DNA of 64,000 bases from Rhodocyclaceae bacterium (GTDB taxonomy: Bacteria; Pseudomonadota; Gammaproteobacteria; Burkholderiales; Rhodocyclaceae). The position numbers and the translations under genes are program-made. The stretch spans positions 1-64,000 of the forward strand of contig JAUXXJ010000005.1 of the NCBI GenBank assembly GCA_030681195.1. Direction: 5' to 3'. Below are positions 1 to 64,000 of this stretch, piece by piece. The stretch's first letter is position 1. Each line of letters starts with the position of its first letter. The notes beneath the pieces are model-generated. The model saw only the letters and a program-made list of their open reading frames with translations. It did not search any database and was not told the DNA's origin.

Positions 1-2
1 GC

Positions 3-3000
3 ATCTACTTTGGCCGCAGCGCCAGCATTAACGTCGGCGCACTCACCGCCACCACGCACAACATCAGCAACGCCGACTTCATGGCCGGCAACCTCAACTT
101 CACCCGCAATGGCGCCACCGGCAAGGTGGAAAACGAAGGCAGCCTCACGGCCGAACTCGGCGGCTACATCGCCCTGCTGGCGCCGGAAGTGCGTAACAAC
201 GGCATCGTCATCGCCCAGGGCGGCACCGTGGCGCTGGCTGCCGGCGAAGCCTTTGAACTGCAATTCGACGGCGCACGGTTGACCAACATCCGCGTCGAAC
301 CGGCCACCATTGCTGCGCTGGTCGAAAACGGCAATGCCGTGCAGGCCCCCGGCGGCCTGATCATTCTGTCGGCGCAAGCGGCCAACCGTTTGCAGGGCGG
401 CGTGGTCAACAACACTGGCAGCCTCGAAGCCACGGGCCTCGTCGATAACGGCGGCACCATCCGGCTGGAAGCCAGCGACCGCATCAGCCACACCGGCAGC
501 ATCAATGTCGATGCCGCCTCCGGAAAAGTCGGCGCTGGCGGGACGGCGCTCCTGATTACCGACCTGACCAATCACGAGGGCGAGGCTGAGATCAATGGCA
601 ACATCAGCGCTCGCGGTGGTGACCTGGGTGGCGACGGTGGTTTTGTGGAAACCTCGGCGGGTCGTGTGAATATAGGTACGAATACCCAGGTCAATACGCT
701 TGCCCCCAAAGGCCAAGCGGGCACCTGGCTGATTGACCCGACCAACTTCACCATCAGTGCCAGCGCTGACGCGCAAAACTCAAGCGGAGTCGGTAACCAG
801 ACCCTGCAAACCAACCTGGAAGGGGGCAATGTCATCATTGCCACAGCCTCTGCTGGTTCTGAGGTGGGTGATATCTATGTCAATGCCCCCATTTCATGGT
901 CTGCAAATACCTTGTCACTGCAGGCGCACGGAGACATCAACATCAACGATGTGATGACCGCTAGCGACAGTGCAATTCTTAGCATGAGGACTGGCTACAG
1001 CACGCCGGGAGCGGATGGCGGCACTTACCTCACCACCAAGAGTGTGAAAATGGGCTTCAACGCCGATGGAACATTCAAGGGGCGTGTGGATCTGCCCGGC
1101 CGATCGGGTACCGGCATCCTCTTCATCAACGATGCGGATTACACGGTCATCAATAGCCTAGGCGTTGCCGCTGACGGCACCAGCGGTTCCAATCAGACTT
1201 TGCAGGGGATGGCGCGCACTGCCAACTTGGGTGGCAATTTCGCACTGGGCAGCAACATCGATGCAAGCGCGACATCGGGTTGGAACAGCACACAAGGCTT
1301 TCTGCCAATCGGCAACTCGAGTAACCGTTTTTCCGGCAAGTTCGACGGCCTAGGCCACACGATCAGCGGGCTTTACATTAAGCGCACCTCGACGCAGGAA
1401 GTCGGCCTGTTCGGGCGCGTCGACGCCGCCGCGTCACCCGCCGCGCAATCCCTCGCCCAAGTGCGGAACGTGGGCTTGACCAGCGGCTACGTGGAGGGCT
1501 GGAACAAGGTCGGGGGGCTAGTGGGACGTCTCGGCGGCTACGGTGTCGGTACGTCGTCGGTTGTCGATGCGTGGGTAGCCAATAGCTACTTCGAGGGTAC
1601 CGTGAAGGGTACCGATAACATCGGCGGACTGATCGGCTACGCGCGCAGGAACGCGGGGGGGCTGGTGTGGGTAACCGACAACCGCACCAATATCACCGTA
1701 ACCGCTTCCGGCAATAGCGCGGGCGGACTTGCCGCCTATGGCCAATCGGTCACCTACTTGCGCAATTACGCAGCCGGAAGCGTAACGGGCGTGAATACGC
1801 TTGGCGGACTGGTGGGCGGCAATACCTCGTCGACGACAATCACCGATTCCTATGCCGCCGTGAGCTTGACGAACACCGGGGCCGGACTGAATGCCGGCGG
1901 ACTCGTACCCAGTAGCGGCGCCACCATCACCAATAGCTACTATCCGGTCGAGTCGGTCACCATCAACGGCGTCCAGGCCCCGACGATCGGCGCTTTGTAC
2001 GCCACGCAATACACCGACTGGCAGAACGGCGGCCGCGCCGCGCTCAATATCGCTAACTATACCGGCGATGGAAAATCCTTCGCCAGTTGCGGCACCAATT
2101 GCTACCAGATCAGCACAATACAAGGTCTTAAGGATGTGCTTGGGTTCTCCACGCTTTCCGCGGCCACCTTCAAATTGGGCGCCACTATCGATGTCGCATC
2201 GACGCCCGGCTTCATGATTCCATTTTTTTCGGCCGCCTCGTTCGACGGCAACAGTCACTCGGTATTGAATCTTTCGATCAACCAGGCGAAAAACCGCAAC
2301 CTAGGCCTGATCGGTGAACTTGGCGGTAGCGCCTCCGTCCTCAATGTGGGCACTACCGGATCCGTTTCCGGCGCAAGCTACGCCGGTGGCCTGATTGGTC
2401 GAACTACATCCGGCACGACGCATACCATCAGTAATGTTTACTCAAATGCGACCGTCAGCACGACCGGCACAGTAAATGCGCCAGCAGGAGGGTTAATCGG
2501 CTGGATGAGTAACGGAACAGTAAGCAATGCCTACGCAACGGGTAATGTCACCAGTGGTCAATATGGCGGCGGACTCATAGGAAATGGCGCCTTCCAGACC
2601 CTGACCAATGTCTACGCAACCGGCAGCGTCTCAGGAACCGCCGGAAAGATTGGAGGCTTAGTTGGCAAACAAAGCAATGGAACCCTGACGAACAGCTATT
2701 GGAATTCCGACACCATTGCTGCCGGGATAGGCAATGGCAGTTTTACTACAGGCTCACCATCTGGCCTGTCCTCAAACGATACCAAAGTCCAGGCCAGCTA
2801 CAACACCTGGAATTTCTCCACCAACTGGCTGATCTACGAAAACCAGACCACGCCACTTTTGAGGAGCTTCCTACGCCCGCTCACGGTCACAGCGAGCAAC
2901 GCCACAAAAACCTATGACGGCCTTGCTTATTCCGGCGGAAATGGAGTTGCTTATTCAGCAACGCCAGATGGGAACTTGTTGGGTTCCGTGAGTTATTCAG

Positions 3001-3674
3001 GAACGTCTCAAGGCGCGATCAACGCGGCTAGCTACATCATCACCCCCAGTGGGTTTTATTCCAATCAGCAAGGCTACGCAATTGCGTATGCCGATGGGAA
3101 CCTGATAATCAATGCTGCACCACCGCCCGCAACGGGTACGACAGGTACTACGGAAACATTCGTTCCCCCACCGCCCCCACCACCCACGCCGGTCATTCCG
3201 GGGCCGACGACCACGACGCTGCTGACTCAGCCTGACACACCGTTGACGCCCACCGGCGGGCCTGTGCCTACGCCTGGTGGTCCGATTACTGGCTCGGCGG
3301 ATACCGGCGGCAACAGTGATGGCCAAGGGGCTGCTACTGGGCCGCACAGCGCTGGCGTTTCCGTTTCCCTGGTGCAGGAGCCTTCGGTGCAGCAGACCGG
3401 CATCATCACCGTTTCGGTACCGAAGGAGATGGCTACGGCGGGTAGTGGTTTCAGCTTCCCCTTGCCGGCGCAAGTCAGTGAGGCCGCAGGCAGCAATACC
3501 CCGATTCAGGTGACGACCACAGCGGGTGACCCCTTGCCTGGTTGGCTGAGTTTCAACCCTGAAACCAAGGCGTTTGTTGCATCAGCCGTACCGGATGGTG
3601 CGTTCCCGATGCAGGTAATCGTGACCATCGGCGGTACGCGAACCACGATTGTTATCTCGGAGCGCACTGAGTAA
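3..3674 (+). CDS. Filamentous haemagglutinin-like adhesin, 5' end outside window
   Basis: The frame is open to the left edge, so the N-terminus, including any signal peptide, is missing. The first visible residues (IYFGRSASINVGAL, ISNADF) match the end of a TPS/haemagglutination-activity domain, which is secreted through a TpsB partner in two-partner secretion. Long stretches of Gly/Asn/Thr-rich beta-helix repeats follow, with many GLUG-like units (VGGLVGRLGG, AGGLIGRTTSG, IGGLVGKQSNG) over about 1500-2700. A YDG/MBG-type domain (KTYDGLAYSG) lies at about 2880-3110, then a Pro-rich linker (about 3150-3260) and a C-terminal putative-Ig-like module. It is probably a cell-surface or secreted adhesin. 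No TpsB gene is in the window. One copy of the short dispersed repeat lies in frame at 524-549. Confidence 0.85.
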   Translation: MYFGRSASINVGALTATTHNISNADFMAGNLNFTRNGATGKVENEGSLTAELGGYIALLAPEVRNNGIVIAQGGTVALAAGEAFELQFDGARLTNIRVEPATIAALVENGNAVQAPGGLIILSAQAANRLQGGVVNNTGSLEATGLVDNGGTIRLEASDRISHTGSINVDAASGKVGAGGTALLITDLTNHEGEAEINGNISARGGDLGGDGGFVETSAGRVNIGTNTQVNTLAPKGQAGTWLIDPTNFTISASADAQNSSGVGNQTLQTNLEGGNVIIATASAGSEVGDIYVNAPISWSANTLSLQAHGDININDVMTASDSAILSMRTGYSTPGADGGTYLTTKSVKMGFNADGTFKGRVDLPGRSGTGILFINDADYTVINSLGVAADGTSGSNQTLQGMARTANLGGNFALGSNIDASATSGWNSTQGFLPIGNSSNRFSGKFDGLGHTISGLYIKRTSTQEVGLFGRVDAAASPAAQSLAQVRNVGLTSGYVEGWNKVGGLVGRLGGYGVGTSSVVDAWVANSYFEGTVKGTDNIGGLIGYARRNAGGLVWVTDNRTNITVTASGNSAGGLAAYGQSVTYLRNYAAGSVTGVNTLGGLVGGNTSSTTITDSYAAVSLTNTGAGLNAGGLVPSSGATITNSYYPVESVTINGVQAPTIGALYATQYTDWQNGGRAALNIANYTGDGKSFASCGTNCYQISTIQGLKDVLGFSTLSAATFKLGATIDVASTPGFMIPFFSAASFDGNSHSVLNLSINQAKNRNLGLIGELGGSASVLNVGTTGSVSGASYAGGLIGRTTSGTTHTISNVYSNATVSTTGTVNAPAGGLIGWMSNGTVSNAYATGNVTSGQYGGGLIGNGAFQTLTNVYATGSVSGTAGKIGGLVGKQSNGTLTNSYWNSDTIAAGIGNGSFTTGSPSGLSSNDTKVQASYNTWNFSTNWLIYENQTTPLLRSFLRPLTVTASNATKTYDGLAYSGGNGVAYSATPDGNLLGSVSYSGTSQGAINAASYIITPSGFYSNQQGYAIAYADGNLIINAAPPPATGTTGTTETFVPPPPPPPTPVIPGPTTTTLLTQPDTPLTPTGGPVPTPGGPITGSADTGGNSDGQGAATGPHSAGVSVSLVQEPSVQQTGIITVSVPKEMATAGSGFSFPLPAQVSEAAGSNTPIQVTTTAGDPLPGWLSFNPETKAFVASAVPDGAFPMQVIVTIGGTRTTIVISERTE
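524..549 (+). repeat. Short interspersed repeat copy 1, in adhesin CDS
   Basis: AAAAGTCGGCGCTGGCGGGA then CGGCGC, a perfect copy of the family core. It is read in the adhesin frame as KVGAGGTA. Confidence 0.85.
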
Positions 3675-3756
3675 AGATATTGCGCCTTACCGGTAAGTGG
3701 CTGCTGATGGCAATGTTTGTGTTCGAGTTGATCATGTTCATGACGAGGCGTTGACG

Positions 3757-4275
3757 GTGACGGTTGCAAAAACCATCTGGCTCACTGGCCTGCCGGGGGC
3801 AGGCAAGACGACGCTGGCGCGTTCGCTGGAACAGGCCCTGTTCATTCGCGGCCGGTCCTGCACTGTGCTGGACGGCGACGAACTGCGGCGCGGCCTGTGC
3901 AGTGACCTGGGTTATTCGCCAGCAGACCGTAGCGAGAACATTCGCCGCACCGCTGAAGTCGCACGGCTGCTGAATGGCGCCGGGGCGTTTGCCATTGTTG
4001 CCCTCATTTCGCCGCTGGCGGCCGACCGTGCACAAGCACGCCACATCGTGGGTACGCAGCAAATGATCGAGGTGCATGTTGCCGCGCCTCTTGAAACCTG
4101 TGAAGCGCGCGATCCCAAGGGGCTCTACGCGCGGGCGCGCCGGGGTGAAGTCCCCGACTTCACCGGCATCAGTGCCCCCTACGAGGTGCCGCTGAATCCG
4201 GAACTATCATTGGACACTTCGGCACTGTCGCCGGTCACCTGTCTGGGGCGGCTCATGACGCTGCTGTCAGTTTGA
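3757..4275 (+). CDS. cysC: Adenylylsulfate (APS) kinase
   Basis: APS kinase phosphorylates adenylylsulfate with ATP to give PAPS, the sulfate donor for sulfotransferases. The protein has the P-loop GLPGAGKTT near its start, the family motif DGDELRRGL, the segment RSENIRRTAEVARLL, and a C-terminal KGLYARARRGEVPDFTG motif typical of CysC. The frame stays open to an ATG at 3697, but a purine-rich GACGAGG about 9 bases before GTG 3757 and the family's usual N-terminus favour the GTG. The gene is followed after 10 bases by a sulfotransferase, so the pair likely makes and uses PAPS. No sulfurylase (cysDN) is nearby. Confidence 0.9.
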   Translation: MTVAKTIWLTGLPGAGKTTLARSLEQALFIRGRSCTVLDGDELRRGLCSDLGYSPADRSENIRRTAEVARLLNGAGAFAIVALISPLAADRAQARHIVGTQQMIEVHVAAPLETCEARDPKGLYARARRGEVPDFTGISAPYEVPLNPELSLDTSALSPVTCLGRLMTLLSV

Positions 4276-4285
4276 GGAGATAAGC

Positions 4286-5104
4286 ATGTCGCATCGTTTT
4301 GTTGGTGTCGCCGGCCTGCCACGTGCCGGTTCCACGCTGCTGACCCAATTATTGGCCGAGCATCCGGAGATTCATTGCGAGGGGCATAGCTCTCCGCTGT
4401 GCAATGCATTGCTATCAACGCGCCGCTCCATCAGCGACGACCAGTTCATGCTGTCGCAGCTCGATGTGCAGTTCGATACGACTTACAGTCATCTCAAGAC
4501 GGCCATGCAGGGCTTTTTGCGCGGCTGGCATGCCGGAACGAACAAGCCGGTGGTGGTGGACAAGAACCGAGCCTGGCTGCATTGCATCGAGTTCCTGTTG
4601 CATCTGGAACCGGACGCCAAGCTGGTGATATCGATCCGCGAGTTGGGGCAGATTTACGGATCGATTGAGGCCCAGCATCAGAAGACCATTCTGCTGGATT
4701 TCATCGATCATCTGGCCGACTACGACCGTTTTGGGCGTGCCGACCAGTTGTTTGCCAAAGACAAGGCCATCGGCGCGCCGTTGTCGTCGATTCAGGCGGT
4801 GCAGGATCTGCCGCAGTCAGTCAAGGATCGGCTCTACTTCCTGAAGTTCGAGGACTTGATGGCCAAGCCGGTGGAAACGATGGCGGCGGTGTACAAATGG
4901 ATCGGCGTGTCAGCGCACAAGGTTGATCCGAAAAAGCTGACGGTCCGCCCGCATGAGAGCGACAGCCATTACCGCAACAAGTATCTGCATCGGCAGCAGG
5001 GCAAGATCGCACCACCGAGAATTCATGAGGTTCCCCCGCGTATCCAGGCGCTGATTCGGCAGGCTTGTGGCTGGTATTACGAGTGGTTCTATCCTGCGGC
5101 CTAA
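4286..5104 (+). CDS. PAPS-dependent sulfotransferase family protein
   Basis: The 272-residue protein begins with the 5'-phosphosulfate-binding loop (GLPRAGSTLLTQLL) of the sulfotransferase family. Later segments (VDKNRAWLHCIEFLL, LVISIRELGQIYGS, YFLKFEDLMAKPVETM) fit the family's PAPS 3'-phosphate-binding strand and helix. It lies directly downstream of cysC with a good AGGAG ribosome site, and both are probably one transcript. The acceptor cannot be read from the sequence; a surface polysaccharide, lipid or protein is possible. No signal peptide is seen, so the protein should act in the cytoplasm. Confidence 0.85.
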   Translation: MSHRFVGVAGLPRAGSTLLTQLLAEHPEIHCEGHSSPLCNALLSTRRSISDDQFMLSQLDVQFDTTYSHLKTAMQGFLRGWHAGTNKPVVVDKNRAWLHCIEFLLHLEPDAKLVISIRELGQIYGSIEAQHQKTILLDFIDHLADYDRFGRADQLFAKDKAIGAPLSSIQAVQDLPQSVKDRLYFLKFEDLMAKPVETMAAVYKWIGVSAHKVDPKKLTVRPHESDSHYRNKYLHRQQGKIAPPRIHEVPPRIQALIRQACGWYYEWFYPAA

Positions 5105-5139
5105 GGTACGCCGCTGGCGCTAAGGCATCGTACAGTGAT

Positions 5140-5155
5140 TGTGTGATTTGCGACA
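5140..5155 (+). promoter_or_regulatory. NifA upstream activator sequence for nifB
   Basis: TGT-N10-ACA, extended to ATTGT...ACAAT, starting at 5140. It lies 41 bases before the -24 element of the nifB promoter. The spacing is shorter than classical UAS positions but matches the sites before nifE, nifN and the SIR2-like gene. Confidence 0.8.
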
Positions 5156-5195
5156 ATCGTCTTTCGGGGTGTTAATTAATCAATAAGTTACAAGC

Positions 5196-5210
5196 TGGCA
5201 TCGACTTTGC
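5196..5210 (+). promoter_or_regulatory. Sigma54 (-24/-12) promoter of nifB operon
   Basis: TGGCATC-N4-TTGC, with GG and GC exactly 10 bases apart. The predicted start of transcription is near 5222, 25 bases before the nifB GTG. Confidence 0.9.
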
Positions 5211-5246
5211 TGTAGGGAAGGTAATCACCATTCGCGGAGACGCATC

Positions 5247-6758
5247 GTGGCCCTTCCTACTATTCCGATCATTCCATCCTCCGGTGGCTGCAGCGCCGGT
5301 AGCTGTGGATCAAGTGCGACGCAGATGTCCGGTATGTCGGACGACATCCGTCGCCGCGTACAGGACCATCCCTGCTATTCCGAAGAGGCGCACCACCACT
5401 TCGCGCGCATGCACGCGGCCGTGGCGCCGGCCTGCAACATCCAGTGCCACTATTGCAACCGGAAATACGATTGCGCCAACGAGTCGCGCCCCGGTGTCGT
5501 CTCCGAACTGCTGACGCCCGATCAGGCGATCAAGAAAACCCTGGCTGTGGCGGCGGCGATTCCGCAAATGTCGGTGCTCGGCATCGCCGGTCCTGGCGAC
5601 CCTCTGGCCAACCCTGAGCGTACTTTTGCGACGTTCCGCGCATTGGCCGAAAAGGCCCCGGACATCAAGCTGTGTGTGTCGACCAACGGTCTTGCGCTGC
5701 CCGAGCATGTCGAGGAACTGGCGAAGCACAACATCGACCATGTGACGATCACCATCAACTGCCTTGACCCGGAAGTCGGCGCCAAGATCTATCCGTGGAT
5801 ATTCTGGAAGAACAAGCGCATTTTTGGCAAGGAAGCGGCGGCGATTCTCATCGAGCAGCAGCAGAAGGGCCTTGAGATGCTGGTGGCCAAGGGCGTGCTG
5901 GTCAAGGTTAACTCGGTGATGATCCCCGGCGTCAACGACGAGCATCTCAAGGAGGTGTCGAAGGTGGTGAAGGCCAAGGGCGCTTTCCTGCATAACGTCA
6001 TGCCGCTGATCGCCGAGGCCGAGCACGGCACTTTCTACGGCGTGATGGGGCAGCGCAGCCCGTCGCCCGAGGAATTGAAGAATCTGCAGGACGCCTGCGA
6101 AGGCGACATGAACATGATGCGCCACTGTCGCCAGTGCCGCGCCGATGCGGTCGGTCTGCTCGGCGAGGATCGCGGTGCGGAATTCACCATGGACAAGGTC
6201 GAAGCGATGAACTTCGACGAAGATTTCCTGGCCGAAGCGATGGCCCGCCGCGTCGCCTTGCGCGACAAGGTGGCGGCCGAGCGTGAGGCGAAGCATGCCA
6301 AGGCCCACGCGCCACAGCTACCGGGGCAAGCGGTGATTACCCTGCATCGCCCGCAAAAGTCGGCGCTCGCAGGACGGCCCGTGCTGATGGCAGTGGCTGC
6401 GAAGGGCGGCCTGATCAACGAACACTTCGGTCATGCGCGCGAATTCCTCGTTTATGAGGTAACGGCTACCGGCGCGAAGCTGATCGGCCATCGCAAGACC
6501 GAGCTGTATTGCAGTGGCGACGATAGCTGCGGCGAGGCTGAATCGGTGCTTAGTCGTACTTTGCGAGCCCTGGCCGGCTGCGAAGTCGTGCTGTGTTCCA
6601 AGATCGGTTACGAACCCTGGGGCAAGCTTGAGGCTGCGGGTATTCAGCCCAACGGCGAACACCCGATGGAAGAGATCGAACCGGCCTGTATTGCCGTCTG
6701 GCACGAGATGCTGAAAGCCGGCAAGCTGGCGCCGAAAACAGAATCAAAGGTGGCGTGA
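5247..6758 (+). CDS. nifB: Nitrogenase FeMo-cofactor biosynthesis radical SAM protein NifB
   Basis: NifB fuses [4Fe-4S] units and inserts a SAM-derived carbide to form NifB-co, the precursor of FeMo-co. The 503-residue protein has the radical-SAM motif CNIQCHYC at about residues 63-70, preceded by the NifB-typical HPCYSEEAHHHFARMH. The radical-SAM core runs to about residue 340, and a C-terminal NifX/NafY-like cofactor-binding domain (LINEHFGHAREF) starts near 380. The start is GTG 5247, with GGAG seven bases upstream. A short interspersed repeat at 6355-6378 encodes QKSALAGRP exactly in the linker between the two domains. The gene heads an operon with a ferredoxin, nifO, a flavoprotein, 2Fe-2S ferredoxins and draG. 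Confidence 0.97.
   Translation: MALPTIPIIPSSGGCSAGSCGSSATQMSGMSDDIRRRVQDHPCYSEEAHHHFARMHAAVAPACNIQCHYCNRKYDCANESRPGVVSELLTPDQAIKKTLAVAAAIPQMSVLGIAGPGDPLANPERTFATFRALAEKAPDIKLCVSTNGLALPEHVEELAKHNIDHVTITINCLDPEVGAKIYPWIFWKNKRIFGKEAAAILIEQQQKGLEMLVAKGVLVKVNSVMIPGVNDEHLKEVSKVVKAKGAFLHNVMPLIAEAEHGTFYGVMGQRSPSPEELKNLQDACEGDMNMMRHCRQCRADAVGLLGEDRGAEFTMDKVEAMNFDEDFLAEAMARRVALRDKVAAEREAKHAKAHAPQLPGQAVITLHRPQKSALAGRPVLMAVAAKGGLINEHFGHAREFLVYEVTATGAKLIGHRKTELYCSGDDSCGEAESVLSRTLRALAGCEVVLCSKIGYEPWGKLEAAGIQPNGEHPMEEIEPACIAVWHEMLKAGKLAPKTESKVA
6355..6378 (+). repeat. Short interspersed repeat copy 2, in nifB linker
   Basis: AAAAGTCGGCGCTCGCAGGA then CGGC, one mismatch to the core. It is translated in frame as KSALAGR, the same peptide as in NifN. 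Confidence 0.85.
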
Positions 6759-7036
6759 TGGCCCTCGAAATCGTTGAAAGCTGCGTGAATTGCTGGGCCT
6801 GCGAACCACTGTGTCCGAGCAAGGCCATCGTCGAGGCGAAGCCTCACTTTCTGATCGTCGCCGACAAATGCACCGAGTGTCTCGGCGACTTCGCCGATCC
6901 GCAGTGCGCCACGATCTGTCCGATCGAAGGCGCCATCGTCAATGAACTGAACGAAGCGCTCAATCCGGCCGGTTCGCTCACCGGTATTCCGCCTGCCCGC
7001 TGGGCGCAGGTGCAACGCGAAATCTCCGCAAGGTAA
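6758..7036 (+). CDS. fdxN: 2[4Fe-4S] ferredoxin, nifB-linked (FdxN type)
   Basis: A small (92-residue) electron carrier with two clusters. The first motif is CVNCWACEPLCP; the second is CTEC followed by an eight-residue loop and CATICP, the long-loop pattern of Allochromatium-type ferredoxins found beside nifB. NifB maturation in several diazotrophs uses such a ferredoxin to supply electrons. The ATG at 6758 overlaps the nifB stop (TGATG), so translation is probably coupled; a GTG three bases earlier is possible but less likely. The symbol fdxN is assigned by context. Confidence 0.9.
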   Translation: MALEIVESCVNCWACEPLCPSKAIVEAKPHFLIVADKCTECLGDFADPQCATICPIEGAIVNELNEALNPAGSLTGIPPARWAQVQREISAR

Positions 7037-7469
7037 AAAACTATGGCGACTATCACCTTCTATGAAAAATCCGGTTGCTCCGGCAATGCGCGCCAGAAGG
7101 CGCTGCTGGAGTCGGCCGGCCATACTGTCGTGCCGCACGACCTGCGCCAGACAGCATGGACGCGCAAGCGTCTGCTGGATTTTCTGTACGCCTTGCCAGT
7201 GGCGCAATGGTTCAACCGCAATGCGCCCGCTGTCAAGTCGGGCGAGATTGTGCCGGAGGAACTCGATGAAGCCACGGCGCTGGGCTTGCTGGTCAATCAC
7301 CCACTGCTGATTCGCAGGCCCTTGCTGGAAGTCGGCGAGGAGCGCATGGCCGGCTTCGATGTGGCAGCCGTCGATGCCTGGATCGGCTTGAACGGCATGG
7401 CGAGCGAGGAGGACATGGAGGCCTGCCGTCACGGGGCCGACGGCCACCGTTGCCAGGGACACGAAGACC

Positions 7470-9078
<1,609 letters not shown>

Positions 9079-9103
9079 CCGAATTTTTTAACCAGGAGCC
9101 ATC

Positions 9104-9463
9104 ATGCCCAACGTTACTTTCACCAGCCCCTTGCACAAGGACAAGACCGTCTACGCTGTCGCCGGCAGTCACAAGCAGACCATTCTCGAACTCGCCAAGG
9201 AAAATCATGTGCCGATCGACTTTTCCTGTGGCGATGGCGAGTGTGGTACCTGCCTTGTCAGGATCATCCATGTCGATAAGACCAAGAAGTTTGGTCATCC
9301 GCTGACCGAGCGCGAAGTCGCCGTGTTGAAGGATCTCGGCAAGATCACCAAGGCCCAGATCGAGGAAATGGGCGTGACCGATATTTGTCCGACCGAATGG
9401 CGGCTGGCCTGCCAGATGGTGCTGGACAACGAAGACATTGTTGTCGAATACCCATCGAAGTGA
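9104..9463 (+). CDS. FeSII/Shethna-type 2Fe-2S protein, putative nitrogenase conformational protection factor
   Basis: The 119-residue ferredoxin has cysteines in SCGDGECGTCLVRI and a distal LACQ, with a long helical insert between the third and fourth cysteine (LTEREVAVLKDLGK). Length, the N-terminal VTFTSPL, the insert and the ending LACQMVLDNEDIVVEY all resemble my recollection of Azotobacter vinelandii FeSII (Shethna protein II), which locks nitrogenase into an inactive O2-tolerant complex when oxidised. AGGAG lies eight bases before ATG 9104. The next gene, draG, starts inside its last codons. A general plant-type ferredoxin is the alternative. Confidence 0.82.
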   Translation: MPNVTFTSPLHKDKTVYAVAGSHKQTILELAKENHVPIDFSCGDGECGTCLVRIIHVDKTKKFGHPLTEREVAVLKDLGKITKAQIEEMGVTDICPTEWRLACQMVLDNEDIVVEYPSK

Positions 9464-10346
9464 CCTGATCGCAAGGGCCGAGGCGAGTTACCTCGGCCTT
9501 GCCATCGGCGATGCGCTGGGTGCGACCGTAGAGTTCATGATGCCGCGCGAGATTCGTGCGGCGTTCATGCCCAAGCGTGGTGTGCATCGCGAGTTGATCG
9601 GCGGGGGCTGGCTGCGCCTCAAGCCCGGTCAGGTCACCGACGACACCACCATGGCGCTGGCGCTGGGTGCGGCAATTCTCGCGGATGCCGGCGAGGTCAA
9701 GCCGCTCTCCTGCGCTCAAGCCTTTGACGGCTGGATGCGCAGCAAACCGGTCGATATCGGCAATACGGTGCGCCGCAACCTCATCACATTTCGCAACACC
9801 GGCGATCCCTGTGCGCCACGGTCGGAGCACGATGCCGGCAATGGTGCTGCCATGCGCGTGCTGCCCGTGGCGTTGGCGACCTTGGGGCGGGAGGAATCCG
9901 TGGTGCGTGCCGCGATTCATGCCCAGGCGCATGTGACGCATCATAATCCGGCCTCAGATGCGGTGTGCGAGTTGCTCGTCTTCATGGTGCAGGATGCCCT
10001 GCGTGGGGCCAGTCTGCGTGAGCTTTATCGTGGCCGTATCCAGCCTTTCGTCAGCGCACATCCCGAATTTTCGTTTCGGCCCAAGCGGCGTGAAAATCCC
10101 AGCGGCTGGGTGGTCGAGACCCTGCAGGCGGTGCTGCAAGCCCTGCTCGATACCGGGAGTTTTGAGGATTGCCTGATCGATGTTGTCAATCGTGGTGGCG
10201 ATGCCGATACGACAGGTGCTATTGCCGGCATGGTGGCCGGGGCGCTGTATGGCTATGAGTCCTTGCCGCTGCGCTGGTTGCGTGCATTGGATGCCCAGAC
10301 GGCGAAGCGGGTTTCACATCAGGCACAGGCGTTGGTGGTTTTGTAA
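9438..10346 (+). CDS. draG: ADP-ribosyl-[dinitrogenase reductase] glycohydrolase DraG
   Basis: DraG removes ADP-ribose from the modified arginine of NifH and so reactivates nitrogenase. Family motifs are present: GLAIGDALGATVEF near the start, QVTDDTTMALALG and GGDADTTGAIAG, which hold the Mn2+-binding acidic residues. The length of about 300 residues is typical. No ATG is available near the expected N-terminus: the start must be a TTG (9438 or 9441) or CTG 9465, all next to the upstream stop at 9461-9463, so translation is likely coupled to the ferredoxin. Its partner draT lies 8 kb away beside nifH rather than adjacent. Confidence 0.92.
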   Translation: MLSNTHRSDLIARAEASYLGLAIGDALGATVEFMMPREIRAAFMPKRGVHRELIGGGWLRLKPGQVTDDTTMALALGAAILADAGEVKPLSCAQAFDGWMRSKPVDIGNTVRRNLITFRNTGDPCAPRSEHDAGNGAAMRVLPVALATLGREESVVRAAIHAQAHVTHHNPASDAVCELLVFMVQDALRGASLRELYRGRIQPFVSAHPEFSFRPKRRENPSGWVVETLQAVLQALLDTGSFEDCLIDVVNRGGDADTTGAIAGMVAGALYGYESLPLRWLRALDAQTAKRVSHQAQALVVL

Positions 10347-10424
10347 CCCTTGCGGTGGTTGACTGCGGCATAATCACGCGCTGGCGCGATGGTTAGCGCC
10401 CTATGGTGGTCAGGGAGAGATAAA

Positions 10425-13400
10425 TTGCAGACGAATAAGCCAGCGAAGCCGGTGGCGATAAAAGCATCAGCGAAAGCGCCAGCGGCGAAATTGTCTGCAC
10501 CCAAGCGTGCCACAACGAAAAAGGCATCAGCCGCGCCTGAAAAGACTCCCGATAACAAGCCAGTTGGCGAGGGACCGCTCTACTACGTTGGCATCGGTGC
10601 ATCGGCCGGGGGGCTGGAAGCCTTGCGTCCTTTCGTCGCCAATTTACCGGCGCATGCCAACATGACCTATATCGTGGCGCAGCACATGTCGCCCGATCAC
10701 CGCAGTCTGATGGTCGAACTGCTGGCCCGCGAAACCCAGCTCACGGTGCTGGAGGCCAGCCACAATGTGCCGCCGCAGGCCGATACCATTTACGTGGCGC
10801 CGCCCAATTCCGATGTCACCGTGGCCAATGGCCGCCTGCGCATCAGCAAGCCGACCAATACCATCGGCCCCAAGCCTTCCGTCGATCGCTTCTTCATGAG
10901 TCTGGCCGAAGATCAGGAGGATCGGGCCATTGGCATCATCCTGTCCGGCACGGGCTCGGATGGCTCGCACGGCATCAAGGCGATCAAGGCGGCTGGCGGC
11001 ATTTGCATTGCCCAGGAACCGAAGTCGGCCAAGTACAACAGCATGCCCAACGCGGCCATCCGCGCGGGCGGCACTGACCTGGTGTTGCCACCCCCAGAGA
11101 TCGCCATCCAGTTGCTGTCGATTGTGCAGTGGCCGCGTGCGCCGATCGCCGATGATATAGAAGAGAATCCGCCGTCGACCATCCGCGGCATCGTGCGCCA
11201 GATCGCCACTCATACGGGCATGGATTTCTCGAACTACAAGGATGCCACGATCTCGCGGCAGATCATGCGGCGCATGGCGGCGATGCAGATTCCAGGGCTG
11301 GATGCCTATGGCGACTACATCAGCACGCATGTATCAGAGCTGACCGAACTGGCCGGCAACTTCCTGATCTGCGTGACCTCGTTCTTCCGCGATCCAGAAT
11401 CTTTTGAGGCCGTGCGGCGCGTCATCAGCGAGATTCTCAAGACCAAGCGGCCGGGTGATGACATTCGTATCTGGATTCCCGGCTGTGCGACCGGCGAGGA
11501 GGTGTACACCGTCGCCATCATCCTCGCCGAGGAACTGGGGTCGAATCGCGACAAGTACCGCATTCAGTTGTTTGCGACAGACATCAATGGCGATGCCGTC
11601 AGCATGGCTCGTGCCGGTGTTTATCCCGAAGCCGCGCTGAATGGTGTCGACAGCGCGCTGATCGAGCGCTACTTTACGTCCCAGGATGGCATGTACCTGA
11701 TCGACAAGAGCCTGCGCGAGATGACCTTGTTTGCACGCCAGGATCTGGTGCAGGACCCGCCCTTCGTGCGCCTCGACATGGTCAGTTGCCGCAATCTGCT
11801 GATCTATTTCAAGTCCGAGCTGCAGGAACGGGTGATCAAGCTCTTCCACTATGCCTTGCACAACAACGCCATCCTGTTCCTGGGTAAATCCGAGTCCTTG
11901 GGCAAGTTGAGCAACCTGTTCGTGGAAAAAGACCGGCGCAACAAGATTTTTATCAAGCGTCCGGTTGCCTCGCCCATCATCGGTGGTTTTGCGCGCATGC
12001 GCGGGCTGGGCGGCAGTGACAACCTCGGCTATGTGTCCAGCAAGACGGTGATTCCCCCCACCAACAACGAGGTGGGGCACGAGCGCCTGTTCGAAATTTA
12101 TGCGCCGCCCAGCCTGTTGATGACCGATGAGGGCGAGGTGCTGGAAATCTTCGGCGACTGCAGTGCCTTTCTTTCGATCCGCAAGGGTAAGGCCGATTTC
12201 AATGCCTTTACCCTGATCAAGCCGCCACTGCGGGCCGAGTTGCGGGCCTTTGCCCATCGCGTCGGCCGTACCAAGCAAAGCGCGATCTCCAGCCCGATTG
12301 AACTGGCGGCGGATGGCATTTCGCATTACTACCGCATGGCCGTTCACTACGGCGGTCAGGCGGAGTCGGAAAATCCCAATTTGTTGCTGGTGTGTTTCGA
12401 ACTGGCCGATGTTAAACATCCTTCCCCCGGGGATGCGGCGGGTGCAGGGATTGCGACCAGCGAGCGTATTTCCGAGCTGGAACAGGAAATCACCCTGAAC
12501 CGCGAAAATCTGCAGACAGTGATCGAGGAACTAGAAACAGCCAACGAAGAACTGCAGTCCCTCAACGAAGAGGCGCAGGCCTCCAACGAGGAATTGCAGG
12601 CCTCCAATGAGGAACTGGAAACCGCAAACGAGGAACTGCAGGCATCCAACGAGGAACTGATTACCGTCAACGACGAACTCGGCTCACGCACATTGGAACT
12701 GAGCGAATCGAACGGTGATTTGACGAACATCCTCAACAGCCTGCAGAAGGGGCTGCTGGTGGTGGATGGCAACCTGATGGTGACGCGTTACAACCGGATC
12801 GCGCTGGACTTCTTCGATATCCCTGCCGGCACCAAGCCCAACCTGACCTCCGTGCCGATGCTGGCACACGTGCCGGACTTGCTGAACCATGTGGCCCATG
12901 TCATCAAGAAAGGCAAGGTCGATGAGTTTGAGTTCAAGCGCGAGGACAATTGCTACTTCATGATCCGCATGACGCCCTATGTGGATGACAACCGCAAGGG
13001 TATCGGCGGCGTGGTGATGACGATCACCGAAATCACCGAAAAGAAAGTCGCCGAAGAAAAGCTCCGCCTTTCCGCCTCCGTGTTCGAGTATGCCTCCGAG
13101 GCGACCGTGATTACCGATGCCCATAACCAGATCATCTCGGTGAATCCGGCATTTACGACCATTACCGGCTATACGCCGGATGAAGTGATCGGCAAGAAGC
13201 CGCACATCCTCAATTCCGGCAAGCATCCCAAAGAGTTCTTCAAGCACATGTGGGAGGTGTTGCTGTCCACCGGTGTCTGGCAGGGTGAGATCGAGAACCG
13301 CCGCAAGAACGGCGATACCTATACGGAATGGCTGTCGATCAATGTTCTCAAGGATGAGGCGGGTAACGTCATTCGCCATATTGCGGTATTTAGCGACATT

Positions 13401-14735
13401 ACCGACGCCAAGAAGGCCCAGGAAACCATCGAGCGCCAGGCGACTTTCGATACGCTGACCGGGCTGCCCAACCGCAACCTGACGATGGATCGTCTCAAGC
13501 AGATGCTGTCGTTGAGTCGCCGCAATGGGCGCATGTTCGCCGTGATGTTTCTCGACCTGGATCATTTCAAATCGATCAACGATGCGCTGGGCCACGCCGC
13601 TGGCGACGAACTGCTGGTGAAGACGGCCGTGCGTATCCGCGGCGCACTACGCGATGCCGACTCGGTCGGCCGCATGGGCGGCGATGAGTTCATTGTGTTG
13701 TTGAGCGATCTCAGCAGTACGGAGGACATCATTCCGATCGCCAACAAGCTGATGGCCGAGGTGCGCGAACCGCTGGTGGTGGCCGGACACACCTTGCAAA
13801 CAGCGACCAGTATCGGCATCACGGTCTATCCGATGGACGGCGATACGCCCGAGATCATGCTCAAGAATGCCGATAGCGCCATGTACGAGGCGAAGAAGAA
13901 TGGTCGCAATACCTTCTGCTTCTTTACCCACCGCATGCAGGATGAGGCCAACAAGCGCCACTGGATCGACAGTGAGCTGAGTACCGCCCTGCAACGTGAG
14001 CGCATGCACGTCTACTACCAGCCGATCATGCGCCTCCCCACCATGCAACTGGCAGGTGCCGAGGCCCTGTTGCGTTGGCAGCATCCGAGCAAAGGGTTCA
14101 TTCCGCCCGATGTGTTTATCCCGGTCGCCGAACAGAATGGCATGATTGGCCGGCTTAGTCACTGGGTGTTTGAAACCGGTATTGCGGACTGGGAGCACTG
14201 GACTCAGGAGTCTGGCATGCGCCTGTCACTGGCATTCAATCTTTCTGCCGCCCAGTTCGTCGCGCGCGATCACATCGAGCAAATGCTGCGCCTGCTCAGC
14301 AAGACCAACCTGGCGCGCGATCATCAGGTAACGATCGAGATTACCGAGAGCCTGAAGCTTTCCGACAACGAGGCCTATGTCGACATCCTGCGTCAGTTGC
14401 GCCAATGCGGCTGCCGTATCGCCATCGACGACTTTGGCACGGGCTACTCATCGCTCAGTTATCTCAAGCGCATGCCGATCGACATCATCAAGATCGACCG
14501 TTCGTTTGTGCGCGACATCACCACCGATCCAACCGATGCGGCGATGATCCGGGCCATCCTGCAGATGGCCAGTGCCTTCGGCATGGAGACGGTGGCGGAG
14601 GGGGTGGAAACGCCGGAACAACTCGCGTTCCTGCAGGAACACGGTTGCAACTATGCGCAAGGCTTCCTGTTCAGCAAGGCGGTCCCTTATCCCGAGTTCG
14701 TTCGCTACGCCCAGGGGATCAAGGGCGCCAGCTAG
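10425..14735 (+). CDS. CheB-CheR-PAS-PAS-GGDEF-EAL fusion signalling protein
   Basis: A very large cytoplasmic signalling protein. From the N-terminus: a Lys/Ala-rich tail; a CheB methylesterase domain with GIGASAGG, QHMSPDH and SGTGSDGSHG holding the Ser-His-Asp triad; a CheR methyltransferase domain (WIPGCATGEEVY, MVSCRNLLIYF); a coiled coil of repeated NEEL(Q/E)ASNEE units (12470-12700); two PAS domains (12720-13420); a GGDEF domain with intact GGDEF (near 13678); and an EAL domain with EALLRW (near 14060) and DDFGTGYSS. The frame opens at ATG 10389, but AGGGAGAG 7-14 bases before TTG 10425 favours the later start. Both c-di-GMP synthesis and breakdown motifs are intact. No transmembrane segment is seen. 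Confidence 0.92.
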   Translation: MQTNKPAKPVAIKASAKAPAAKLSAPKRATTKKASAAPEKTPDNKPVGEGPLYYVGIGASAGGLEALRPFVANLPAHANMTYIVAQHMSPDHRSLMVELLARETQLTVLEASHNVPPQADTIYVAPPNSDVTVANGRLRISKPTNTIGPKPSVDRFFMSLAEDQEDRAIGIILSGTGSDGSHGIKAIKAAGGICIAQEPKSAKYNSMPNAAIRAGGTDLVLPPPEIAIQLLSIVQWPRAPIADDIEENPPSTIRGIVRQIATHTGMDFSNYKDATISRQIMRRMAAMQIPGLDAYGDYISTHVSELTELAGNFLICVTSFFRDPESFEAVRRVISEILKTKRPGDDIRIWIPGCATGEEVYTVAIILAEELGSNRDKYRIQLFATDINGDAVSMARAGVYPEAALNGVDSALIERYFTSQDGMYLIDKSLREMTLFARQDLVQDPPFVRLDMVSCRNLLIYFKSELQERVIKLFHYALHNNAILFLGKSESLGKLSNLFVEKDRRNKIFIKRPVASPIIGGFARMRGLGGSDNLGYVSSKTVIPPTNNEVGHERLFEIYAPPSLLMTDEGEVLEIFGDCSAFLSIRKGKADFNAFTLIKPPLRAELRAFAHRVGRTKQSAISSPIELAADGISHYYRMAVHYGGQAESENPNLLLVCFELADVKHPSPGDAAGAGIATSERISELEQEITLNRENLQTVIEELETANEELQSLNEEAQASNEELQASNEELETANEELQASNEELITVNDELGSRTLELSESNGDLTNILNSLQKGLLVVDGNLMVTRYNRIALDFFDIPAGTKPNLTSVPMLAHVPDLLNHVAHVIKKGKVDEFEFKREDNCYFMIRMTPYVDDNRKGIGGVVMTITEITEKKVAEEKLRLSASVFEYASEATVITDAHNQIISVNPAFTTITGYTPDEVIGKKPHILNSGKHPKEFFKHMWEVLLSTGVWQGEIENRRKNGDTYTEWLSINVLKDEAGNVIRHIAVFSDITDAKKAQETIERQATFDTLTGLPNRNLTMDRLKQMLSLSRRNGRMFAVMFLDLDHFKSINDALGHAAGDELLVKTAVRIRGALRDADSVGRMGGDEFIVLLSDLSSTEDIIPIANKLMAEVREPLVVAGHTLQTATSIGITVYPMDGDTPEIMLKNADSAMYEAKKNGRNTFCFFTHRMQDEANKRHWIDSELSTALQRERMHVYYQPIMRLPTMQLAGAEALLRWQHPSKGFIPPDVFIPVAEQNGMIGRLSHWVFETGIADWEHWTQESGMRLSLAFNLSAAQFVARDHIEQMLRLLSKTNLARDHQVTIEITESLKLSDNEAYVDILRQLRQCGCRIAIDDFGTGYSSLSYLKRMPIDIIKIDRSFVRDITTDPTDAAMIRAILQMASAFGMETVAEGVETPEQLAFLQEHGCNYAQGFLFSKAVPYPEFVRYAQGIKGAS

Positions 14736-15136
14736 GCCGCTACGTCCTGCTGGCCTTGTCGCTTGATGCAGCCTGCCAGCGCCGCATCCATGGTCGCCAG
14801 ATGGTTGCGGAACCACTCGGGCAGCCCCTGGCTGACATACAGTCGCGCGAAACGTAGCCGGCCTTCCTGAACCGCATTCAGCATATGCACCAGTTCGCCG
14901 AGGACGCGCCGGTGCTCGCCCTCATGTTCGGCAATGGCTGGGAAGCCACAATGGCGCATCAGGCTGCTTTCGTTCTCAAAGTGCTGGCGGGTATGTTCGG
15001 CGAGGGCACTCAGCAGATAGGGGAAGTCTTCGTCGCTGGCGCGGATCGTCTCGCTGGTCAGTCGCGTGAACGCCTCGTGTGTGGCATCCATCTCAACTAC
15101 GCCAAGCGCGTACAGGGCAGGGTTCCAGTTCAACAT
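14732..15136 (-). CDS. Bacteriohemerythrin
   Basis: A 134-residue single-domain hemerythrin with the diiron ligands in order: MDATHEAF (His20), HTRQHFENE, HEGEHRRVL and WFRNHLATMD. Such proteins bind O2 reversibly and can store, sense or deliver it. The gene overlaps the end of the SIR2-like gene by 7 bases, so it is in the same operon and, by that promoter, probably NifA-dependent. A role in buffering O2 near nitrogenase is inference from the regulation. Confidence 0.92.
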   Translation of the reverse strand: MLNWNPALYALGVVEMDATHEAFTRLTSETIRASDEDFPYLLSALAEHTRQHFENESSLMRHCGFPAIAEHEGEHRRVLGELVHMLNAVQEGRLRFARLYVSQGLPEWFRNHLATMDAALAGCIKRQGQQDVAA

Positions 15137-15981
15137 GTCACCAACTCGGTACGGCCCAGCAGCCAGGGGATATCTGCTTCAATGATCTCGACGCCCATCT
15201 TGCCGAGGAAACGCCGCTCCTTGTCGGTCGGCTGTTCGATCAGCGCCCAGCCGGACGGTTTGGCTGCGCCGTAGATCAGGTCGGACATCACCATGCGCTC
15301 GCTGTCGCGGTTGAAGCGCAGACCGATGAACAGATACTGCTTGTCCTTGCGCATTTCCTTGACGAAGGAGGGTACGGCAAAGCCGCCCATCAGTTCGGTG
15401 ATGTAATCGACGTAGTCGGCATCCGAGGCGATATAGGACGACTCGGGCCGGGGAGCGCCCATCGGCTTGAACAAGACCGGCAGGTCGATCGCTGCTTGCT
15501 CGGGCAGGATGGCGGTATAGCTGGTGCCGTCGTGGGCGAACAGCTTGAAACGGTAGTCCGTGCCGCCCAGCCGCGCGCAGCCCAACACCAGCAGGTGGGG
15601 CACGCTGGAAAAGGAATCAAGCAATTGCGTATCGCGGTTGATATCGATTACGTAGCGCGGTTGCAGTGCCTTGATCCAGTCGTGCACCGTGCTGCGCGTC
15701 CACTGGCTGGCGCCATAAGTGGCATCGAGAAACTTCGTCACCGCTGCGCGGCCACGTTTTAGTTCGATGTTCATCGCGGCGCGCGAGAATTCATACATCA
15801 GCTTGGGCGACATCGGTTTGCCGCCGTTCATGGCGATGATCAGTTCATCGCTGGTCGCCGGCATCGCTGCGCCGGTGTCGGGGTTGCGCACATCGGCCAG
15901 GACGCCTGGGCCGAGGTAAGGCACGATGCTGCCATTTTTTAGCCCACTGAGTAGTTGGGCGTGCTTTTCTTGGGTTGGCAT
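15130..15981 (-). CDS. SIR2-like domain protein, nif-regulated
   Basis: The 283-residue protein starts with a Rossmann-type segment (SIVPYLGPGVL) like the N-terminus of SIR2-like domains and ends with YLFIGLRFNRDSERMVM, the second half of that fold; the catalytic His of classical sirtuins is not evident. SIR2-like proteins bind and often cleave NAD+. Start ATG 15981 is chosen over ATG 15993 because GGAGAG lies four bases upstream. A sigma54 promoter and a NifA site precede it, and hemerythrin follows with overlap. NAD+ is also the substrate of DraT, encoded just upstream. The function is unknown. Confidence 0.75.
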   Translation of the reverse strand: MPTQEKHAQLLSGLKNGSIVPYLGPGVLADVRNPDTGAAMPATSDELIIAMNGGKPMSPKLMYEFSRAAMNIELKRGRAAVTKFLDATYGASQWTRSTVHDWIKALQPRYVIDINRDTQLLDSFSSVPHLLVLGCARLGGTDYRFKLFAHDGTSYTAILPEQAAIDLPVLFKPMGAPRPESSYIASDADYVDYITELMGGFAVPSFVKEMRKDKQYLFIGLRFNRDSERMVMSDLIYGAAKPSGWALIEQPTDKERRFLGKMGVEIIEADIPWLLGRTELVTC

Positions 15982-16010
15982 GAGACTCTCCATAACAGGT
16001 TGGGGAGTTC

Positions 16011-16027
16011 ATGCAATTCTCGCGCCC
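16011..16027 (-). promoter_or_regulatory. Sigma54 (-24/-12) promoter of SIR2-like/hemerythrin operon
   Basis: Minus strand GGGCGCG-N4-TTGCA, with GG and GC 10 bases apart and two mismatches to the consensus. Transcription would start near 16001, 20 bases before the ATG. Confidence 0.75.
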
Positions 16028-16067
16028 GGCCGGAAACCCGCATCAGGTCGAGGTTGCTTAATGTCAA

Positions 16068-16083
16068 TGTCGGCTTTGCAACA
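16068..16083. promoter_or_regulatory. NifA upstream activator sequence for SIR2-like operon
   Basis: TGT-N10-ACA. On the minus strand it reads TGTTGCAAAGCCGACA, 14 of 16 bases identical to the UAS of nifE. It lies 41 bases from the -24 GG, the same spacing class as nifB, nifE and nifN. Confidence 0.8.
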
Positions 16084-16097
16084 ATAAAACGCGCTAT

Positions 16098-16117
16098 GCC
16101 GTCCTGCCAGCGCCGAC
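16098..16117 (-). repeat. Short interspersed repeat copy 3
   Basis: Minus strand AGTCGGCGCTGGCAGGACGGC with the A-run reduced to ATAG. The stop codon (TAG) of the upstream minus-strand small gene is formed at its edge. Confidence 0.75.
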
Positions 16118-16371
16118 TATGACTGAACGGGTGTCCGCCCCGAAGCGCGAACGCCTGCGATGGTCACCAGTGTGGCCATCAGGCGCGTGCCGGTAATTTC
16201 CGGGAAGCGTTGTTCGATGGCCTCCATGGCCATGATTTCGTGGGCCATCGAGAGCCAGTTGCCGCTTTCATCAAGGGAGGGCGCGACGAGTTCGAAGGCT
16301 TCGACAAATACCGTGCGCAACTGGCAGTCGGTACGCTGTTCGTTGTCGAGGCCAATGGATTCAACTGTCAT
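16117..16371 (-). CDS. Small protein of unknown function, last gene of draT-sigma operon
   Basis: An 84-residue acidic protein whose ATG overlaps the stop of the sigma-factor gene (ATGA), so it is almost certainly co-translated. It has no transmembrane segment or recognisable motif; the middle (MAHEIMAMEAIEQRFPE) is predicted helical. Small partners of sigma factors, such as anti-sigma factors, are sometimes encoded this way, but nothing in the sequence shows that. Its stop codon abuts a copy of the short interspersed repeat. Confidence 0.7.
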   Translation of the reverse strand: MTVESIGLDNEQRTDCQLRTVFVEAFELVAPSLDESGNWLSMAHEIMAMEAIEQRFPEITGTRLMATLVTIAGVRASGRTPVQS

Positions 16372-17153
16372 GCGGTTCTCCAGCGTGGTTTGAGCAGTGA
16401 TGCGTGGGTGTCGTCGCCGAGGACGGCGGCGCGTAGTTTGGCAATCGCCTGTGCGTGAATCTGGCTGACCCGTCCCTCGGTGACGCCCAGGAGGGAGCCG
16501 ATTTCACGCATGGTGCGGTCATCGCTGTAATAGGCCTGCATGACGGTTTCTTCGCGTTCCGTCAGTTCGCTGAGGGCAAGTAGCAGGGTGCGTTGCACGA
16601 TCTTGCGTTCCAGTGCGGCGACCGGGTTGGCGTTGGTGCTGGCGCACCACGAGATGAAGTCGCGCTCCTGCTGAACTTCGTCGAAGTCATCCAGCGAAAA
16701 CAGGGTGTAGCCATCCGCCCGCTGCAGCAAGGACTGGTAGGTATCCAGTGCCATGCCCAGTGCCTCGGCAACTTCGCCTTCCTGCGGCATGCGGCCAAGA
16801 CGATGACAGAGTTGCGTGATGGTGACTTCGACGCGACGCATTTCCTGACGTACCTTGCGGCTACCCGGATCGTTCTCGCGCAGGCCATCGAGCATGGCGC
16901 CACGGATGCGCTGCGACAGGTAGGCGTTGTAGCTTTTCCCCGCTTGTGAGGCGGTGGACTGGATGATGGTCACCAGCAGACCGACCATGCCATCCTGAAT
17001 CAGATCATCCGCTTCGACATTCGCCGGTAGACGGCGCAGCAGCGAGTGTGCGATGGCGTTGACCAACGGGGTGTGCTCTGCAATCAGACGCTCGCACTCC
17101 GCGTCGCTGAGCCGCTTGCGCCTGGGCGTCGTCGTGTCTGAGGCCTTTGTCAT
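16368..17153 (-). CDS. Sigma-70 family (FliA/sigma28-like) RNA polymerase sigma factor
   Basis: A 261-residue alternative sigma factor with region 2 (LVNAIAHSLLRRLP, ADDLIQDGMVGLL, IRGAMLDGLRENDP), region 3 (HRLGRMPQEGEVAEALGM) and a region 4 helix-turn-helix (MREIGSLLGVTEGRVSQIHAQAIAKLR). The GAMLDGLR and SRK segments are the FliA type, which normally directs flagellar and chemotaxis genes. No flagellar genes are in the window. It lies third in a minus-strand run starting with draT. The target promoters cannot be inferred here; it may be a divergent FliA paralogue. Confidence 0.85.
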   Translation of the reverse strand: MTKASDTTTPRRKRLSDAECERLIAEHTPLVNAIAHSLLRRLPANVEADDLIQDGMVGLLVTIIQSTASQAGKSYNAYLSQRIRGAMLDGLRENDPGSRKVRQEMRRVEVTITQLCHRLGRMPQEGEVAEALGMALDTYQSLLQRADGYTLFSLDDFDEVQQERDFISWCASTNANPVAALERKIVQRTLLLALSELTEREETVMQAYYSDDRTMREIGSLLGVTEGRVSQIHAQAIAKLRAAVLGDDTHASLLKPRWRTA

Positions 17154-17180
17154 GCGAGAGATGATAGCAAGGCAAGCGAC

Positions 17181-17771
17181 TTACTCGGTGGTGGCGCGTA
17201 TCCAGTGGCCCATGATTTGCGAGCGGCCGAGCTGGCTTTCCGGGTATTCGAGGCGCAGCAGCAGTCTCTGCCCGTTGGCCCAGTCGGCAGCAACTTCGTT
17301 ATACAGTCGGCTGCCGTGTGGTGCCGGTGCCACCGGCACGTGAGCAATAGCGAGGTCGGTGACCTTCTTGCTATAGGGTGTTTCCAAAACGGCACGGTTT
17401 TCCCGGTAGATTGAGGCGGCCAGCGAGACCGCTTTCCATTGCGTTGGTTGCTGTTCCTTTGCAGTGGCGTGGGCCTCCGACCACAAGTGCCAGCCAATGG
17501 CTAGGTTGGTGCAGCGATGGAGAGCAAGTTCGGCTGGGATGCCACGGGCCTTTAACTGGCGGGCCGGAATTTGCGTGAGGCCGACATAAAGCTCGTCCGC
17601 ATTTGCATTGGCATTTTTTAGATCCTGCAGTTTGCGCGTCTGGCCTTGTGCATCGGTAATCAGGTCAGGGTTCCCGCCTGAGCCTGCCATGACCATGGCA
17701 AACGCGATGGCGCTGTCGGCGCCGGGCATGCAGAAGGCGATCCAGGTGGCGAGGGCGATGGGGCTGAGCAT
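17181..17771 (-). CDS. VirB1-like (lytic-transglycosylase fold) exported protein, catalytic Glu apparently lost
   Basis: A hydrophobic N-terminus (MLSPIALATWIAFCMP) may be a signal peptide. The body resembles VirB1/P19-type soluble lytic transglycosylases: SGGNPDLITDAQG, then DELYVGLTQIPARQLKARGI (family: DVGLMQIN...LGI) and HRCTNLAIGWHLW (family: NLxAGAxIL). In active enzymes a Glu precedes SGGNP; here the residue is Gly (MAGSGGNP), so hydrolysis is doubtful. It lies 9 bases after draT and 27 bases before the sigma-factor gene. Assignment to the fold is by eye. Confidence 0.55.
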   Translation of the reverse strand: MLSPIALATWIAFCMPGADSAIAFAMVMAGSGGNPDLITDAQGQTRKLQDLKNANANADELYVGLTQIPARQLKARGIPAELALHRCTNLAIGWHLWSEAHATAKEQQPTQWKAVSLAASIYRENRAVLETPYSKKVTDLAIAHVPVAPAPHGSRLYNEVAADWANGQRLLLRLEYPESQLGRSQIMGHWIRATTE

Positions 17772-17780
17772 GCGGCGACC

Positions 17781-18647
17781 TTACAAGGTATGGACTGTCA
17801 CAGCGTAGGCGCCGCCAATCACCAGATGCTCATCCTCGCCTTTCAGCACCCCCGGCAGCAGGGCGCAGTGGAAGAAGATCTTGGCGACCGGCACATCGAC
17901 GGCGAGGATGACATCGCCAAACTCGCCGGCCCGTTCGCGCGAGGTGCTGAAGGAGGTGATGTTGTTGAGCAGTACCACCTGACGTTTGTCTTGACCTGAG
18001 AGCACCTCGTGTTCGTCGAGGCGGTTGATGCCACGGTAGAGCGTGAGGTGTCCGCCCTGGCGGCCGGCGCGGTCGAATTCGTATTGCCCATAGGCATACA
18101 GCAGGTCGAGTTGCGCCTCGAGGGCGTTGGTGCCATAGAGGCCGGTGGCGCGCATTTCTTCATAGCGCTGCCAGGCGCGGCTGGTGAAGTCGCGTAACGG
18201 TTCGCCGTGGTGGCGCGGCACGAGACCGAAGCGCGATTCGACCCAGCCCTTGAGCACGGCGCCTTCGCGGCTGTCGGCATCGAAACTCCAGCCACGCAGG
18301 ATGCGCAGCCAGTTGGCTTTGGCTCTTTTGGTGGTGGCGGCATCCAGACCGGCGTCTTCGAGATGGTCGAGGCAGAAATGGGCATTGAGGCCATCACAGA
18401 AAAGTTTGGCACGCTCTTGTGCTGCCGCAATCGGGTCAAGCAGGCGGAACAGCTCGGCATGCAGCTCCTCAACACCATCCAGTTTGAGCGGGGCAGGGTG
18501 CTGCTGGAAGGTGAGGCTGCCGAGGATGACGGCGGGCAGGTTGCAGCGGTTGATGGGTAGTCGTGCCCACGACGGAAGTGTGGGACTTTGGAGTGGATTG
18601 TCGCAAGTGCTACAAGAACTCACTGAGGGAAGGGGGATGCTGGTCAC
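17781..18647 (-). CDS. draT: NAD+--dinitrogenase-reductase ADP-D-ribosyltransferase DraT
   Basis: DraT inactivates NifH by transferring ADP-ribose from NAD+ to one arginine (Arg102 here). Family features are NRCNLPAVILGSL near the N-terminus, LCDG/CLDHL-type helices, LRGWSFDADSREGAVLKGWV, and the ADP-ribosyltransferase core LTLYRGINRLDEHEVL with NNITSFSTSRERAGEFGD, which holds the Arg-Ser/Thr-Ser motif set. It is divergent from nifH, with 139 bases between. The start is GTG 18647 or GTG 18623; neither has a clear ribosome site, and the NifA site for nifH falls inside its first codons. draG is 8 kb away. Confidence 0.93.
   Translation of the reverse strand: MTSIPLPSVSSCSTCDNPLQSPTLPSWARLPINRCNLPAVILGSLTFQQHPAPLKLDGVEELHAELFRLLDPIAAAQERAKLFCDGLNAHFCLDHLEDAGLDAATTKRAKANWLRILRGWSFDADSREGAVLKGWVESRFGLVPRHHGEPLRDFTSRAWQRYEEMRATGLYGTNALEAQLDLLYAYGQYEFDRAGRQGGHLTLYRGINRLDEHEVLSGQDKRQVVLLNNITSFSTSRERAGEFGDVILAVDVPVAKIFFHCALLPGVLKGEDEHLVIGGAYAVTVHTL
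18599..18614 (+). promoter_or_regulatory. NifA upstream activator sequence for nifH
   Basis: TGT-N10-ACA (within TTGT...ACAA), 80 bases before the -24 element. It lies inside the 5' coding part of draT, on the overlapping divergent strand. Confidence 0.8.
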
Positions 18648-18693
18648 GTCTAAATCTTAGTTTTATCAGTGAGTTGGGTTATTTGTGTGATGG

Positions 18694-18708
18694 TGGCACG
18701 CTCCTTGC
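18694..18708 (+). promoter_or_regulatory. Sigma54 (-24/-12) promoter of nifHDK
   Basis: TGGCACG-N4-TTGC, a consensus match with GG and GC 10 bases apart. Transcription should begin near 18720, giving a leader of about 67 bases. Confidence 0.95.
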
Positions 18709-18750
18709 CAATTACTCGTCGGGAAGCGCAATTTGATCTGGATTGACTGA

Positions 18751-19683
<933 letters not shown>

Positions 19684-19704
19684 TTTATTTATTCGCAACC
19701 TGTC

Positions 19705-19733
19705 GGCACCGTGCCCAGATAGAGGCCGGTGCC
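19705..19733 (+). promoter_or_regulatory. Hairpin between nifH and nifD
   Basis: GGCACCG and CGGTGCC form a 7-bp stem with a 15-base loop in the 65-base gap. There is no T-run after it. Such structures can stabilise the nifH message or reduce read-through, so more NifH than NifDK is made. Confidence 0.6.
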
Positions 19734-19748
19734 TAAAAGGAGAACAAG

Positions 19749-21221
19749 ATGGCTGCATTGACCCGTGAAGAAACCCAGGCCCTCATTGCTGAGGTGCTTG
19801 AGGTTTATCCCGAGAAAGCAAAGAAAGACCGTGCCAAGCACCTGATGGTGAACGACAAGGCGTTGGAGTCGTCGAAGAAGTGCATCACCTCCAACCGCAA
19901 GTCGCTGCCCGGTGTGATGACCATGCGCGGCTGTGCCTACGCCGGTTCCAAGGGCGTGGTCTGGGGTCCGATCAAGGACATGATCTCGATCTCGCACGGT
20001 CCGATTGGCTGCGGCCAGTATGCACGTGGCGGCCGCCGCAACTACTACGTTGGCACCACCGGCGTGGATACCTTCTGCGAGATGAACTTCACCTCCGATT
20101 TCCAGGAGAAGGACATTGTTTTCGGCGGCGACAAGAAGCTGGCCAAGCTGATGGAAGAGATCGAAATGCTCTTCCCGATGAACAAGGGTATTTCGGTGCA
20201 GTCCGAGTGTCCGGTCGGTCTGATCGGCGACGACATCGAAGCCGTGTCGAAAAAGATGGCCGCACAAATCAACAAGCCGGTTGTGCCGGTGCGTTGCGAA
20301 GGCTTCCGTGGCGTTTCCCAGTCGCTCGGCCACCACATCGCCAACGACTCGGTGCGCGACTGGATTCTCTCCAACCGCGACGGTCAGGCTTTCGAGAAGA
20401 CCCCGTACGACGTGGCCATCCTTGGCGACTACAACATCGGCGGCGATGCCTGGGCCTCGCGCATCCTGCTCGAGGAGATGGGTTTGCGCGTGGTGGCCCA
20501 GTGGTCCGGCGACGGCACCCTGGCCGAAATGGAGAACACCCCGAACGTCAAGCTCAACCTGCTGCACTGCTACCGTTCGATGAACTACATCTCCCGCCAC
20601 ATGGAAGAGAAGTACGGTATCCCATGGCTTGAGTACAACTTCTTCGGCCCGACCAAGATCGCCGAATCGCTGCGCGCCATCGCGTCGCACTTCGACGACC
20701 GCATCAAGGAAGGCGCTGAGCGCGTGATCGAGAGATATACGCCGGAAATGAACGCCGTGATCGCCAAGTTCAAGCCGCGTCTGCAGGGCAAGAAGGTCAT
20801 GCTCTACGTCGGCGGCCTGCGTCCGCGTCACGTCGTCGGTGCCTATGAAGACCTGGGCATGGAAGTGGTCGGCACCGGCTACGAATTCGCGCACAACGAT
20901 GACTACGATCGCACCATGAAGGATATGGGCGATGCCACGCTGATCTACGACGACGTTACCGGTCACGAGCTCGACGAGTTCGTCAAGGTGATGAAGCCCG
21001 ATCTGATCGGTTCCGGCATCAAGGAAAAGTACGTCTTCCACAAGATGGGCGTGCCCTTCCGTCAGTTGCACAGCTGGGACTACTCCGGCCCCTACCATGG
21101 CTACGACGGCTTCGCCATCTTCGCCAAGGACATGGACCTGACCCTGAACAATCCGGTCTGGAAGATGCTCAAGGCACCGTGGCTGAAGGACGAGGCCACT
21201 GCCGAGAAGAAGGTTGCCTAA
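19749..21221 (+). CDS. nifD: Nitrogenase molybdenum-iron protein alpha chain
   Basis: NifD holds FeMo-co and shares the P-cluster with NifK. The 490-residue protein shows the P-cluster cysteines in [23 protein letters not shown] and [12 protein letters not shown], the FeMo-co Cys in [11 protein letters not shown] and the FeMo-co His in [20 protein letters not shown] precedes ATG 19749. Length and all ligands are normal for a Mo-dependent enzyme. Confidence 0.99.
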
Positions 21222-21301
21222 GGTAGTTCGCACCAACGAATCCCATTCCGATCAACCGATGCCCGTGTCCACAGATAGATGGCCGGGCGAAGGAGACCAA
21301 A

Positions 21302-22870
21302 ATGCAAGCAATTGATGATATCAAGCCGTGTTTTCCCCTGTTCCGGGACGACGACTACAAGGGCATGATCGCGCGTAAGCGCGAGAAGTTTGAAGAAACC
21401 TCCTCCAAGGAAAAAGTCGCCGAAGTTTTCAACTGGACGACCACTAAGGAGTATCAGGACCTTAACTTCAAGCGCGAGGCCCTGACCATCAACCCGGCCA
21501 AGCAGTGCCAGCCGCTCGGTTCCGCCCTGTGCGGCCTGGGCTTCCACAAGGCACTGGTGTACATCCACGGTTCGCAAGGTTGCGTGGCCTATTTCCGCAC
21601 CTACTTCAACCGTCACTTCAAAGAGCCGATTGCCTTCATCGCCGACTCGATGACGGAAGATGCCGCCGTGTTCGGCGGTCAGAAGAACGTTCATGAAGGT
21701 CTCGCCAACGCCAAGGCGCTCTACGGCGCCGAGATGATCGTGATGTCGACCACCTGTATCGCCGAGGTGATCGGCGACGACCTGAACGCCTTCATCGGCA
21801 ACGCCCGCAAGGAAGGCCACATTCCCGAGGACTTCCCGGTGCCTTTCGCGCACACCCCGTCCTTCGTTGGCTCGCACGTCACCGGCTGGGACAACATGGA
21901 AGAGGGCATCCTGCGCTACTACACCCTCAATGCCATGGAAGGCAAGGAGGTCGGCAAGAATGGCAAGATCAACATCGTGCCGGGCTTCGAGACCTACCTG
22001 GGCAACTACCGCGTGATCAAGCGCATGCTGAAGGAAATGGACGTCGATTACACGATGCTCTGTGATCCCGAAGAAGTGCTCGACACCCCGGCCGATGGCG
22101 AGTTCCGCATGTATGCCGGCGGCACCACCCAGGACGAGATCAAGGATGCGCCGAACGCCAAGAACACCTTCCTGATCCAGCCGATGGGTTGCGACAAGAC
22201 CCGCAAGTTCGTCGAGACCACCTGGAATCACGAAGTGCCCAAGCTCAACATCCCGATGGGCGTGGAATGGACCGACGAGTTCCTGATGAAGGTTTCGGAA
22301 GTCACTGGCAAGCCGATCGCGCCCTCGCTGCAACTGGAGCGTGGCCGTCTGGTCGATATGATGACCGACTCGCACGCCTGGCTGCATGGCAAGAAGATGG
22401 CCGTCTATGGCGACCCCGACTTCACCATGGGCATGGTCAAGCTGATGATGGAATTCGGCATCGAGCCCACCCACGTCGTCTGCAACAACGGCAGCAAAAA
22501 GTGGGCGAAAGCCATGGAAAAACTGCTGGCCTCCAGCCCCTACGGCGCCAACGGCAAGGCCTACCCGGGCGCTGACCTGTGGCACCTGCGCAGCCTGTGC
22601 TTCACCGACAAGCCGGATTTCCTCATCGGCAACAGCTACGGCAAGTACATCCAGCGCGACACGCTGCACAAGGGTGAGGAGTTCGAGGTGCCGCTGATCC
22701 GTATCGGCTTCCCGATCTTCGACCGTCACCATCTGCATCGTCAGACCACGCTCGGCTACGAAGGCGCCATGCAGGTGCTGACGACGCTGACCAATGCGGT
22801 GTTGGAGCGTCTGGACGATCAGACCCGTGGCATGGGAACTACCGACTACAACCACGACCTGGTTCGGTAA
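21302..22870 (+). CDS. nifK: Nitrogenase molybdenum-iron protein beta chain
   Basis: The 522-residue beta subunit carries its P-cluster cysteines in KQCQPLGSALC, IHGSQGCVAYFR and STTCIAEVIGDD. The C-terminal DQTRGMGTTDYNHDLVR is typical. The gene follows nifD after 80 bases, with a GAAGGAG ribosome site. Confidence 0.99.
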   Translation: MQAIDDIKPCFPLFRDDDYKGMIARKREKFEETSSKEKVAEVFNWTTTKEYQDLNFKREALTINPAKQCQPLGSALCGLGFHKALVYIHGSQGCVAYFRTYFNRHFKEPIAFIADSMTEDAAVFGGQKNVHEGLANAKALYGAEMIVMSTTCIAEVIGDDLNAFIGNARKEGHIPEDFPVPFAHTPSFVGSHVTGWDNMEEGILRYYTLNAMEGKEVGKNGKINIVPGFETYLGNYRVIKRMLKEMDVDYTMLCDPEEVLDTPADGEFRMYAGGTTQDEIKDAPNAKNTFLIQPMGCDKTRKFVETTWNHEVPKLNIPMGVEWTDEFLMKVSEVTGKPIAPSLQLERGRLVDMMTDSHAWLHGKKMAVYGDPDFTMGMVKLMMEFGIEPTHVVCNNGSKKWAKAMEKLLASSPYGANGKAYPGADLWHLRSLCFTDKPDFLIGNSYGKYIQRDTLHKGEEFEVPLIRIGFPIFDRHHLHRQTTLGYEGAMQVLTTLTNAVLERLDDQTRGMGTTDYNHDLVR

Positions 22871-22876
22871 TCAACC

Positions 22877-23098
22877 ATGGCCAACATCATGATCCGCCGC
22901 AGCGCCGAAGGTTATGTGTTCTACATGCCCAAGCGCGATATCGAAGACCAGATTACTTCGATGGAATTCGATACCCCGGAAAAGTGGGGCGGCGAGATCA
23001 AGTTGAAGAATGGTGGCTGCTACTTCATCGAACCGCAAAGCGCGCCCGAGCGTCTGCCCTACTCGGTGCGCGCAAAGCGAATCGATGGCGTCGAGTAA
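22877..23098 (+). CDS. nifT: NifT/FixU family protein
   Basis: A 73-residue protein typical of NifT: MANIMIRRSAEGYVFYMPKR and KWGGEIKLKNGGCYFIEP. It starts 6 bases after nifK. The function of NifT is unclear; mutants usually fix nitrogen. Confidence 0.95.
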   Translation: MANIMIRRSAEGYVFYMPKRDIEDQITSMEFDTPEKWGGEIKLKNGGCYFIEPQSAPERLPYSVRAKRIDGVE

Positions 23099-23116
23099 TT
23101 TTCAAGGAGAAATATC

Positions 23117-23311
23117 ATGGCAATGAAAATCGTCCAGGCGGAATGCACTTCCTGTGGTGACTGCGTGCCGGTCTGTCCGACCACCTCGATTACCGAGAAG
23201 GGCGGCATCTACAAGATCAACAAGGAAACCTGCAACGAGTGCGACGATCAGGATTCTCCCAAGTGTGTGGCTGCCTGCCCCGCCGGGGATGCCTGCATCG
23301 TTTATGCCTGA
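23117..23311 (+). CDS. 2[4Fe-4S] ferredoxin in nifHDK operon
   Basis: A 64-residue bacterial ferredoxin with CTSCGDCVPVCP and CNEC...KCVAACP (seven-residue loop). It lies between nifT and nafY with AAGGAG before ATG 23117, so it is a plausible electron carrier for nitrogenase or cofactor assembly. Confidence 0.93.
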   Translation: MAMKIVQAECTSCGDCVPVCPTTSITEKGGIYKINKETCNECDDQDSPKCVAACPAGDACIVYA

Positions 23312-23333
23312 CATTCAGTAAAAGGAGACGGAC

Positions 23334-24071
23334 ATGACCCAGGCCATGACTCGCGAAGCCGCCTTGCGATTGGGGTTGGCAGCCAATGAGTTGCCGGGCC
23401 TGGGCGTGCCCGCCCTGGTCACTGCAATTGCCGATCACTGCGGTTTGCCGCTGACGGAAACCAAACTCGCGGCGCTCACCGTGACGGATTTGCGCGTGAT
23501 TATCGCTGGCGACGATCACGCCGAGCAGGATTGCCAAGTCGGCTACGACATGGATACGCTCAAGCGCGCCGTACGCTTTCTGTGGGGCGAGGGCGTTGAA
23601 GGCAGCGAACTGCCGCCGCTCGACATCTATGCCGAGGGCGACATGCCCGGCTCGATTCGCGTCGCCTGTGCCTCGAACAGTGCTGAATTGATCGATGGTC
23701 ATTTCGGCTCCTGCGAACGATTTCTGATCTATCAGGTGTCGCCGACGGAAACTCGTCTCATCGCCGTACGGCCGACGCTTGAAGCCGAGCATGCCGAGGA
23801 CAAGAATCTTGCGCGTGCTGAAATCATCAAGGACTGTCAGGTGGCCTACTTCCAGTCCATCGGCGGACCGGCCGCCGCCAAGGTGGTGCGTGCCGGCGTG
23901 CATCCCGTCAAGCTCAATCCAAAAGTCGGCGCTGGCAAGACGGCAAGAGAGATTCTGGCTGACCTGCAGCAGGCGATCAAGAGCCCGCCGCCCTGGCTGG
24001 CCAAGGTGATGGGCGTCGAATCGGCCGCGCTGGCGGTCTATCGCGAGCTGGTCGAGGCGGAGGAAGAGTGA
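23334..24071 (+). CDS. nafY: NifY/NafY-family FeMo-co binding chaperone
   Basis: NafY binds apo-dinitrogenase and FeMo-co and helps cofactor insertion. The 245-residue protein has the N-terminal NafY core domain (MTREAALRLGLAANELPG) and a C-terminal NifX-like domain from about residue 118 (GSIRVACASNSAELIDGHFGSC, in which the His binds cofactor in the family). It ends with the NafY-type PPPWLAKVMG. A repeat copy (23921-23944) is read as KVGAGKTAR in a loop where related proteins, as I recall, are a few residues shorter. The next gene's GTG overlaps its stop. Confidence 0.9.
   Translation: MTQAMTREAALRLGLAANELPGLGVPALVTAIADHCGLPLTETKLAALTVTDLRVIIAGDDHAEQDCQVGYDMDTLKRAVRFLWGEGVEGSELPPLDIYAEGDMPGSIRVACASNSAELIDGHFGSCERFLIYQVSPTETRLIAVRPTLEAEHAEDKNLARAEIIKDCQVAYFQSIGGPAAAKVVRAGVHPVKLNPKVGAGKTAREILADLQQAIKSPPPWLAKVMGVESAALAVYRELVEAEEE
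23921..23944 (+). repeat. Short interspersed repeat copy 4, in nafY
   Basis: AAAAGTCGGCGCTGGCAAGA then CGGC, one mismatch to the core. It is in frame as KVGAGKTA. Confidence 0.75.
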
Positions 24072-24355
24072 GCACGGTGATCACGCCCGCGTATCTCGAC
24101 CAGGTGCTGACGCAGGTGGCGGCGCAGTCATCGCTCGCGCATGAGGCCTTGGCGCAACGCCTGCGTGATCACTTTCCCGGTTGCCACATCTCTATTTGCA
24201 GCGAGGACGATGTGTCGCCGCGTCTTACGCCGGCGGCTGAGAACAAGGTTTGCGAGATTTACTATGTGGCCAGCGGCGAACACTGCCTTAGCCTCACCAA
24301 CGATGAGGCCGCCGCAACCGGCATCGTGGTGGCGCTGCGTGACGACGAAGACTGA
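24068..24355 (+). CDS. Small nif-operon protein of unknown function (DUF6129-like)
   Basis: A 95-residue protein starting at GTG 24068, which overlaps the nafY stop (GTGA), so translation is coupled. It has two cysteines in FPGCHISICSEDD and a third in NKVCEIYYVASGEHCL. Position between nafY and lrv matches the small open reading frame of the Azotobacter nif cluster, likely the DUF6129 family; I assign this by context and memory. The role is unknown. Confidence 0.8.
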   Translation: MSTVITPAYLDQVLTQVAAQSSLAHEALAQRLRDHFPGCHISICSEDDVSPRLTPAAENKVCEIYYVASGEHCLSLTNDEAAATGIVVALRDDED

Positions 24356-25091
24356 GGCTTCGCCCGAGATCGCCGCAGCGGAGGCGATGTGCGCTACTTG
24401 CCCACATGCCGCGACCCTGTTGCCGCAGAACCGCTGTCAGCCGCTTGATCGCTGTGTCAAGAGCCAGAGTGGCCGGCAGATGGATCGATTCTTTCGCGCC
24501 AATCCCGATGAGGCCGTGCATTATCTGGGCGATCCCCACTGGGAACGCCGTGCCATCGCCGTGCGCTATGCGCCCCTGATGGACGTACGCGCCCTGTGCG
24601 CCGACCGCGACGAGGTCGTACGGCGTGTCGTCGCCACCCGTCTGCCGCCCGAAGAATTGCCCCGGTTGCGCCGCGATCCCGACCGCGAGGTGCGGATTAC
24701 CGTCGCGCAACGCCTGCCCGTCGATGATCTGCTCTCGATGGCCGGCGATGTCGATTACATGGTGCGCGTGATTGTCGCGCGGCGCCTTTCACATGGCCGC
24801 CTGCCGCGCCTGGTCAAAGACCCGGAACGCGAAGTGCGCAAGACCGTGGCGCTGCGCCTGCCGGCGTTTGCGCTGGCCAAACTGATCGACGATCCCGAAC
24901 CCGAAGTGCGGCGCATCGTCGCCGAGCGCGCGCTGCCGCACGATGCCGCGCGCCTGCTCGCCGATGAGGACTGGACCGTGCGCTATGCCGCCGCCGAACA
25001 TGCGCCACTGGAAGATGTACGGGCCTTGCTGGATGACCCGGAGGCTGAAGTAAGGCGCATGGTCTGGCAGCGGATCGCCGAGGCCGATTGA
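24339..25091 (+). CDS. 4Fe-4S-binding leucine-rich-repeat-variant (LRV) protein
   Basis: The N-terminus carries a cysteine cluster (MCATCPH, QNRCQPLDRC) for a [4Fe-4S] centre. From about residue 60 there are eight or more 24-residue alpha-helical repeats of the form DPxxEVRxxVAxRLPxxxLxxL (for example DPEREVRKTVALRLP). This is the architecture of the Azotobacter vinelandii LRV protein, encoded at the same place in its nif cluster. GTG 24339 overlaps the previous gene; ATG 24387, just before the first Cys pair, is the alternative. Possibly a redox-sensitive scaffold; the function is not established. Confidence 0.88.
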   Translation: MTTKTEASPEIAAAEAMCATCPHAATLLPQNRCQPLDRCVKSQSGRQMDRFFRANPDEAVHYLGDPHWERRAIAVRYAPLMDVRALCADRDEVVRRVVATRLPPEELPRLRRDPDREVRITVAQRLPVDDLLSMAGDVDYMVRVIVARRLSHGRLPRLVKDPEREVRKTVALRLPAFALAKLIDDPEPEVRRIVAERALPHDAARLLADEDWTVRYAAAEHAPLEDVRALLDDPEAEVRRMVWQRIAEAD

Positions 25092-25110
25092 ATTCAACAG
25101 GAGCAAGAAC

Positions 25111-26100
25111 ATGTCAGCACCCCTACCCACCACCACGCCCGAGCTTACCGCCGTCGCCCATCTGATTGCCGAAGCCTGCGTGCAGGTGTCCGTCGCGCAG
25201 GGGCCGGCCGCCCTGGCCCGCGAACTTGCGCGCATCGTCCCGCAATACGCCTTTCGCGAAGTGCTTGCGCGCGGCGGCTGGTATCGGCTCGGTGGTGTGG
25301 TCGATGCCCAGGGTCAGCACATTGCCGACGATCTCGAAAGCTGGGCGACCGACGAGCTGTCGCGTCATGGTGATGACCTGTCTGCCGTGGCCAGCGCGCA
25401 TGCCGACGATGACCTGCATGCCACGCGCCTGACCGGCAAGACGCACTACTGGGTGGCGCGTACCGGCGATGGTGCCGCCAACTTCCTCCAGATAGAGCTG
25501 GAAGAGCTGCAGGAAGTCGTCTGTCACGCCCTGTTCCCCGACGGCGAAGCCCCCTCCAGCTTGGAAGACCTCGTCGATCCGCGCGATGCCTGTCCGGGCA
25601 ATCAGGCGGCGCTGGGCGTGCCCTTCTATGCCCTGCGGCGCATTACCGATATCGCCGATTTTCTCGCCGGCATGCACGATCAGAAACCCGAGCCGCAGCC
25701 CGTCCATCGCTTCATTGATGCCTGGGAGAAGAGCACGGCCAGCCATGCCACCGAATTCAGCAACCACTGGGTGATCGCGGTGCGCGAGCACCTTGATCGC
25801 TTCCGCCAGCCGATTCGCAGCGCCAGCCCGGTGGCGGCCTTCAATGGTGCGCAGCCGCGCTTCGAAGGCGGCTTTGGCGCCAATGAGCTAAGGGGGCTGG
25901 CACTCGCCGACGCTCTGCACCGCTTTGACCGCCAGCTCGGCTATCCGATGGCCTGGTTCTTCCACATGCTCACCACCAAGAGCGTACCGCACGCCGTCGC
26001 CACCATCGCCATCGAAGACGTGCAGGGCGGTTTCAACTACCTGCCCGACCGCGACGTGCAGATCGTGCGCGACTGGCTGCATCGTCCGTACAGTTTCTAA
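25111..26100 (+). CDS. Uncharacterised nif-cluster protein
   Basis: A 329-residue soluble protein that I do not recognise. Start ATG 25111 has AGGAG upstream. It has few cysteines (VVCHALF, RDACPGN), a conserved-looking segment THYWVARTGDGAANFLQIELEELQEVV, and a helical C-terminal half ending YNYLPDRDVQIVRDWLHRP-like. It follows lrv after 19 bases and is followed immediately by a zinc-ribbon protein, so it is probably the penultimate gene of the nifHDK operon. No signal peptide or membrane segment. Confidence 0.8.
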   Translation: MSAPLPTTTPELTAVAHLIAEACVQVSVAQGPAALARELARIVPQYAFREVLARGGWYRLGGVVDAQGQHIADDLESWATDELSRHGDDLSAVASAHADDDLHATRLTGKTHYWVARTGDGAANFLQIELEELQEVVCHALFPDGEAPSSLEDLVDPRDACPGNQAALGVPFYALRRITDIADFLAGMHDQKPEPQPVHRFIDAWEKSTASHATEFSNHWVIAVREHLDRFRQPIRSASPVAAFNGAQPRFEGGFGANELRGLALADALHRFDRQLGYPMAWFFHMLTTKSVPHAVATIAIEDVQGGFNYLPDRDVQIVRDWLHRPYSF

Positions 26101-26101
26101 G

Positions 26102-26398
26102 ATGGCCAAGCGCGACGCCACCTGTCCGCTCTGCGGCGCGAAGCTCACCCCGGCACAGGTACTCGATGCCAGCGAGGAAATCGCCGACGCCGCGCTCGGC
26201 GTCCTCACCTGTTGCTGCCCCCACTGCCAAGGGCATTTCGACGCGCAGCCCCAGGCCGGCAACATCGCCATCGGCTACCTGCGCGACGGCCGCTTCGATA
26301 CGGTACTCAACCTGCCCTGCGAAGGACTGGTGGCCCTGACCGATGGCGTGACACTCAGAATCAGGGCCGGCGAGCGCAACTGGAAATTCAGCAGCTAG
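26102..26398 (+). CDS. Small zinc-ribbon-like protein, end of nifHDK operon
   Basis: A 98-residue protein with CPLCGAK near the N-terminus and CCCPHCQGHF about 30 residues later, a probable zinc ribbon. ATG 26102 lies one base after the preceding stop, so translation is coupled. No family is recognised beyond the metal site. Confidence 0.75.
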   Translation: MAKRDATCPLCGAKLTPAQVLDASEEIADAALGVLTCCCPHCQGHFDAQPQAGNIAIGYLRDGRFDTVLNLPCEGLVALTDGVTLRIRAGERNWKFSS

Positions 26399-26440
26399 CG
26401 TTTGCAACCGCATTTAATCAGCACTTCCCTGGCGTGCTAT

Positions 26441-26463
26441 ATTCTGGACAGTCTAGCCAGAAT
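26441..26463. promoter_or_regulatory. Operator-like palindrome of VapBC-like pair
   Basis: ATTCTGG-N9-CCAGAAT, a 7-bp inverted repeat overlapping a TATATT -10-like hexamer and ending just before the AAGGAGG ribosome site of the antitoxin. This fits autorepression by an antitoxin or TA complex. Confidence 0.65.
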
Positions 26464-26475
26464 AAGGAGGAAATC

Positions 26476-26730
26476 ATGCACGCAGAGTGGCAATTGCAAG
26501 CGGCCAAAAACGGCCTGAGCCAACTCATCAAGGAGGCAGTGGCCGGTGCGCCGCAGCGCGTTACGCTGCACGGCAAGCCGGCAGCAGTCGTCGTTTCGGC
26601 CGCCGAATACGAGCGTCTTACCCGCCGTGCCAAGGGCAAGCTTTCCGCCGCGCTGTTGCGGCCCGACGTTGCCGGCGAGGACATCGACTTTAGCCGCAAC
26701 CGCGACACGGGACGGGAACTGACACTGTGA
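26476..26730 (+). CDS. Phd/YefM-family antitoxin
   Basis: An 84-residue protein with the Phd/YefM signature (WQLQAAKNGLSQLIKEA, QRVTLHGKPAAVVVSAAEYERL). The start follows AAGGAGG by five bases. It overlaps the PIN-domain toxin by four bases (GTGA), the usual arrangement of a type II pair. Confidence 0.92.
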   Translation: MHAEWQLQAAKNGLSQLIKEAVAGAPQRVTLHGKPAAVVVSAAEYERLTRRAKGKLSAALLRPDVAGEDIDFSRNRDTGRELTL

Positions 26731-27149
26731 GCTGGCTGCTCGATACCTGCACGCTGTCGGAGTACATCAAGAAGGCGCCGACTCAGTCAGTTATTCAGTG
26801 GCTGGACGAACAGGACGAAGACAGCCTGTTCCTCAGCGTCGTCACGCTGGGCGAGATCGAGAAGGGCATTCTCAAGCTGAAGGCCCGTGACGCGCGCCGC
26901 AGCCAGAAGCTCACCGCCTGGCTAGGTAAAGTCGAACAGCGTTTCGCCGGCCGTATCCTGCCGCTCAACAACGCCGCGCTGCATGCCTGGGCACAACTTG
27001 CCGCCAGCGCCGAGCTTTCCGGCCAGCCCCTGCCGGTGCTGGATGGCCTCATCATGGCCACCGCTCAATGCCACGGCCTGACCGTGGTTACGCGCAATAC
27101 CGATGATTTTCGTGCCTACCCGCTGGTTTTTGATCCCTGGCAGATATAG
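26727..27149 (+). CDS. PIN-domain toxin (VapC family)
   Basis: The 140-residue PIN nuclease has the acidic residues of the family: LLDTCTLSEYIK at the start, SVVTLGEIEKGI, LDGLIMATAQCHGLTVVTRNTDDF near the end. VapC proteins cut tRNA or rRNA. It starts at GTG 26727. Its 3' end runs into the first codons of a BrnT-like reading frame that lacks its own start. Confidence 0.92.
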   Translation: MSWLLDTCTLSEYIKKAPTQSVIQWLDEQDEDSLFLSVVTLGEIEKGILKLKARDARRSQKLTAWLGKVEQRFAGRILPLNNAALHAWAQLAASAELSGQPLPVLDGLIMATAQCHGLTVVTRNTDDFRAYPLVFDPWQI

Positions 27150-27409
27150 AGCGCCCCAAGAAGGCCGCCGCCAATCTCCGCAAGCACGGCATCAGCTTCG
27201 AGGAAGCGCAGACGGCCTTCCATGATGATCGCGCCAAACTGATCGACGACCCGGATCATTCGGAAGAGGAAGACCGTTTCGTTCTGCTCGGCATGAGTTA
27301 TGCCCTGAAAATCCTGGTGGTCTGCCATTGCTACCGGGACGAAGGTGGCGCGATTCGCATCATCTCTGCCCGCAAGGCCACCCCCACGGAAATGAAATCC
27401 TACCCATGA
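27137..27409 (+). pseudogene. BrnT-like ribonuclease toxin, 5' end lost
   Basis: The frame, open from 27134, encodes KAAANLRKHGISFEEAQTAF, HSEEEDRFVLLGMSYALKIL, VCHCYRD and IRIISARKATPTEMKSYP, a BrnT toxin nearly complete at its C-terminus. The N-terminal FxWDxxK motif is missing, and there is no ATG/GTG/TTG before the conserved region; only a CTG at 27137 is available. The 5' end looks replaced by the 3' end of the PIN toxin gene. It is followed by a frameshifted brnA, so the pair is probably dead. Confidence 0.75.
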
Positions 27410-27420
27410 GAGGAATTACC

Positions 27421-27620
27421 ATGCGGAAAGAATACGACTTCTCCAAGGCCGGCGAATCCCTACGCTTCCCAGCTGAAGAAACAGGTCACCATTCGTCTCG
27501 ACGAAGAATCCATCGCCTATTTCAAATCCCTGTCCGACGAGGTCGGCATCCCCTACCAGAGCCTTATCAACCTCTACCTGCGCGACCATGCACCGCAAGC
27601 TGAACCTGAACTGGCAATAA
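27421..27620 (+). pseudogene. BrnA-like antitoxin, two frameshifts
   Basis: It starts MRKEYDFSKA in one frame, continues as NPYASQLKKQVTIRLDEE...SLINLYLRD in a second frame, and ends RKLNLNWQ-stop in a third. All three parts fit BrnA in order, so one indel near 27450 and one near 27590 have broken the gene. Sequencing error is possible, but the truncated toxin partner supports decay. Confidence 0.8.
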
Positions 27621-27642
27621 ACATGAAGCAGCAAGATGGATC

Positions 27643-27665
27643 GCCATCCCGCCAGCGCCGACTTT
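27643..27665 (-). repeat. Short interspersed repeat copy 5
   Basis: Minus strand AAAGTCGGCGCTGGCGGGAT then GGC, between the brnA remnant and a HigA-like fragment. Confidence 0.8.
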
Positions 27666-27679
27666 CGGGAACTCCAAGT

Positions 27680-27857
27680 TCAGACCAAGGGTTCCTGCTC
27701 GATCTCGTAAGCTTCGATCAAATCGCCAACGACCGTCAGCAAGGAATATAACGGATGGGCGCTGTCGTCGCGCACGGTATCGAGCAGGGTATTGAGCAAG
27801 GCTGTTGTCCGGGCATAGTCGGCATCGACAGACAGTGGCCACCCGTCAAGGCATAAC
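27680..27857 (-). pseudogene. HigA-like antitoxin fragment
   Basis: The minus strand encodes PLSVDADYARTTALLNTLLD and VVGDLIEAYEIEQEPL-V-stop, which matches the N-terminal segment of HigA-type antitoxins (acidic helix, LxxLVEAYExEHYPI). It has no start codon and no helix-turn-helix; it is bounded by repeat copies 5 and 6, both in the same orientation. Confidence 0.6.
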
Positions 27858-27880
27858 GCCTCCCGCCAGCGCCGACTTTT
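27858..27880 (-). repeat. Short interspersed repeat copy 6
   Basis: Minus strand AAAAGTCGGCGCTGGCGGGA then GGC, 25 bases beyond the stop of the nucleotidyltransferase gene. Confidence 0.85.
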
Positions 27881-27904
27881 CCGCGCGGCTAGGCCGCAGG
27901 TCGT

Positions 27905-28621
27905 TCAGTTGTTCGACGTAATCGTCAGGTTAACTATGGATTGAAGGCGGGTCAGCGTTATCTTGACGCGCTCGGCCAAGGATTCATCCTGCGTCAGCAG
28001 GCCGGGCAGGTAGTTGTCGAAGTGTGGCGTGGCAATCAGGGCAGCGCAGCGGGCAACGAGATAGGCTTGCAAGTCAGCCGATGCAGAGGCAATTTCCACC
28101 GGCAGTTCAGGACGCCCGTCGATAACATTGATGATGTCTTCCAGGTCGTGACTGCCGAGGATGTCGGCATTGCCACGATCGGTGAAGGCCTCGAACTTCG
28201 TGGCCAGAAAGTGCGGTGCCGCGATCAAGCGAATTTTGCTGCCGTTCGGCAGATCGATAGGGTTGGCAGCGGTCACGGCGGCCCGATACCAGCGATTGGC
28301 AAAACCGAGAATGCTGGCATCGGTGGGCATCAGGTCTACTTCGATTTCCCGATAACGCCAGCGGCAGATCGGCGCATCGGGTGCGGTGTCGCGCTTGAAG
28401 CCTCGCTTGGCAAAGGCGGCCTCCATTTCGTGATAGCCGCGCAGGGCGGTCACTTCGGCCACCAGATCGACATCGTAGGTCACCCGCGCCATCGATGCCG
28501 CCGGGTCGGTCATCAACAGGCCGGCGGCGCAACCGCCAACGAACACCAGTTCGTTGCACAACGAGCCCAGTGCAGCGGCGATCAGTTCCACCTTGGCGAG
28601 ATTCGGGTCCTGCAGGTTCAT
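27905..28621 (-). CDS. AbiEii/MenT-like nucleotidyltransferase (putative toxin)
   Basis: The 238-residue protein has a nucleotidyltransferase core: VFVGGCAAGLLMTD, then ARVTYDVDLVAEV (metal-binding D-x-D) and ICRWRYREIEVDLMP (third acidic residue). This is the pattern of AbiEii-type toxins that add nucleotides to tRNA. Its ATG overlaps the stop of the winged-helix gene by four bases, the normal antitoxin-toxin order. The substrate is inferred from the family. Confidence 0.75.
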   Translation of the reverse strand: MNLQDPNLAKVELIAAALGSLCNELVFVGGCAAGLLMTDPAASMARVTYDVDLVAEVTALRGYHEMEAAFAKRGFKRDTAPDAPICRWRYREIEVDLMPTDASILGFANRWYRAAVTAANPIDLPNGSKIRLIAAPHFLATKFEAFTDRGNADILGSHDLEDIINVIDGRPELPVEIASASADLQAYLVARCAALIATPHFDNYLPGLLTQDESLAERVKITLTRLQSIVNLTITSNN

Positions 28622-29154
28622 GCGAAATAGGCCGTCAGCAGTTCCTGTGCGGCGTTGCGCTCTCGCGCCTGACCAGCGCGAATCGCGTCGAACAGGCTCA
28701 GCATGGCGTAGAGCTTTTCATCGCGCAGCGCGGCCTCGGGAACCGTCGGATAAAGCGGTACCAGGCTTAGACCACGCACCGCTCCCTTGGCACTGGGCCA
28801 GACCGGCACCGGATCGGAGGATGGCGCGATGATTGTATTCAGTGGTGGTGCGGCATAGCCGGTGGGCAAGCCCCGGCTCAAGCTGCCGAAAAGCGGCGGG
28901 AAGGCGTATTTCGCCCCCGTCAGCAAAAATTCCTTGAGCTGCGGTCTCAGCAGCATTGGGCGTCGTTCCTGAAACAACAACAGACGAGCGGCAGCAGCCC
29001 GCTTGAGTGAGGCATGCACCGCCGAAACTGCCAATCCTGTTCGTTCCGCCAACTCGGGATAGGTTACACCCCCCTCACCGCGACTCAGCAAAGCCAGCAA
29101 GACCAGCAGGTCTTGCGGCTTGAGTACGGGTTGGCGATTGGCGAGCTTGGACAT
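28618..29154 (-). CDS. Winged-helix regulator, putative antitoxin partner
   Basis: A 178-residue protein with an N-terminal helix-turn-helix (VTYPELAERTGLAVSAVHASLKRAAA), similar in size and layout to DNA-binding antitoxins of AbiE-like pairs. Directly repeated sequence in its AT-rich promoter (29164-29240) suggests autoregulation. Confidence 0.75.
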   Translation of the reverse strand: MSKLANRQPVLKPQDLLVLLALLSRGEGGVTYPELAERTGLAVSAVHASLKRAAAARLLLFQERRPMLLRPQLKEFLLTGAKYAFPPLFGSLSRGLPTGYAAPPLNTIIAPSSDPVPVWPSAKGAVRGLSLVPLYPTVPEAALRDEKLYAMLSLFDAIRAGQARERNAAQELLTAYFA

Positions 29155-29163
29155 TCTTGTTTC

Positions 29164-29240
29164 AAGAAATGAGAATATTAATAAAGAACTTTATTTAATC
29201 ATTATGATAAAGTCAATATTCTTATTTTAAGAAATGAGAA
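29164..29240. promoter_or_regulatory. Probable operator/promoter of the AbiE-like pair
   Basis: AAGAAATGAGAA occurs at 29164-29175 and again at 29229-29240, and GAGAATATT is answered by AATATTCT. The region is strikingly AT-rich in a GC-rich setting, and no other gene uses it. Confidence 0.6.
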
Positions 29241-29297
29241 AAAGCGGCGACTGTGGTGGTTTTTCGCTGTTCGCGAATAGCGAAAGGAAAAGTCCTT

Positions 29298-30071
29298 TTA
29301 CTTCAGCGCGGTTTGCACCCCATCCCAGAAGCCGATGCGCGCCTGCACGGCCGCGCGTGCGGCGGCTTGCGCTTCGGTGAGTTTCGCCGCGTCGCCGCCC
29401 ACCAGTTCATTGACCATGAGCAGCGCGAGCGGGGCGTGGAAATCTTCGTCGAGGTGGATGTGGCGTTCGAGGTAGAAGTGGAAGGCCGGCGCGGTTTTGG
29501 CGTCGATGCCCATTTTCGCCAGCAGGGCGCGGAACATCGCCGGGATGATGTGCTCGCGGCCGACGGCGAAGGCGGCGCCGACGACATGGGGCTTGCCGGT
29601 GGCGATGAAATCGAAGGTGGAACGCATGAATTGCGCGGCGGCCGGCGGGGCGATGTTCAGTGCCAGTGCAGCGTCAAAACCTTTGGCGGCGGCGGTTGCG
29701 GCGAAGCGGATCGCGGGCGCGGGATCGACGCCGACTTCGCGCATCGCGTCGCAGTACAGCTCGAAGTGGCTGGCGTGCGTCGGGTTGCCGGCGGCGTCGG
29801 GCAGGCCGTCGTCGCATTCCTCGCCGACGACGATCTGGTTGATGAAGAAACGCACTTCGGCGCTGCCGCGCGGTGTCCACGGGATGGTCGTCGGCGCGAT
29901 GTAGCCTTGCAGGCACTTGAGCAGGGACATGAAGTCCCAGACCGAATAGATGTGGTGCGCCATGAACACGCGCAGGTCGTCGAGGTTTTGCACACGCGCG
30001 TAGAGCGGGTGGGCGTTGAGGGCAGGCGCGAGATCGGCGACGACCTCGGGGGTGAAGGATGCGGTGCTCAT
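29298..30071 (-). CDS. DUF3050 family protein (heme-oxygenase-like fold)
   Basis: The protein matches DUF3050 by LYARVQNLDDLRVFMAHHIY, VWDFMSLLKCLQ, SHFELYCDAM and FYLERHIHLDEDFHAPLA; several paired His and Glu could bind metal as in heme-oxygenase-like diiron proteins. The start is ATG 30071, with CAGGAAC upstream, rather than the ATG 18 bases earlier. It is the last gene of a run GNAT-nifZ-DUF3050. Function unknown. Confidence 0.8.
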   Translation of the reverse strand: MSTASFTPEVVADLAPALNAHPLYARVQNLDDLRVFMAHHIYSVWDFMSLLKCLQGYIAPTTIPWTPRGSAEVRFFINQIVVGEECDDGLPDAAGNPTHASHFELYCDAMREVGVDPAPAIRFAATAAAKGFDAALALNIAPPAAAQFMRSTFDFIATGKPHVVGAAFAVGREHIIPAMFRALLAKMGIDAKTAPAFHFYLERHIHLDEDFHAPLALLMVNELVGGDAAKLTEAQAAARAAVQARIGFWDGVQTALK

Positions 30072-30101
30072 GGTTGTTCCTGTGCGCAAAAGGCGCGCAT
30101 T

Positions 30102-30371
30102 TTACGCGCCGGCCGTCAGCTCCTCGGGCATGCAGCCGATGGGTACGCCGAGGGTTTTTTCTTCGCCACTTTCAAAGCGCACGAGGTAAATATCCTGCTT
30201 CGGCAGATCGGCGACATGGCCGACATTGACCACCACGCCACGCGTGCCGGCGGCGGCGATCAGCGCGTTGGGTTCGATATCCGGGATCAGGCTGGCGCCA
30301 TCCTCGGCCAGTTCGTCGTTGAAAAGATCGGTGGCGGCGAAGACCATCTCGCCCATCTCGAATTTGCTCAT
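30102..30371 (-). CDS. nifZ: NifZ-like protein
   Basis: An 89-residue protein. The N-terminal FEMGEMVFAATDLFNDE and the core GTRGVVVNVGHVADLPKQDI-YLVRFESG with IGCMPEEL follow the NifZ pattern (one SH3-like module ending VGCxxEEL). NifZ helps P-cluster formation in the MoFe protein. It lies 11 bases after GNAT and 30 bases before DUF3050. Confidence 0.85.
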   Translation of the reverse strand: MSKFEMGEMVFAATDLFNDELAEDGASLIPDIEPNALIAAAGTRGVVVNVGHVADLPKQDIYLVRFESGEEKTLGVPIGCMPEELTAGA

Positions 30372-30382
30372 TGCATGCTCCC

Positions 30383-30832
30383 TTACAGTTGTTTGCGCCG
30401 TACCACCATCGCCGACTTTTCGAAGCCGAGCTTCGCGTAGAAGGCGAGGGCAGGGGCGTTGTTCTCATCCGCCAGCAGCGTGACGCGGCCCATGCCCTGT
30501 GCCTTCGCCCAGTCGAATACATGTTCAACCAGACGGCGACCGAGGCCGTCGCCACGCTGGGCCTTGCTCACGATCACGTCCTCCAGCAGCACGACCGGCG
30601 TGCCCAAGGCCGTGCTGATAGTGATCAAAGCATTTGCCATGCCGGCCACCTTACCGTCGACGCGCAACACGAACAGGCGGCCGAGGGCGGGGGTGTTGAG
30701 AATGGTCTGCAGCCCGGCCAGTTGGCGTTCCCGCTCGGGCTGGAAGTCGCTCTCCAAGGTGAACAGCTCGTGCAGCAGATCGGCCATCGCGGGCAGATCA
30801 GCGGCAATGGCGAAGTCGATGGTGGCGTGCAT
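30383..30832 (-). CDS. GNAT-family N-acetyltransferase
   Basis: The fold is shown by LLEDVIVSKAQRGDGLGRRLVEHVF (acetyl-CoA loop RGxGxGxxL), TLLADENNAPALAFYAKLGF and the C-terminal strand. ATG 30832 gives a standard 149-residue protein; the frame opens further upstream (ATG 30877 and 30952). The last residues (EKSAMVVRRKQL) coincide with a diverged copy of the dispersed repeat. It leads nifZ and DUF3050. The substrate is unknown. Confidence 0.82.
   Translation of the reverse strand: MHATIDFAIAADLPAMADLLHELFTLESDFQPERERQLAGLQTILNTPALGRLFVLRVDGKVAGMANALITISTALGTPVVLLEDVIVSKAQRGDGLGRRLVEHVFDWAKAQGMGRVTLLADENNAPALAFYAKLGFEKSAMVVRRKQL
30396..30420 (-). repeat. Possible diverged repeat copy 7, at GNAT C-terminus
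   Basis: Minus strand AAAAGTCGGCGATGGTGGTA then CGGCG, four or five mismatches to the core. GNAT proteins often end in similar residues, so chance is possible. Confidence 0.4.
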
Positions 30833-30925
30833 GTCGGGTTTGCTACAAAGAGGTGGCAAGGAGGGCGTCTGCTTCATACAAATGGAACGGGGCAGTAACG
30901 CGTTGGCAGGTTGGCCCCAAGCGCC

Positions 30926-30940
30926 GCAAGGCCCATGCCA
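30926..30940 (-). promoter_or_regulatory. Sigma54 (-24/-12) promoter for GNAT-nifZ-DUF3050
   Basis: Minus strand TGGCATG-N4-TTGC, GG and GC 10 bases apart. Transcription would start near 30914. No TGT-N10-ACA was found in the next 100 bases upstream. Confidence 0.65.
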
Positions 30941-31025
30941 GCACAAGGCCATGACGGGCGTGGATATTGCATGACTCGACCGCCATGGCCAACCATTTCA
31001 ATTCACTCAAGGTGTTCAGCGACTG

Positions 31026-34000
31026 ATGGACAGGTTCGCCGCACTGCTCGGACGGCTCTCCGTATCGCGCAAGCTGCTGCTGATCTATCTGCTCGACCTG
31101 ACGGCGGTGATTTTCATCACCTCGATCCTGATCGAGGAGAAGTTTATCGCCATCGATTTTGCCCGCAAGGAGCTTGCCGGCAATACCTACATCGTCAGCG
31201 TGCGCGAGGCTCTGTTCGGCACTGTGGCCGTACACGATGGCGGAGACAAGGCCCCACTGTCCGGTCTGCGCGTCGGGGTTCGACAGGCCGAGCAGGTTCA
31301 TGGCCAGGGCATGGCGGCTGCGGAGCTTGCCGGGACCATTGAGACGGCGTTGGAAGCGCTGGCCGGCAGCGCGCAGACGGTGGTGGCGAGCCACAAGGCT
31401 TTTCAGAGCGGCCGCCAATTGCTGACCCGCATCGGCGACCAGTCGAACCTGATCCTCGATCCTGATCTCGACAGCTACTACACCATGTCGCTGACCGTGT
31501 TGCGCTTTCCCGAACTGCTCGAACAGCTGTTGAACTATCGCAGCCTTCCTGCGGGCAGTGACAAGACGCAGTTCCTCATTTCGCAAGGAAGGCTGGCCGC
31601 GTTGCGCGAAGGCATCGAGGCCGACTACCGCGCGGCCTATGCCGGCAATCCGGCGCATACCTTGATGGCCCGGCTGGACGCGACGCGCGCACAACTGCTC
31701 GCGTCGCTCGATGCGCTGCTGGCGGCCGAAGCCTATGCTGCCGCACCTTTGCGCGTTGCCCGCTTGCAGGCCATTGAGGCAACCCACGCCGCCTGGCAGG
31801 CCACGTCCGCGAGTCTCGACGAACTGCTGCGGGCGCGCGTCGACCTGCTGTTCCAGCGCATGTGGCTGCACCTGAGCATGGCGGCGGCCTTGCTGGCGCT
31901 GATTCTGTTCCTGGTGTTTTTCGTGGCGCGCCTGATCGCGCTGCCTTTGCGCCGCCTCGCCCAGGTGGCCGACCGCGTGCAGGCGACCAACGACTACACC
32001 TTGCGTGCCACATGGGATAGCGGCGACGAGATCGGCCAGCTCGTCACCGGTTTCAACAACATGCTGGCGCGCCTCGACCGCGAACGGATCGTCCAGCAGG
32101 AGCTTACCGCACAGGCACGCGCGGCGGCAGCGCAACAGGAGTTGATCGAGGCCATTCCGATCCCGCTGCTGGTGACCAGTGTGCCGGAGCATCGCGTCTT
32201 GCACACCAACGCGCCGGCTGCCGCCTGGGTCGATGCGGCGCGCGAAGACCCCTGGGGCATTGGCCTCGACCGCAGTGCGCGTGCCCGCTTTTTCCAGCGA
32301 CTGGCCGACGAAGGGGCGGCGCAAGAGTTCGAGGTGCGCTGGACTGGCCCGTGCGGATCGGCCTGGGCCCTGCTGTCGGCAGCGCGGCTGCGCTATCAGG
32401 GGCAGGATGCAGTATTGACCACCTTTGCGCCGATCAACACCATCAAGCGCCTCGAAGCGCGCCTGCGCCTGTGGGCGACCATCTTCGAGGCGACCTCGGA
32501 AGGCATCCTGGTGATCGACCGGCAGAACATCATCCTGCTGGCCAATACGGCGCTGGCGCGCGCCACCGGCTACCGCATCGACGAGATGCTCGGCCGCGAT
32601 CCGGAATTCCTGCATGCGCCAAGTGCCGGCGACGAGGCGCATCCCGGCCTGCTTGAGCGGGTGGCCGAAGCAGGTTCGTGGCAGGGCGAGTTTCTGCTCA
32701 GGAAAAAGAACGGCGCGGTCACGCCGCACTGGCTGGTGCTCAACACCGTGCGCGACGAATTGGGCGAAGCGAGCCACATCATCGCGCTGCTGGTCGATAT
32801 CAGCGAGCGCAAGGCGCAGGAAGAAAAAATCCGCCACCTCGCGCATCACGACGCGCTCACCGGCCTGCCCAACCGGCTGCTGTTCGACGAACGCCTGCGC
32901 ATGTCGCTGCAGCAGGCCGATCGTCACCACGAGCGTGTCGCGCTGTTGTTCATCGACCTCGACCGCTTCAAGAACATCAACGACTCGCTCGGTCATCACG
33001 TCGGCGACGGTCTGCTGCAATCCGTCGCCGGGCGGCTCACCGAGGCAGTGCGCGCTGGCGATACTGTCTGTCGTCAGGGCGGCGACGAATTCGTCATCAT
33101 CCTCAATGCGGTCGAGGACGTGCAGGAAGTCGCCCACGTCGTCGAGCGCCGCCTGATCCCGCTGGTGCTGCAGACGCATCAAGTCTGCGACGTCGCCCTG
33201 CACATCTCCTGCAGCGTCGGCATCGCGATCTATCCGGACGATGCGGCCGACATGGAAACCCTGATGCGCCATGCCGACTCTGCCATGTACAGCGCCAAGG
33301 CCAGCGGCCGCAACAATTTCCAGTTCTTCAGCGCCGAGATGAACCGCGACGCGGTCGAACGCCTCAACATCGAGACGCACTTGCAATCGGCGCTGGAAAA
33401 TCGCGAACTGGAACTGCATGTCCAACCCATCGTCGATTGCCGCAGCGGCGCGCTGGTGTCCGTCGAGGCACTGATGCGCTGGCGCCAGCCGGCGCTGGGC
33501 ATGATTCCGCCGACCAAGTTCATCTCCATCGCCGAGGAAAACGGCCAGATCCACGAGATCGGTCGCTGGGCGCTGGTCGAAGCCTGCCGCTTGCACCAGT
33601 ACTGGGTAGAAGAGGGGCTGGGGCGACTGCCGATTGCCGTCAATGTCTCGGCCGTGCAATTCCGTCGCGGCGATTTTGTCGATACCGTGCGGACGGTGCT
33701 CGCAGAAAGTGGCATGCCGGCGGAATTCCTGCAACTCGAACTGACCGAGTCGCTGATGATGACCGAAAGCGAACGCAACCTCGCCGACATCCAGGGCCTC
33801 AAGGCGCTGGGCGTTGGCTTGTCGCTCGACGATTTCGGCACCGGCTATTCCAGTCTCAGCTACCTGCACCGCCTGCCGCTCGACAAGCTGAAGATCGACC
33901 GCAGCTTCGTGCGCGACATGATCGACGATCCGGCCGACATGGCGATCACCCGCGCGATCGTCAACCTCGGCGGCACCCTCGGGCTGCGCGTGGTGGCCGA

Positions 34001-34160
34001 AGGCGTCGAGCATGCCGAAGAACTCAAGGCCTTGCGCGAACTTGGTTGCGACGAGGTGCAGGGCTATCTGTTCTCGCCGCCGCTGCCCGCGCATGAACTG
34101 GCGGCCTGGCTGGATGAGTTCCGCGCGGCGCCGTGGGTCGGCGCAGCGGCGGTTGTCTAG
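31026..34160 (+). CDS. Membrane HAMP-PAS-GGDEF-EAL protein
   Basis: The 1044-residue protein has an N-terminal membrane helix (about 17-36, LLLIYLLDLTAVIFITSILI), a periplasmic helical sensor of about 240 residues, and a second helix near 280-305 (MAAALLALILFLVFFVARLI) followed by HAMP. A degenerate PAS and a PAS domain come next, then GGDEF (motif near residue 684, intact) and EAL (VEALMRW near 811; DDFGTGYSS). It can in principle both make and break c-di-GMP. It is divergent from the GNAT-nifZ genes; the ligand is unknown. Confidence 0.92.
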   Translation: MDRFAALLGRLSVSRKLLLIYLLDLTAVIFITSILIEEKFIAIDFARKELAGNTYIVSVREALFGTVAVHDGGDKAPLSGLRVGVRQAEQVHGQGMAAAELAGTIETALEALAGSAQTVVASHKAFQSGRQLLTRIGDQSNLILDPDLDSYYTMSLTVLRFPELLEQLLNYRSLPAGSDKTQFLISQGRLAALREGIEADYRAAYAGNPAHTLMARLDATRAQLLASLDALLAAEAYAAAPLRVARLQAIEATHAAWQATSASLDELLRARVDLLFQRMWLHLSMAAALLALILFLVFFVARLIALPLRRLAQVADRVQATNDYTLRATWDSGDEIGQLVTGFNNMLARLDRERIVQQELTAQARAAAAQQELIEAIPIPLLVTSVPEHRVLHTNAPAAAWVDAAREDPWGIGLDRSARARFFQRLADEGAAQEFEVRWTGPCGSAWALLSAARLRYQGQDAVLTTFAPINTIKRLEARLRLWATIFEATSEGILVIDRQNIILLANTALARATGYRIDEMLGRDPEFLHAPSAGDEAHPGLLERVAEAGSWQGEFLLRKKNGAVTPHWLVLNTVRDELGEASHIIALLVDISERKAQEEKIRHLAHHDALTGLPNRLLFDERLRMSLQQADRHHERVALLFIDLDRFKNINDSLGHHVGDGLLQSVAGRLTEAVRAGDTVCRQGGDEFVIILNAVEDVQEVAHVVERRLIPLVLQTHQVCDVALHISCSVGIAIYPDDAADMETLMRHADSAMYSAKASGRNNFQFFSAEMNRDAVERLNIETHLQSALENRELELHVQPIVDCRSGALVSVEALMRWRQPALGMIPPTKFISIAEENGQIHEIGRWALVEACRLHQYWVEEGLGRLPIAVNVSAVQFRRGDFVDTVRTVLAESGMPAEFLQLELTESLMMTESERNLADIQGLKALGVGLSLDDFGTGYSSLSYLHRLPLDKLKIDRSFVRDMIDDPADMAITRAIVNLGGTLGLRVVAEGVEHAEELKALRELGCDEVQGYLFSPPLPAHELAAWLDEFRAAPWVGAAAVV

Positions 34161-34684
34161 TCCCGCACTTTCGGCGTTGCCGCAGCGGCAGCGAACCATG
34201 TCTCCAGCGCGGCGCGCTGTGCCGGCAATTCGGCCCCGACACCACCAGTGAAATGCCGCCACGCCGGCAGATATTCCGCCGCGACGATGGTCAGGAAGGG
34301 GATGTCTTCGGCCATGACGGCCAGCATTTCGGCGGCGAGACCTTCTCCCTCGGCTTCGAGCGGGCCGAAGCGGTTGGCGATGGCGAGGTCGGCATGCGCT
34401 TCGAGGGCGCGACGCAAGGCGTGGCTGGCCATGGCCAGACTGCCGGTGTCAACGGAACAGGATGCCGAGCCACTACCGAGATTCTGGAACAGCGGGTAGC
34501 GTGTGCCGTCGTGCAGATCGAGCAGCACCGTGCCGGTTTTGTCGTCGGCGGTGCGTTGCTGGATCAGGCCGTGGACATTGTGCCCGGCCAGAATCAGTGC
34601 GGCGGAAAATTCGCCGACCAGCACGTCGGCGGCGCGGCGGTCAGCCGAGACAATGGCAGCGATGGCGGCGATCGGTGGGGTCAT
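34157..34684 (-). CDS. DUF2478 family protein, mod-linked
   Basis: The 175-residue protein fits DUF2478 (IAAIVSADRRAADVLVGEF, VLLDLHDG, ADLAIANRFGPLEAEGEGL, FLTIVAAEYLPAWRHF), which is often encoded with molybdate transport genes and resembles the THEP1 nucleotide-triphosphatase fold without a full P-loop. It is the last gene of the mod operon, 4 bases after modC. Function not known. Confidence 0.8.
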   Translation of the reverse strand: MTPPIAAIAAIVSADRRAADVLVGEFSAALILAGHNVHGLIQQRTADDKTGTVLLDLHDGTRYPLFQNLGSGSASCSVDTGSLAMASHALRRALEAHADLAIANRFGPLEAEGEGLAAEMLAVMAEDIPFLTIVAAEYLPAWRHFTGGVGAELPAQRAALETWFAAAAATPKVRD

Positions 34685-34688
34685 GCGC

Positions 34689-35747
34689 TCAGCCTAGCAC
34701 GGCCACAGCCTTGACCTGCGCCCAGACATCCACGCCCGGCGCGAGCTCCAGCGCGGCGGCGGAACGGCGCGTGAGGCGCGCCAGCAGCGAGCGTTCTCCG
34801 GCCTCCACGCGCGCCAGCAGCAGCGTCGGATGCGCGTCATCGGCGAGTTCGCGCACCGTGACGCGGAAGTGGTTGAGGATGCTGGTGCCGCTCGGCTCCG
34901 CACGCGCGAGGCTCACGTCGCGCGCCAGCACGCGCACGCGCAGGCGCTTGCCGACGGGATGGCCCTCGTCGCGCACCCACAGGCTGCCGCCGGGAAATTC
35001 GACGCGGGCGAGGTGCCATGTGTGGTCGATCTCGGCCACGGTCGCGTCGAGTACCACGCCGGCATCCTCGCCGAGGCGAATGGGCAGATCGGCGCGCGCC
35101 AGCGTCTCGGCCAGCGGCCCTGCCGCAACGACGCGGCCGGCATCAAGCGCGACGATGTGGTCGGCCAGCCGCGCCACCTCGTCCGGCGCGTGGCTGACGT
35201 AGAGCACGGGAATCTTCAGCGTCTCGTGCAACTGTTCGAGATAGGGCAGGATTTCCCGCTTGCGCGCGAGGTCGAGCGCGGCGAGCGGTTCGTCCATCAA
35301 CAACAGGCGCGGTTGCGTCAGTAGCGCGCGGGCGATGGCGACGCGCTGACGCTCGCCGCCGGAGAGACGGTCGGGCTTGCGGTCGAGCAGGGCGCCGATG
35401 CCGAGCATGTCGATGATGTTTGAAAAGTCGGCGTTGGTGGGACGGCGCTTCGTGCCGTAATCGAGGTTGCCGCGCACCGTGAGATGCGCAAACAGGCTTG
35501 CCTCCTGAAACACGTAACCGAGCGGCCGTTGATGCGTCGGCAAAAAAACGTTTTCGTCCTGCCAGACCTCGCCATCGAACATCAGCCGTCCACCGGGTAC
35601 CCGCTCCAGCCCGGCAATGGCGCGCAATAGCGTGGTCTTGCCCGAGCCGGAGTGACCGAACAGCGCGGTGACGCCGGACGAGGGCAGCGACAAATCCACG
35701 TCGAGCGTGAAGCCGGGGTAATCGAGTTTGAAGCGCGCTTCGATCAT
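34689..35747 (-). CDS. modC: Molybdate ABC transporter ATP-binding protein
   Basis: ModC powers molybdate import. The 352-residue protein has Walker [10 protein letters not shown] (residues 31-39), signature [15 protein letters not shown], Walker [13 protein letters not shown], and a C-terminal Mop-type oxyanion domain (about 290-350). ATG 35747 overlaps modB's stop by four bases; the frame continues far upstream but that part is a shadow of modB. Repeat copy 8 is read in antisense as RRPTNADF in the helical subdomain between Q-loop and signature. Confidence 0.95.
35423..35448 (+). repeat. Short interspersed repeat copy 8, in modC (antisense)
   Basis: AAAAGTCGGCGTTGGTGGGA then CGGCGC, two mismatches to the core. 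In modC (minus) it encodes RRPTNADF. Confidence 0.8.
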
Positions 35748-36418
35748 TTCTTTTTTCCGGTCGGGTTCAGCGTGTAGAGCGCGAGCAGGACGAGGAAGGA
35801 GAACACCACCATGCCGCCGGACAGCCAGTGTGCCTGCGCGTATTCGAGCGCTTCGACGTGGTCGTAGATCTGCACCGAGACGACGCGCGTCTTGTCCGGG
35901 ATGTTGCCGCCGATCATCAGCACCACGCCGAATTCGCCGACAGTGTGGGCGAAGCCGAGAATGGTGGCGGTGAGGAAACCCGGCTTCGCCAGCGGCACGG
36001 CCACCGTGAAGAAGGCATCGAGCGGCTTCGCGCCGAGTGTCGCGGCCACTTCGAGCGGCCGGTCGCCGACGCCCTCGAAGGCGTTCTGCAACGGCTGCAC
36101 GACGAAGGGCAGCGAGTAGAACACCGAGGCCACCACCAAGCCGGCAAAGCTGAAGGGCAAGAGGCCGATGCCCGCCCATTGCGTGAACTGCCCGACCGGC
36201 CCGTTCGGCCCCATCAGCAGCAGCAGGTAGAAACCAAGCACGGTCGGCGGCAGCACGATGGGCATGGCCACCACCGCGCCCACCGGCCCCTTCCACCCAG
36301 AGCGGGTGCGCGCCAGCCACCAGGCGAGCGGCGTGCCGAGCACGAGCAGGATTGCGGTAGTGACCGTGGCAAGCTTGATGGTGAGCCAGATCGCGCCAAG
36401 ATCGGATGGGCTAAGCAT
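35744..36418 (-). CDS. modB: Molybdate ABC transporter permease
   Basis: The 224-residue permease has five to six membrane helices ([54 protein letters not shown]) and the EAA loop for ModC contact ([21 protein letters not shown]). It starts 6 bases after nifQ. Confidence 0.95.
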
Positions 36419-36424
36419 GGGCGT

Positions 36425-36991
36425 TCACTCCTCGGGGGCGAAGCATTTTGCGTAATCGGCGCATTCGCCGCAGGAGGGCGCCGGGCAAACGTAGATGCCG
36501 TCGCGCGAGCAGTAGTGGCGGTAGATGAATTTCTTCCACTTCATGTCGCCGACGTTGAGCGCGGCCAGCGCCGGGAATGCAGTTTGCATCAGCACGGAAA
36601 GTTCGCCGCGATTAGCGAGGCCCAAATCCTGCCAGAGGTGGTCGCGGCCGGCGCAGCCATACGCCACGATGCGCGCCATCCAGTCGAAGATTTGCGCTGG
36701 ACCGCCGCGATAGTCGAGCAGCAGGGCGATCAGGTCGTCGATCTCGGGAATGTCCTCGCACTTGCCGTTTTCCAGACGCAGATGCGGGCCGGGGAAATAG
36801 GCTTGCCAGAGCGCCTCGAAATCAGACGGCGCAAGGCCCAGCGTCGCAGGCAGGATGCCCTCGTCGAGCGCGCGGCCGGCGAGCATGCTAGCTATGATCG
36901 GGCGTAACGGGTCGCCCGAAAAGTCGGCGCTGGCAGGACGGCGCAGCAGTTCGTCCGTCAACGATTCGCGGCATTCGCGCAGGGGGAGCAT
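36425..36991 (-). CDS. nifQ: NifQ, molybdenum donor for FeMo-co synthesis
   Basis: NifQ is an Fe-S protein that delivers Mo to the NifEN/NifH complex. The diagnostic C-terminal motif C-x4-C-x2-C-x5-C is present (VCPAPSCGECADYAKCF), preceded by WKKFIYRHYC. The 188-residue length is normal. The gene sits between modA and modB with gaps of 4 and 6 bases, so Mo import and Mo delivery to nitrogenase are one transcript. Repeat copy 9 encodes RRPASADF near the N-terminus. Confidence 0.94.
   Translation of the reverse strand: MLPLRECRESLTDELLRRPASADFSGDPLRPIIASMLAGRALDEGILPATLGLAPSDFEALWQAYFPGPHLRLENGKCEDIPEIDDLIALLLDYRGGPAQIFDWMARIVAYGCAGRDHLWQDLGLANRGELSVLMQTAFPALAALNVGDMKWKKFIYRHYCSRDGIYVCPAPSCGECADYAKCFAPEE
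36919..36944 (+). repeat. Short interspersed repeat copy 9, in nifQ (antisense)
   Basis: AAAAGTCGGCGCTGGCAGGA then CGGCGC, a perfect match to the core. In nifQ (minus) it encodes RRPASADF. Confidence 0.88.
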
Positions 36992-36995
36992 GGCC

Positions 36996-37760
36996 CTATT
37001 TCTCGCCTGGTAGCGCGAAGCCGTAATTCACCATGATGCGCCGCGCTTCCGGGCTGCCCATGTAGGCGGCGAACTGCTTGGCCAGCTTGTTGGCGGCGGC
37101 GCGTTTGGTGATGATGAAGCCCTGATCCAGCGACTCGTGCAGCTTGTCGTCGATCAGCGCGTAGCCGCCCTTCACGGCCAGTTCCTTGTTCAGCGCCAGT
37201 GCCAGGGCAATGATGCCGATGTCGGCATTGCCGGTCTGCACGAATTGCGCCGTCTGGGCGATGTTCTCGCCCAAGACGAGACGATCCTGCACCGTGTCCC
37301 ACACGCCGGCGACGCGCAAGGCTTCCTCGGCGCGCTTGCCGTAGGGCGCGTGCTTCGGGTTGGCGATGGCAATCTTGCGGATCGACGGGGCGGCCAGATC
37401 GGCGAGGGTCATCTTGCTAGCGTCGCGCGTTTGGCTCCACAGCACGATGCGGCCGATGGCGTAACGCTCGGTTGGCGATGCCGCGAAGCCGTCTTTTTCC
37501 AGCAGGCGTGGATAGGCGATGTCGGCCGAGAAATACATGTCGAACGGCGCGCCCTGCCGGATCTGCGTGTAAAACTTGCCCGAGGAGCCGTAGATGGTCT
37601 CGACGGTTTTGCCGGGGTGAGTCCTGTTGAAGGTGGCGACGACTTCCTCCAGCGCAAACTTGAGATCCGCGGCAGCGGCGACGGTGACCTTGTCCGCCGC
37701 CCACAGCGGACCAGCGCAGACGAACAGAACGGCAGTGAAAAACGATTTGAGTGCGGACAT
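36996..37760 (-). CDS. modA: Periplasmic molybdate-binding protein
   Basis: The 254-residue protein has a Sec signal peptide (FFTAVLFVCAGPLWAA), then VTVAAAADLKFALEEVV, the ModA oxyanion-binding start, and IYGSSGKFYTQIRQGAPFDM, SADIAYP and NPKHAPYGKRAEEAL. It lies between modE and nifQ. Confidence 0.95.
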   Translation of the reverse strand: MSALKSFFTAVLFVCAGPLWAADKVTVAAAADLKFALEEVVATFNRTHPGKTVETIYGSSGKFYTQIRQGAPFDMYFSADIAYPRLLEKDGFAASPTERYAIGRIVLWSQTRDASKMTLADLAAPSIRKIAIANPKHAPYGKRAEEALRVAGVWDTVQDRLVLGENIAQTAQFVQTGNADIGIIALALALNKELAVKGGYALIDDKLHESLDQGFIITKRAAANKLAKQFAAYMGSPEARRIMVNYGFALPGEK

Positions 37761-37772
37761 GACGAATCTTTC

Positions 37773-38567
37773 TCAGTTGGCAATGGCGAGAATGACGTGG
37801 GCGGCCTTGATGAGCGCGCTGGCGGGTGTGCCTTCCTTGAGGCCGAGGCTGTCGATGCTGTCGCGCGTGATGGTGGCGGCGACCGACTTGCCGCCGGGCA
37901 GGTCGATAACGATCTCGCCGCTCACCGGGCCGCTGACGACGCGCGCCACCGTGCCGCACAGGCGATTGCGCACGCTGGTTTTCGCGCCGTCGTCTGCGGC
38001 GACGATGACCCACGATGCCTTGAACATCGCGTAGGCCTCGATGTCGGGCGCGAGGCCGAGGTTTTCCGCGCTTTCGTTAGTGATGATGGCAGCGAGCTCA
38101 TCGCCGCCGCCGATGTCGAGCACCACCTCGGCGTTGATCGGGCCGTGCTTGACCGACTTGATTGTGCCGAGGAATTGATTGCGTGCGCTGGTTTTCATGT
38201 GCCATCCCCGCATGAGTTGAAAGTATTGGTAGAAGCGGTCGAAGCACTGGCTGCTCTTGCCCATGGCCGCAAGAAAGCTCTGGAAATCGACCTCGATGTT
38301 GCGCAACATATCGAGCACTTTTTTGCCGTGCGCGGTGAGTCGCGTGCCGCCGCCGCCGCTGCCGCCCACCAGACGCTCGACCACTGGCGCGTCGGAGAGG
38401 TTGTTGAGCGCCTCGATGGCCTCCCACGCGCCCTTGTAGGAAATCCCCGCTGCTTTCGCGGCAGCGGAAATGGAACCGAGCTCCGCCACTTTTTCAAGCA
38501 GCGCGACGCGATCCACCTTCCTGCTGCCGCCAAGTACGGCGGGACGAACTGAGCTTGTGTCGGACAT
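37773..38567 (-). CDS. modE: Molybdate-dependent transcriptional regulator ModE
   Basis: The N-terminal winged helix-turn-helix (VALLEKVAELGSISAAAKAA, SYKGAWEAIEALNN) is followed by two Mop domains (SARNQFLGTIKSVKHGPINA and SVRNRLCGTVARVVSGPVSG), which bind molybdate. The length of 264 residues is that of full ModE. A ModE-like box lies over its ribosome site, which suggests autorepression. Confidence 0.95.
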   Translation of the reverse strand: MSDTSSVRPAVLGGSRKVDRVALLEKVAELGSISAAAKAAGISYKGAWEAIEALNNLSDAPVVERLVGGSGGGGTRLTAHGKKVLDMLRNIEVDFQSFLAAMGKSSQCFDRFYQYFQLMRGWHMKTSARNQFLGTIKSVKHGPINAEVVLDIGGGDELAAIITNESAENLGLAPDIEAYAMFKASWVIVAADDGAKTSVRNRLCGTVARVVSGPVSGEIVIDLPGGKSVAATITRDSIDSLGLKEGTPASALIKAAHVILAIAN

Positions 38568-38591
38568 CGTTATTTCCTTGGCTACATAACG
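38568..38591. promoter_or_regulatory. ModE-like box 1, upstream of modE
   Basis: CGTTATTTCCTTGGCTACAT then AACG: inverted CGTTAT...ATAACG with TACATAACG as in known ModE sites. It touches the modE start codon and covers its AAGGAAA ribosome site. Confidence 0.75.
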
Positions 38592-38675
38592 GGTGGCATG
38601 CTAACCCCACGGCAACGACACAGCAATCGCTGTGCCATGTAATTAAATCAGTTAGTTATTGTTAATTGTCGCTAG

Positions 38676-38699
38676 CGTTGTTACCTTCGCTACATAACG
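38676..38699. promoter_or_regulatory. ModE-like box 2, between modE and TauE/SafE gene
   Basis: CGTTGTTACCTTCGCTACAT then AACG, 21 of 24 bases identical to box 1 with the same half-site spacing. It is 57 bases before the divergent transporter ATG. Confidence 0.75.
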
Positions 38700-38706
38700 A
38701 AGGCAC

Positions 38707-38735
38707 GGAAAAGTCGAGATGGATGCCGACTTTCC
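38707..38735 (+). promoter_or_regulatory. Leader hairpin of TauE/SafE gene
   Basis: GGAAAAGTCG and CGACTTTCC can pair across a 10-base loop. Both arms contain the AAAAGTCG end of the dispersed repeat, in opposite orientation. No U-run follows. Confidence 0.4.
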
Positions 38736-38755
38736 GGGGGGTATAGTCCCGGCCC

Positions 38756-39565
38756 ATGTTCTCGCACCACTTCGCCGCTGCCGGCATCGAGATCGCCCTC
38801 TGGCTGCCGCCGACGGCGGGTTTCATCCTTGCCTTCGTCTGCTCGATGGTCGGCATCTCCGGTGCCTTTTTGCTGATGCCCTTCCAGATGAGCGTGCTCG
38901 GCTTCGCCACGCCCGCCGCGAGCGCGACCAATCTCGTCTATAACCTGATCTCGATTCCAGGCTCGGTCTGGCGTTACCAAAAGGAAAAGCGCCTGTGGTG
39001 GCGACTCGCATTGCTCATCACGGTGGGCGGCGCGCCGGGCACCTGGGTCGGCGCCTGGGTGCGCACCCATCACCTCGCCGTGCGCGAGCACTTCGAAATC
39101 TTCGTCGCGCTGGTGCTCGCTTATCTCGGTGCGCGCATGCTGCACGACATCCTGCGCCCGGCTGCTGCGCAGTCCGGCGCACTGCGCGAACCGCCTTTGC
39201 TGCCGCTGCTCACCGCTTCGTTCGTCATCGGCGTGATCGGTACGATCTACGGCATCGGCGGCGGATCGTTCATGGTGCCGATCCTCGTCAGCGTCTTCCG
39301 CCTGCCGGTGCATGCCGTCGCCGGTGCGACGCTGACGGCAACCTTCCTTACCTCGCTGTTTGCCCTGGCCGGCTACAGCCTGCTGCCCGCGCCGACGGGT
39401 GCCACGGCCGCGCCGGACTGGCTGCTCGGCAGCCTCTTTGGCGTTGGCGGGCTGGTCGGCGGCAATCTGGGTGCGCGTTGCCAGCGCCATGTGCCGCAGC
39501 GAGGATTGAAATTTCTCTTGGCAGCGATCCTGCTCGGGCTGGCGCTGCGCTATTTCGTTGTCTGA
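38756..39565 (+). CDS. TauE/SafE-family membrane transporter
   Basis: A 269-residue protein with eight or so membrane helices in two repeats (GFILAFVCSMVGISGAFLLM and FVIGVIGTIYGIGGGSFMVP, the paired family motifs). TauE/SafE proteins move sulfite, sulfonates or other anions. It is divergent from modE and preceded by a ModE-like box, so a role in oxyanion or molybdenum-linked transport is possible, but the substrate is not shown. Its stop codon overlaps repeat copy 10. Confidence 0.85.
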   Translation: MFSHHFAAAGIEIALWLPPTAGFILAFVCSMVGISGAFLLMPFQMSVLGFATPAASATNLVYNLISIPGSVWRYQKEKRLWWRLALLITVGGAPGTWVGAWVRTHHLAVREHFEIFVALVLAYLGARMLHDILRPAAAQSGALREPPLLPLLTASFVIGVIGTIYGIGGGSFMVPILVSVFRLPVHAVAGATLTATFLTSLFALAGYSLLPAPTGATAAPDWLLGSLFGVGGLVGGNLGARCQRHVPQRGLKFLLAAILLGLALRYFVV

Positions 39566-39588
39566 AAGTCGGCGCTGACAGGACGGCG
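39564..39588 (+). repeat. Short interspersed repeat copy 10
   Basis: GAAAGTCGGCGCTGACAGGA then CGGCG, between two converging genes and overlapping the transporter stop codon. Confidence 0.8.
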
Positions 39589-39592
39589 ACCT

Positions 39593-39916
39593 TTACCCCT
39601 TGGCGCAACCCGCACAGAACGGCGCAGCCGGATCGGCGGCCAGTCGCGCCGGGGCGATTTCGTCGCTGCAACGACAGCATTCGCCATAGCGGCCGTTCCC
39701 CACCCGATCCAGCGCCGCTTCGGTCTTGCGAATTTCGGTACGCAGGCGCTCGGCGAGACTGGCGGCCATCGCCTGTTGCTGCATGGCGTCCATGCGCGAC
39801 AGGCGGCCCTGTGTGGTCTGGTCGAGTTGGACGGGCGCCGCCGCTGCTTTCGTGCGGGCCAGTGCCACATTCAAGGTGGCCAGATGGGTTTCGAGAAGCT
39901 GGCGCGGTTTACTCAT
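39593..39916 (-). CDS. DksA/TraR-type zinc-finger protein
   Basis: A 107-residue protein with a coiled-coil N-terminal half and a C-terminal C4 zinc finger (RYGECCRCSDEI...PFCAGC) of the DksA/TraR type. Such proteins bind RNA polymerase in the secondary channel. The ATG overlaps the stop of the Usp gene. Confidence 0.85.
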   Translation of the reverse strand: MSKPRQLLETHLATLNVALARTKAAAAPVQLDQTTQGRLSRMDAMQQQAMAASLAERLRTEIRKTEAALDRVGNGRYGECCRCSDEIAPARLAADPAAPFCAGCAKG

Positions 39917-40788
39917 CGCATTAGCAAGGTCGGAATACTCGACGAGCCGAGCATGGTGTTGGTCATGCAGCCGAACAGCAGGCTGCGCAGCGGCGAATGG
40001 GCATAGGCGCCCATCACCAGCAGGTTGATGGACTGCGCCTCAATGGTCTTGGCGATGACGCCGCCGACTTCGCCGGGAATCAGCAAGGGCACGACTTCGC
40101 GCCCGGCCGCCGCGAGGGTGCTCTCGGCCCAGGCCATGTGCTTGGGCGCATCCTGTTTTTCGGGGCCGGACATCAGCACATGAATTGTCTGCCCCTCGAA
40201 CAGCGGGCTGGCGGCGACGTACTCGACACCACGGCGCGTCAGGCTGCCGCCGTCGAAGGCGATCATCGTGCGCTGCGGTACGCGGAAACTGTCGGTGACG
40301 CTGAGAATCGGCGTGCGCAAGGCGCGCACCACGTTCTCGACGTTACGGCCGATGCGCGGGGCTTTCTTCGGCTGCGCGGTTTCTGACGACTCGCCGCGCC
40401 GGCCCCAGACGAACAGTTCAACTTCCGCTTCGAGGCCGACCAGTGTTTCTTCCAGTTCGCCGTGCCGCTGTTTGATGTCGGGCGCGACAATGCCAGCGGC
40501 CAGCGCGCGTTCGCGCAGGCGATTGAGGAACAGGCGACCGCTCTCGTGCGCTGTTTTGGCTTTCTTGGCATCTTCTTCGCTGAGCTTGTTCAGCAGCACT
40601 TCCTGCGCGTTGAAGCCGATGGCGCCGCTGTGATCTTCGCCCGAGCCGATTTCGGGATGGTGGTCGAGCACATGCAGAAACTTGAGTGGCGCCTTGAGGC
40701 GCTGCGCGGCCCAGATGGCGTGGTCGGCGACGTGATCAGAAAAGTGTGAGCGGTCAACGCAGGCCAGAATTTTCTTGTCGATACTCAT
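39913..40788 (-). CDS. Universal stress protein, tandem UspA domains
   Basis: The 291-residue protein has two Usp domains: the first opens KILACVDRSHFSDHVADHAI, the second opens RTMIAFDGGSLTRRGVEY and ends LLVMGAYAHSPLRSLLFGCMTN, the ATP-binding G-x2-G-type loop region. It follows the SulP transporter with a one-base gap and precedes the DksA-like gene with overlap, so the three are one operon. Confidence 0.9.
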   Translation of the reverse strand: MSIDKKILACVDRSHFSDHVADHAIWAAQRLKAPLKFLHVLDHHPEIGSGEDHSGAIGFNAQEVLLNKLSEEDAKKAKTAHESGRLFLNRLRERALAAGIVAPDIKQRHGELEETLVGLEAEVELFVWGRRGESSETAQPKKAPRIGRNVENVVRALRTPILSVTDSFRVPQRTMIAFDGGSLTRRGVEYVAASPLFEGQTIHVLMSGPEKQDAPKHMAWAESTLAAAGREVVPLLIPGEVGGVIAKTIEAQSINLLVMGAYAHSPLRSLLFGCMTNTMLGSSSIPTLLMR

Positions 40789-40789
40789 C

Positions 40790-42274
40790 TCAATGCCCCA
40801 TCAGTTGTTCGACGGCTTCCGGCTTGTCATGCACGGCGAAGCGATCCACCAGCGTGGCGGTCGCCTCGTTCATGCCGATCACCTCGACCTCGGTGCCCTC
40901 GCGGCGGAATTTCAGCACCACCTTGTCGAGCGCGCTGACGGCGGTGACATCCCAGAAATGGGCGCGGCTGACGTCGATGCGCACGGCCTCGACGACTTCC
41001 TTGAAGTCGAAGGCGGCGATGAAGCGGTCGGCCGAGGCGAAGAACACCTGGCCGAGTACGTGGTAATGACGCACGCGGCCTTCTTCCACAGCGCGCGACG
41101 AGACGTGCAGCACCTTGCCGACCATGTCGGCGAAGAAGAAGCCGGACAGCAGCACGCCGACCAGCACCCCCTGCGCGAGGTCGTGGGTGACGACGACGAC
41201 TGCCACGGTGGCTAGCATCACCACGCGGTAGCTGCGCGGATGCTTTTGCAGATCGCGGATCGACGCCCAGTTGAAGGTGCCGATCGAGACCATGATCATC
41301 ACGGCGACCAGCGCGGCCATCGGAATCTTCGCCACCCAATCGCCCACAAACACAATCAGGATCAGCAGGAACACGCCCGCCGCCAGCGTCGACAGCCGAC
41401 CGCGACCGCCCGATTTCACGTTGATCACCGATTGGCCGATCATCGCGCAACCGGCCATGCCGCCGAGGCAGCCCGAGGCGATGTTGGCGATGCCCTGGCC
41501 GACGCATTCGCGGTTCTTGTTGGAGGTCGAGTCAGTGAGGTCGTCGACGATGGAGGCCGTCATCAGCGATTCGAGCAGACCGACCACCGCGAGCGTCGCC
41601 GAGACCGGGAAGATGATCTTCAGCGTTTCCCAGTTGAGCGGCACGTCAGGCAGCAGGAAGATCGGCAGGCTGTCCGGCAGTTCGCCCATGTCGCCGACGG
41701 TGCGGATGTCGAAGCCGAATCCGATGGATACACCGGTGAGCAGCACGATGGCAACCAGCGGCGAGGGCACGGCCTTGGTGACGAGTGGGAACAGGTAGAT
41801 GATGCCCAGCCCCGCCGCAACCATTGCATAAACGATCCAGCTGACGTTGGTCAGTTCCGGCAACTGCGCCATGAAGATGAGGATGGCGAGCGCATTGACG
41901 AAGCCGACAATCACCGCGCGGCCGACAAAGCGCATCAGCGAACCGAGTTTGAACCAGCCGGCGAGGATTTGCAGCACGCCGGTCAGCAGCGTTGCGGCCA
42001 GCAGATATTGCAGGCCGTGCTCCTTGACCAGCATCACCATCACCAGCGCCATCGCCCCGGTGGCGGCCGAGATCATGCCCGGCCGGCCGCCGGTAAAGGC
42101 CATCACGGCGGCGATACAGAAGGAAGCATAGAGGCCGACCTTGGGATCGACCCCGGCGATGATGGAAAAGGCGATGGCCTCGGGAATCAGTGCCAGCGCG
42201 ACGACGAGGCCGGCGAGCAGATCGTTGCGGACATTGGATAGCCAGTCCTGGCGGAGTGTTTTTATGTTGAGCAT
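40790..42274 (-). CDS. SulP-family anion transporter with STAS domain
   Basis: The 494-residue protein has the SulP signature ([20 protein letters not shown]), about ten membrane helices, [20 protein letters not shown] and a C-terminal STAS domain ([12 protein letters not shown]-like, about residues 395-490). SulP proteins carry sulfate, bicarbonate or other anions, including molybdate in some. It lies near mod genes but in a separate operon with Usp. Confidence 0.9.
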
Positions 42275-42468
42275 GTCGGGGGGGAGAGCAAAGGTGAAGC
42301 GGGCGCCAAAGGATTGACGCGTGTGGTGGCGATCATGATCGCCGCGCTGCTGAACTTCAGCGGGAGACTATGGCGGTGTCAGCCCTGAGAGCGTTGCCAC
42401 AAAAAGAAAAGTCGCTACTTGCATGGCGGGATTCTAGCAGGCCACCCAAACCGGCTTTTCTTGAGAAT

Positions 42469-43068
42469 TCAGTTGCGCAGGTTCAGGATGCGCCGTGCGC
42501 CGTTGAGCACCAGCAGGCCGATGAGCGTGCCGATCACGAGGTCGGGCAGGTTCGAGCCGGTCCAGGCCACCAGCGCCCCGGCGAGAATCACGCCGAGGTT
42601 GGCGAGCACGTCGTTGGTCGAGAAGATCCAGCTTGCCTGCATGTGTGCGCCGCCGTCGCGATGTTTGGCGAGCATCGCCATGCAGGCAAGGTTGGCAGCC
42701 AGCGCCAGCAACGCGATGCCCATCATCGGTAGCGGTTCGGGTGTGCTGCCGGTCAGCCAGCGACGCAGCACCTCGCCCAGCACGCCGAGCGCGAGCAGCA
42801 GTTGCAGCCCGCCCGACAAGCGGGCCGCGCGCAGTTGCCGGCCGGCATGGCCAACCGCGTAGAGCGCGAGGCCATACACCGCCGCATCGGCAAACATGTC
42901 CAGCGAATCGGCGATCAGGCCGGTCGATTGCGCCAGCCAGCCGGCGACGATCTCGACGACGAACATCGCGGCGTTGATGGCCAGCAGCCAGCGCAGGGTA
43001 TGCGCTTCGGCCTTGGCGGCCGCAGCCGCGCAGCCGCAGGAACATCCAGAATCGGTCATCGTCGGCAT
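42469..43068 (-). CDS. Cation-efflux (CDF-like) membrane protein
   Basis: A 199-residue protein with a Cys-rich start (GCSCGC) and membrane helices including VVEIVAGWLAQSTGLIADSLD, the CDF motif with paired Asp, and STNDVLANLGVILAGALVAW, the second metal site. Only the membrane domain is present; there is no C-terminal cytoplasmic domain. Likely a divalent cation exporter. Confidence 0.85.
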   Translation of the reverse strand: MPTMTDSGCSCGCAAAAAKAEAHTLRWLLAINAAMFVVEIVAGWLAQSTGLIADSLDMFADAAVYGLALYAVGHAGRQLRAARLSGGLQLLLALGVLGEVLRRWLTGSTPEPLPMMGIALLALAANLACMAMLAKHRDGGAHMQASWIFSTNDVLANLGVILAGALVAWTGSNLPDLVIGTLIGLLVLNGARRILNLRN

Positions 43069-43075
43069 TCTCTCA

Positions 43076-43099
43076 AAAAGTCGGCGTTGGCTGGACGGC
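43076..43099 (+). repeat. Short interspersed repeat copy 11
   Basis: AAAAGTCGGCGTTGGCTGGA then CGGC, 7 bases before the divergent CDF start codon. Its orientation is opposite to the gene. Confidence 0.8.
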
Positions 43100-43250
43100 C
43101 TTTGCCCATGGTGCTGGAATGGAATTTGCAGTTAATACCGTTTAGCAGGGTGATTGGCACAAAACCAACAATAACGCCCCAACGCGGTGATTTTCATGCA
43201 AGTAGGGCACCAGACCGGTGCAATCGGCGATGTGACGTGGAGAAACGGGC

Positions 43251-45914
43251 ATGACACGCTACAAGAACATTGAGTTGGACTCGCGGCTGGCTGCGGTAAT
43301 CCGTCACATGAACGCGGTGGAGGAATACCGCGAAGTGTTGCAAAACCTACAAACAGTGTGGGACAACCTGACGCTGCTGGGCCAGTTGTCGGGCACCGGG
43401 ACGGACATGACCGGCACGCGCCAGGCCTTCAACCAGCTCACCGGTAGCCTGCTCAATCAGCTCGGCTCGGAAACCCTGCGCAAGTGCGTGCTGGAGATGA
43501 CCGCCAAGGGGCAGGTGGCGATCGACATTCTGGTGCGCAACCTGTTCGAGCGCACCGCTGACATTGGTTTCCTGGCGACAGACGACGACATTCGTGCCTT
43601 CATCGCCGAGGCCTGCGATGCAGCGGGCAACTTCCCGGCGGAACGCGAATTGCTGCCGCAGCGCGAGGCGCTCAAGCAGCGTTTTGCCGAATACGTGGCG
43701 AAGTATTCGGTGTATTCCGATATTGTCCTGCTCGACCCGGAAGGGCATGTGCTGATCCGTCTTGACGACACGGTGACGGTAGAGCGAACCAGTGCTCCGT
43801 TGGTGCAGGAAGCGCTGGAAACCGACGGCGCCTATGTCGAAACCTATGGCCCGCACGACATTCTGCCGCAGCAATCCAACTCACTGGTGTACTCCTACCG
43901 CGTCACCAATGCCGAGGGCCAACCAATTGGCGTGCTGTGCCTGTGCTTCCGTTTCGAAAACGAGATGGAGAAGATTTTTGCCAATCTCGCCACGCCGGAC
44001 GACTGGTCGACCATCCTGCTGCTCGATGCCGACGGGCGGGTGATTGCCAGTTCCGATGGCATTCATATTCCGGTCGGCGCACAGGTCGAGCCGGTGATTG
44101 GCGAGGAATATCGCATCGTGCGTTTTGCCGGGCGCGAATACCTGGCGACGACCCGGCCGACGCAGGGCTATCAGGGCTACATGGGGCCGGGCTGGTATGG
44201 CCACGTGATGCTGCCGGTGCAGCATGCCTTCAACAAGGATGCCTCCGAGATGCTGCGCGGCATTGATGCGACGGTGCTCGAAACGGTGATGGAAAGTCCC
44301 TCGCTGTTTGGCGAGGGCCTGCGCAGCGTGCCGATTCAGGCGGATCGGATTCAGCGCGACCTCAATCGTTCGGTGTGGAACGGCAACGTGCGCCAGAGTT
44401 CGGCCAAGCGCGCACTGAATCCTTCATTCTCGAAAATTCTGCTGTGGGAGATCAGCAATACCGGCAGCCGCACCAAGGACGTGTTTTCGCGCTCGATCGC
44501 CAACCTGCACGAGACGGTGGTGTCGGCGATTTTGCAGGACAGCCGTTTCCTCGCCTCGCTGGCCATCGACATCATGGACCGCAACCTCTACGAGCGCGCC
44601 AACGATTGTCGCTGGTGGGCGCTGACCTCGGCCTTCCGCGAGATTCTTGCCGATGGCAGCGGATCGGACGAGGACGCGCGGCGCATGACGGCCATTCTCG
44701 AAACCATCAACGGGCTTTACACCGTCTATAGCAATCTGATGGTGTTCGACACGCGCGGCAAGGTGGTGGCGGTTTCCCAAAATGCTCAGGCGGCGCTGGT
44801 CGGCAAGACGATCAACGAGGACTGGGTGAAGAGCGTGCTGGCGCTGGATGATTCGCAGGGCTATGCAGTGTCGCCCTTCGTCGCCTCGCCGCACTATGGC
44901 GGCCGCCATACCTATATCTATGGCGCCGCGATTCGCTCGCCCGACAATGCACGCGTGGTCGGTGGCGTCGGTATCGTTTTCGACAGCGAACCACAGTTCG
45001 CCGCCATGCTCCACGATGCCTTGCCGCGCGACGAGGCCGGGCAGGTGCAGGCCGGTAGCTTTGGCACCTTTATCGATCGTGCCGGGCGCGTTATTTCCAG
45101 CACTAGCGACCGGCATCGGCCGGGCGAGCGCATCGACATCGATCCTGGCTTTCTGGTGCTGCCGCAAGGCGAGGCGCGCACCGGCATCGTGCGACTGGAT
45201 GGCAACTACTACGCGGTGGGGGCACGCACCTCCTCCGGTTATCGCGAGTTCAAGGGCGAACAGGATGCCTATCGCAACGAGGTCATCGCGCTGATCTTCA
45301 TTCCCCTGTGCGAGGCGGCCGCGGTGGCCAAGCCGGTCGACATTCCGCGTCTCTCGATTCGCTCCGACCGCACGGTCGAGGGCGAGGTGGTCGAATTGGC
45401 CACCTTCCATGTCGGCCAGACCTGGTTCGGTCTGCGTTCGATGCAGGTGGTGGAAGCGGTTGACCGCGATGGCATGGTCGGCGTGCCCGGCGCCGGCGGC
45501 GACTTCGCCGGCTATCTGGTCTATCAGGGCATGCCGATCCCCGTCTTCGACATCCGCGAAATCGCCAATGCCGGCCCGGCCGCCGAGGGTGTGCAATATC
45601 AGGTGATTGTGCTGAAGAAGGGCGAGAACTCGCACTTCGGCATCCTCGCCGATGGCCTCGGCGAAATTCCCGAAGTGCTCGCCACGCGCCTCAAGCCGCT
45701 GCCATCCCTGCTGGCCGGCGGCAATGTGCTGGGCGAGGCGATTGTCAGCACCGACAATCCCGGCGACGAGCATCTGCTGGTGGTGTTGGGCGTGGACCGG
45801 ATCGCGGCGCGGCTGTTGAGTGCGCTGGTGGATGCGGCCCCGGCGTCGGCTTCAGCCTCGGCCTCGGCCGTGGTGTCGATGGCCTCCGTGGCACCGCGCC
45901 AGGCCGTTTCCTGA
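43251..45914 (+). CDS. Tandem-Cache CheW-fusion signalling protein, soluble
   Basis: The 887-residue protein has no signal peptide or membrane helix. After a helical N-terminus it has a Cache-like domain ([38 protein letters not shown]) and, after about 44600, a second one ([34 protein letters not shown]). A CheW domain follows ([38 protein letters not shown]). Cache domains usually sense ligands outside the cell; here the protein seems cytoplasmic and would link an internal signal to chemotaxis clusters. It directly precedes an MCP. Confidence 0.85.
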
Positions 45915-45945
45915 GCATCTTTTCATCACCCACCGGGGTTACTTT

Positions 45946-47586
45946 ATGAACAACTATTTCAACTCGATCAAGGGATTGTTGATGATCCTGGTGATCGTCT
46001 GCGTGGCCGGTTTTGCCATCCTGTTTGTTCAGGGACAGTTCGGCCTGCGCAGTGTCGAACATGCCGCGATTCAGATGGGCGATGGCAAGGACGTCGTCGC
46101 CGATATCCTGCCGCCGCCGCTCTACATCATCGAGCCGCATCTGATTGCCTATCAGTTGCTCGATGCGCCGGTGGCGGAACGGGCGGCGCTGGCCGCGCGC
46201 TACCAGCAACTGCGCAAGGATTACAACGATCGCAATGCCTACTGGGTGAGCAAGGGCGGTGCGGTCGAAGCGCCTGTGGCGCAGTCCCTGTTGGGCAAAC
46301 AAAAGGAACAGGGAGAGGCCTACTGGACTCGGCTTGAGCAAAACTTCATCCCGGCGGTGCAGGCGGGGCGCGACGAGGAAGCGCGCAAGGTGTTCGGCGA
46401 GCTGAAGGGGCTTTACGAAGCCCATCGCAGCGGCGTTGATGCCACCGTATTGCTGGCCAACCAGTGGGCCGGCGAACGGCTGGCCGATCTGTCGGCGACG
46501 ACGCAGCGCACGCTCTGGTCCATGGCGGCGGTGGTCGGTATTTGCGTGGTGGTCGCCATCCTGATGTTTTTCGTGGTCTCTGGACGGATTGCCCGTTTGC
46601 TGGGTGCCGAACCCGAGGAATTGCGGGCGGAGATGGAGCGGCTGGCGCAGGGCGACTTGCGGCCGTCCGGACACATTAGTCGCACGGGTAGCAAAGGCAG
46701 CGTGTTGAGCACCCTGATTCACGCGCGTGAGCGCATTCGTGAACTGGTGGAAAAGACCGGGCGCGATTCCGTGACGGTCGATCAGCAGGTGTCTCATGTG
46801 CAACAGACACTCGGTCAGCTCGAAAAGAGCGCCGACGAGTTGGCCGATGCGACTTTGTCGACCAGTACCGCGATGGAGGAAATTACCTCCAGCATGGCAA
46901 TGATCGTTGAACAGGCGGGCAGCGCACAGGCTGCTGTGGCCGAGGCGGATCGCGAAACCAGCAAAGGCACCGAGGCGCGTGCACGCAATCAGGCCAGCGT
47001 CGAGCGTATCGCCACCGCCAGCCACGCGGCCCAACAGTCGGTCGCCGCGCTCGGGGAGCATTCCAAGGAAGTCACCGGCATCGTTCAGACTATTCGCTCG
47101 ATTGCCGAACAGACCAACCTGCTGGCGCTCAACGCCGCGATCGAGGCGGCCCGGGCCGGCGAACAGGGACGCGGTTTTGCCGTGGTGGCCGACGAGGTAC
47201 GCAAGCTCGCCGAGAGCACTACGCAGGCCACGGCCGAGATTGCCAAATTGATCGGCACCATCCATAGCGGCATCAACGATGCCGTTGTCCTGATCAACGC
47301 CAGCGTGGACGATATTGACGAAGGGCGACGTAGCGCCGATGAATCAGGTCAGGCGCTAAGCCACATCCACGAGCGCGTGGCGGCAGCGATGGCAGCGGTG
47401 GCCGATATCGTCAACGCCACGCATGAGGTGAATAGTGCGGCGCGCCAGATCAACGACAACATGGCCCGCGTCAGCAGCCTTGCCGATGCCGGTCAGGCCA
47501 CTGCCCGCGAAACGGCCACGGCCGGCAAGACCCTCGGCGATGTGTCGGTGCACCTGAACCAGTCGCTACAGGCTTTTCACTACTGA
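45946..47586 (+). CDS. Methyl-accepting chemotaxis protein
   Basis: The 546-residue receptor has TM1 ([19 protein letters not shown]), a periplasmic sensor of about 150 residues, TM2 ([19 protein letters not shown]) and the signalling hairpin ([36 protein letters not shown]). ATG 45946 is the true start; the open frame before it overlaps the end of the Cache-CheW gene. The pair is probably one transcript and one signalling unit. Confidence 0.92.
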
Positions 47587-47599
47587 CGTCAGTAGCATC

Positions 47600-47650
47600 A
47601 AAAGTCGGCGTCCCGTAAAGGGGACTTCCTTCGGTCGCTGGCGGGATGGC
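47600..47650 (+). repeat. Long form of the interspersed repeat, copy 12
   Basis: Left end AAAAGTCGGCG, then 27 bases containing the stem GTCCC-GTAAAG-GGGAC and TTCCTTCGGTCG, then right end CTGGCGGGATGGC. Short copies equal this element minus the middle. It lies between two converging genes and ends 1 base before the ATPase stop. Confidence 0.8.
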
Positions 47651-47651
47651 G

Positions 47652-48821
47652 TTAGCCGAACGCGAGATCCATGGCGTGGCCGATGGAACGCCAGCCGAAC
47701 ACTGGGGTGCCCGTGCGCGGCTGATCCGCCTCTCCGCCGTGGATCAGCAGGCGGCGCGGCGTGCCGGCAAGCGTGGTGAAACGTTCCAGCGGAGGGAACC
47801 AGTCCTCGGCAACGGTACGCCCTGACTTGCATTCGACGGCGGCGACAACCTCCTCGCCGCGCGTGACCAGTAGGTCGACCTCATTGCCGGTTGAATCGCG
47901 CCAGAAGTGAAGTTCCTCCGGGCGTAGCGCGTTGCGGCGCCGTTTGACGAACTCGCTTACTACCCAGGTTTCGAACAGCGGTCCGCGCAGGCTGCCGACG
48001 GTCAGTTCCGGGGCGCCGCGCACACCGGTCAGCCAGGCGGCGAGACCTGGGTCGAGGAAATAGAGCTTTGGCGTCTTGGTCAGGCGCTTGCCGAAATTGC
48101 GATGGAAGGGTGTGAGCCGCATCACGATGTAACTGGCTTCCAGCACGCCGATCCAGGCGTGGGCCGTGTTATGGGTGACGCCGCAGTCGGCGGCGAGCGC
48201 GGACAGGTTGAGCAACTGGCCGCTACGCGCAGCGCACATCAGCACGAAGCGGTGGAAACTGTCGAGGTCGCGCACCTGCAACAGGCTGCGCACGTCGCGT
48301 TCGACATAGGTGGCGAGGTAGTCGGAAAACCAGACGTGAGGTGGGATCGCGCGGTCGTGGAGCGGCGGATAGAAGCCGAGCCAAAGCCAGTCTTCCAGGC
48401 CGTCGGTCGGCCGCGCGGCGGTGATTTCGTCGAAGGCAAAGGGCAATAGGTGCAGCAGGCCGACACGCCCGGCGAGCGACTGGGAAATCCGCTCCATCAG
48501 GCCAAATTGTTGCGAACCAGTGAGCACAAACAGCCCGGTTCGCCGGTCGTTGTCGACGCGGGTCTGCAGATAAGAGAGCAGATTGGGGGCGCGCTGGACT
48601 TCGTCGATGATGGCGCCGTCGGGATACTGTGCGAGAAAGCCGCGCGGGTCAGTTGTGGCGAGCGCGCGCACGTCGGGGTCTTCGAGACTGGCGTAGGGTT
48701 TGTCTGGAAACGTCGCGCGGACAAGCGTCGTTTTGCCGGACTGGCGCGGCCCGGTGATGGCGACGATGGGATAGTAGCCGGCCAGTTCGATGAGGCGCGG
48801 CGCGGCATGGCGGGTAATCAT
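47652..48821 (-). CDS. AAA-family ATPase with DUF4143 domain
   Basis: The 389-residue protein has Walker A GPRQSGKTT, Walker B AIIDEVQRAPNLL and sensor FVLTGSQQFGLM, then a C-terminal DUF4143/nuclease-like domain (FLDPGLAAWLTGV, EVDLLVTRG, AVECKSG, in which the D-ExK residues resemble a PD-(D/E)XK site). Such proteins are common accessory genes of unknown role, perhaps linked to TA or defence. It stands alone between chemotaxis genes and nifE. Confidence 0.88.
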   Translation of the reverse strand: MITRHAAPRLIELAGYYPIVAITGPRQSGKTTLVRATFPDKPYASLEDPDVRALATTDPRGFLAQYPDGAIIDEVQRAPNLLSYLQTRVDNDRRTGLFVLTGSQQFGLMERISQSLAGRVGLLHLLPFAFDEITAARPTDGLEDWLWLGFYPPLHDRAIPPHVWFSDYLATYVERDVRSLLQVRDLDSFHRFVLMCAARSGQLLNLSALAADCGVTHNTAHAWIGVLEASYIVMRLTPFHRNFGKRLTKTPKLYFLDPGLAAWLTGVRGAPELTVGSLRGPLFETWVVSEFVKRRRNALRPEELHFWRDSTGNEVDLLVTRGEEVVAAVECKSGRTVAEDWFPPLERFTTLAGTPRRLLIHGGEADQPRTGTPVFGWRSIGHAMDLAFG

Positions 48822-48911
48822 GTGGTTAGCCTAGAGGGTGTATTGCAAATTGTCAATTCAATTGACAATCAACATATTGAGTGAGTTCGTAGCCGGCATC
48901 TCATCAACTTT

Positions 48912-48927
48912 TGTTGCAAATGCGACA
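48912..48927 (+). promoter_or_regulatory. NifA upstream activator sequence for nifE
   Basis: TGTTGCAAATGCGACA, a TGT-N10-ACA site 45 bases before the -24 GG. It differs by one base from the nifN site. Confidence 0.85.
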
Positions 48928-48971
48928 AGGTTTGGTGTGTTGCTATTTCTGTTAATTCAGTGCGTTAGGCT

Positions 48972-48986
48972 TGGCACGCGGTTTGC
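48972..48986 (+). promoter_or_regulatory. Sigma54 (-24/-12) promoter of nifE
   Basis: TGGCACG-N4-TTGC, consensus. With C at -12 at 48986, +1 is near 48998, one base before the nifE ATG. Confidence 0.9.
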
Positions 48987-48998
48987 AGAATAGCGTGC

Positions 48999-50405
48999 AT
49001 GAAAGCCACCCAGATCGCCGAACTGCTCAACGAACCCGCCTGTTCCCATAACGATAGCAAGGAGAAGGCCGGCTGTGCGCGTCCCAAGCCGGGGGCGACG
49101 GCTGGCGGCTGTTCCTTCGATGGCGCGCAGATTGCGCTGCTGCCGATTGCCGACGTGGCGCATATCGTCCATGGCCCGATTGCCTGTGCCGGCAGTTCGT
49201 GGGACAACCGTGGCACGAAAACCACCGGCCCGACGCTGTTCAAGATCGGCATGACGACCGATCTGACCGAGCAGGACGTGATCATGGGGCGCGGCGAGAA
49301 GCGCCTGTTCCATGCGATCAAACAGGCCATCGACGATTACCATCCGGCGGCCGTGTTCGTCTACGCTACCTGTGTCACGGCGCTGATTGGCGACGACATG
49401 GAGGCGGTCTGCAAGGCGGCGCAGAAGCATTATGGTGTGCCGGTGGTGCCGGTCGACTGCGCCGGCTTCTACGGCACCAAGAACCTCGGCAACCGGATTG
49501 CCGGCGAGGCGATGCTGAAATATGTGATCGGCACGCGCGAGCCTGATCCGGTGCCGGCAGCCGCACAACGGCCGGGCATCCAGGTGCATGACATTTCCCT
49601 GATTGGCGAATACAACATCGCCGGCGAGTTCTTTCATGTGCTGCCCCTGTTCGACGAACTGGGCCTGCGCATTCTTGGCACGCTCTCGGGCGATGCACGT
49701 TTTGCCGAGGTGCAGACCATGCACCGTGCCGAAGCGAGCATGGTGGTGTGCGCCAAGGCACTATTAAACGTCGCGCGCAAGGTCGAAGAGCAGTGGGGCG
49801 TGCCCTGGTTCGAAGGCAGCTTCTACGGCGTGGCCGATGTGTCACATGCGCTGCGCGAGTTCGCCCGGCTGTTGAACGATCCCGATCTGACGGCGCGCAC
49901 CGAAGCGCTGATTGCCCGCGAGGAGGCCAAGGCCGATGCCGCGCTGGCGCCGTGGCGTGAGCGTCTCAAAGGCAAGCGCGTGCTGCTTTATACGGGCGGC
50001 GTGAAATCCTGGTCGATTGTTTCGGCGCTGCAAGACCTGGGCATGACGGTGGTCGCCACCGGGACCAAGAAATCCACCGAGGAAGACAAGGCGCGTATCC
50101 GCGAACTGATGGGCCCGGACGTCAATATGATCGACGATGGCAGCCCGAAGGCATTGCTTAGCACCTACAAGGATTTGCGCGCCGACATCCTGATCGCCGG
50201 TGGCCGCAACCTCTACACGGCACTCAAGGCACGCATTCCCTTCCTCGACATCAACCAGGAACGTGAGTTTGGGTACGCCGGCTACGCGGGCATGGAAGAA
50301 CTGGCGCGTCAGCTGGCGCTGACGATGGAAAGCCCGGTGTGGGCCAAGGTGAAAAAGCCGGCGCCGTGGGCAACGCCACAGGTGGGGACACCACTGACGG
50401 TTTGA
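48999..50405 (+). CDS. nifE: Nitrogenase FeMo-co scaffold protein NifE
   Basis: NifE with NifN forms the scaffold on which NifB-co becomes FeMo-co. The 468-residue protein starts [15 protein letters not shown], the usual NifE start, and has [46 protein letters not shown] and [15 protein letters not shown]. No ribosome site precedes the ATG, and the promoter places +1 just before it, so translation is probably leaderless. nifN does not follow; it is 11 kb downstream under its own promoter. Confidence 0.97.
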
Positions 50406-50469
50406 CGGTGCCTACGCTGTGTCGACCTGGTCCGCCTACATCGCGCGCGAGGATGGCAAGGCGTGCAAC

Positions 50470-50494
50470 AAAGTCGGCGCTGGTGGGACGGCGC
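50470..50494 (+). repeat. Short interspersed repeat copy 13
   Basis: AAAGTCGGCGCTGGTGGGAC then GGCGC, in the 168-base gap after nifE, where no gene is seen. Confidence 0.85.
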
Positions 50495-50573
50495 TTTGGC
50501 ACCCCAAGTACCCGTCATCGGGGCGAAGACTGGCTGGTATTGGAGTGGTAGATCGGCCTGGGACAGTGCATGG

Positions 50574-53264
50574 TCAAGGTCTTGTGGACTTGGTCTTGCC
50601 GGCGTCAGCGGGCTGCGCGGACTTGGTTTGCGTAGCCGTCAGCACGATCTTGGATTCAACGAGTTTACAGACGACCGCGGCCCAGTAGGGCAGCGATTGG
50701 ATCACCAGGATGGCGATCCAGCCCGATCGACCGGTGTCGGCAGGGCTGTGGCTCAGCGCTAGCAGGCAAATGCAGAACACCAGACCACCGAGTAGCGCAA
50801 ACTCCTCCTTGATGCCTTGGACGAACCTCGGGCCGACAGCGGCCGTCTCGGCCGCACCATTATCGAACGATGTAGCCGACGCCTTCTGCGTGATCTCGAA
50901 TACCGCCTGCCGGCCGCGCAGCCCCTGCAGCACGCCGCGTGCGATGCGGTGCGACAGGGCCATGCCGGCCACCGCGGCCCCCATGCGGTCAGCCAGGCCG
51001 CAGGGCACGCAGCGTGTATAGAGCAGTGGGCCGACCAGCAGTCGGGCGGTGAAGAACGCGATCAGCGGCACCACGAACAGCCACAGCGGCGGTTCGACGA
51101 CGGCCGGCAGATAGACCATGCCCAGACTGAAGGCGATCATGATGATGGAGAACAGGAAGTGCAGCGCGTCGCCCAGCCAGGGCAGCCAGCCGGCCAGGAA
51201 GTGGTAGCGCTGGGCAAGCGTCAATCGTGAGCGACCCAGCAGTGATCCGGCATGCCGCCTGAAGATCTGCATCGCGCCCTGCGCCCAGCGCTTGCGTTGT
51301 CGGGCGTAGGCCGCAAAGTCCCTCGGTAGCAGGCCCGCCCCGAGCACGCGGTCGACATAGACGGCGCGATAGCCGGAGCGCAGCAAACGCAGACCGAGTT
51401 CGGTGTCTTCGCAGATGCAGTCTTCGTTCCACCTGAGATGACGTAAATCGGCGGCCCGCACTATCGTCATCGTGCCATGCTGGATGATGGCGTTACGCTC
51501 GTTGCGGTGGTGCATGCCGATGCGGAAGAAGCCCTCGGTCTCCCAGTTCATCATCCTGTCAAACCGCCGTGCAGACCACTGGCGATGAGCTTGCGGTGCC
51601 TGCACCAGACCGACCGACGCGTCCTGAAAATGGATCTGTACCTGCCTGAACCACTGTGGATCGACGACGTAGTCGGCATCCACCACCGCAATCCACCCGG
51701 CCGTAGGGTCGGTCATCGTCAGGGCCTGGTTCAGGGCACCGGCCTTGTAGCCCGGCAGGTGCACCCATTGGGCGAAGCGCAGCCGTGGGTCTTGTCGGTG
51801 TGCCATCCAGGCCGCCAACTGCTCGCGCGCCTGCGGGTCGGTGGTGTTGTTGTCCACCACGATCACCTCGAACGCCGGCCAGTCGATGGCGAGTAGTGAT
51901 TCGACGCTTTGAATCACCATCTCGGGTGGTTCATTGGCGCAGGCCAGATGAATGCTGATGAAGGGTGGTGGTGCCAAGTTGACGGCGTTGGCCGGGTCGG
52001 GAGCCGGCGCGTCGCTTACCGGATCGCCCGGCCAGAAGCGCTCGGAGAATTCGAAGGCCTGCGCCAGCAGAGTGGCACTGATGAATACGAGGGCGGCGAC
52101 CACCAGCACGAGTCCGAAGATATCGGTCAGCGTCAGGTAGTGGGCCAGCGGAATGGACACCAGAATGACGCCCGCCGAGACGACCGCCTGCGCGGCGGCG
52201 CAGAAGGTGATACGCCCGGCAAGCCGTATCTGCGGCACGGCCAGCAGGAACGCCAGCATCACCACTGCGCCCAGCACGCTGGCCGCCCAGGCCTTTTGCT
52301 GGCCCCGCGGGTCTTTCAAGACCGGGCCGGTCAACTCGTACTTGGGGTTGCGCCAGGCGTCCCACCTCCCCCAATAGGCGCCCGCGCGCCCTTCGGTAGC
52401 GATCTTCCACGGCTGGTCGAAGGCCTCGATCAGGTAGTAGTCCAGTCCCGATGCTTCGGTCTGCTGCAGGAAGTGGCGGACGAAAAGCGCCTGGTTCTCC
52501 GCCGAGGCCCGGGCCTTGCCCAAGGATGGCCCATTGCTGGGCCACCCGATTTCAGCGACCACGATCCGGTGATCCGGAAAGCGGGCCTGCACCCGCGCGA
52601 TCTGGTTCAGGCTGGTGTGGACGGCGGATTCGATGGACTCCTTTTCCCAGTAGGGCAGCACGTGGATGGCAATAAAGTCCACATGCTGGGCCAGCTGCGG
52701 CTGCGCCAGCCAGACATGCCAAGGTTCGGCGGTCGAGACCTGGACCGTTGTGGTGCGCAGCGCCGCCCGGACCTGGTCGAGATAGGCGATCAAGCGGTTG
52801 GGCGGCAGCATGGCCTTCAATTGCGTTTCGTTGCCCACGATTAACCGATGGACGTTTGAATGCGATCGGGCCAGATTGATGGCGGTGGCGAGTTCGCGCT
52901 GGTTGCTATCCAGCCGTTCATCGATCCACGCGCCCAGCATCACCTGCAACCCGTGCTTGTGGGCAATGGACGGCAACTCCGGATGGTCGGCCGCTGAATA
53001 GGTGCGGATGCGCCGCGTGTGGCGTGACAGCAGCGCCAGGTCTTGATCGAGGTCGTTGACCGAAGGCCGCTGTCCCTTGATCGGGCTTTGCCAGCGGTCG
53101 GCACCGTTGTAAGAGAACCCGGCAACGGGCCCGTCGTGCTCTGGTGCCTCAAGCTGTCCATGAAACAACTGCCATGCCAAGAGATTGATGCCGGCAATGC
53201 ACAGGACGATCACCAGCGCGACGGCCCATGGTGTGTAGCGGGTGGGCGTTGCAGGTATTGCCAT
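50574..53264 (-). CDS. GH17-GT2 membrane glucan synthase (NdvB/NdvC-like fusion)
   Basis: The 896-residue protein has one membrane helix near the start, then a GH17 beta-1,3-glucanase/transglycosylase domain (GFSYNGADRWQSP, GNETQ with the acid Glu, VVAEIGWPSNGP with the nucleophile Glu), several helices, and a GT2 synthase domain (VVDNNTTD, AVVDADYVVDP, EDTELGLRLL, QRKRWAQGAMQ). The fusion fits enzymes for cyclic beta-1,3/1,6-glucans of the periplasm. The following sulfatase-like gene could add a substituent. Confidence 0.88.
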   Translation of the reverse strand: MAIPATPTRYTPWAVALVIVLCIAGINLLAWQLFHGQLEAPEHDGPVAGFSYNGADRWQSPIKGQRPSVNDLDQDLALLSRHTRRIRTYSAADHPELPSIAHKHGLQVMLGAWIDERLDSNQRELATAINLARSHSNVHRLIVGNETQLKAMLPPNRLIAYLDQVRAALRTTTVQVSTAEPWHVWLAQPQLAQHVDFIAIHVLPYWEKESIESAVHTSLNQIARVQARFPDHRIVVAEIGWPSNGPSLGKARASAENQALFVRHFLQQTEASGLDYYLIEAFDQPWKIATEGRAGAYWGRWDAWRNPKYELTGPVLKDPRGQQKAWAASVLGAVVMLAFLLAVPQIRLAGRITFCAAAQAVVSAGVILVSIPLAHYLTLTDIFGLVLVVAALVFISATLLAQAFEFSERFWPGDPVSDAPAPDPANAVNLAPPPFISIHLACANEPPEMVIQSVESLLAIDWPAFEVIVVDNNTTDPQAREQLAAWMAHRQDPRLRFAQWVHLPGYKAGALNQALTMTDPTAGWIAVVDADYVVDPQWFRQVQIHFQDASVGLVQAPQAHRQWSARRFDRMMNWETEGFFRIGMHHRNERNAIIQHGTMTIVRAADLRHLRWNEDCICEDTELGLRLLRSGYRAVYVDRVLGAGLLPRDFAAYARQRKRWAQGAMQIFRRHAGSLLGRSRLTLAQRYHFLAGWLPWLGDALHFLFSIIMIAFSLGMVYLPAVVEPPLWLFVVPLIAFFTARLLVGPLLYTRCVPCGLADRMGAAVAGMALSHRIARGVLQGLRGRQAVFEITQKASATSFDNGAAETAAVGPRFVQGIKEEFALLGGLVFCICLLALSHSPADTGRSGWIAILVIQSLPYWAAVVCKLVESKIVLTATQTKSAQPADAGKTKSTRP

Positions 53265-53287
53265 GGGGCGGCTGGCTCGATCGCTAC

Positions 53288-54943
53288 TCAGGGCCGTGCG
53301 GGCACAGGGCCGAAGCCGCTGAGCAGCAGGCTCGTCAGGTGATGGATCTCGCCCAGCACCGTGCGCTCAGGCCACAGGCCTTCCGAGAAACCTTGTGTTT
53401 TGAACCGGTCGAGCAAGGCTCGGTCACGGCTGATGATGTGCACCGGCACATCCCAGGGTGGTCGCTCGCCGGTGATGTTGGCGGTTGGCTGATGGTCGCC
53501 GATCAGCACGTAAATGGTCTCGCGAGGTTCTGGCCGCCCAAAGTAACCGGTCAGCCATTGATACACATAATTGACGCTGGACAGATAATCGGGGCGCATG
53601 TCGAGCCAGTTCACCCGCTGGGCCGCCACCACCGCCAGTTGGTCCGCATCGAATGGCGTAGCGCTCAGCACCCGCTGCCAATCCGGTTGGTACGGCGGGA
53701 TCGGACTGAACGGGAAGTGCGAACTGATGGTTGGAAAGAAGAGCACCCTCGGCAGGCTATCCACCGTGCGCGGGAACTGCTGCTCGTAGCTGGCCAGCGC
53801 CACCTGATCGGGAATTTTCCAGAAGGTGAGCGGCGGGCCTTGGTAGCGCAGCGCTGGGCCGTCGATGTAATGGTCGAACCCGTAGTAGATATGCTCCGGC
53901 CAGGGCCACGAAACCGCGTGATACAGGCCGAATGTCTGGTAGCCGGCCTGCTTGAAGAGGTGCAGCAGCGTGGGCCGGCGGGTGGTCAGCAGCAGGTTGT
54001 GGCGCCGCGCGTCTGACAGGTCGATGCCCGACAGCAGCGACAGGTGGGCAAGGTCGGACGCGCCGCCGATGGTGGGCGACCGGAAGAAGCCCGAGACCAC
54101 CTGTCGACCGCTGGCCGTCAGTGCGTCCTGTAGTGCCTGACGCGCGGGATCCGTGGCGAGCCGTGCCTGGGGGTGGTCGTAGAGCACCGCCCCGAACGAC
54201 TCCAGAAAAATAAAGCTCACATCCCGATGGGCCAATGCCGCGAACACCTGCCGGCCGTGCGTGGCCAGGGCGTCCTCAGTAGGTGTAACCGCCGGCAGCG
54301 CCTGTGCCAAGCGGTTCGGTGCGTTGGCATCCCACAGCAGTACGATCTGCTGCGCATAGGTGGGCAGCACGGCGTTGGATACCCAGCGGCCGGTGCCTTC
54401 GACTCCCCCCAGGTGCGCTGCTACCAGCAGGGCCGCCCCGAAGCTGATCAGCCAGGCCGGGAACGACCGTAAGGTCCACGGCACCAGAGTCTGCATGAGC
54501 GTCGACAGGCAAAACCGAATAAGGGTGAACAGCAGCCACCCGGTGCCCATCACTGCCGCCGCCACTGCGGCGGACAGCCACGCGGGGTGGTCCTGGGCCG
54601 ACACCCAAAGGAATCTTGGCAACTGCGGCAGATCCCAATACAGATTCACCGGCCGGCCGAACAGACTGGGCGCGGTGACATCGGCGTAGCGGCCCAGCAT
54701 CAGGCACAGGACCACAGTCGACAACACTTCCAGCGTGCGGCGAGACGGCTCGGGCTGGCGTGCCACCCGCCACAGCAGAAGTAGCCACAGGCCGACGAAT
54801 TCGGGCGCGAGCAGTGCCTGCGGCACAATGCCCGGCGTCGGCCACCAGGGCCCGAAGCTCAGCAGTCCATTCAGCAGCAGCACGGCGGCGACACCTTTCA
54901 GTGCCGTGGGCCAGGTCAGTGCGGTTCGGTGGGGTGTTATCAC
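53288..54943 (-). CDS. Sulfatase/LTA-synthase-like membrane phosphotransferase
   Basis: The protein of about 551 residues has an N-terminal set of membrane helices and a C-terminal alkaline-phosphatase-superfamily domain: SFIFLESFGAV (metal-binding Glu), RSPTIGGASDL (nucleophile Thr), FGLYHAVSW and YVLIGDHQPTANITG (DH metal site). This is the LtaS/OpgB pattern, so it may add phosphoglycerol or a similar group to a periplasmic glucan. GTG 54943 overlaps the stop of the methyltransferase; the longer upstream frame is unlikely. Confidence 0.82.
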   Translation of the reverse strand: MITPHRTALTWPTALKGVAAVLLLNGLLSFGPWWPTPGIVPQALLAPEFVGLWLLLLWRVARQPEPSRRTLEVLSTVVLCLMLGRYADVTAPSLFGRPVNLYWDLPQLPRFLWVSAQDHPAWLSAAVAAAVMGTGWLLFTLIRFCLSTLMQTLVPWTLRSFPAWLISFGAALLVAAHLGGVEGTGRWVSNAVLPTYAQQIVLLWDANAPNRLAQALPAVTPTEDALATHGRQVFAALAHRDVSFIFLESFGAVLYDHPQARLATDPARQALQDALTASGRQVVSGFFRSPTIGGASDLAHLSLLSGIDLSDARRHNLLLTTRRPTLLHLFKQAGYQTFGLYHAVSWPWPEHIYYGFDHYIDGPALRYQGPPLTFWKIPDQVALASYEQQFPRTVDSLPRVLFFPTISSHFPFSPIPPYQPDWQRVLSATPFDADQLAVVAAQRVNWLDMRPDYLSSVNYVYQWLTGYFGRPEPRETIYVLIGDHQPTANITGERPPWDVPVHIISRDRALLDRFKTQGFSEGLWPERTVLGEIHHLTSLLLSGFGPVPARP

Positions 54944-55614
54944 CGTGGTGTTGCGGCCGTCGACGCTTGACCGGCCACCGACGGCAGCCGTCCGCTGGCG
55001 AGGTAGCCCATGCCCCACTGGGTGGGGGTGAGCCGCCAATCCGTCAGCCGTGGCGCGATCCGGTCCCAGGGGGCGCGCAGCTCTCCGGGCGCGCCGTTAT
55101 AGCCCTGATTTTTGAGGTAGACCCAGGGATTCAGCAGACTCAGCAGACCGGGGAAATACTTGATACCGGCAATGGCCACGCGGGCTCCGGGTTTGGCCAG
55201 AGACAGCAGCCGATCAATGGCGGAAGGCGAGCGCAGGATGTCGTGGGCGTAGTGGAACAGCAAGGCATCCACGCGGCCGGGCAAGGCAAAATCCTGCGCG
55301 CTGCTCAAGGCAAGCTGAACATTGGGCCAAGCGGCCTGGGCGCATCGCGCTTGTGCCTGTGCGAGCATGTCAGGGCTTTGGTCGAAGCCGGAGACCTTGC
55401 CCGACGGCCCAACCGCCTGAACCAGCAAGGGCAGGCTCAGCCCGGTGCCGCAGCCGACGTCCAGCACATGGTCGCCCGCCTGCAAGCACAGGGCATCGAT
55501 CGCCCGCATACGGATCGGCCAAGTGGGACCACAGGTCTGGTCATATCCTGCGGCATGCTTCTGGTACTTGGCAATCGATCGGTCGCGGATTCGAACGTCG
55601 CGTTGATCTGTCAT
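54940..55614 (-). CDS. Class I SAM-dependent methyltransferase
   Basis: The 224-residue protein has SAM motif I (HVLDVGCGTGLSLPLL) and post-I (VSGFDQSPDML), with a YQKHAAGYDQT start as in UbiE-like small-molecule methyltransferases. It is the first gene of a minus-strand run with the sulfatase-like and glucan synthase genes. The substrate is unknown. Confidence 0.85.
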   Translation of the reverse strand: MTDQRDVRIRDRSIAKYQKHAAGYDQTCGPTWPIRMRAIDALCLQAGDHVLDVGCGTGLSLPLLVQAVGPSGKVSGFDQSPDMLAQAQARCAQAAWPNVQLALSSAQDFALPGRVDALLFHYAHDILRSPSAIDRLLSLAKPGARVAIAGIKYFPGLLSLLNPWVYLKNQGYNGAPGELRAPWDRIAPRLTDWRLTPTQWGMGYLASGRLPSVAGQASTAATPR

Positions 55615-55705
55615 GTGTGGCCGAGGGCTGAATGGCTCAGCTGGCGGATGTTAAGGACAGGAAATTCTACGCGACGTGCGGGGGTGTCTTGACCCCGCCG
55701 CAGGC

Positions 55706-56155
55706 TTAGCCCTTGCGCCCCGCCAATTCCCGATCCAGTTGGCGGGCGAAGGCGTGCTGGTCGCTGGCGGAAAACGCCGCCGGCCCGCCGGTTTCCACGC
55801 CGCTGGAGCGCAGCGTGTCCATGAAGTTGCGCAGGGTCAGCGCGGCGGCGATGCTGCCCTTGTCGTAGGGTTCGCCGCGCGGCGTGAGCACTTTGGCGCC
55901 CTTGGCGATCACGTCGGCGGCGAGCGGGATGTCGCTGGTGATGACCAGGTCGCCGGCCGTCACGCGCCGCGCGATTTCGTTGTCGGCCACGTCGAAGCCT
56001 TTCGGCACCTGCAGCGCGCGGATGTGCGGCGAGCGCGGCACGGCGAGCATCTGGTTGGCGATCAGCGTCACCGGAATGCCGGTGCGCGTCGCTGCCCGGA
56101 ACAGGATCTCCTTGATCGGCTTCGGGCAGGCATCGGCATCAATCCAGATGTGCAT
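55706..56155 (-). CDS. UPF0178/DUF188 (YaiI/YqxD) family protein
   Basis: The 149-residue protein starts [20 protein letters not shown] and contains [20 protein letters not shown], the features of the YaiI/YqxD family, a PIN-like fold with acidic residues. The function is unknown. A repeat copy lies upstream of its start. Confidence 0.93.
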
Positions 56156-56169
56156 GGCGTGTCGTGATG

Positions 56170-56192
56170 AAAAGTCGGCGCTGGCGGGACGG
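56170..56192 (+). repeat. Short interspersed repeat copy 14
   Basis: AAAAGTCGGCGCTGGCGGGA then CGG, 15 bases before the DUF188 start codon, in the intergenic gap. Confidence 0.85.
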
Positions 56193-56225
56193 TACAGCCG
56201 GGTCGCCGCACTGATGGAGGCAGCG

Positions 56226-59200
56226 TCAGGGAGCCAGCGGAGTGGCGAAGGCCGTGATCATCTGGTAGCAGGCGAGGGCATCCTCACCGAGTTCAGCAAA
56301 GCCGATCTGCCGTCGCTGCCACGGGCTGAAATCAGTGCCGTCTGTGAGCTGCGTAAGATCACGCACCGCCATGCCCCAGTCGTGAAAGACGCGGCGGCTG
56401 GCGGGCGCTTCGATGACCAGTTTGACATCCTCATGCCTAGGGTCGACGCGGATGCGTTCAAACAAGGCAAACAGACTGTCGCGCGGCCCTTCGAGCATTT
56501 GCATGAATTCGCCGTTGTGATAGGCGAGGCAGCCGGAGATGCCCGCACTGCGGTTGCCGTCGAGCGCTTGGGCTTGCAGGGTCTTGAGTGCGTCCGCCGA
56601 TAGGGGTTGGGACGCGCGGCTGACGTAGATCAGGAAATGCAGGCATGAACGCGAGGCGATCGTTGTATCGCGGGGTTCGCGCTCGAACGTGGTGATGAAA
56701 TCGTGGGCTTCGAGCGGACGATGGAAGTAATAGCCCTGTATGTAGTCGCAGCGGTAGGCGCACAGTTCGCGCTGCTGTGCCGCTGATTCGACGCCTTCGG
56801 CAACGAGTTGCAGGCCGAGCGCGTGGCCGAGACCGATGACGGCGCGGATGATGGTGCGCGCCTCGCCCTGTTTGTCGATGCCGTCGATGAAGGCGCGGTC
56901 GATCTTGAGCACATCTACGGGCAGGCGCTTTAATTGCGCCAGCGAGGAATAGCCGGTGCCGAAATCATCCACCGCAACGCGCAGGCCAAGATTGGCAAGC
57001 CGGCGCAACACGCGCAGATTGGCCTCGACATCGGCCATCAGTGACGTTTCGGTGATTTCCAGCAGCAAGCGCTTGGGATCGGCCTCGGTTTCGTCCAGCG
57101 TTTTGGCAAAACTCTCGGCCAGATTTTCTTCTGAGAGCTGGCGTGTCGACAGGTTGACCGACAGATAGGGGGCGGCCTCGCCCCAGCGCTGGCGCCAGGC
57201 CACTTCGGTCAGGCAGCCCTGGTGGAATACCCAGGCACCAATCGGCACAATGCTGCCGGTCATTTCGGCAATCGGGATGAAGGTGGCCGGCGAGATTTCG
57301 CCCGCGTCGGGTTTCCAGCGCAGCAACGCCTCGGCGCCGACAATGCGGCCGCTCTCGGCGGCGACGATCGGTTGAAAGCGCAAGGACAATTCGTTGCGCT
57401 CGATGGCGCCGCGCAGGCCGCTGGTGATGGCCAGGCGCTGGCGCGCCTGCTCCTGCAAACTCTCGTTGAAAAAGGCCCAGCCGTCGCGGCCGCGCTGCTT
57501 GACGTCATACATCGCCGTGTCGGCATAGCGCAGCAGATCGTCGGCGGTGTGGGTGCTGCCGGTGCCGATGGCGATGCCAATGCTGGCGGTGACGAACAAC
57601 GGCAGGGTGGCGAACTCGAACGGCCGACGCAGGGTGTCGTTGATGCGCTCGGCGATCACCGACATCGTTGCGGGTTGCTCGACCTGCTCGCAAAGGACAA
57701 CGAATTCATCGCCGGCGAGCCGCGCCACCGTGTCGCCGGGGCGCACCTGTTCGATCAGTCGCGCGGTCACGCTCTTGAGCAGGGCATCGCCGGCTTCGTG
57801 GCCGTGGGTATCGTTGATCAGCTTGAAACCGTCGAGATCGACAAACAGCAGTACCACGGCCAGCCCGCTGCGGCGCGAACGCTGGAGGGCATTGACGAGA
57901 CGCTCGCGAATCAGGGCGCGATTGGGCAGGCCGGTGAGGGGGTCGTGGGTGGCGCGCCGGGTCAGTTCTTCTTCGGCCTTCTTTTGCTCGGTGATGTCAC
58001 GCAGGGTCACGACCAGTAGCCAGTCCTCGGTGAGCTCGCCGTTTTTGAACTTGGCGATCGAGGCTTCGAGCGGGAAGAAGCTGCCATCCTTGCGGTAGCC
58101 CATGATTTCCTGGCGGGCATTCATGCGCCGCTCGCTCTGCGCTCCGGCAACGAATTGCTTGACCATCTCCGCGTGGCGCTGGCGCAGGTGCGGCGGGACC
58201 AGCAGGTGCACCGCCAAACCGATCATTTCGCCTTCGGCGTAGCCGAAAATCTGGCAGGCGTTGCGATTGGCTTCGCTGATGATGCCGTGGGCGTCGGTGG
58301 CGATGACCGCCATGTCGGCAATGGACAGAATCTGGTGCGCCGTGCCGATCTTTTCCTGGGCGCGTCCGAGCTCGGCGGCCAGCCGCGCCGTGACTTCTGG
58401 TGTGGCGGGGGATTCGTGCAAATGCGAGGCGCGCAGTTGGGCGCGGTAGCGCGCCGGAATTTCCGGCGCAATGAGACCGAAATGCTCGACGATGGCGAAT
58501 GAGCCGTCGGCGTCGCAGCGTGCCAGGCAGGTGCTGACACTGGCATGATGGGTTTCCGGGTCCATCTCGACGAGACCTTGCGGTGCGATCACGCGCACTT
58601 TTTCAAGCGCCTCGATCAGCGCCTCGGCCTCGGTCGTCCCAGCGGTCTCGGCGGCGTTGGCGAAGGCGTGCACGCAGACATAGGCCCCTTCGCCAAAATT
58701 GGTCAGCACGCCATTGCCGGCCGGCCAGATGCCGGTGACGCCGGGCTGACGTGCCAGGCGCGTCAGCACCGGATGATTTGCCGGCGTGTCGAGCGACATG
58801 AAGTAGGTGTTGCTCGAAAAAAACCCCTCGCGTACTTCGGGTGCGAGACACGACACCATGGCTTCATCGTAGTGGCCCATGACCACGGTCATGCGGCGCT
58901 TGAGGCCCATTTCGGTGAAGCGCGTGAGCAGGATCATCTGGTCCGCCCCGGCGAAATAGGGGACGAAGACATCGCAGCCGGAGCGTTCCACCTGTTCGAG
59001 CAGACGGTCGATTTCCTGCGGATTTACGCCTATCGGCAGGTATTCCTCGCCGACCACGTCGCCGTCGATGGCCTGCAGCGCACGCTTGGCGGCATCAATC
59101 GAGCCACGCGGCCACTCGTAGTTGTTGCCGGCGAAAAACATTTTCGAACCGCAACGCCGCGCCATGAAGGGAATCATGCGCTCGATCTGCTGATTGGGCA

Positions 59201-59561
59201 GTGCGGCGAAGTGAAAGAAATAGCGGCCGGTAATGCTGCCTTCGTAGAACGAGAAGTTCAGGAGGGGGATGTGTCGTGGCTCGGCGACCTGGGCGGCTAC
59301 GGCGATACGCGAATTCGAGAGCAGATTGCCAATGATGGCGACGCAGCCGTGCGTATCAATCAGCCGCTTGGCGGCCGGCACGGCGGTATCGGGCAGACTG
59401 CCATCGTCCTCGACGATGAGTTCGAGCGGCCTGCCGAGCACGCCGCCGCGTTCGTTGATTTCCTCGCAGGCGATGTGGGCGGCACGCGTGATTTCCGGGC
59501 CGTACAGTGCGACCAGGCCGGTGAGCGGGGGCATGAGGCCGAGGCGAATCGTGTCGGGCAT
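56226..59561 (-). CDS. AmiC-like-PAS-GGDEF-EAL-BLUF receptor
   Basis: The 1111-residue protein has no signal peptide. It opens with an AmiC/urea-type ligand-binding domain ([47 protein letters not shown]), then PAS (about 57980-58330), a GGDEF domain with AGDEF (site still likely active), an EAL domain ([15 protein letters not shown]), and a C-terminal BLUF domain (about 56340-56645). BLUF landmarks are kept: Tyr in LIYVSRAS, Asn 18 residues before Gln in FMQMLEG, and Trp-Gly-Met in FHDWGMAV. So one protein may combine a small-molecule signal, PAS signal and blue light to set c-di-GMP. Confidence 0.9.
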
Positions 59562-59615
59562 GAGTAATTTCTGACGGTAGCCGGCGCAAGGCCGCGAGGC
59601 TGTAAGTTTGCCAGC

Positions 59616-60779
59616 TTATCGCAACTGTTGCTCGATGTTGGCGAACAGTTTGTCGTAGATTTCGATCAGGGCGGTTCTGTCTTCGCTGCCCTTGACCCAG
59701 TGGCGTTCACTGGCCAGCGTCAGCGCCTGTTTCTCTATGTGGGAGAGGCTTTCATTATCGACCGCTTGTCCGTGCAGGATCTGCGTGACATCGCTGCGCG
59801 CCCTCTGGGCGAGCGATACGAGGCGCATGGCTTCCTGCATGGCAGCAACGCCGGTGCCGATTGAAGAGGCCAGTTTCCCCACCGTGGCGGCCGCATCGGC
59901 CGAGCCGCCGAGGCGCTGACAGAATTCGTCGGCGAGTGTGCGTGAGTCGGCCATCGAGTGGCTGATGGTGTCCATCTGGCTAAGGACGTCGTTCATCGCT
60001 CGGGCCATGGCGTTGATGGCGGCGGCGATTTCTTCGGCGGCCTTTTGCGACTGGTCGGCCAGCTTGCGTACCTCGTCGGCGACCACCGCGAAGCCTCGGC
60101 CGGCCTCGCCGGCACGGGCCGCCTCGATGGCGGCATTGAGGGCGAGGAGGTTGGTCTGCTTGGCGATGACGTCGATATGGCCGGTGAGTTTCTGGATCGC
60201 GCCGGCCTTGACGTTGAGGTCGGCCAGTGCATGACTGCCGCTCTCGGTGGCCTGCAGGGCCTGACCAAGCGAGCCGGACATGCGGTCGGCGGCACCCGAC
60301 ATGGCGTGGGCGGATTCGGCGTAGCTGCTGGCGAGTTCTTCGGATTGCCTGGAGTACCCGGCGACTTCGGTGAGCGAGTGGCTGACATGGTCGATGGCGA
60401 GCGACAGGCCACGCTCCGAACGCAGGAAAATGTGCGACAGCAGTGCCTCGCGCGCCACGGTTTCCTGCGCGGCGTTCAGCTCATCGATCATTGCCTGCAT
60501 GCGTCCCAGCACGTCCTTGAAGGTGCCGTGCAGGCCGGTCGTTTGCAGGCGCCGCCAGGGGTGGCCTGCGGAAGAGGCGGCCATGCCGCCGAGAATCTCG
60601 CGGAAGGCGGTTTCCGTCTGGTCGAGCATCGCATTGAGATTGATGCGGATCGCGTCGAGCGTTGGGTTGCTGACTTCCTTGGGCAGGCGCGCGACCAGTT
60701 CCCCCGCGCCATAGCGCTTGAGGAGTTGGTCGAGTTCGTTGAGGAAGGCGCGATCGTTAGAGCGAGAAAACCAGTTCAT
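59616..60779 (-). CDS. Soluble methyl-accepting chemotaxis protein
   Basis: The 387-residue protein lacks membrane helices. It has a helical N-terminal domain, then the signalling region ([35 protein letters not shown]). It overlaps the 3' end of the PAS gene by 23 bases; the two together resemble a split Aer energy-taxis receptor. Confidence 0.9.
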
Positions 60780-61278
60780 CGTAGCTCATACCTGTTTTGG
60801 TGAGAAGGCCGACAAGGACTTGCGTGCCGGCACCGATGGCATCACGCGCACCGGCCGCTTTTTCGGCGGCCACCATCTGTTGATAGACCGGGATCACTTT
60901 TTCAACGGCCTGGCGGCTGGGGCAGCGCCGTACCGAGGTATAGCCGACGATATTGCCGCTTGGCCCAAAATCCGGCGTGACGTGGGTGAACACCCAGTAA
61001 TAGCCGCCATCCTTGCACATGTTCTTGACGTAGGCGAAGACTTCCTTGCCGGACTGGATGGTGTCCCAGACCAGTTTGAAAGCGGCGCGCGGCATGTCGG
61101 GGTGGCGGACGATGTTGTGTTGGGTACCGAGGAGTTCCTCTTCGGTATATCCCGAGAACTCAATGAAGATCGGGTTGCAGTAGGTGATGATGCCTTTCGG
61201 GTCGGTCTTGGAAACGATGAAATCGTTTTCCCGCATGACCCGTTCCCGCTGCGTTGGAACAATGTTTTTGTCCTTCAC
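60757..61278 (-). CDS. Aer-like PAS domain protein
   Basis: A PAS protein of about 173 residues with the Aer-type sequence [40 protein letters not shown] and [12 protein letters not shown], which in Aer binds FAD and reports redox state. GTG 61278 is preferred because GGAGG lies nine bases upstream; ATG 61287 would touch it. It is divergent from nifN, with the nifN NifA site between. Confidence 0.88.
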
Positions 61279-61344
61279 GGTGCGCATCCTCCCCTAGTTT
61301 CAATTATTAGCATTTATGATACCCCATAAGTAAAGTGTGGTTTT

Positions 61345-61360
61345 TGTTGCAGATGCGACA
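61345..61360 (+). promoter_or_regulatory. NifA upstream activator sequence for nifN
   Basis: TGTTGCAGATGCGACA, one base different from the nifE site, 46 bases before the -24 GG. Confidence 0.85.
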
Positions 61361-61405
61361 TTGAGCGGTTGATGTAACTATTTGAACTAATGAAGATGTA
61401 GTGCT

Positions 61406-61420
61406 TGGCACGTCGCTTGC
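61406..61420 (+). promoter_or_regulatory. Sigma54 (-24/-12) promoter of nifN
   Basis: TGGCACG-N4-TTGC, consensus. Transcription should start near 61432, 29 bases before the ATG. Confidence 0.9.
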
Positions 61421-61460
61421 GAGTAGGGGGTGACTCCTTCTCGATTGTGCTCTTACCGAC

Positions 61461-62834
61461 ATGGCCGACATCCTCAAGCGTGCAAAGCCCCTCGCCGTGA
61501 ATCCCCTCAAGGTGTCGCAGCCGATCGGGGCTTCGCTGGCGTTTCTGGGGCTGAAGAATGCCCTGCCGATGCTGCATGGTTCTCAGGGTTGCACAGCCTT
61601 CGGAAAAGTCTTCTTCGTGCGCCATTTCCGCGAGCCGATTCCGTTGCAGACCACGGCGATGGACCAGGTGTCCAGCGTAATGGGGGCCGACGAGAACGTC
61701 GTCGAGGGCCTTAAGACACTGTGCGAAAAGAGCAAGCCCGAGATCATCGGTGTGCCGACGACGGGATTATCGGAAACACAGGGCACCGATATCAAGCGGC
61801 TGGTCAAGCAGTTTCGCGAAACTTGTCCACAGTTCGATCACATCGCCGTTGTGCCGGTGAATACGCCGGATTACATCGGCTCGCTGGAGAGCGGCTTTGC
61901 GCTGGCGATCGAGGCGATCATCGACGTGATGGTCCAAAAGTCGGCGCTGGCAGGACGGCGTCACAAGCAGGTCAATGTGCTGGCCGGGTCGATGCTGACG
62001 CCCGGCGATATCGAGAGTATCAAGGACTGGATCGAAGCCTTCGGCCTGCGCCCGGTGGTGCTGCCTGATATCGGCGATTCGCTCGATGGCCACCTCGTGC
62101 CGCAGGAAAACACGCCGCTGACCTTGGGCGGCACCCCCAAGGCCGAGATTGAAAGCATGGGCGAGTCGATTGCCACGCTGGTGATCGGCCGTTCGCTGTT
62201 CAAGGCCGCCGACATGCTCGAAGAACGTACCGGTGTGCCGACGCTGCGTTTCGATCATCTGATGGGTCTCGATGCCTGCGATGCTTTTACACACGCACTG
62301 GCGAATCTCTCTGGCCTGCCGGTGCCCGAGAAGCTGGAACGCCAGCGCGCACAGTTGCAGGATGCGATGGTCGACACCCATTTCATGACCGGCTTTACGC
62401 GCATTGCATTGGCGCTGGACCCTGACCTGCTGCTGGCCTTTGGCGAATTTCTGGTCGGTGTCGGTGCCGAGATCGTGGCGGCTGTGGCTCCCTCGCGGGC
62501 GGACGTGCTGGCCGATGTGCCCTGCGCGGCGGTGCAGATCGGTGATCTGGAAGATCTCGAACGCTCGGCCAAGCTGGCCGACGCCCAGTTGCTGATTTCC
62601 AATTCGCATGCTGCCCAGAGTGCCGCCCGCCTGCATCTGCCGCTGCTGCGTGCCGGTTTCCCGCAATACGATTTTGTCGGCGGCTATGCGCGTCCGTGGG
62701 TGGGTTACCGCGCCGCACGTCAGGCCCTGTTCGATCTCGCCAACCTCTTCCTGGGGCAGCACCATGACATTCCCGCCTACCGTTCCATCTACCGCCCGGC
62801 GGCGGAAGCTGACCTTGGCCTGGTCCGGCACTGA
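61461..62834 (+). CDS. nifN: Nitrogenase FeMo-co scaffold protein NifN
   Basis: NifN is the beta-like partner of NifE. The 457-residue protein starts MADILKRAKPLAVNPLKVSQ and has GLKNALPMLHGSQGCTAFGK, VGVPTTGLSETQG-type and NVLAGSMLTPGDIESIKDWI. Repeat copy 15 encodes QKSALAGRR in the loop before VNVLAG, a variable-length loop in relatives. It starts an operon with nifX, an RseC-like gene and DUF269. Confidence 0.97.
   Translation: MADILKRAKPLAVNPLKVSQPIGASLAFLGLKNALPMLHGSQGCTAFGKVFFVRHFREPIPLQTTAMDQVSSVMGADENVVEGLKTLCEKSKPEIIGVPTTGLSETQGTDIKRLVKQFRETCPQFDHIAVVPVNTPDYIGSLESGFALAIEAIIDVMVQKSALAGRRHKQVNVLAGSMLTPGDIESIKDWIEAFGLRPVVLPDIGDSLDGHLVPQENTPLTLGGTPKAEIESMGESIATLVIGRSLFKAADMLEERTGVPTLRFDHLMGLDACDAFTHALANLSGLPVPEKLERQRAQLQDAMVDTHFMTGFTRIALALDPDLLLAFGEFLVGVGAEIVAAVAPSRADVLADVPCAAVQIGDLEDLERSAKLADAQLLISNSHAAQSAARLHLPLLRAGFPQYDFVGGYARPWVGYRAARQALFDLANLFLGQHHDIPAYRSIYRPAAEADLGLVRH
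61936..61960 (+). repeat. Short interspersed repeat copy 15, in nifN
   Basis: AAAAGTCGGCGCTGGCAGGA then CGGCG, a perfect copy. In frame it encodes KSALAGRR, as in NifB. Confidence 0.88.
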
Positions 62835-62847
62835 GGGACTGCCGACC

Positions 62848-63264
62848 ATGTTGAAAGTTGCCTTCGCCACTGCCGACCGCGAGCGCGTGAATCAGCATTT
62901 CGGTGCGGCAACGCGCTTTGCCATTTACAGCATGGATGGCGAGCGCGCCAAGCTGGTGGAAGTGGCCGAGTTTCCCGAAGAAGCGATGGATGGCAAGGAA
63001 GACAAGCTGACGGCCAAGATCGCCGCGCTGAATGGCTGTGCCGCCGTGTATTGCCTCGCGGTGGGCGGTTCGGCGGTGCGCCAGTTGCTGGCGAGTGGCA
63101 TCCAGCCGGTGCGGCTCGACGAAGTGCAAGGCATTGAGGCACTGCTGGCGCAATTGCGGCAAGCGGTGCGCGAAGGCGGCGTGCCGTGGATCGACAAGGC
63201 CCTGAAGCGCGACGCCAAGGGTGAGCGTTTCGATCAAATGGCCGCCGAAGGGTGGGACGAATGA
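62848..63264 (+). CDS. nifX: NifX, FeMo-co precursor carrier
   Basis: The 138-residue protein (MLKVAFATADRERVNQHFGA...RFAIY) is NifX, which binds NifB-co and the VK-cluster between NifB and NifEN. The His in NQHFG is the cofactor residue of the family. The start is ATG 62848; the frame opens upstream inside nifN. Confidence 0.95.
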   Translation: MLKVAFATADRERVNQHFGAATRFAIYSMDGERAKLVEVAEFPEEAMDGKEDKLTAKIAALNGCAAVYCLAVGGSAVRQLLASGIQPVRLDEVQGIEALLAQLRQAVREGGVPWIDKALKRDAKGERFDQMAAEGWDE

Positions 63265-63674
63265 TCCAGCGCAGCGGACACATCATGGCGATTCGCGATG
63301 GTCTGGCGACCGTGCGGGTCGAGCGTGCCTCGGCCTGTTCGAGCTGCGGTACGCGCAGTGTCTGTGGTGCGGGAAGTGCCGCTGGTTCGCAGGTGTCGGT
63401 GCCCGTGCAGCCCGGCGCACGCACGGGGGATCGCGTCACGCTGAGCCTGTCCAACGGCATGCTGACGCGTGCGGCCCTGCTGGCCTATCTGTTGCCTGCG
63501 TTGACGACGATCTTCGGTGCCGCGCTGTTGTCCTCTGCCGGCGATCTGGCTGCGGTGGCGGGGGCCTTGTGCGGCCTTGGGCTGGGACTGCTGGCCTTGC
63601 GATTTCTGGGGCGCCGTCAGTCGGCGTGCACCCCGCTCATGATTGATTCACAACCCTTTGGAGAGTCTTTATGA
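63261..63674 (+). CDS. RseC/SoxR-reducing-system-like membrane protein
   Basis: The 137-residue protein has a cysteine cluster (ASACSSCGTRSVCGAG) followed by two membrane helices (LLAYLLPALTTIFGAALL and LAAVAGALCGLGLGLLAL), the layout of RseC, a partner of Rnf/Rsx electron transport. ATG 63261 overlaps the nifX stop (ATGA), so it is co-translated. In nif clusters it may support electron supply through Rnf. Confidence 0.85.
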   Translation: MIQRSGHIMAIRDGLATVRVERASACSSCGTRSVCGAGSAAGSQVSVPVQPGARTGDRVTLSLSNGMLTRAALLAYLLPALTTIFGAALLSSAGDLAAVAGALCGLGLGLLALRFLGRRQSACTPLMIDSQPFGESL

Positions 63675-64000
63675 CCACCCTCGATCCCATTTACGAGAGC
63701 GATTTCATCAAGGAGATGATTCGCCAGATGCGCGCCCTCGACAGCTACGGCACCTACGACGGCCTGTCGGGCGACAAGCTGCTGGAGCCGCTGATCCTCA
63801 CCAAGGAACGCAAGGCGACCATTCCCATCATCGGCGATCCCGATGAGGAAACCATTGCCCGCGTCAAAGCCTTTTACAACGCCATCGCCACGCTGGTCGA
63901 GAAGGAATGCGGCCTGATGGCCGTCCCCTTCATTAACCTGACGCACGAAGGCTTTGGCCGCGTGCTGATCACCGTCGGCAAACTGGTAGCGGTTGAAAAG
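63671..64000 (+). CDS. NifX-associated nitrogen fixation protein (DUF269), 3' end outside window
   Basis: The first 110 residues (MTTLDPIYESDFIKEMIRQM, LDSYGTYDGLSGDKLLEPLI, ECGLMAVPFINLTHEGFGRV) match DUF269, encoded after nifX in most nif clusters. The ATG overlaps the RseC-like stop; the ribosome site is GGAGAG. The gene runs past the window end. Confidence 0.95.
   Translation, partial: MTTLDPIYESDFIKEMIRQMRALDSYGTYDGLSGDKLLEPLILTKERKATIPIIGDPDEETIARVKAFYNAIATLVEKECGLMAVPFINLTHEGFGRVLITVGKLVAVEK

Follow-up and report, generated by a model that had tools for sequence, protein, structure and literature searches.

The window analysed here, a 64-kb (64,000-nucleotide) stretch of a Rhodocyclaceae genome, raises the question of what a SIR2-like protein encoded together with a hemerythrin could do for nitrogenase. 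The initial annotation had read this gene pair as a possible O2- or NAD-linked protection or signalling system co-induced with nitrogenase. The pair itself is well supported, as both ORFs score above the Pfam cut-offs (SIR2_2, 33.4 bits vs 24.5 for ORF 15130..15993; Hemerythrin, 34 bits vs 25.3 for ORF 14732..15136) and the two genes, both on the minus strand, share a 7-base overlap. The earliest in-frame ATG of the SIR2-like ORF (15993) would give a protein of 287 aa; 15981 is the likelier and better-fitting start because GGAGAG lies just 5' of it, the N-termini of relatives begin around there, and it leaves a leader of about 20 bases from the -12 element. The gene is linked to nifHDK in the opposite orientation, as is draT, and is not an immediate neighbour of nifH (Table 1).

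Table 1. Genes and predicted control sites at the SIR2-like locus of the window
Feature	Position	Strand	Basis or context
SIR2-like (PnfA-type) gene	15130..15981	minus	283 aa; Pfam SIR2_2 and AlphaFold2 model
Hemerythrin gene	14732..15136	minus	single-domain, 134 aa; Pfam Hemerythrin
NifA upstream activator site (UAS) TGT-N10-ACA, TGTTGCAAAGCCGACA read on the minus strand	16068..16083	minus	pattern scan, kept in relatives
-24/-12 (sigma54) promoter GGGCGCGAGAATTGCA	16012..16027 (16027-16012)	minus	consensus scoring, kept in relatives
draT	17781..18647	minus	1.8 kb upstream of the SIR2-like gene, three intervening ORFs
draG	9438..10346	plus	opposite flank of the SIR2-like gene from draT
nifH	18787..19683	plus	divergent from draT
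nifD	19749-21221	plus	after nifH
nifK	21302-22870	plus	after nifD

A recount agrees with the initial annotation that the UAS is identical in 14 of its 16 letters to the one 5' of nifE (48912), TGTTGCAAATGCGACA. The promoter described there, with its spacing and leader, also holds: scored against the general 12-letter -24/-12 consensus of sigma54, it has 10 of the 12 letters and an intact GG-N10-GC. Neither element is above chance in the window when taken alone, because the UAS pattern occurs 12 times vs 7.95 expected (at least 12 in 17 of 100 shuffles) and 13 sites on the two strands reach a promoter score of at least 10; significance of the UAS by itself was consequently rejected. The pair is judged real because it is conserved across the family: among 80 family genes, one of them the window's, 69 are preceded by a UAS and then a -24/-12 site, vs a mean of 0.44 and a maximum of 3/80 in 100 rounds of shuffling, these genes being related and the cases therefore not independent. 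In a larger set that excludes the window, the pair precedes 79 of 95 PnfA-type genes, with the same dependence among relatives, and it is present at 17 of 19 loci where comparison at 40% identity over a stretch of at least 12 kb found neither nif nor dra, ferredoxin or ODP-flavodoxin genes. The set of 80 corresponds to 81 loci minus L024, which has a short upstream stretch, and the larger set used all 95. Two of the loci, L001 and L082, duplicate the window; the latter was excluded, and L001 was counted in the 81 loci, the 80 site genes, the 96 PnfA-type rows (125 in total) and the 28 hemerythrins, and excluded from the 95. The L083 protein is identical to that of L008. The genome also harbors a nifA gene above its curated cut-off, and the two-gene locus is probably switched on together with nitrogenase by NifA and sigma54.

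By gene order, by the listing of PST_1325 as a SIR2 family protein (PMC11332353) and by the homologues that PMC2820453 gives for it (Azoarcus BH72, Dechloromonas aromatica RCB and A. vinelandii), the SIR2-like gene corresponds to pnfA (PST1325) of Pseudomonas stutzeri A1501. A 67% identical gene lies close to nifH and draT in L016, a record titled Dechloromonas aromatica. Like the window gene, pnfA is described as diazotroph-linked, oriented away from the nif structural genes and preceded by TGT-N10-ACA and -24/-12 sites, whereas the window has draT and three ORFs before nifH and a hemerythrin gene downstream. Expression of pnfA was reported in 2010 to depend on NifA and sigma54 (RpoN); in the pnfA mutant, nitrogenase activity at 0.5% O2 was 23%, N2 fixation was abolished with nitrate as respiratory acceptor, anaerobic nitrogenase activity resembled that of the wild type and nifH transcription did not change (PMC2820453). 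This phenotype, on which the role proposed below draws, was measured in P. stutzeri and not in the window's bacterium. A further nif-linked SIR2 protein, Rcc03262 of R. capsulatus, is reported to be NifA-dependent, as it was not found in a nifA mutant (PMC6925177). Along with the conserved sites, these reports favour the co-regulation with nitrogenase first proposed for the window. The portion of PMC2820453 consulted likens part of PnfA to UspA or an electron-transfer flavoprotein and carries no SIR2 label; sequence records annotate family members as SIR2 family protein. The gene name, the NifA dependence and the P. stutzeri knock-out are thus already known, and novelty was overestimated at first. 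What is new here is the quantified tie to nif, the two subfamilies, a SIR2 NADase fold without its catalytic residues and the hemerythrin linkage. Within the parts consulted of the open-licence PubMed Central literature, we found no description of a SIR2-hemerythrin nif operon or of missing catalytic residues in the PnfA/SIR2 nif family.

The SIR2-like family is closely tied to nitrogen-fixing bacteria. Among 300 genomes sampled from the order, the family occurs in 48 (E 1e-10), nifD in 47 (E 1e-50) and both in 46, so that nifD is present in 46/48 carriers and the family in 46/47 nifD genomes; the Fisher p of about 1e-50 is optimistic because the genomes are related. At phylum level (family E 1e-6, nifD E 1e-150), nifD accompanies the family in 14 of 16 carriers, and it was also found in 16 of 18 genomes reached via loci without nifHDK on their stretch. 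The survey of co-occurrence called for at the outset hence does not show the wide distribution without nif and promoter that would speak against a nif role. Carriers without a nifD match are G135 and G201 in the order, G366 and G538 in the phylum, and G581 and G594 via loci. G201 has nifH and a piece of nifD, draG is the sole nif-related gene on the G135 contig among the matches listed, G366 and G538 have a 33%-identical NifD-like match as expected from NifE, and G581 and G594 have no NifD match; apart from G201, these may be incomplete assemblies. Universality of the family in diazotrophs was rejected, since 25 of 39 phylum nifD genomes give no family match, although distant relatives could be missed because the profile was built from PnfA-type proteins only, and since Sinorhizobium plasmids include 76 NifD records vs 7 with a relative among the matches listed. 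Over 72,556 plasmid records, a relative occurs in 75 (at least 69 of them Rhizobium, Mesorhizobium or Sinorhizobium) vs NifD in 239, and nif genes are present in all four plasmid regions examined.

The family splits into a PnfA-type subfamily (96 members) and a second one close to nifB-nifZ-nifT (29 members), whose profiles, A1 and A2, match each other as one family (probability 99.9, E 4.2e-35, 23% identity). The AlphaFold2 model of the window protein (pLDDT 84.8, pTM 0.87) most resembles KomC (KomBC complex chain E, Z 18.6), BcThsA (Z 16.6) and DSR2 (Z about 16). The profile of the window family gave just two chance-like matches against PDB sequences, so the second subfamily was needed to reach solved structures by sequence; it matches SeThsA in sequence (E 1.7e-8) and in fold (Z 20.1). 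Catalytic positions were accordingly placed by aligning the second subfamily to SeThsA and then profile against profile. Both subfamilies have the whole-domain fold of ThsA (Thoeris), KomC (Kongming) and DSR2 (Z about 15 to 20), but, unlike these, they have no Asn-Tyr-Asp plus His and no second domain, a defence partner was not noticed, and they would be under NifA-type control. Asn-Tyr-Asp is found in 0/125 members, as is the combination of Asn and His. The window protein has Asn-Arg-Asp and a Met at the catalytic His; all 96 PnfA-type proteins have Arg for the Tyr and Met, Leu or Thr for the His. In the second subfamily the Asn is replaced by Trp in 28 of 29, and the His is kept in 5 of 29.

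These replacements bear directly on the NAD+ consumption suggested by the initial annotation, which they do not support. Catalysis with NAD+, whether by a NADase, a deacetylase or an ADP-ribosyl-transferring sirtuin, in concert with DraT/DraG or with lysine acetylation of nitrogenase, would suit the SIR2 fold, the nearby dra genes, the His of those five second-subfamily members and the acetylation of nitrogenase proteins and NifA in Zymomonas, for which a nif-cluster SIR2 protein was proposed as a likely deacetylase (PMC8600466). However, mutating the equivalent Tyr, Asp or His of DSR2 lowered NADase activity (PMC11263360). Because none of the 125 members keeps the full catalytic set, NADase, deacetylase and DraT-partner roles are unlikely. 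Sirtuin deacylases combine a catalytic His with a four-cysteine zinc site. The window protein has neither hallmark: Met occupies the His position, and its two cysteines are too few for such a site. The special link to DraT drawn in the initial annotation fares no better, as DraT is missing from 11 of 44 and 10 of 16 nifH-bearing stretches in two sets, counted on the same stretch, so that linkage of the family to draT is not strict. Residues and occurrence thus disfavour these readings, and an active enzyme is very improbable.

Most of the closest solved folds to both subfamilies are defence SIR2 proteins, and the second subfamily has weak PADLOC matches (PglZ 0.0022, ThsA 0.012), as would be expected if a phage-defence protein had come to lie in the nif cluster by chance. 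Against this, the window protein has no match to PADLOC families at E 1, its catalytic residues are incomplete, NifA-type control is conserved and the family is tied to nifD, which makes a defence function extremely unlikely. It is more difficult to dismiss a nucleotide sensor whose SIR2 pocket binds a ligand, be it NAD+, NADH, ADP-ribose or a related one, and which informs nitrogenase, the electron donors of nitrogenase or the hemerythrin about energy or redox state. All 125 members share the Rossmann glycine G24, all 96 PnfA-type proteins have N115 and D117, and 25 of the 70 invariant residues fall within the 40 low-confidence residues of the model, as could suit loops that order on binding. 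Yet the ThsA mutations N112A and H152A each eliminated NAD+ binding along with cleavage, H152A also altering the oligomer (PMC7272460), so that either replacement may abolish binding, and the Asn to Trp change of the second subfamily points the same way; we regard a sensor as rather doubtful. Since the NADase fold is complete in the model but the catalytic residues are gone from the alignment, PnfA would most likely be a non-enzymatic binding protein.

The nifB-side proteins resemble the window protein in family, nif-cluster location and incomplete catalytic set, and differ in having Trp-Tyr-Asp, without the catalytic Asn, where PnfA-type proteins have Asn-Arg-Asp. They are encoded on the same strand as nifB in 26/26 nifB-bearing loci (24 downstream; L113 and L117 upstream) and have no promoter pair of their own in 29/29, a UAS and -24/-12 pair lying 5' of nifB in 23 of 25. 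Known representatives are RHE_RS30545 (R. etli p42d) and, matched by gene order or description and not by sequence, Rcc03262 and perhaps ZMO1821 of Zymomonas. Their proximity to nifB, nifZ and nifT would be consistent with a role in nitrogenase assembly or maturation like those proposed for NifZ, NifT and NifW, in which the SIR2 fold serves as a scaffold for delivering Fe-S clusters or cofactor and the effects of O2 and nitrate reflect damaged assembly intermediates; the unaltered nifH transcription of the pnfA mutant (PMC2820453) is also compatible with it. However, of the 19 PnfA-subfamily loci showing both genes, all but L053 have NifB on the other strand (18 loci), and assembly as such appears independent of PnfA because the anaerobic activity of the mutant is close to wild type (PMC2820453). 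An assembly role is therefore unlikely, while retaining some plausibility. Zymomonas ferments, and the induction there of ZMO1821, a SIR2 protein of its nif cluster (PMC8600466), fits a role in respiration poorly.

The window hemerythrin has its iron ligands at H20, H52, E56, H71, H75, H112 and D117, and all seven (five His, one Glu, one Asp) are present in the 28/28 SIR2-linked hemerythrins, the window's included. Like bacteriohemerythrin, it has a single HHE domain and scores above the TIGR02481 cut-off; unlike it, it falls below that of NF033749 (59.4 vs 84 bits) and lies within a NifA-type operon. A hemerythrin gene is found at most 2 kb downstream in 22 of 82 PnfA-type loci and not within 2 kb in the other 60, hence a fixed partnership was rejected. 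In a quick tree, 27 PnfA-type rows bear the label for hemerythrin and 60 the label for its absence (87 in total); 32 of the 88 inner branches are open, 12 label changes are needed and 6 of these are forced by starred branches. The link to O2 and respiration suggested at first is strengthened by these ligands and by the published pnfA phenotype.

PnfA is thus most likely an accessory protein without catalytic activity that supports nitrogenase while cells respire, by a mechanism that we infer as follows. NifA and sigma54-RNA polymerase would turn on the pnfA-hemerythrin operon alongside nitrogenase, as the conserved sites predict and as reported for pnfA. PnfA would then act post-transcriptionally, keeping nitrogenase active during O2 or nitrate respiration as the mutant suggests, and the hemerythrin, where present, may bind O2 or NO near the same process. 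We hold with moderate confidence that the locus is such a nif accessory operon, in which a non-enzymatic SIR2-fold protein sustains nitrogenase in respiring cells with the hemerythrin binding O2 or NO nearby. More tentatively, a Thoeris/Kongming-type SIR2 NADase domain could have joined the nif regulon in the distant past and have lost catalysis differently in the two lineages (His and Tyr vs Asn), to become a nitrogenase-dedicated, non-enzymatic guard or feeder in respiring cells, in some lineages with a dedicated O2/NO-binding hemerythrin.

The family is little studied and has been reported once as PnfA, with a strong respiration-linked knock-out phenotype in print since 2010, although 46 of 47 nifD genomes of the sampled order carry it. 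The combination of a non-catalytic SIR2 fold with NifA-type control makes a part in nitrogenase upkeep in respiring free-living diazotrophs directly testable, and the PnfA family is a candidate part for transferring nitrogenase into other hosts. If this holds true, a fold best known from anti-phage NADases would serve a metabolic complex.

The arrangement proposed in the initial annotation, a SIR2-like gene and a hemerythrin gene behind a NifA upstream activator site (UAS) and a -24/-12 site, was confirmed, and the UAS shares 14 of its 16 letters with the one at nifE, as claimed. The two ORFs overlap by 7 bases and are flanked on one side by a large CheB-CheR-GGDEF-EAL gene followed by draG, and on the other by a small ORF, a FliA-like sigma factor, another ORF, draT and nifHDK. 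The CheB-CheR-PAS-GGDEF-EAL gene meets the hemerythrin gene tail to tail with a 4-base overlap. In one relative (L002), draT and the SIR2-like gene are separated by the sigma factor and weakly VirB1-like genes, in the same order as in the window. The ODP beta-lactamase plus flavodoxin protein is of the flavodiiron type, a family that reduces O2 or NO, and in many relatives its gene shares a stretch with PnfA-type genes (those of the window's SIR2-like protein and its close relatives).

Features of the SIR2-like/hemerythrin operon and its surroundings in the window
Feature	Position	Strand
ODP beta-lactamase plus flavodoxin protein	7470-8777	
2Fe-2S ferredoxin, ahead of draG	9104-9463	
CheB-CheR-PAS-GGDEF-EAL protein, 1448 residues	10389-14735	
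Hemerythrin, 134 residues	14732-15136	minus
SIR2-like protein, 283 residues	15130-15981	minus
-24/-12 site, upstream of SIR2-like gene	16027-16012	minus
TGT-N10-ACA site (UAS), upstream of SIR2-like gene	16068-16083	minus
FliA/WhiG-type sigma factor and protein with weak VirB1-like match, between draT and SIR2-like gene	16368-17153 and 17181-17771	

Within the window sequence, neither the UAS nor the -24/-12 site taken alone is above chance. The suggested NifA/sigma54-type control is supported by conservation of the site pair across the family: a UAS with a downstream -24/-12 site precedes 69 of 80 SIR2-like genes, including that of the window (100 rounds of dinucleotide shuffling gave 0.44 on average and never more than 3), and is present at 79 of 95 loci of an enlarged set leaving out the window, these counts coming from related sequences and hence not representing independent events. 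The pair is kept at 17 of the 19 loci where no nif, dra, ferredoxin or ODP-flavodoxin gene was recognised over a stretch of at least 12 kb; the sites thus go with the SIR2-like gene rather than with its neighbourhood. The source genome has a nifA scoring above the curated cut-off. In Pseudomonas stutzeri A1501, quantitative RT-PCR was taken to show that the corresponding gene pnfA (PST1325) depends on NifA and sigma54 for its expression (available text of PMC2820453).

Nearly all carriers seen are diazotrophs. Among 300 genomes of the order, a relative (profile A1 match, E 1e-10 or better) is present in 48, nifD in 47 and both in 46 (Fisher p about 1e-50). The exceptions are G201, whose relative shares a contig with nifH and with a nifD cut short at the contig end, and G135, where draG is the only gene of the kind shown on the contig; G132 has nifD and no match. 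In the phylum sample, 16 of 299 genomes have a relative, 39 have nifD and 14 have both. The exceptions G366 and G538 give a NifD-like match at 33% identity, as NifE would, and in G538 nifB lies near the SIR2-like gene. No match with the PnfA-type profile was obtained in 25 of the 39 nifD genomes of this sample. When genomes were reached through loci lacking nifHDK on the stretch examined, nifD was present in 16 of 18, and was not found in G581 and G594. On plasmids, a relative occurs in 75 of 72,556 records (69 from Rhizobium, Mesorhizobium and Sinorhizobium) and NifD in 239; for Sinorhizobium plasmids the numbers are 7 versus 76.

The 48 order carriers comprise 13 with bit scores of 440 or more and a second group of 35 at about 60 to 100. 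A second subfamily, of nifB-neighbouring SIR2-like proteins, is linked to the PnfA type by profile comparison (probability 99.9, E 4.2e-35). A nif gene is shown at 28 of its 29 fetched loci, and in all 26 with nifB on the stretch both genes share the same strand, the SIR2-like gene following nifB in 24 and preceding it in L113 and L117. None of the 29 genes has its own UAS/-24/-12 pair; such a pair precedes nifB in 23 of 25 loci. The order on R. etli p42d is nifA-nifB-4Fe4S-nifZ-nifT-SIR2, and one plasmid each from Rhizobium, Paraburkholderia and Methylococcus are similar, with extra genes between in the last two. Many Rhizobium phaseoli and R. etli symbiotic plasmids have two places matching the second-subfamily protein, among the matches listed. 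The p42d neighbourhood resembles that of rcc03262 in R. capsulatus (nifB1-rcc03265-nifZT-rcc03262), whose product was not found in a nifA mutant, according to the accessible part of PMC6925177.

The structural model of the window family (pLDDT 84.8) resembles KomC of the KomBC complex (Z 18.6, rmsd 3.2, 241 residues), BcThsA (Z 16.6) and DSR2 (Z about 16), and that of the second subfamily (pLDDT 90.2) resembles SeThsA (Z 20.1, rmsd 3.3, 250 residues), also found by sequence search (E 1.7e-8). In that search, Tyr-Lys-Pro-Leu-Gly of the second subfamily aligns to Tyr-Lys-Met-His-Gly of BcThsA (21-bit stretch) and Trp-Tyr-Asp to Asn-Tyr-Asp of ThsA; by profile comparison, Phe-Lys-Pro-Met-Gly and Asn-Arg-Asp of the window protein fall on the same columns. 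In the consulted sections of the respective reports, N112A and H152A in ThsA abolished both NAD+ cleavage and binding (PMC7272460), and changes of Y134, D135 or H171 lowered the NADase activity of DSR2 (PMC11263360). All 96 PnfA-type proteins keep Asn and Asp, have Arg instead of Tyr, and carry Met (85), Leu (10) or Thr (1) at the His position. The 29 second-subfamily proteins have Trp (28) or Gly (1) at the Asn position, and the five with His (L113, L115, L117, L119 and L120) all lack Asn. Since the catalytic set is incomplete in all 125 members (none has Asn-Tyr-Asp, and none Asn and His together), catalysis of the known SIR2 kind is not expected from these sequences in either subfamily. The NAD-linked role proposed initially is therefore not supported, and neither is a special link with DraT; action as an enzyme is less favoured than an accessory role. 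The missing residues would also speak against the suggestion that ZMO1821 of Zymomonas is a likely deacetylase (made in the available portion of PMC8600466), if this protein belongs to the family. The window family has 70 invariant residues, and 25 of them lie in the four ten-residue blocks with mean model confidence below 70 (9.9 expected, p 4e-8; the closing three-residue block excluded). The least confident parts, residues 51-80 and 191-200 of the window protein, contain the invariant AMNGGKPM...RAAM and TELMGGF. These blocks could be loops ordering on partner or ligand binding, or could just reflect a shallow alignment.

Hemerythrin is a recurrent but not fixed partner of PnfA-type genes, lying at most 2 kb downstream at 22 of 82 loci, with examples in alpha-, beta- and gammaproteobacteria. 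The 28 SIR2-linked hemerythrins, including that of the window, have the full set of seven iron ligands, and the six other hemerythrin matches in the source genome are each at most 30% identical to the operon copy. Loci of the Azonexus/Dechloromonas group often have, between the two genes, a protein of 185 residues with no Pfam match. In Thiothrix-type loci (L061, 8840-9061; L052, L066, L068), the gene immediately after the SIR2-like gene encodes a cysteine-containing protein of 73 to 75 residues, the L061 copy of which has no Pfam match.

According to the available text of PMC2820453, a non-polar pnfA mutant had unchanged nifH transcription and 23% nitrogenase activity at 0.5% O2, was similar to wild type in anaerobiosis, lost N2 fixation with nitrate as acceptor, still grew in nitrogen-free semisolid medium, and was complemented (data not shown in that paper). 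The defects have in common that the respiratory chain is active, be it with O2 or with nitrate, and not just that O2 is present. NO can be formed in nitrate respiration, and hemerythrins may bind it. Because the defects are tied to respiration, a non-catalytic accessory role is favoured, in which the SIR2-like protein would protect or feed nitrogenase in respiring cells; roles in nitrogenase assembly or in sensing are less favoured. The SIR2-like gene itself was already known as a nif gene, though it has been studied little; the present analysis adds a degenerate defence-type SIR2 fold, a measured tie of the family to nifD, a connection between its two subfamilies, and hemerythrin as a recurrent partner.
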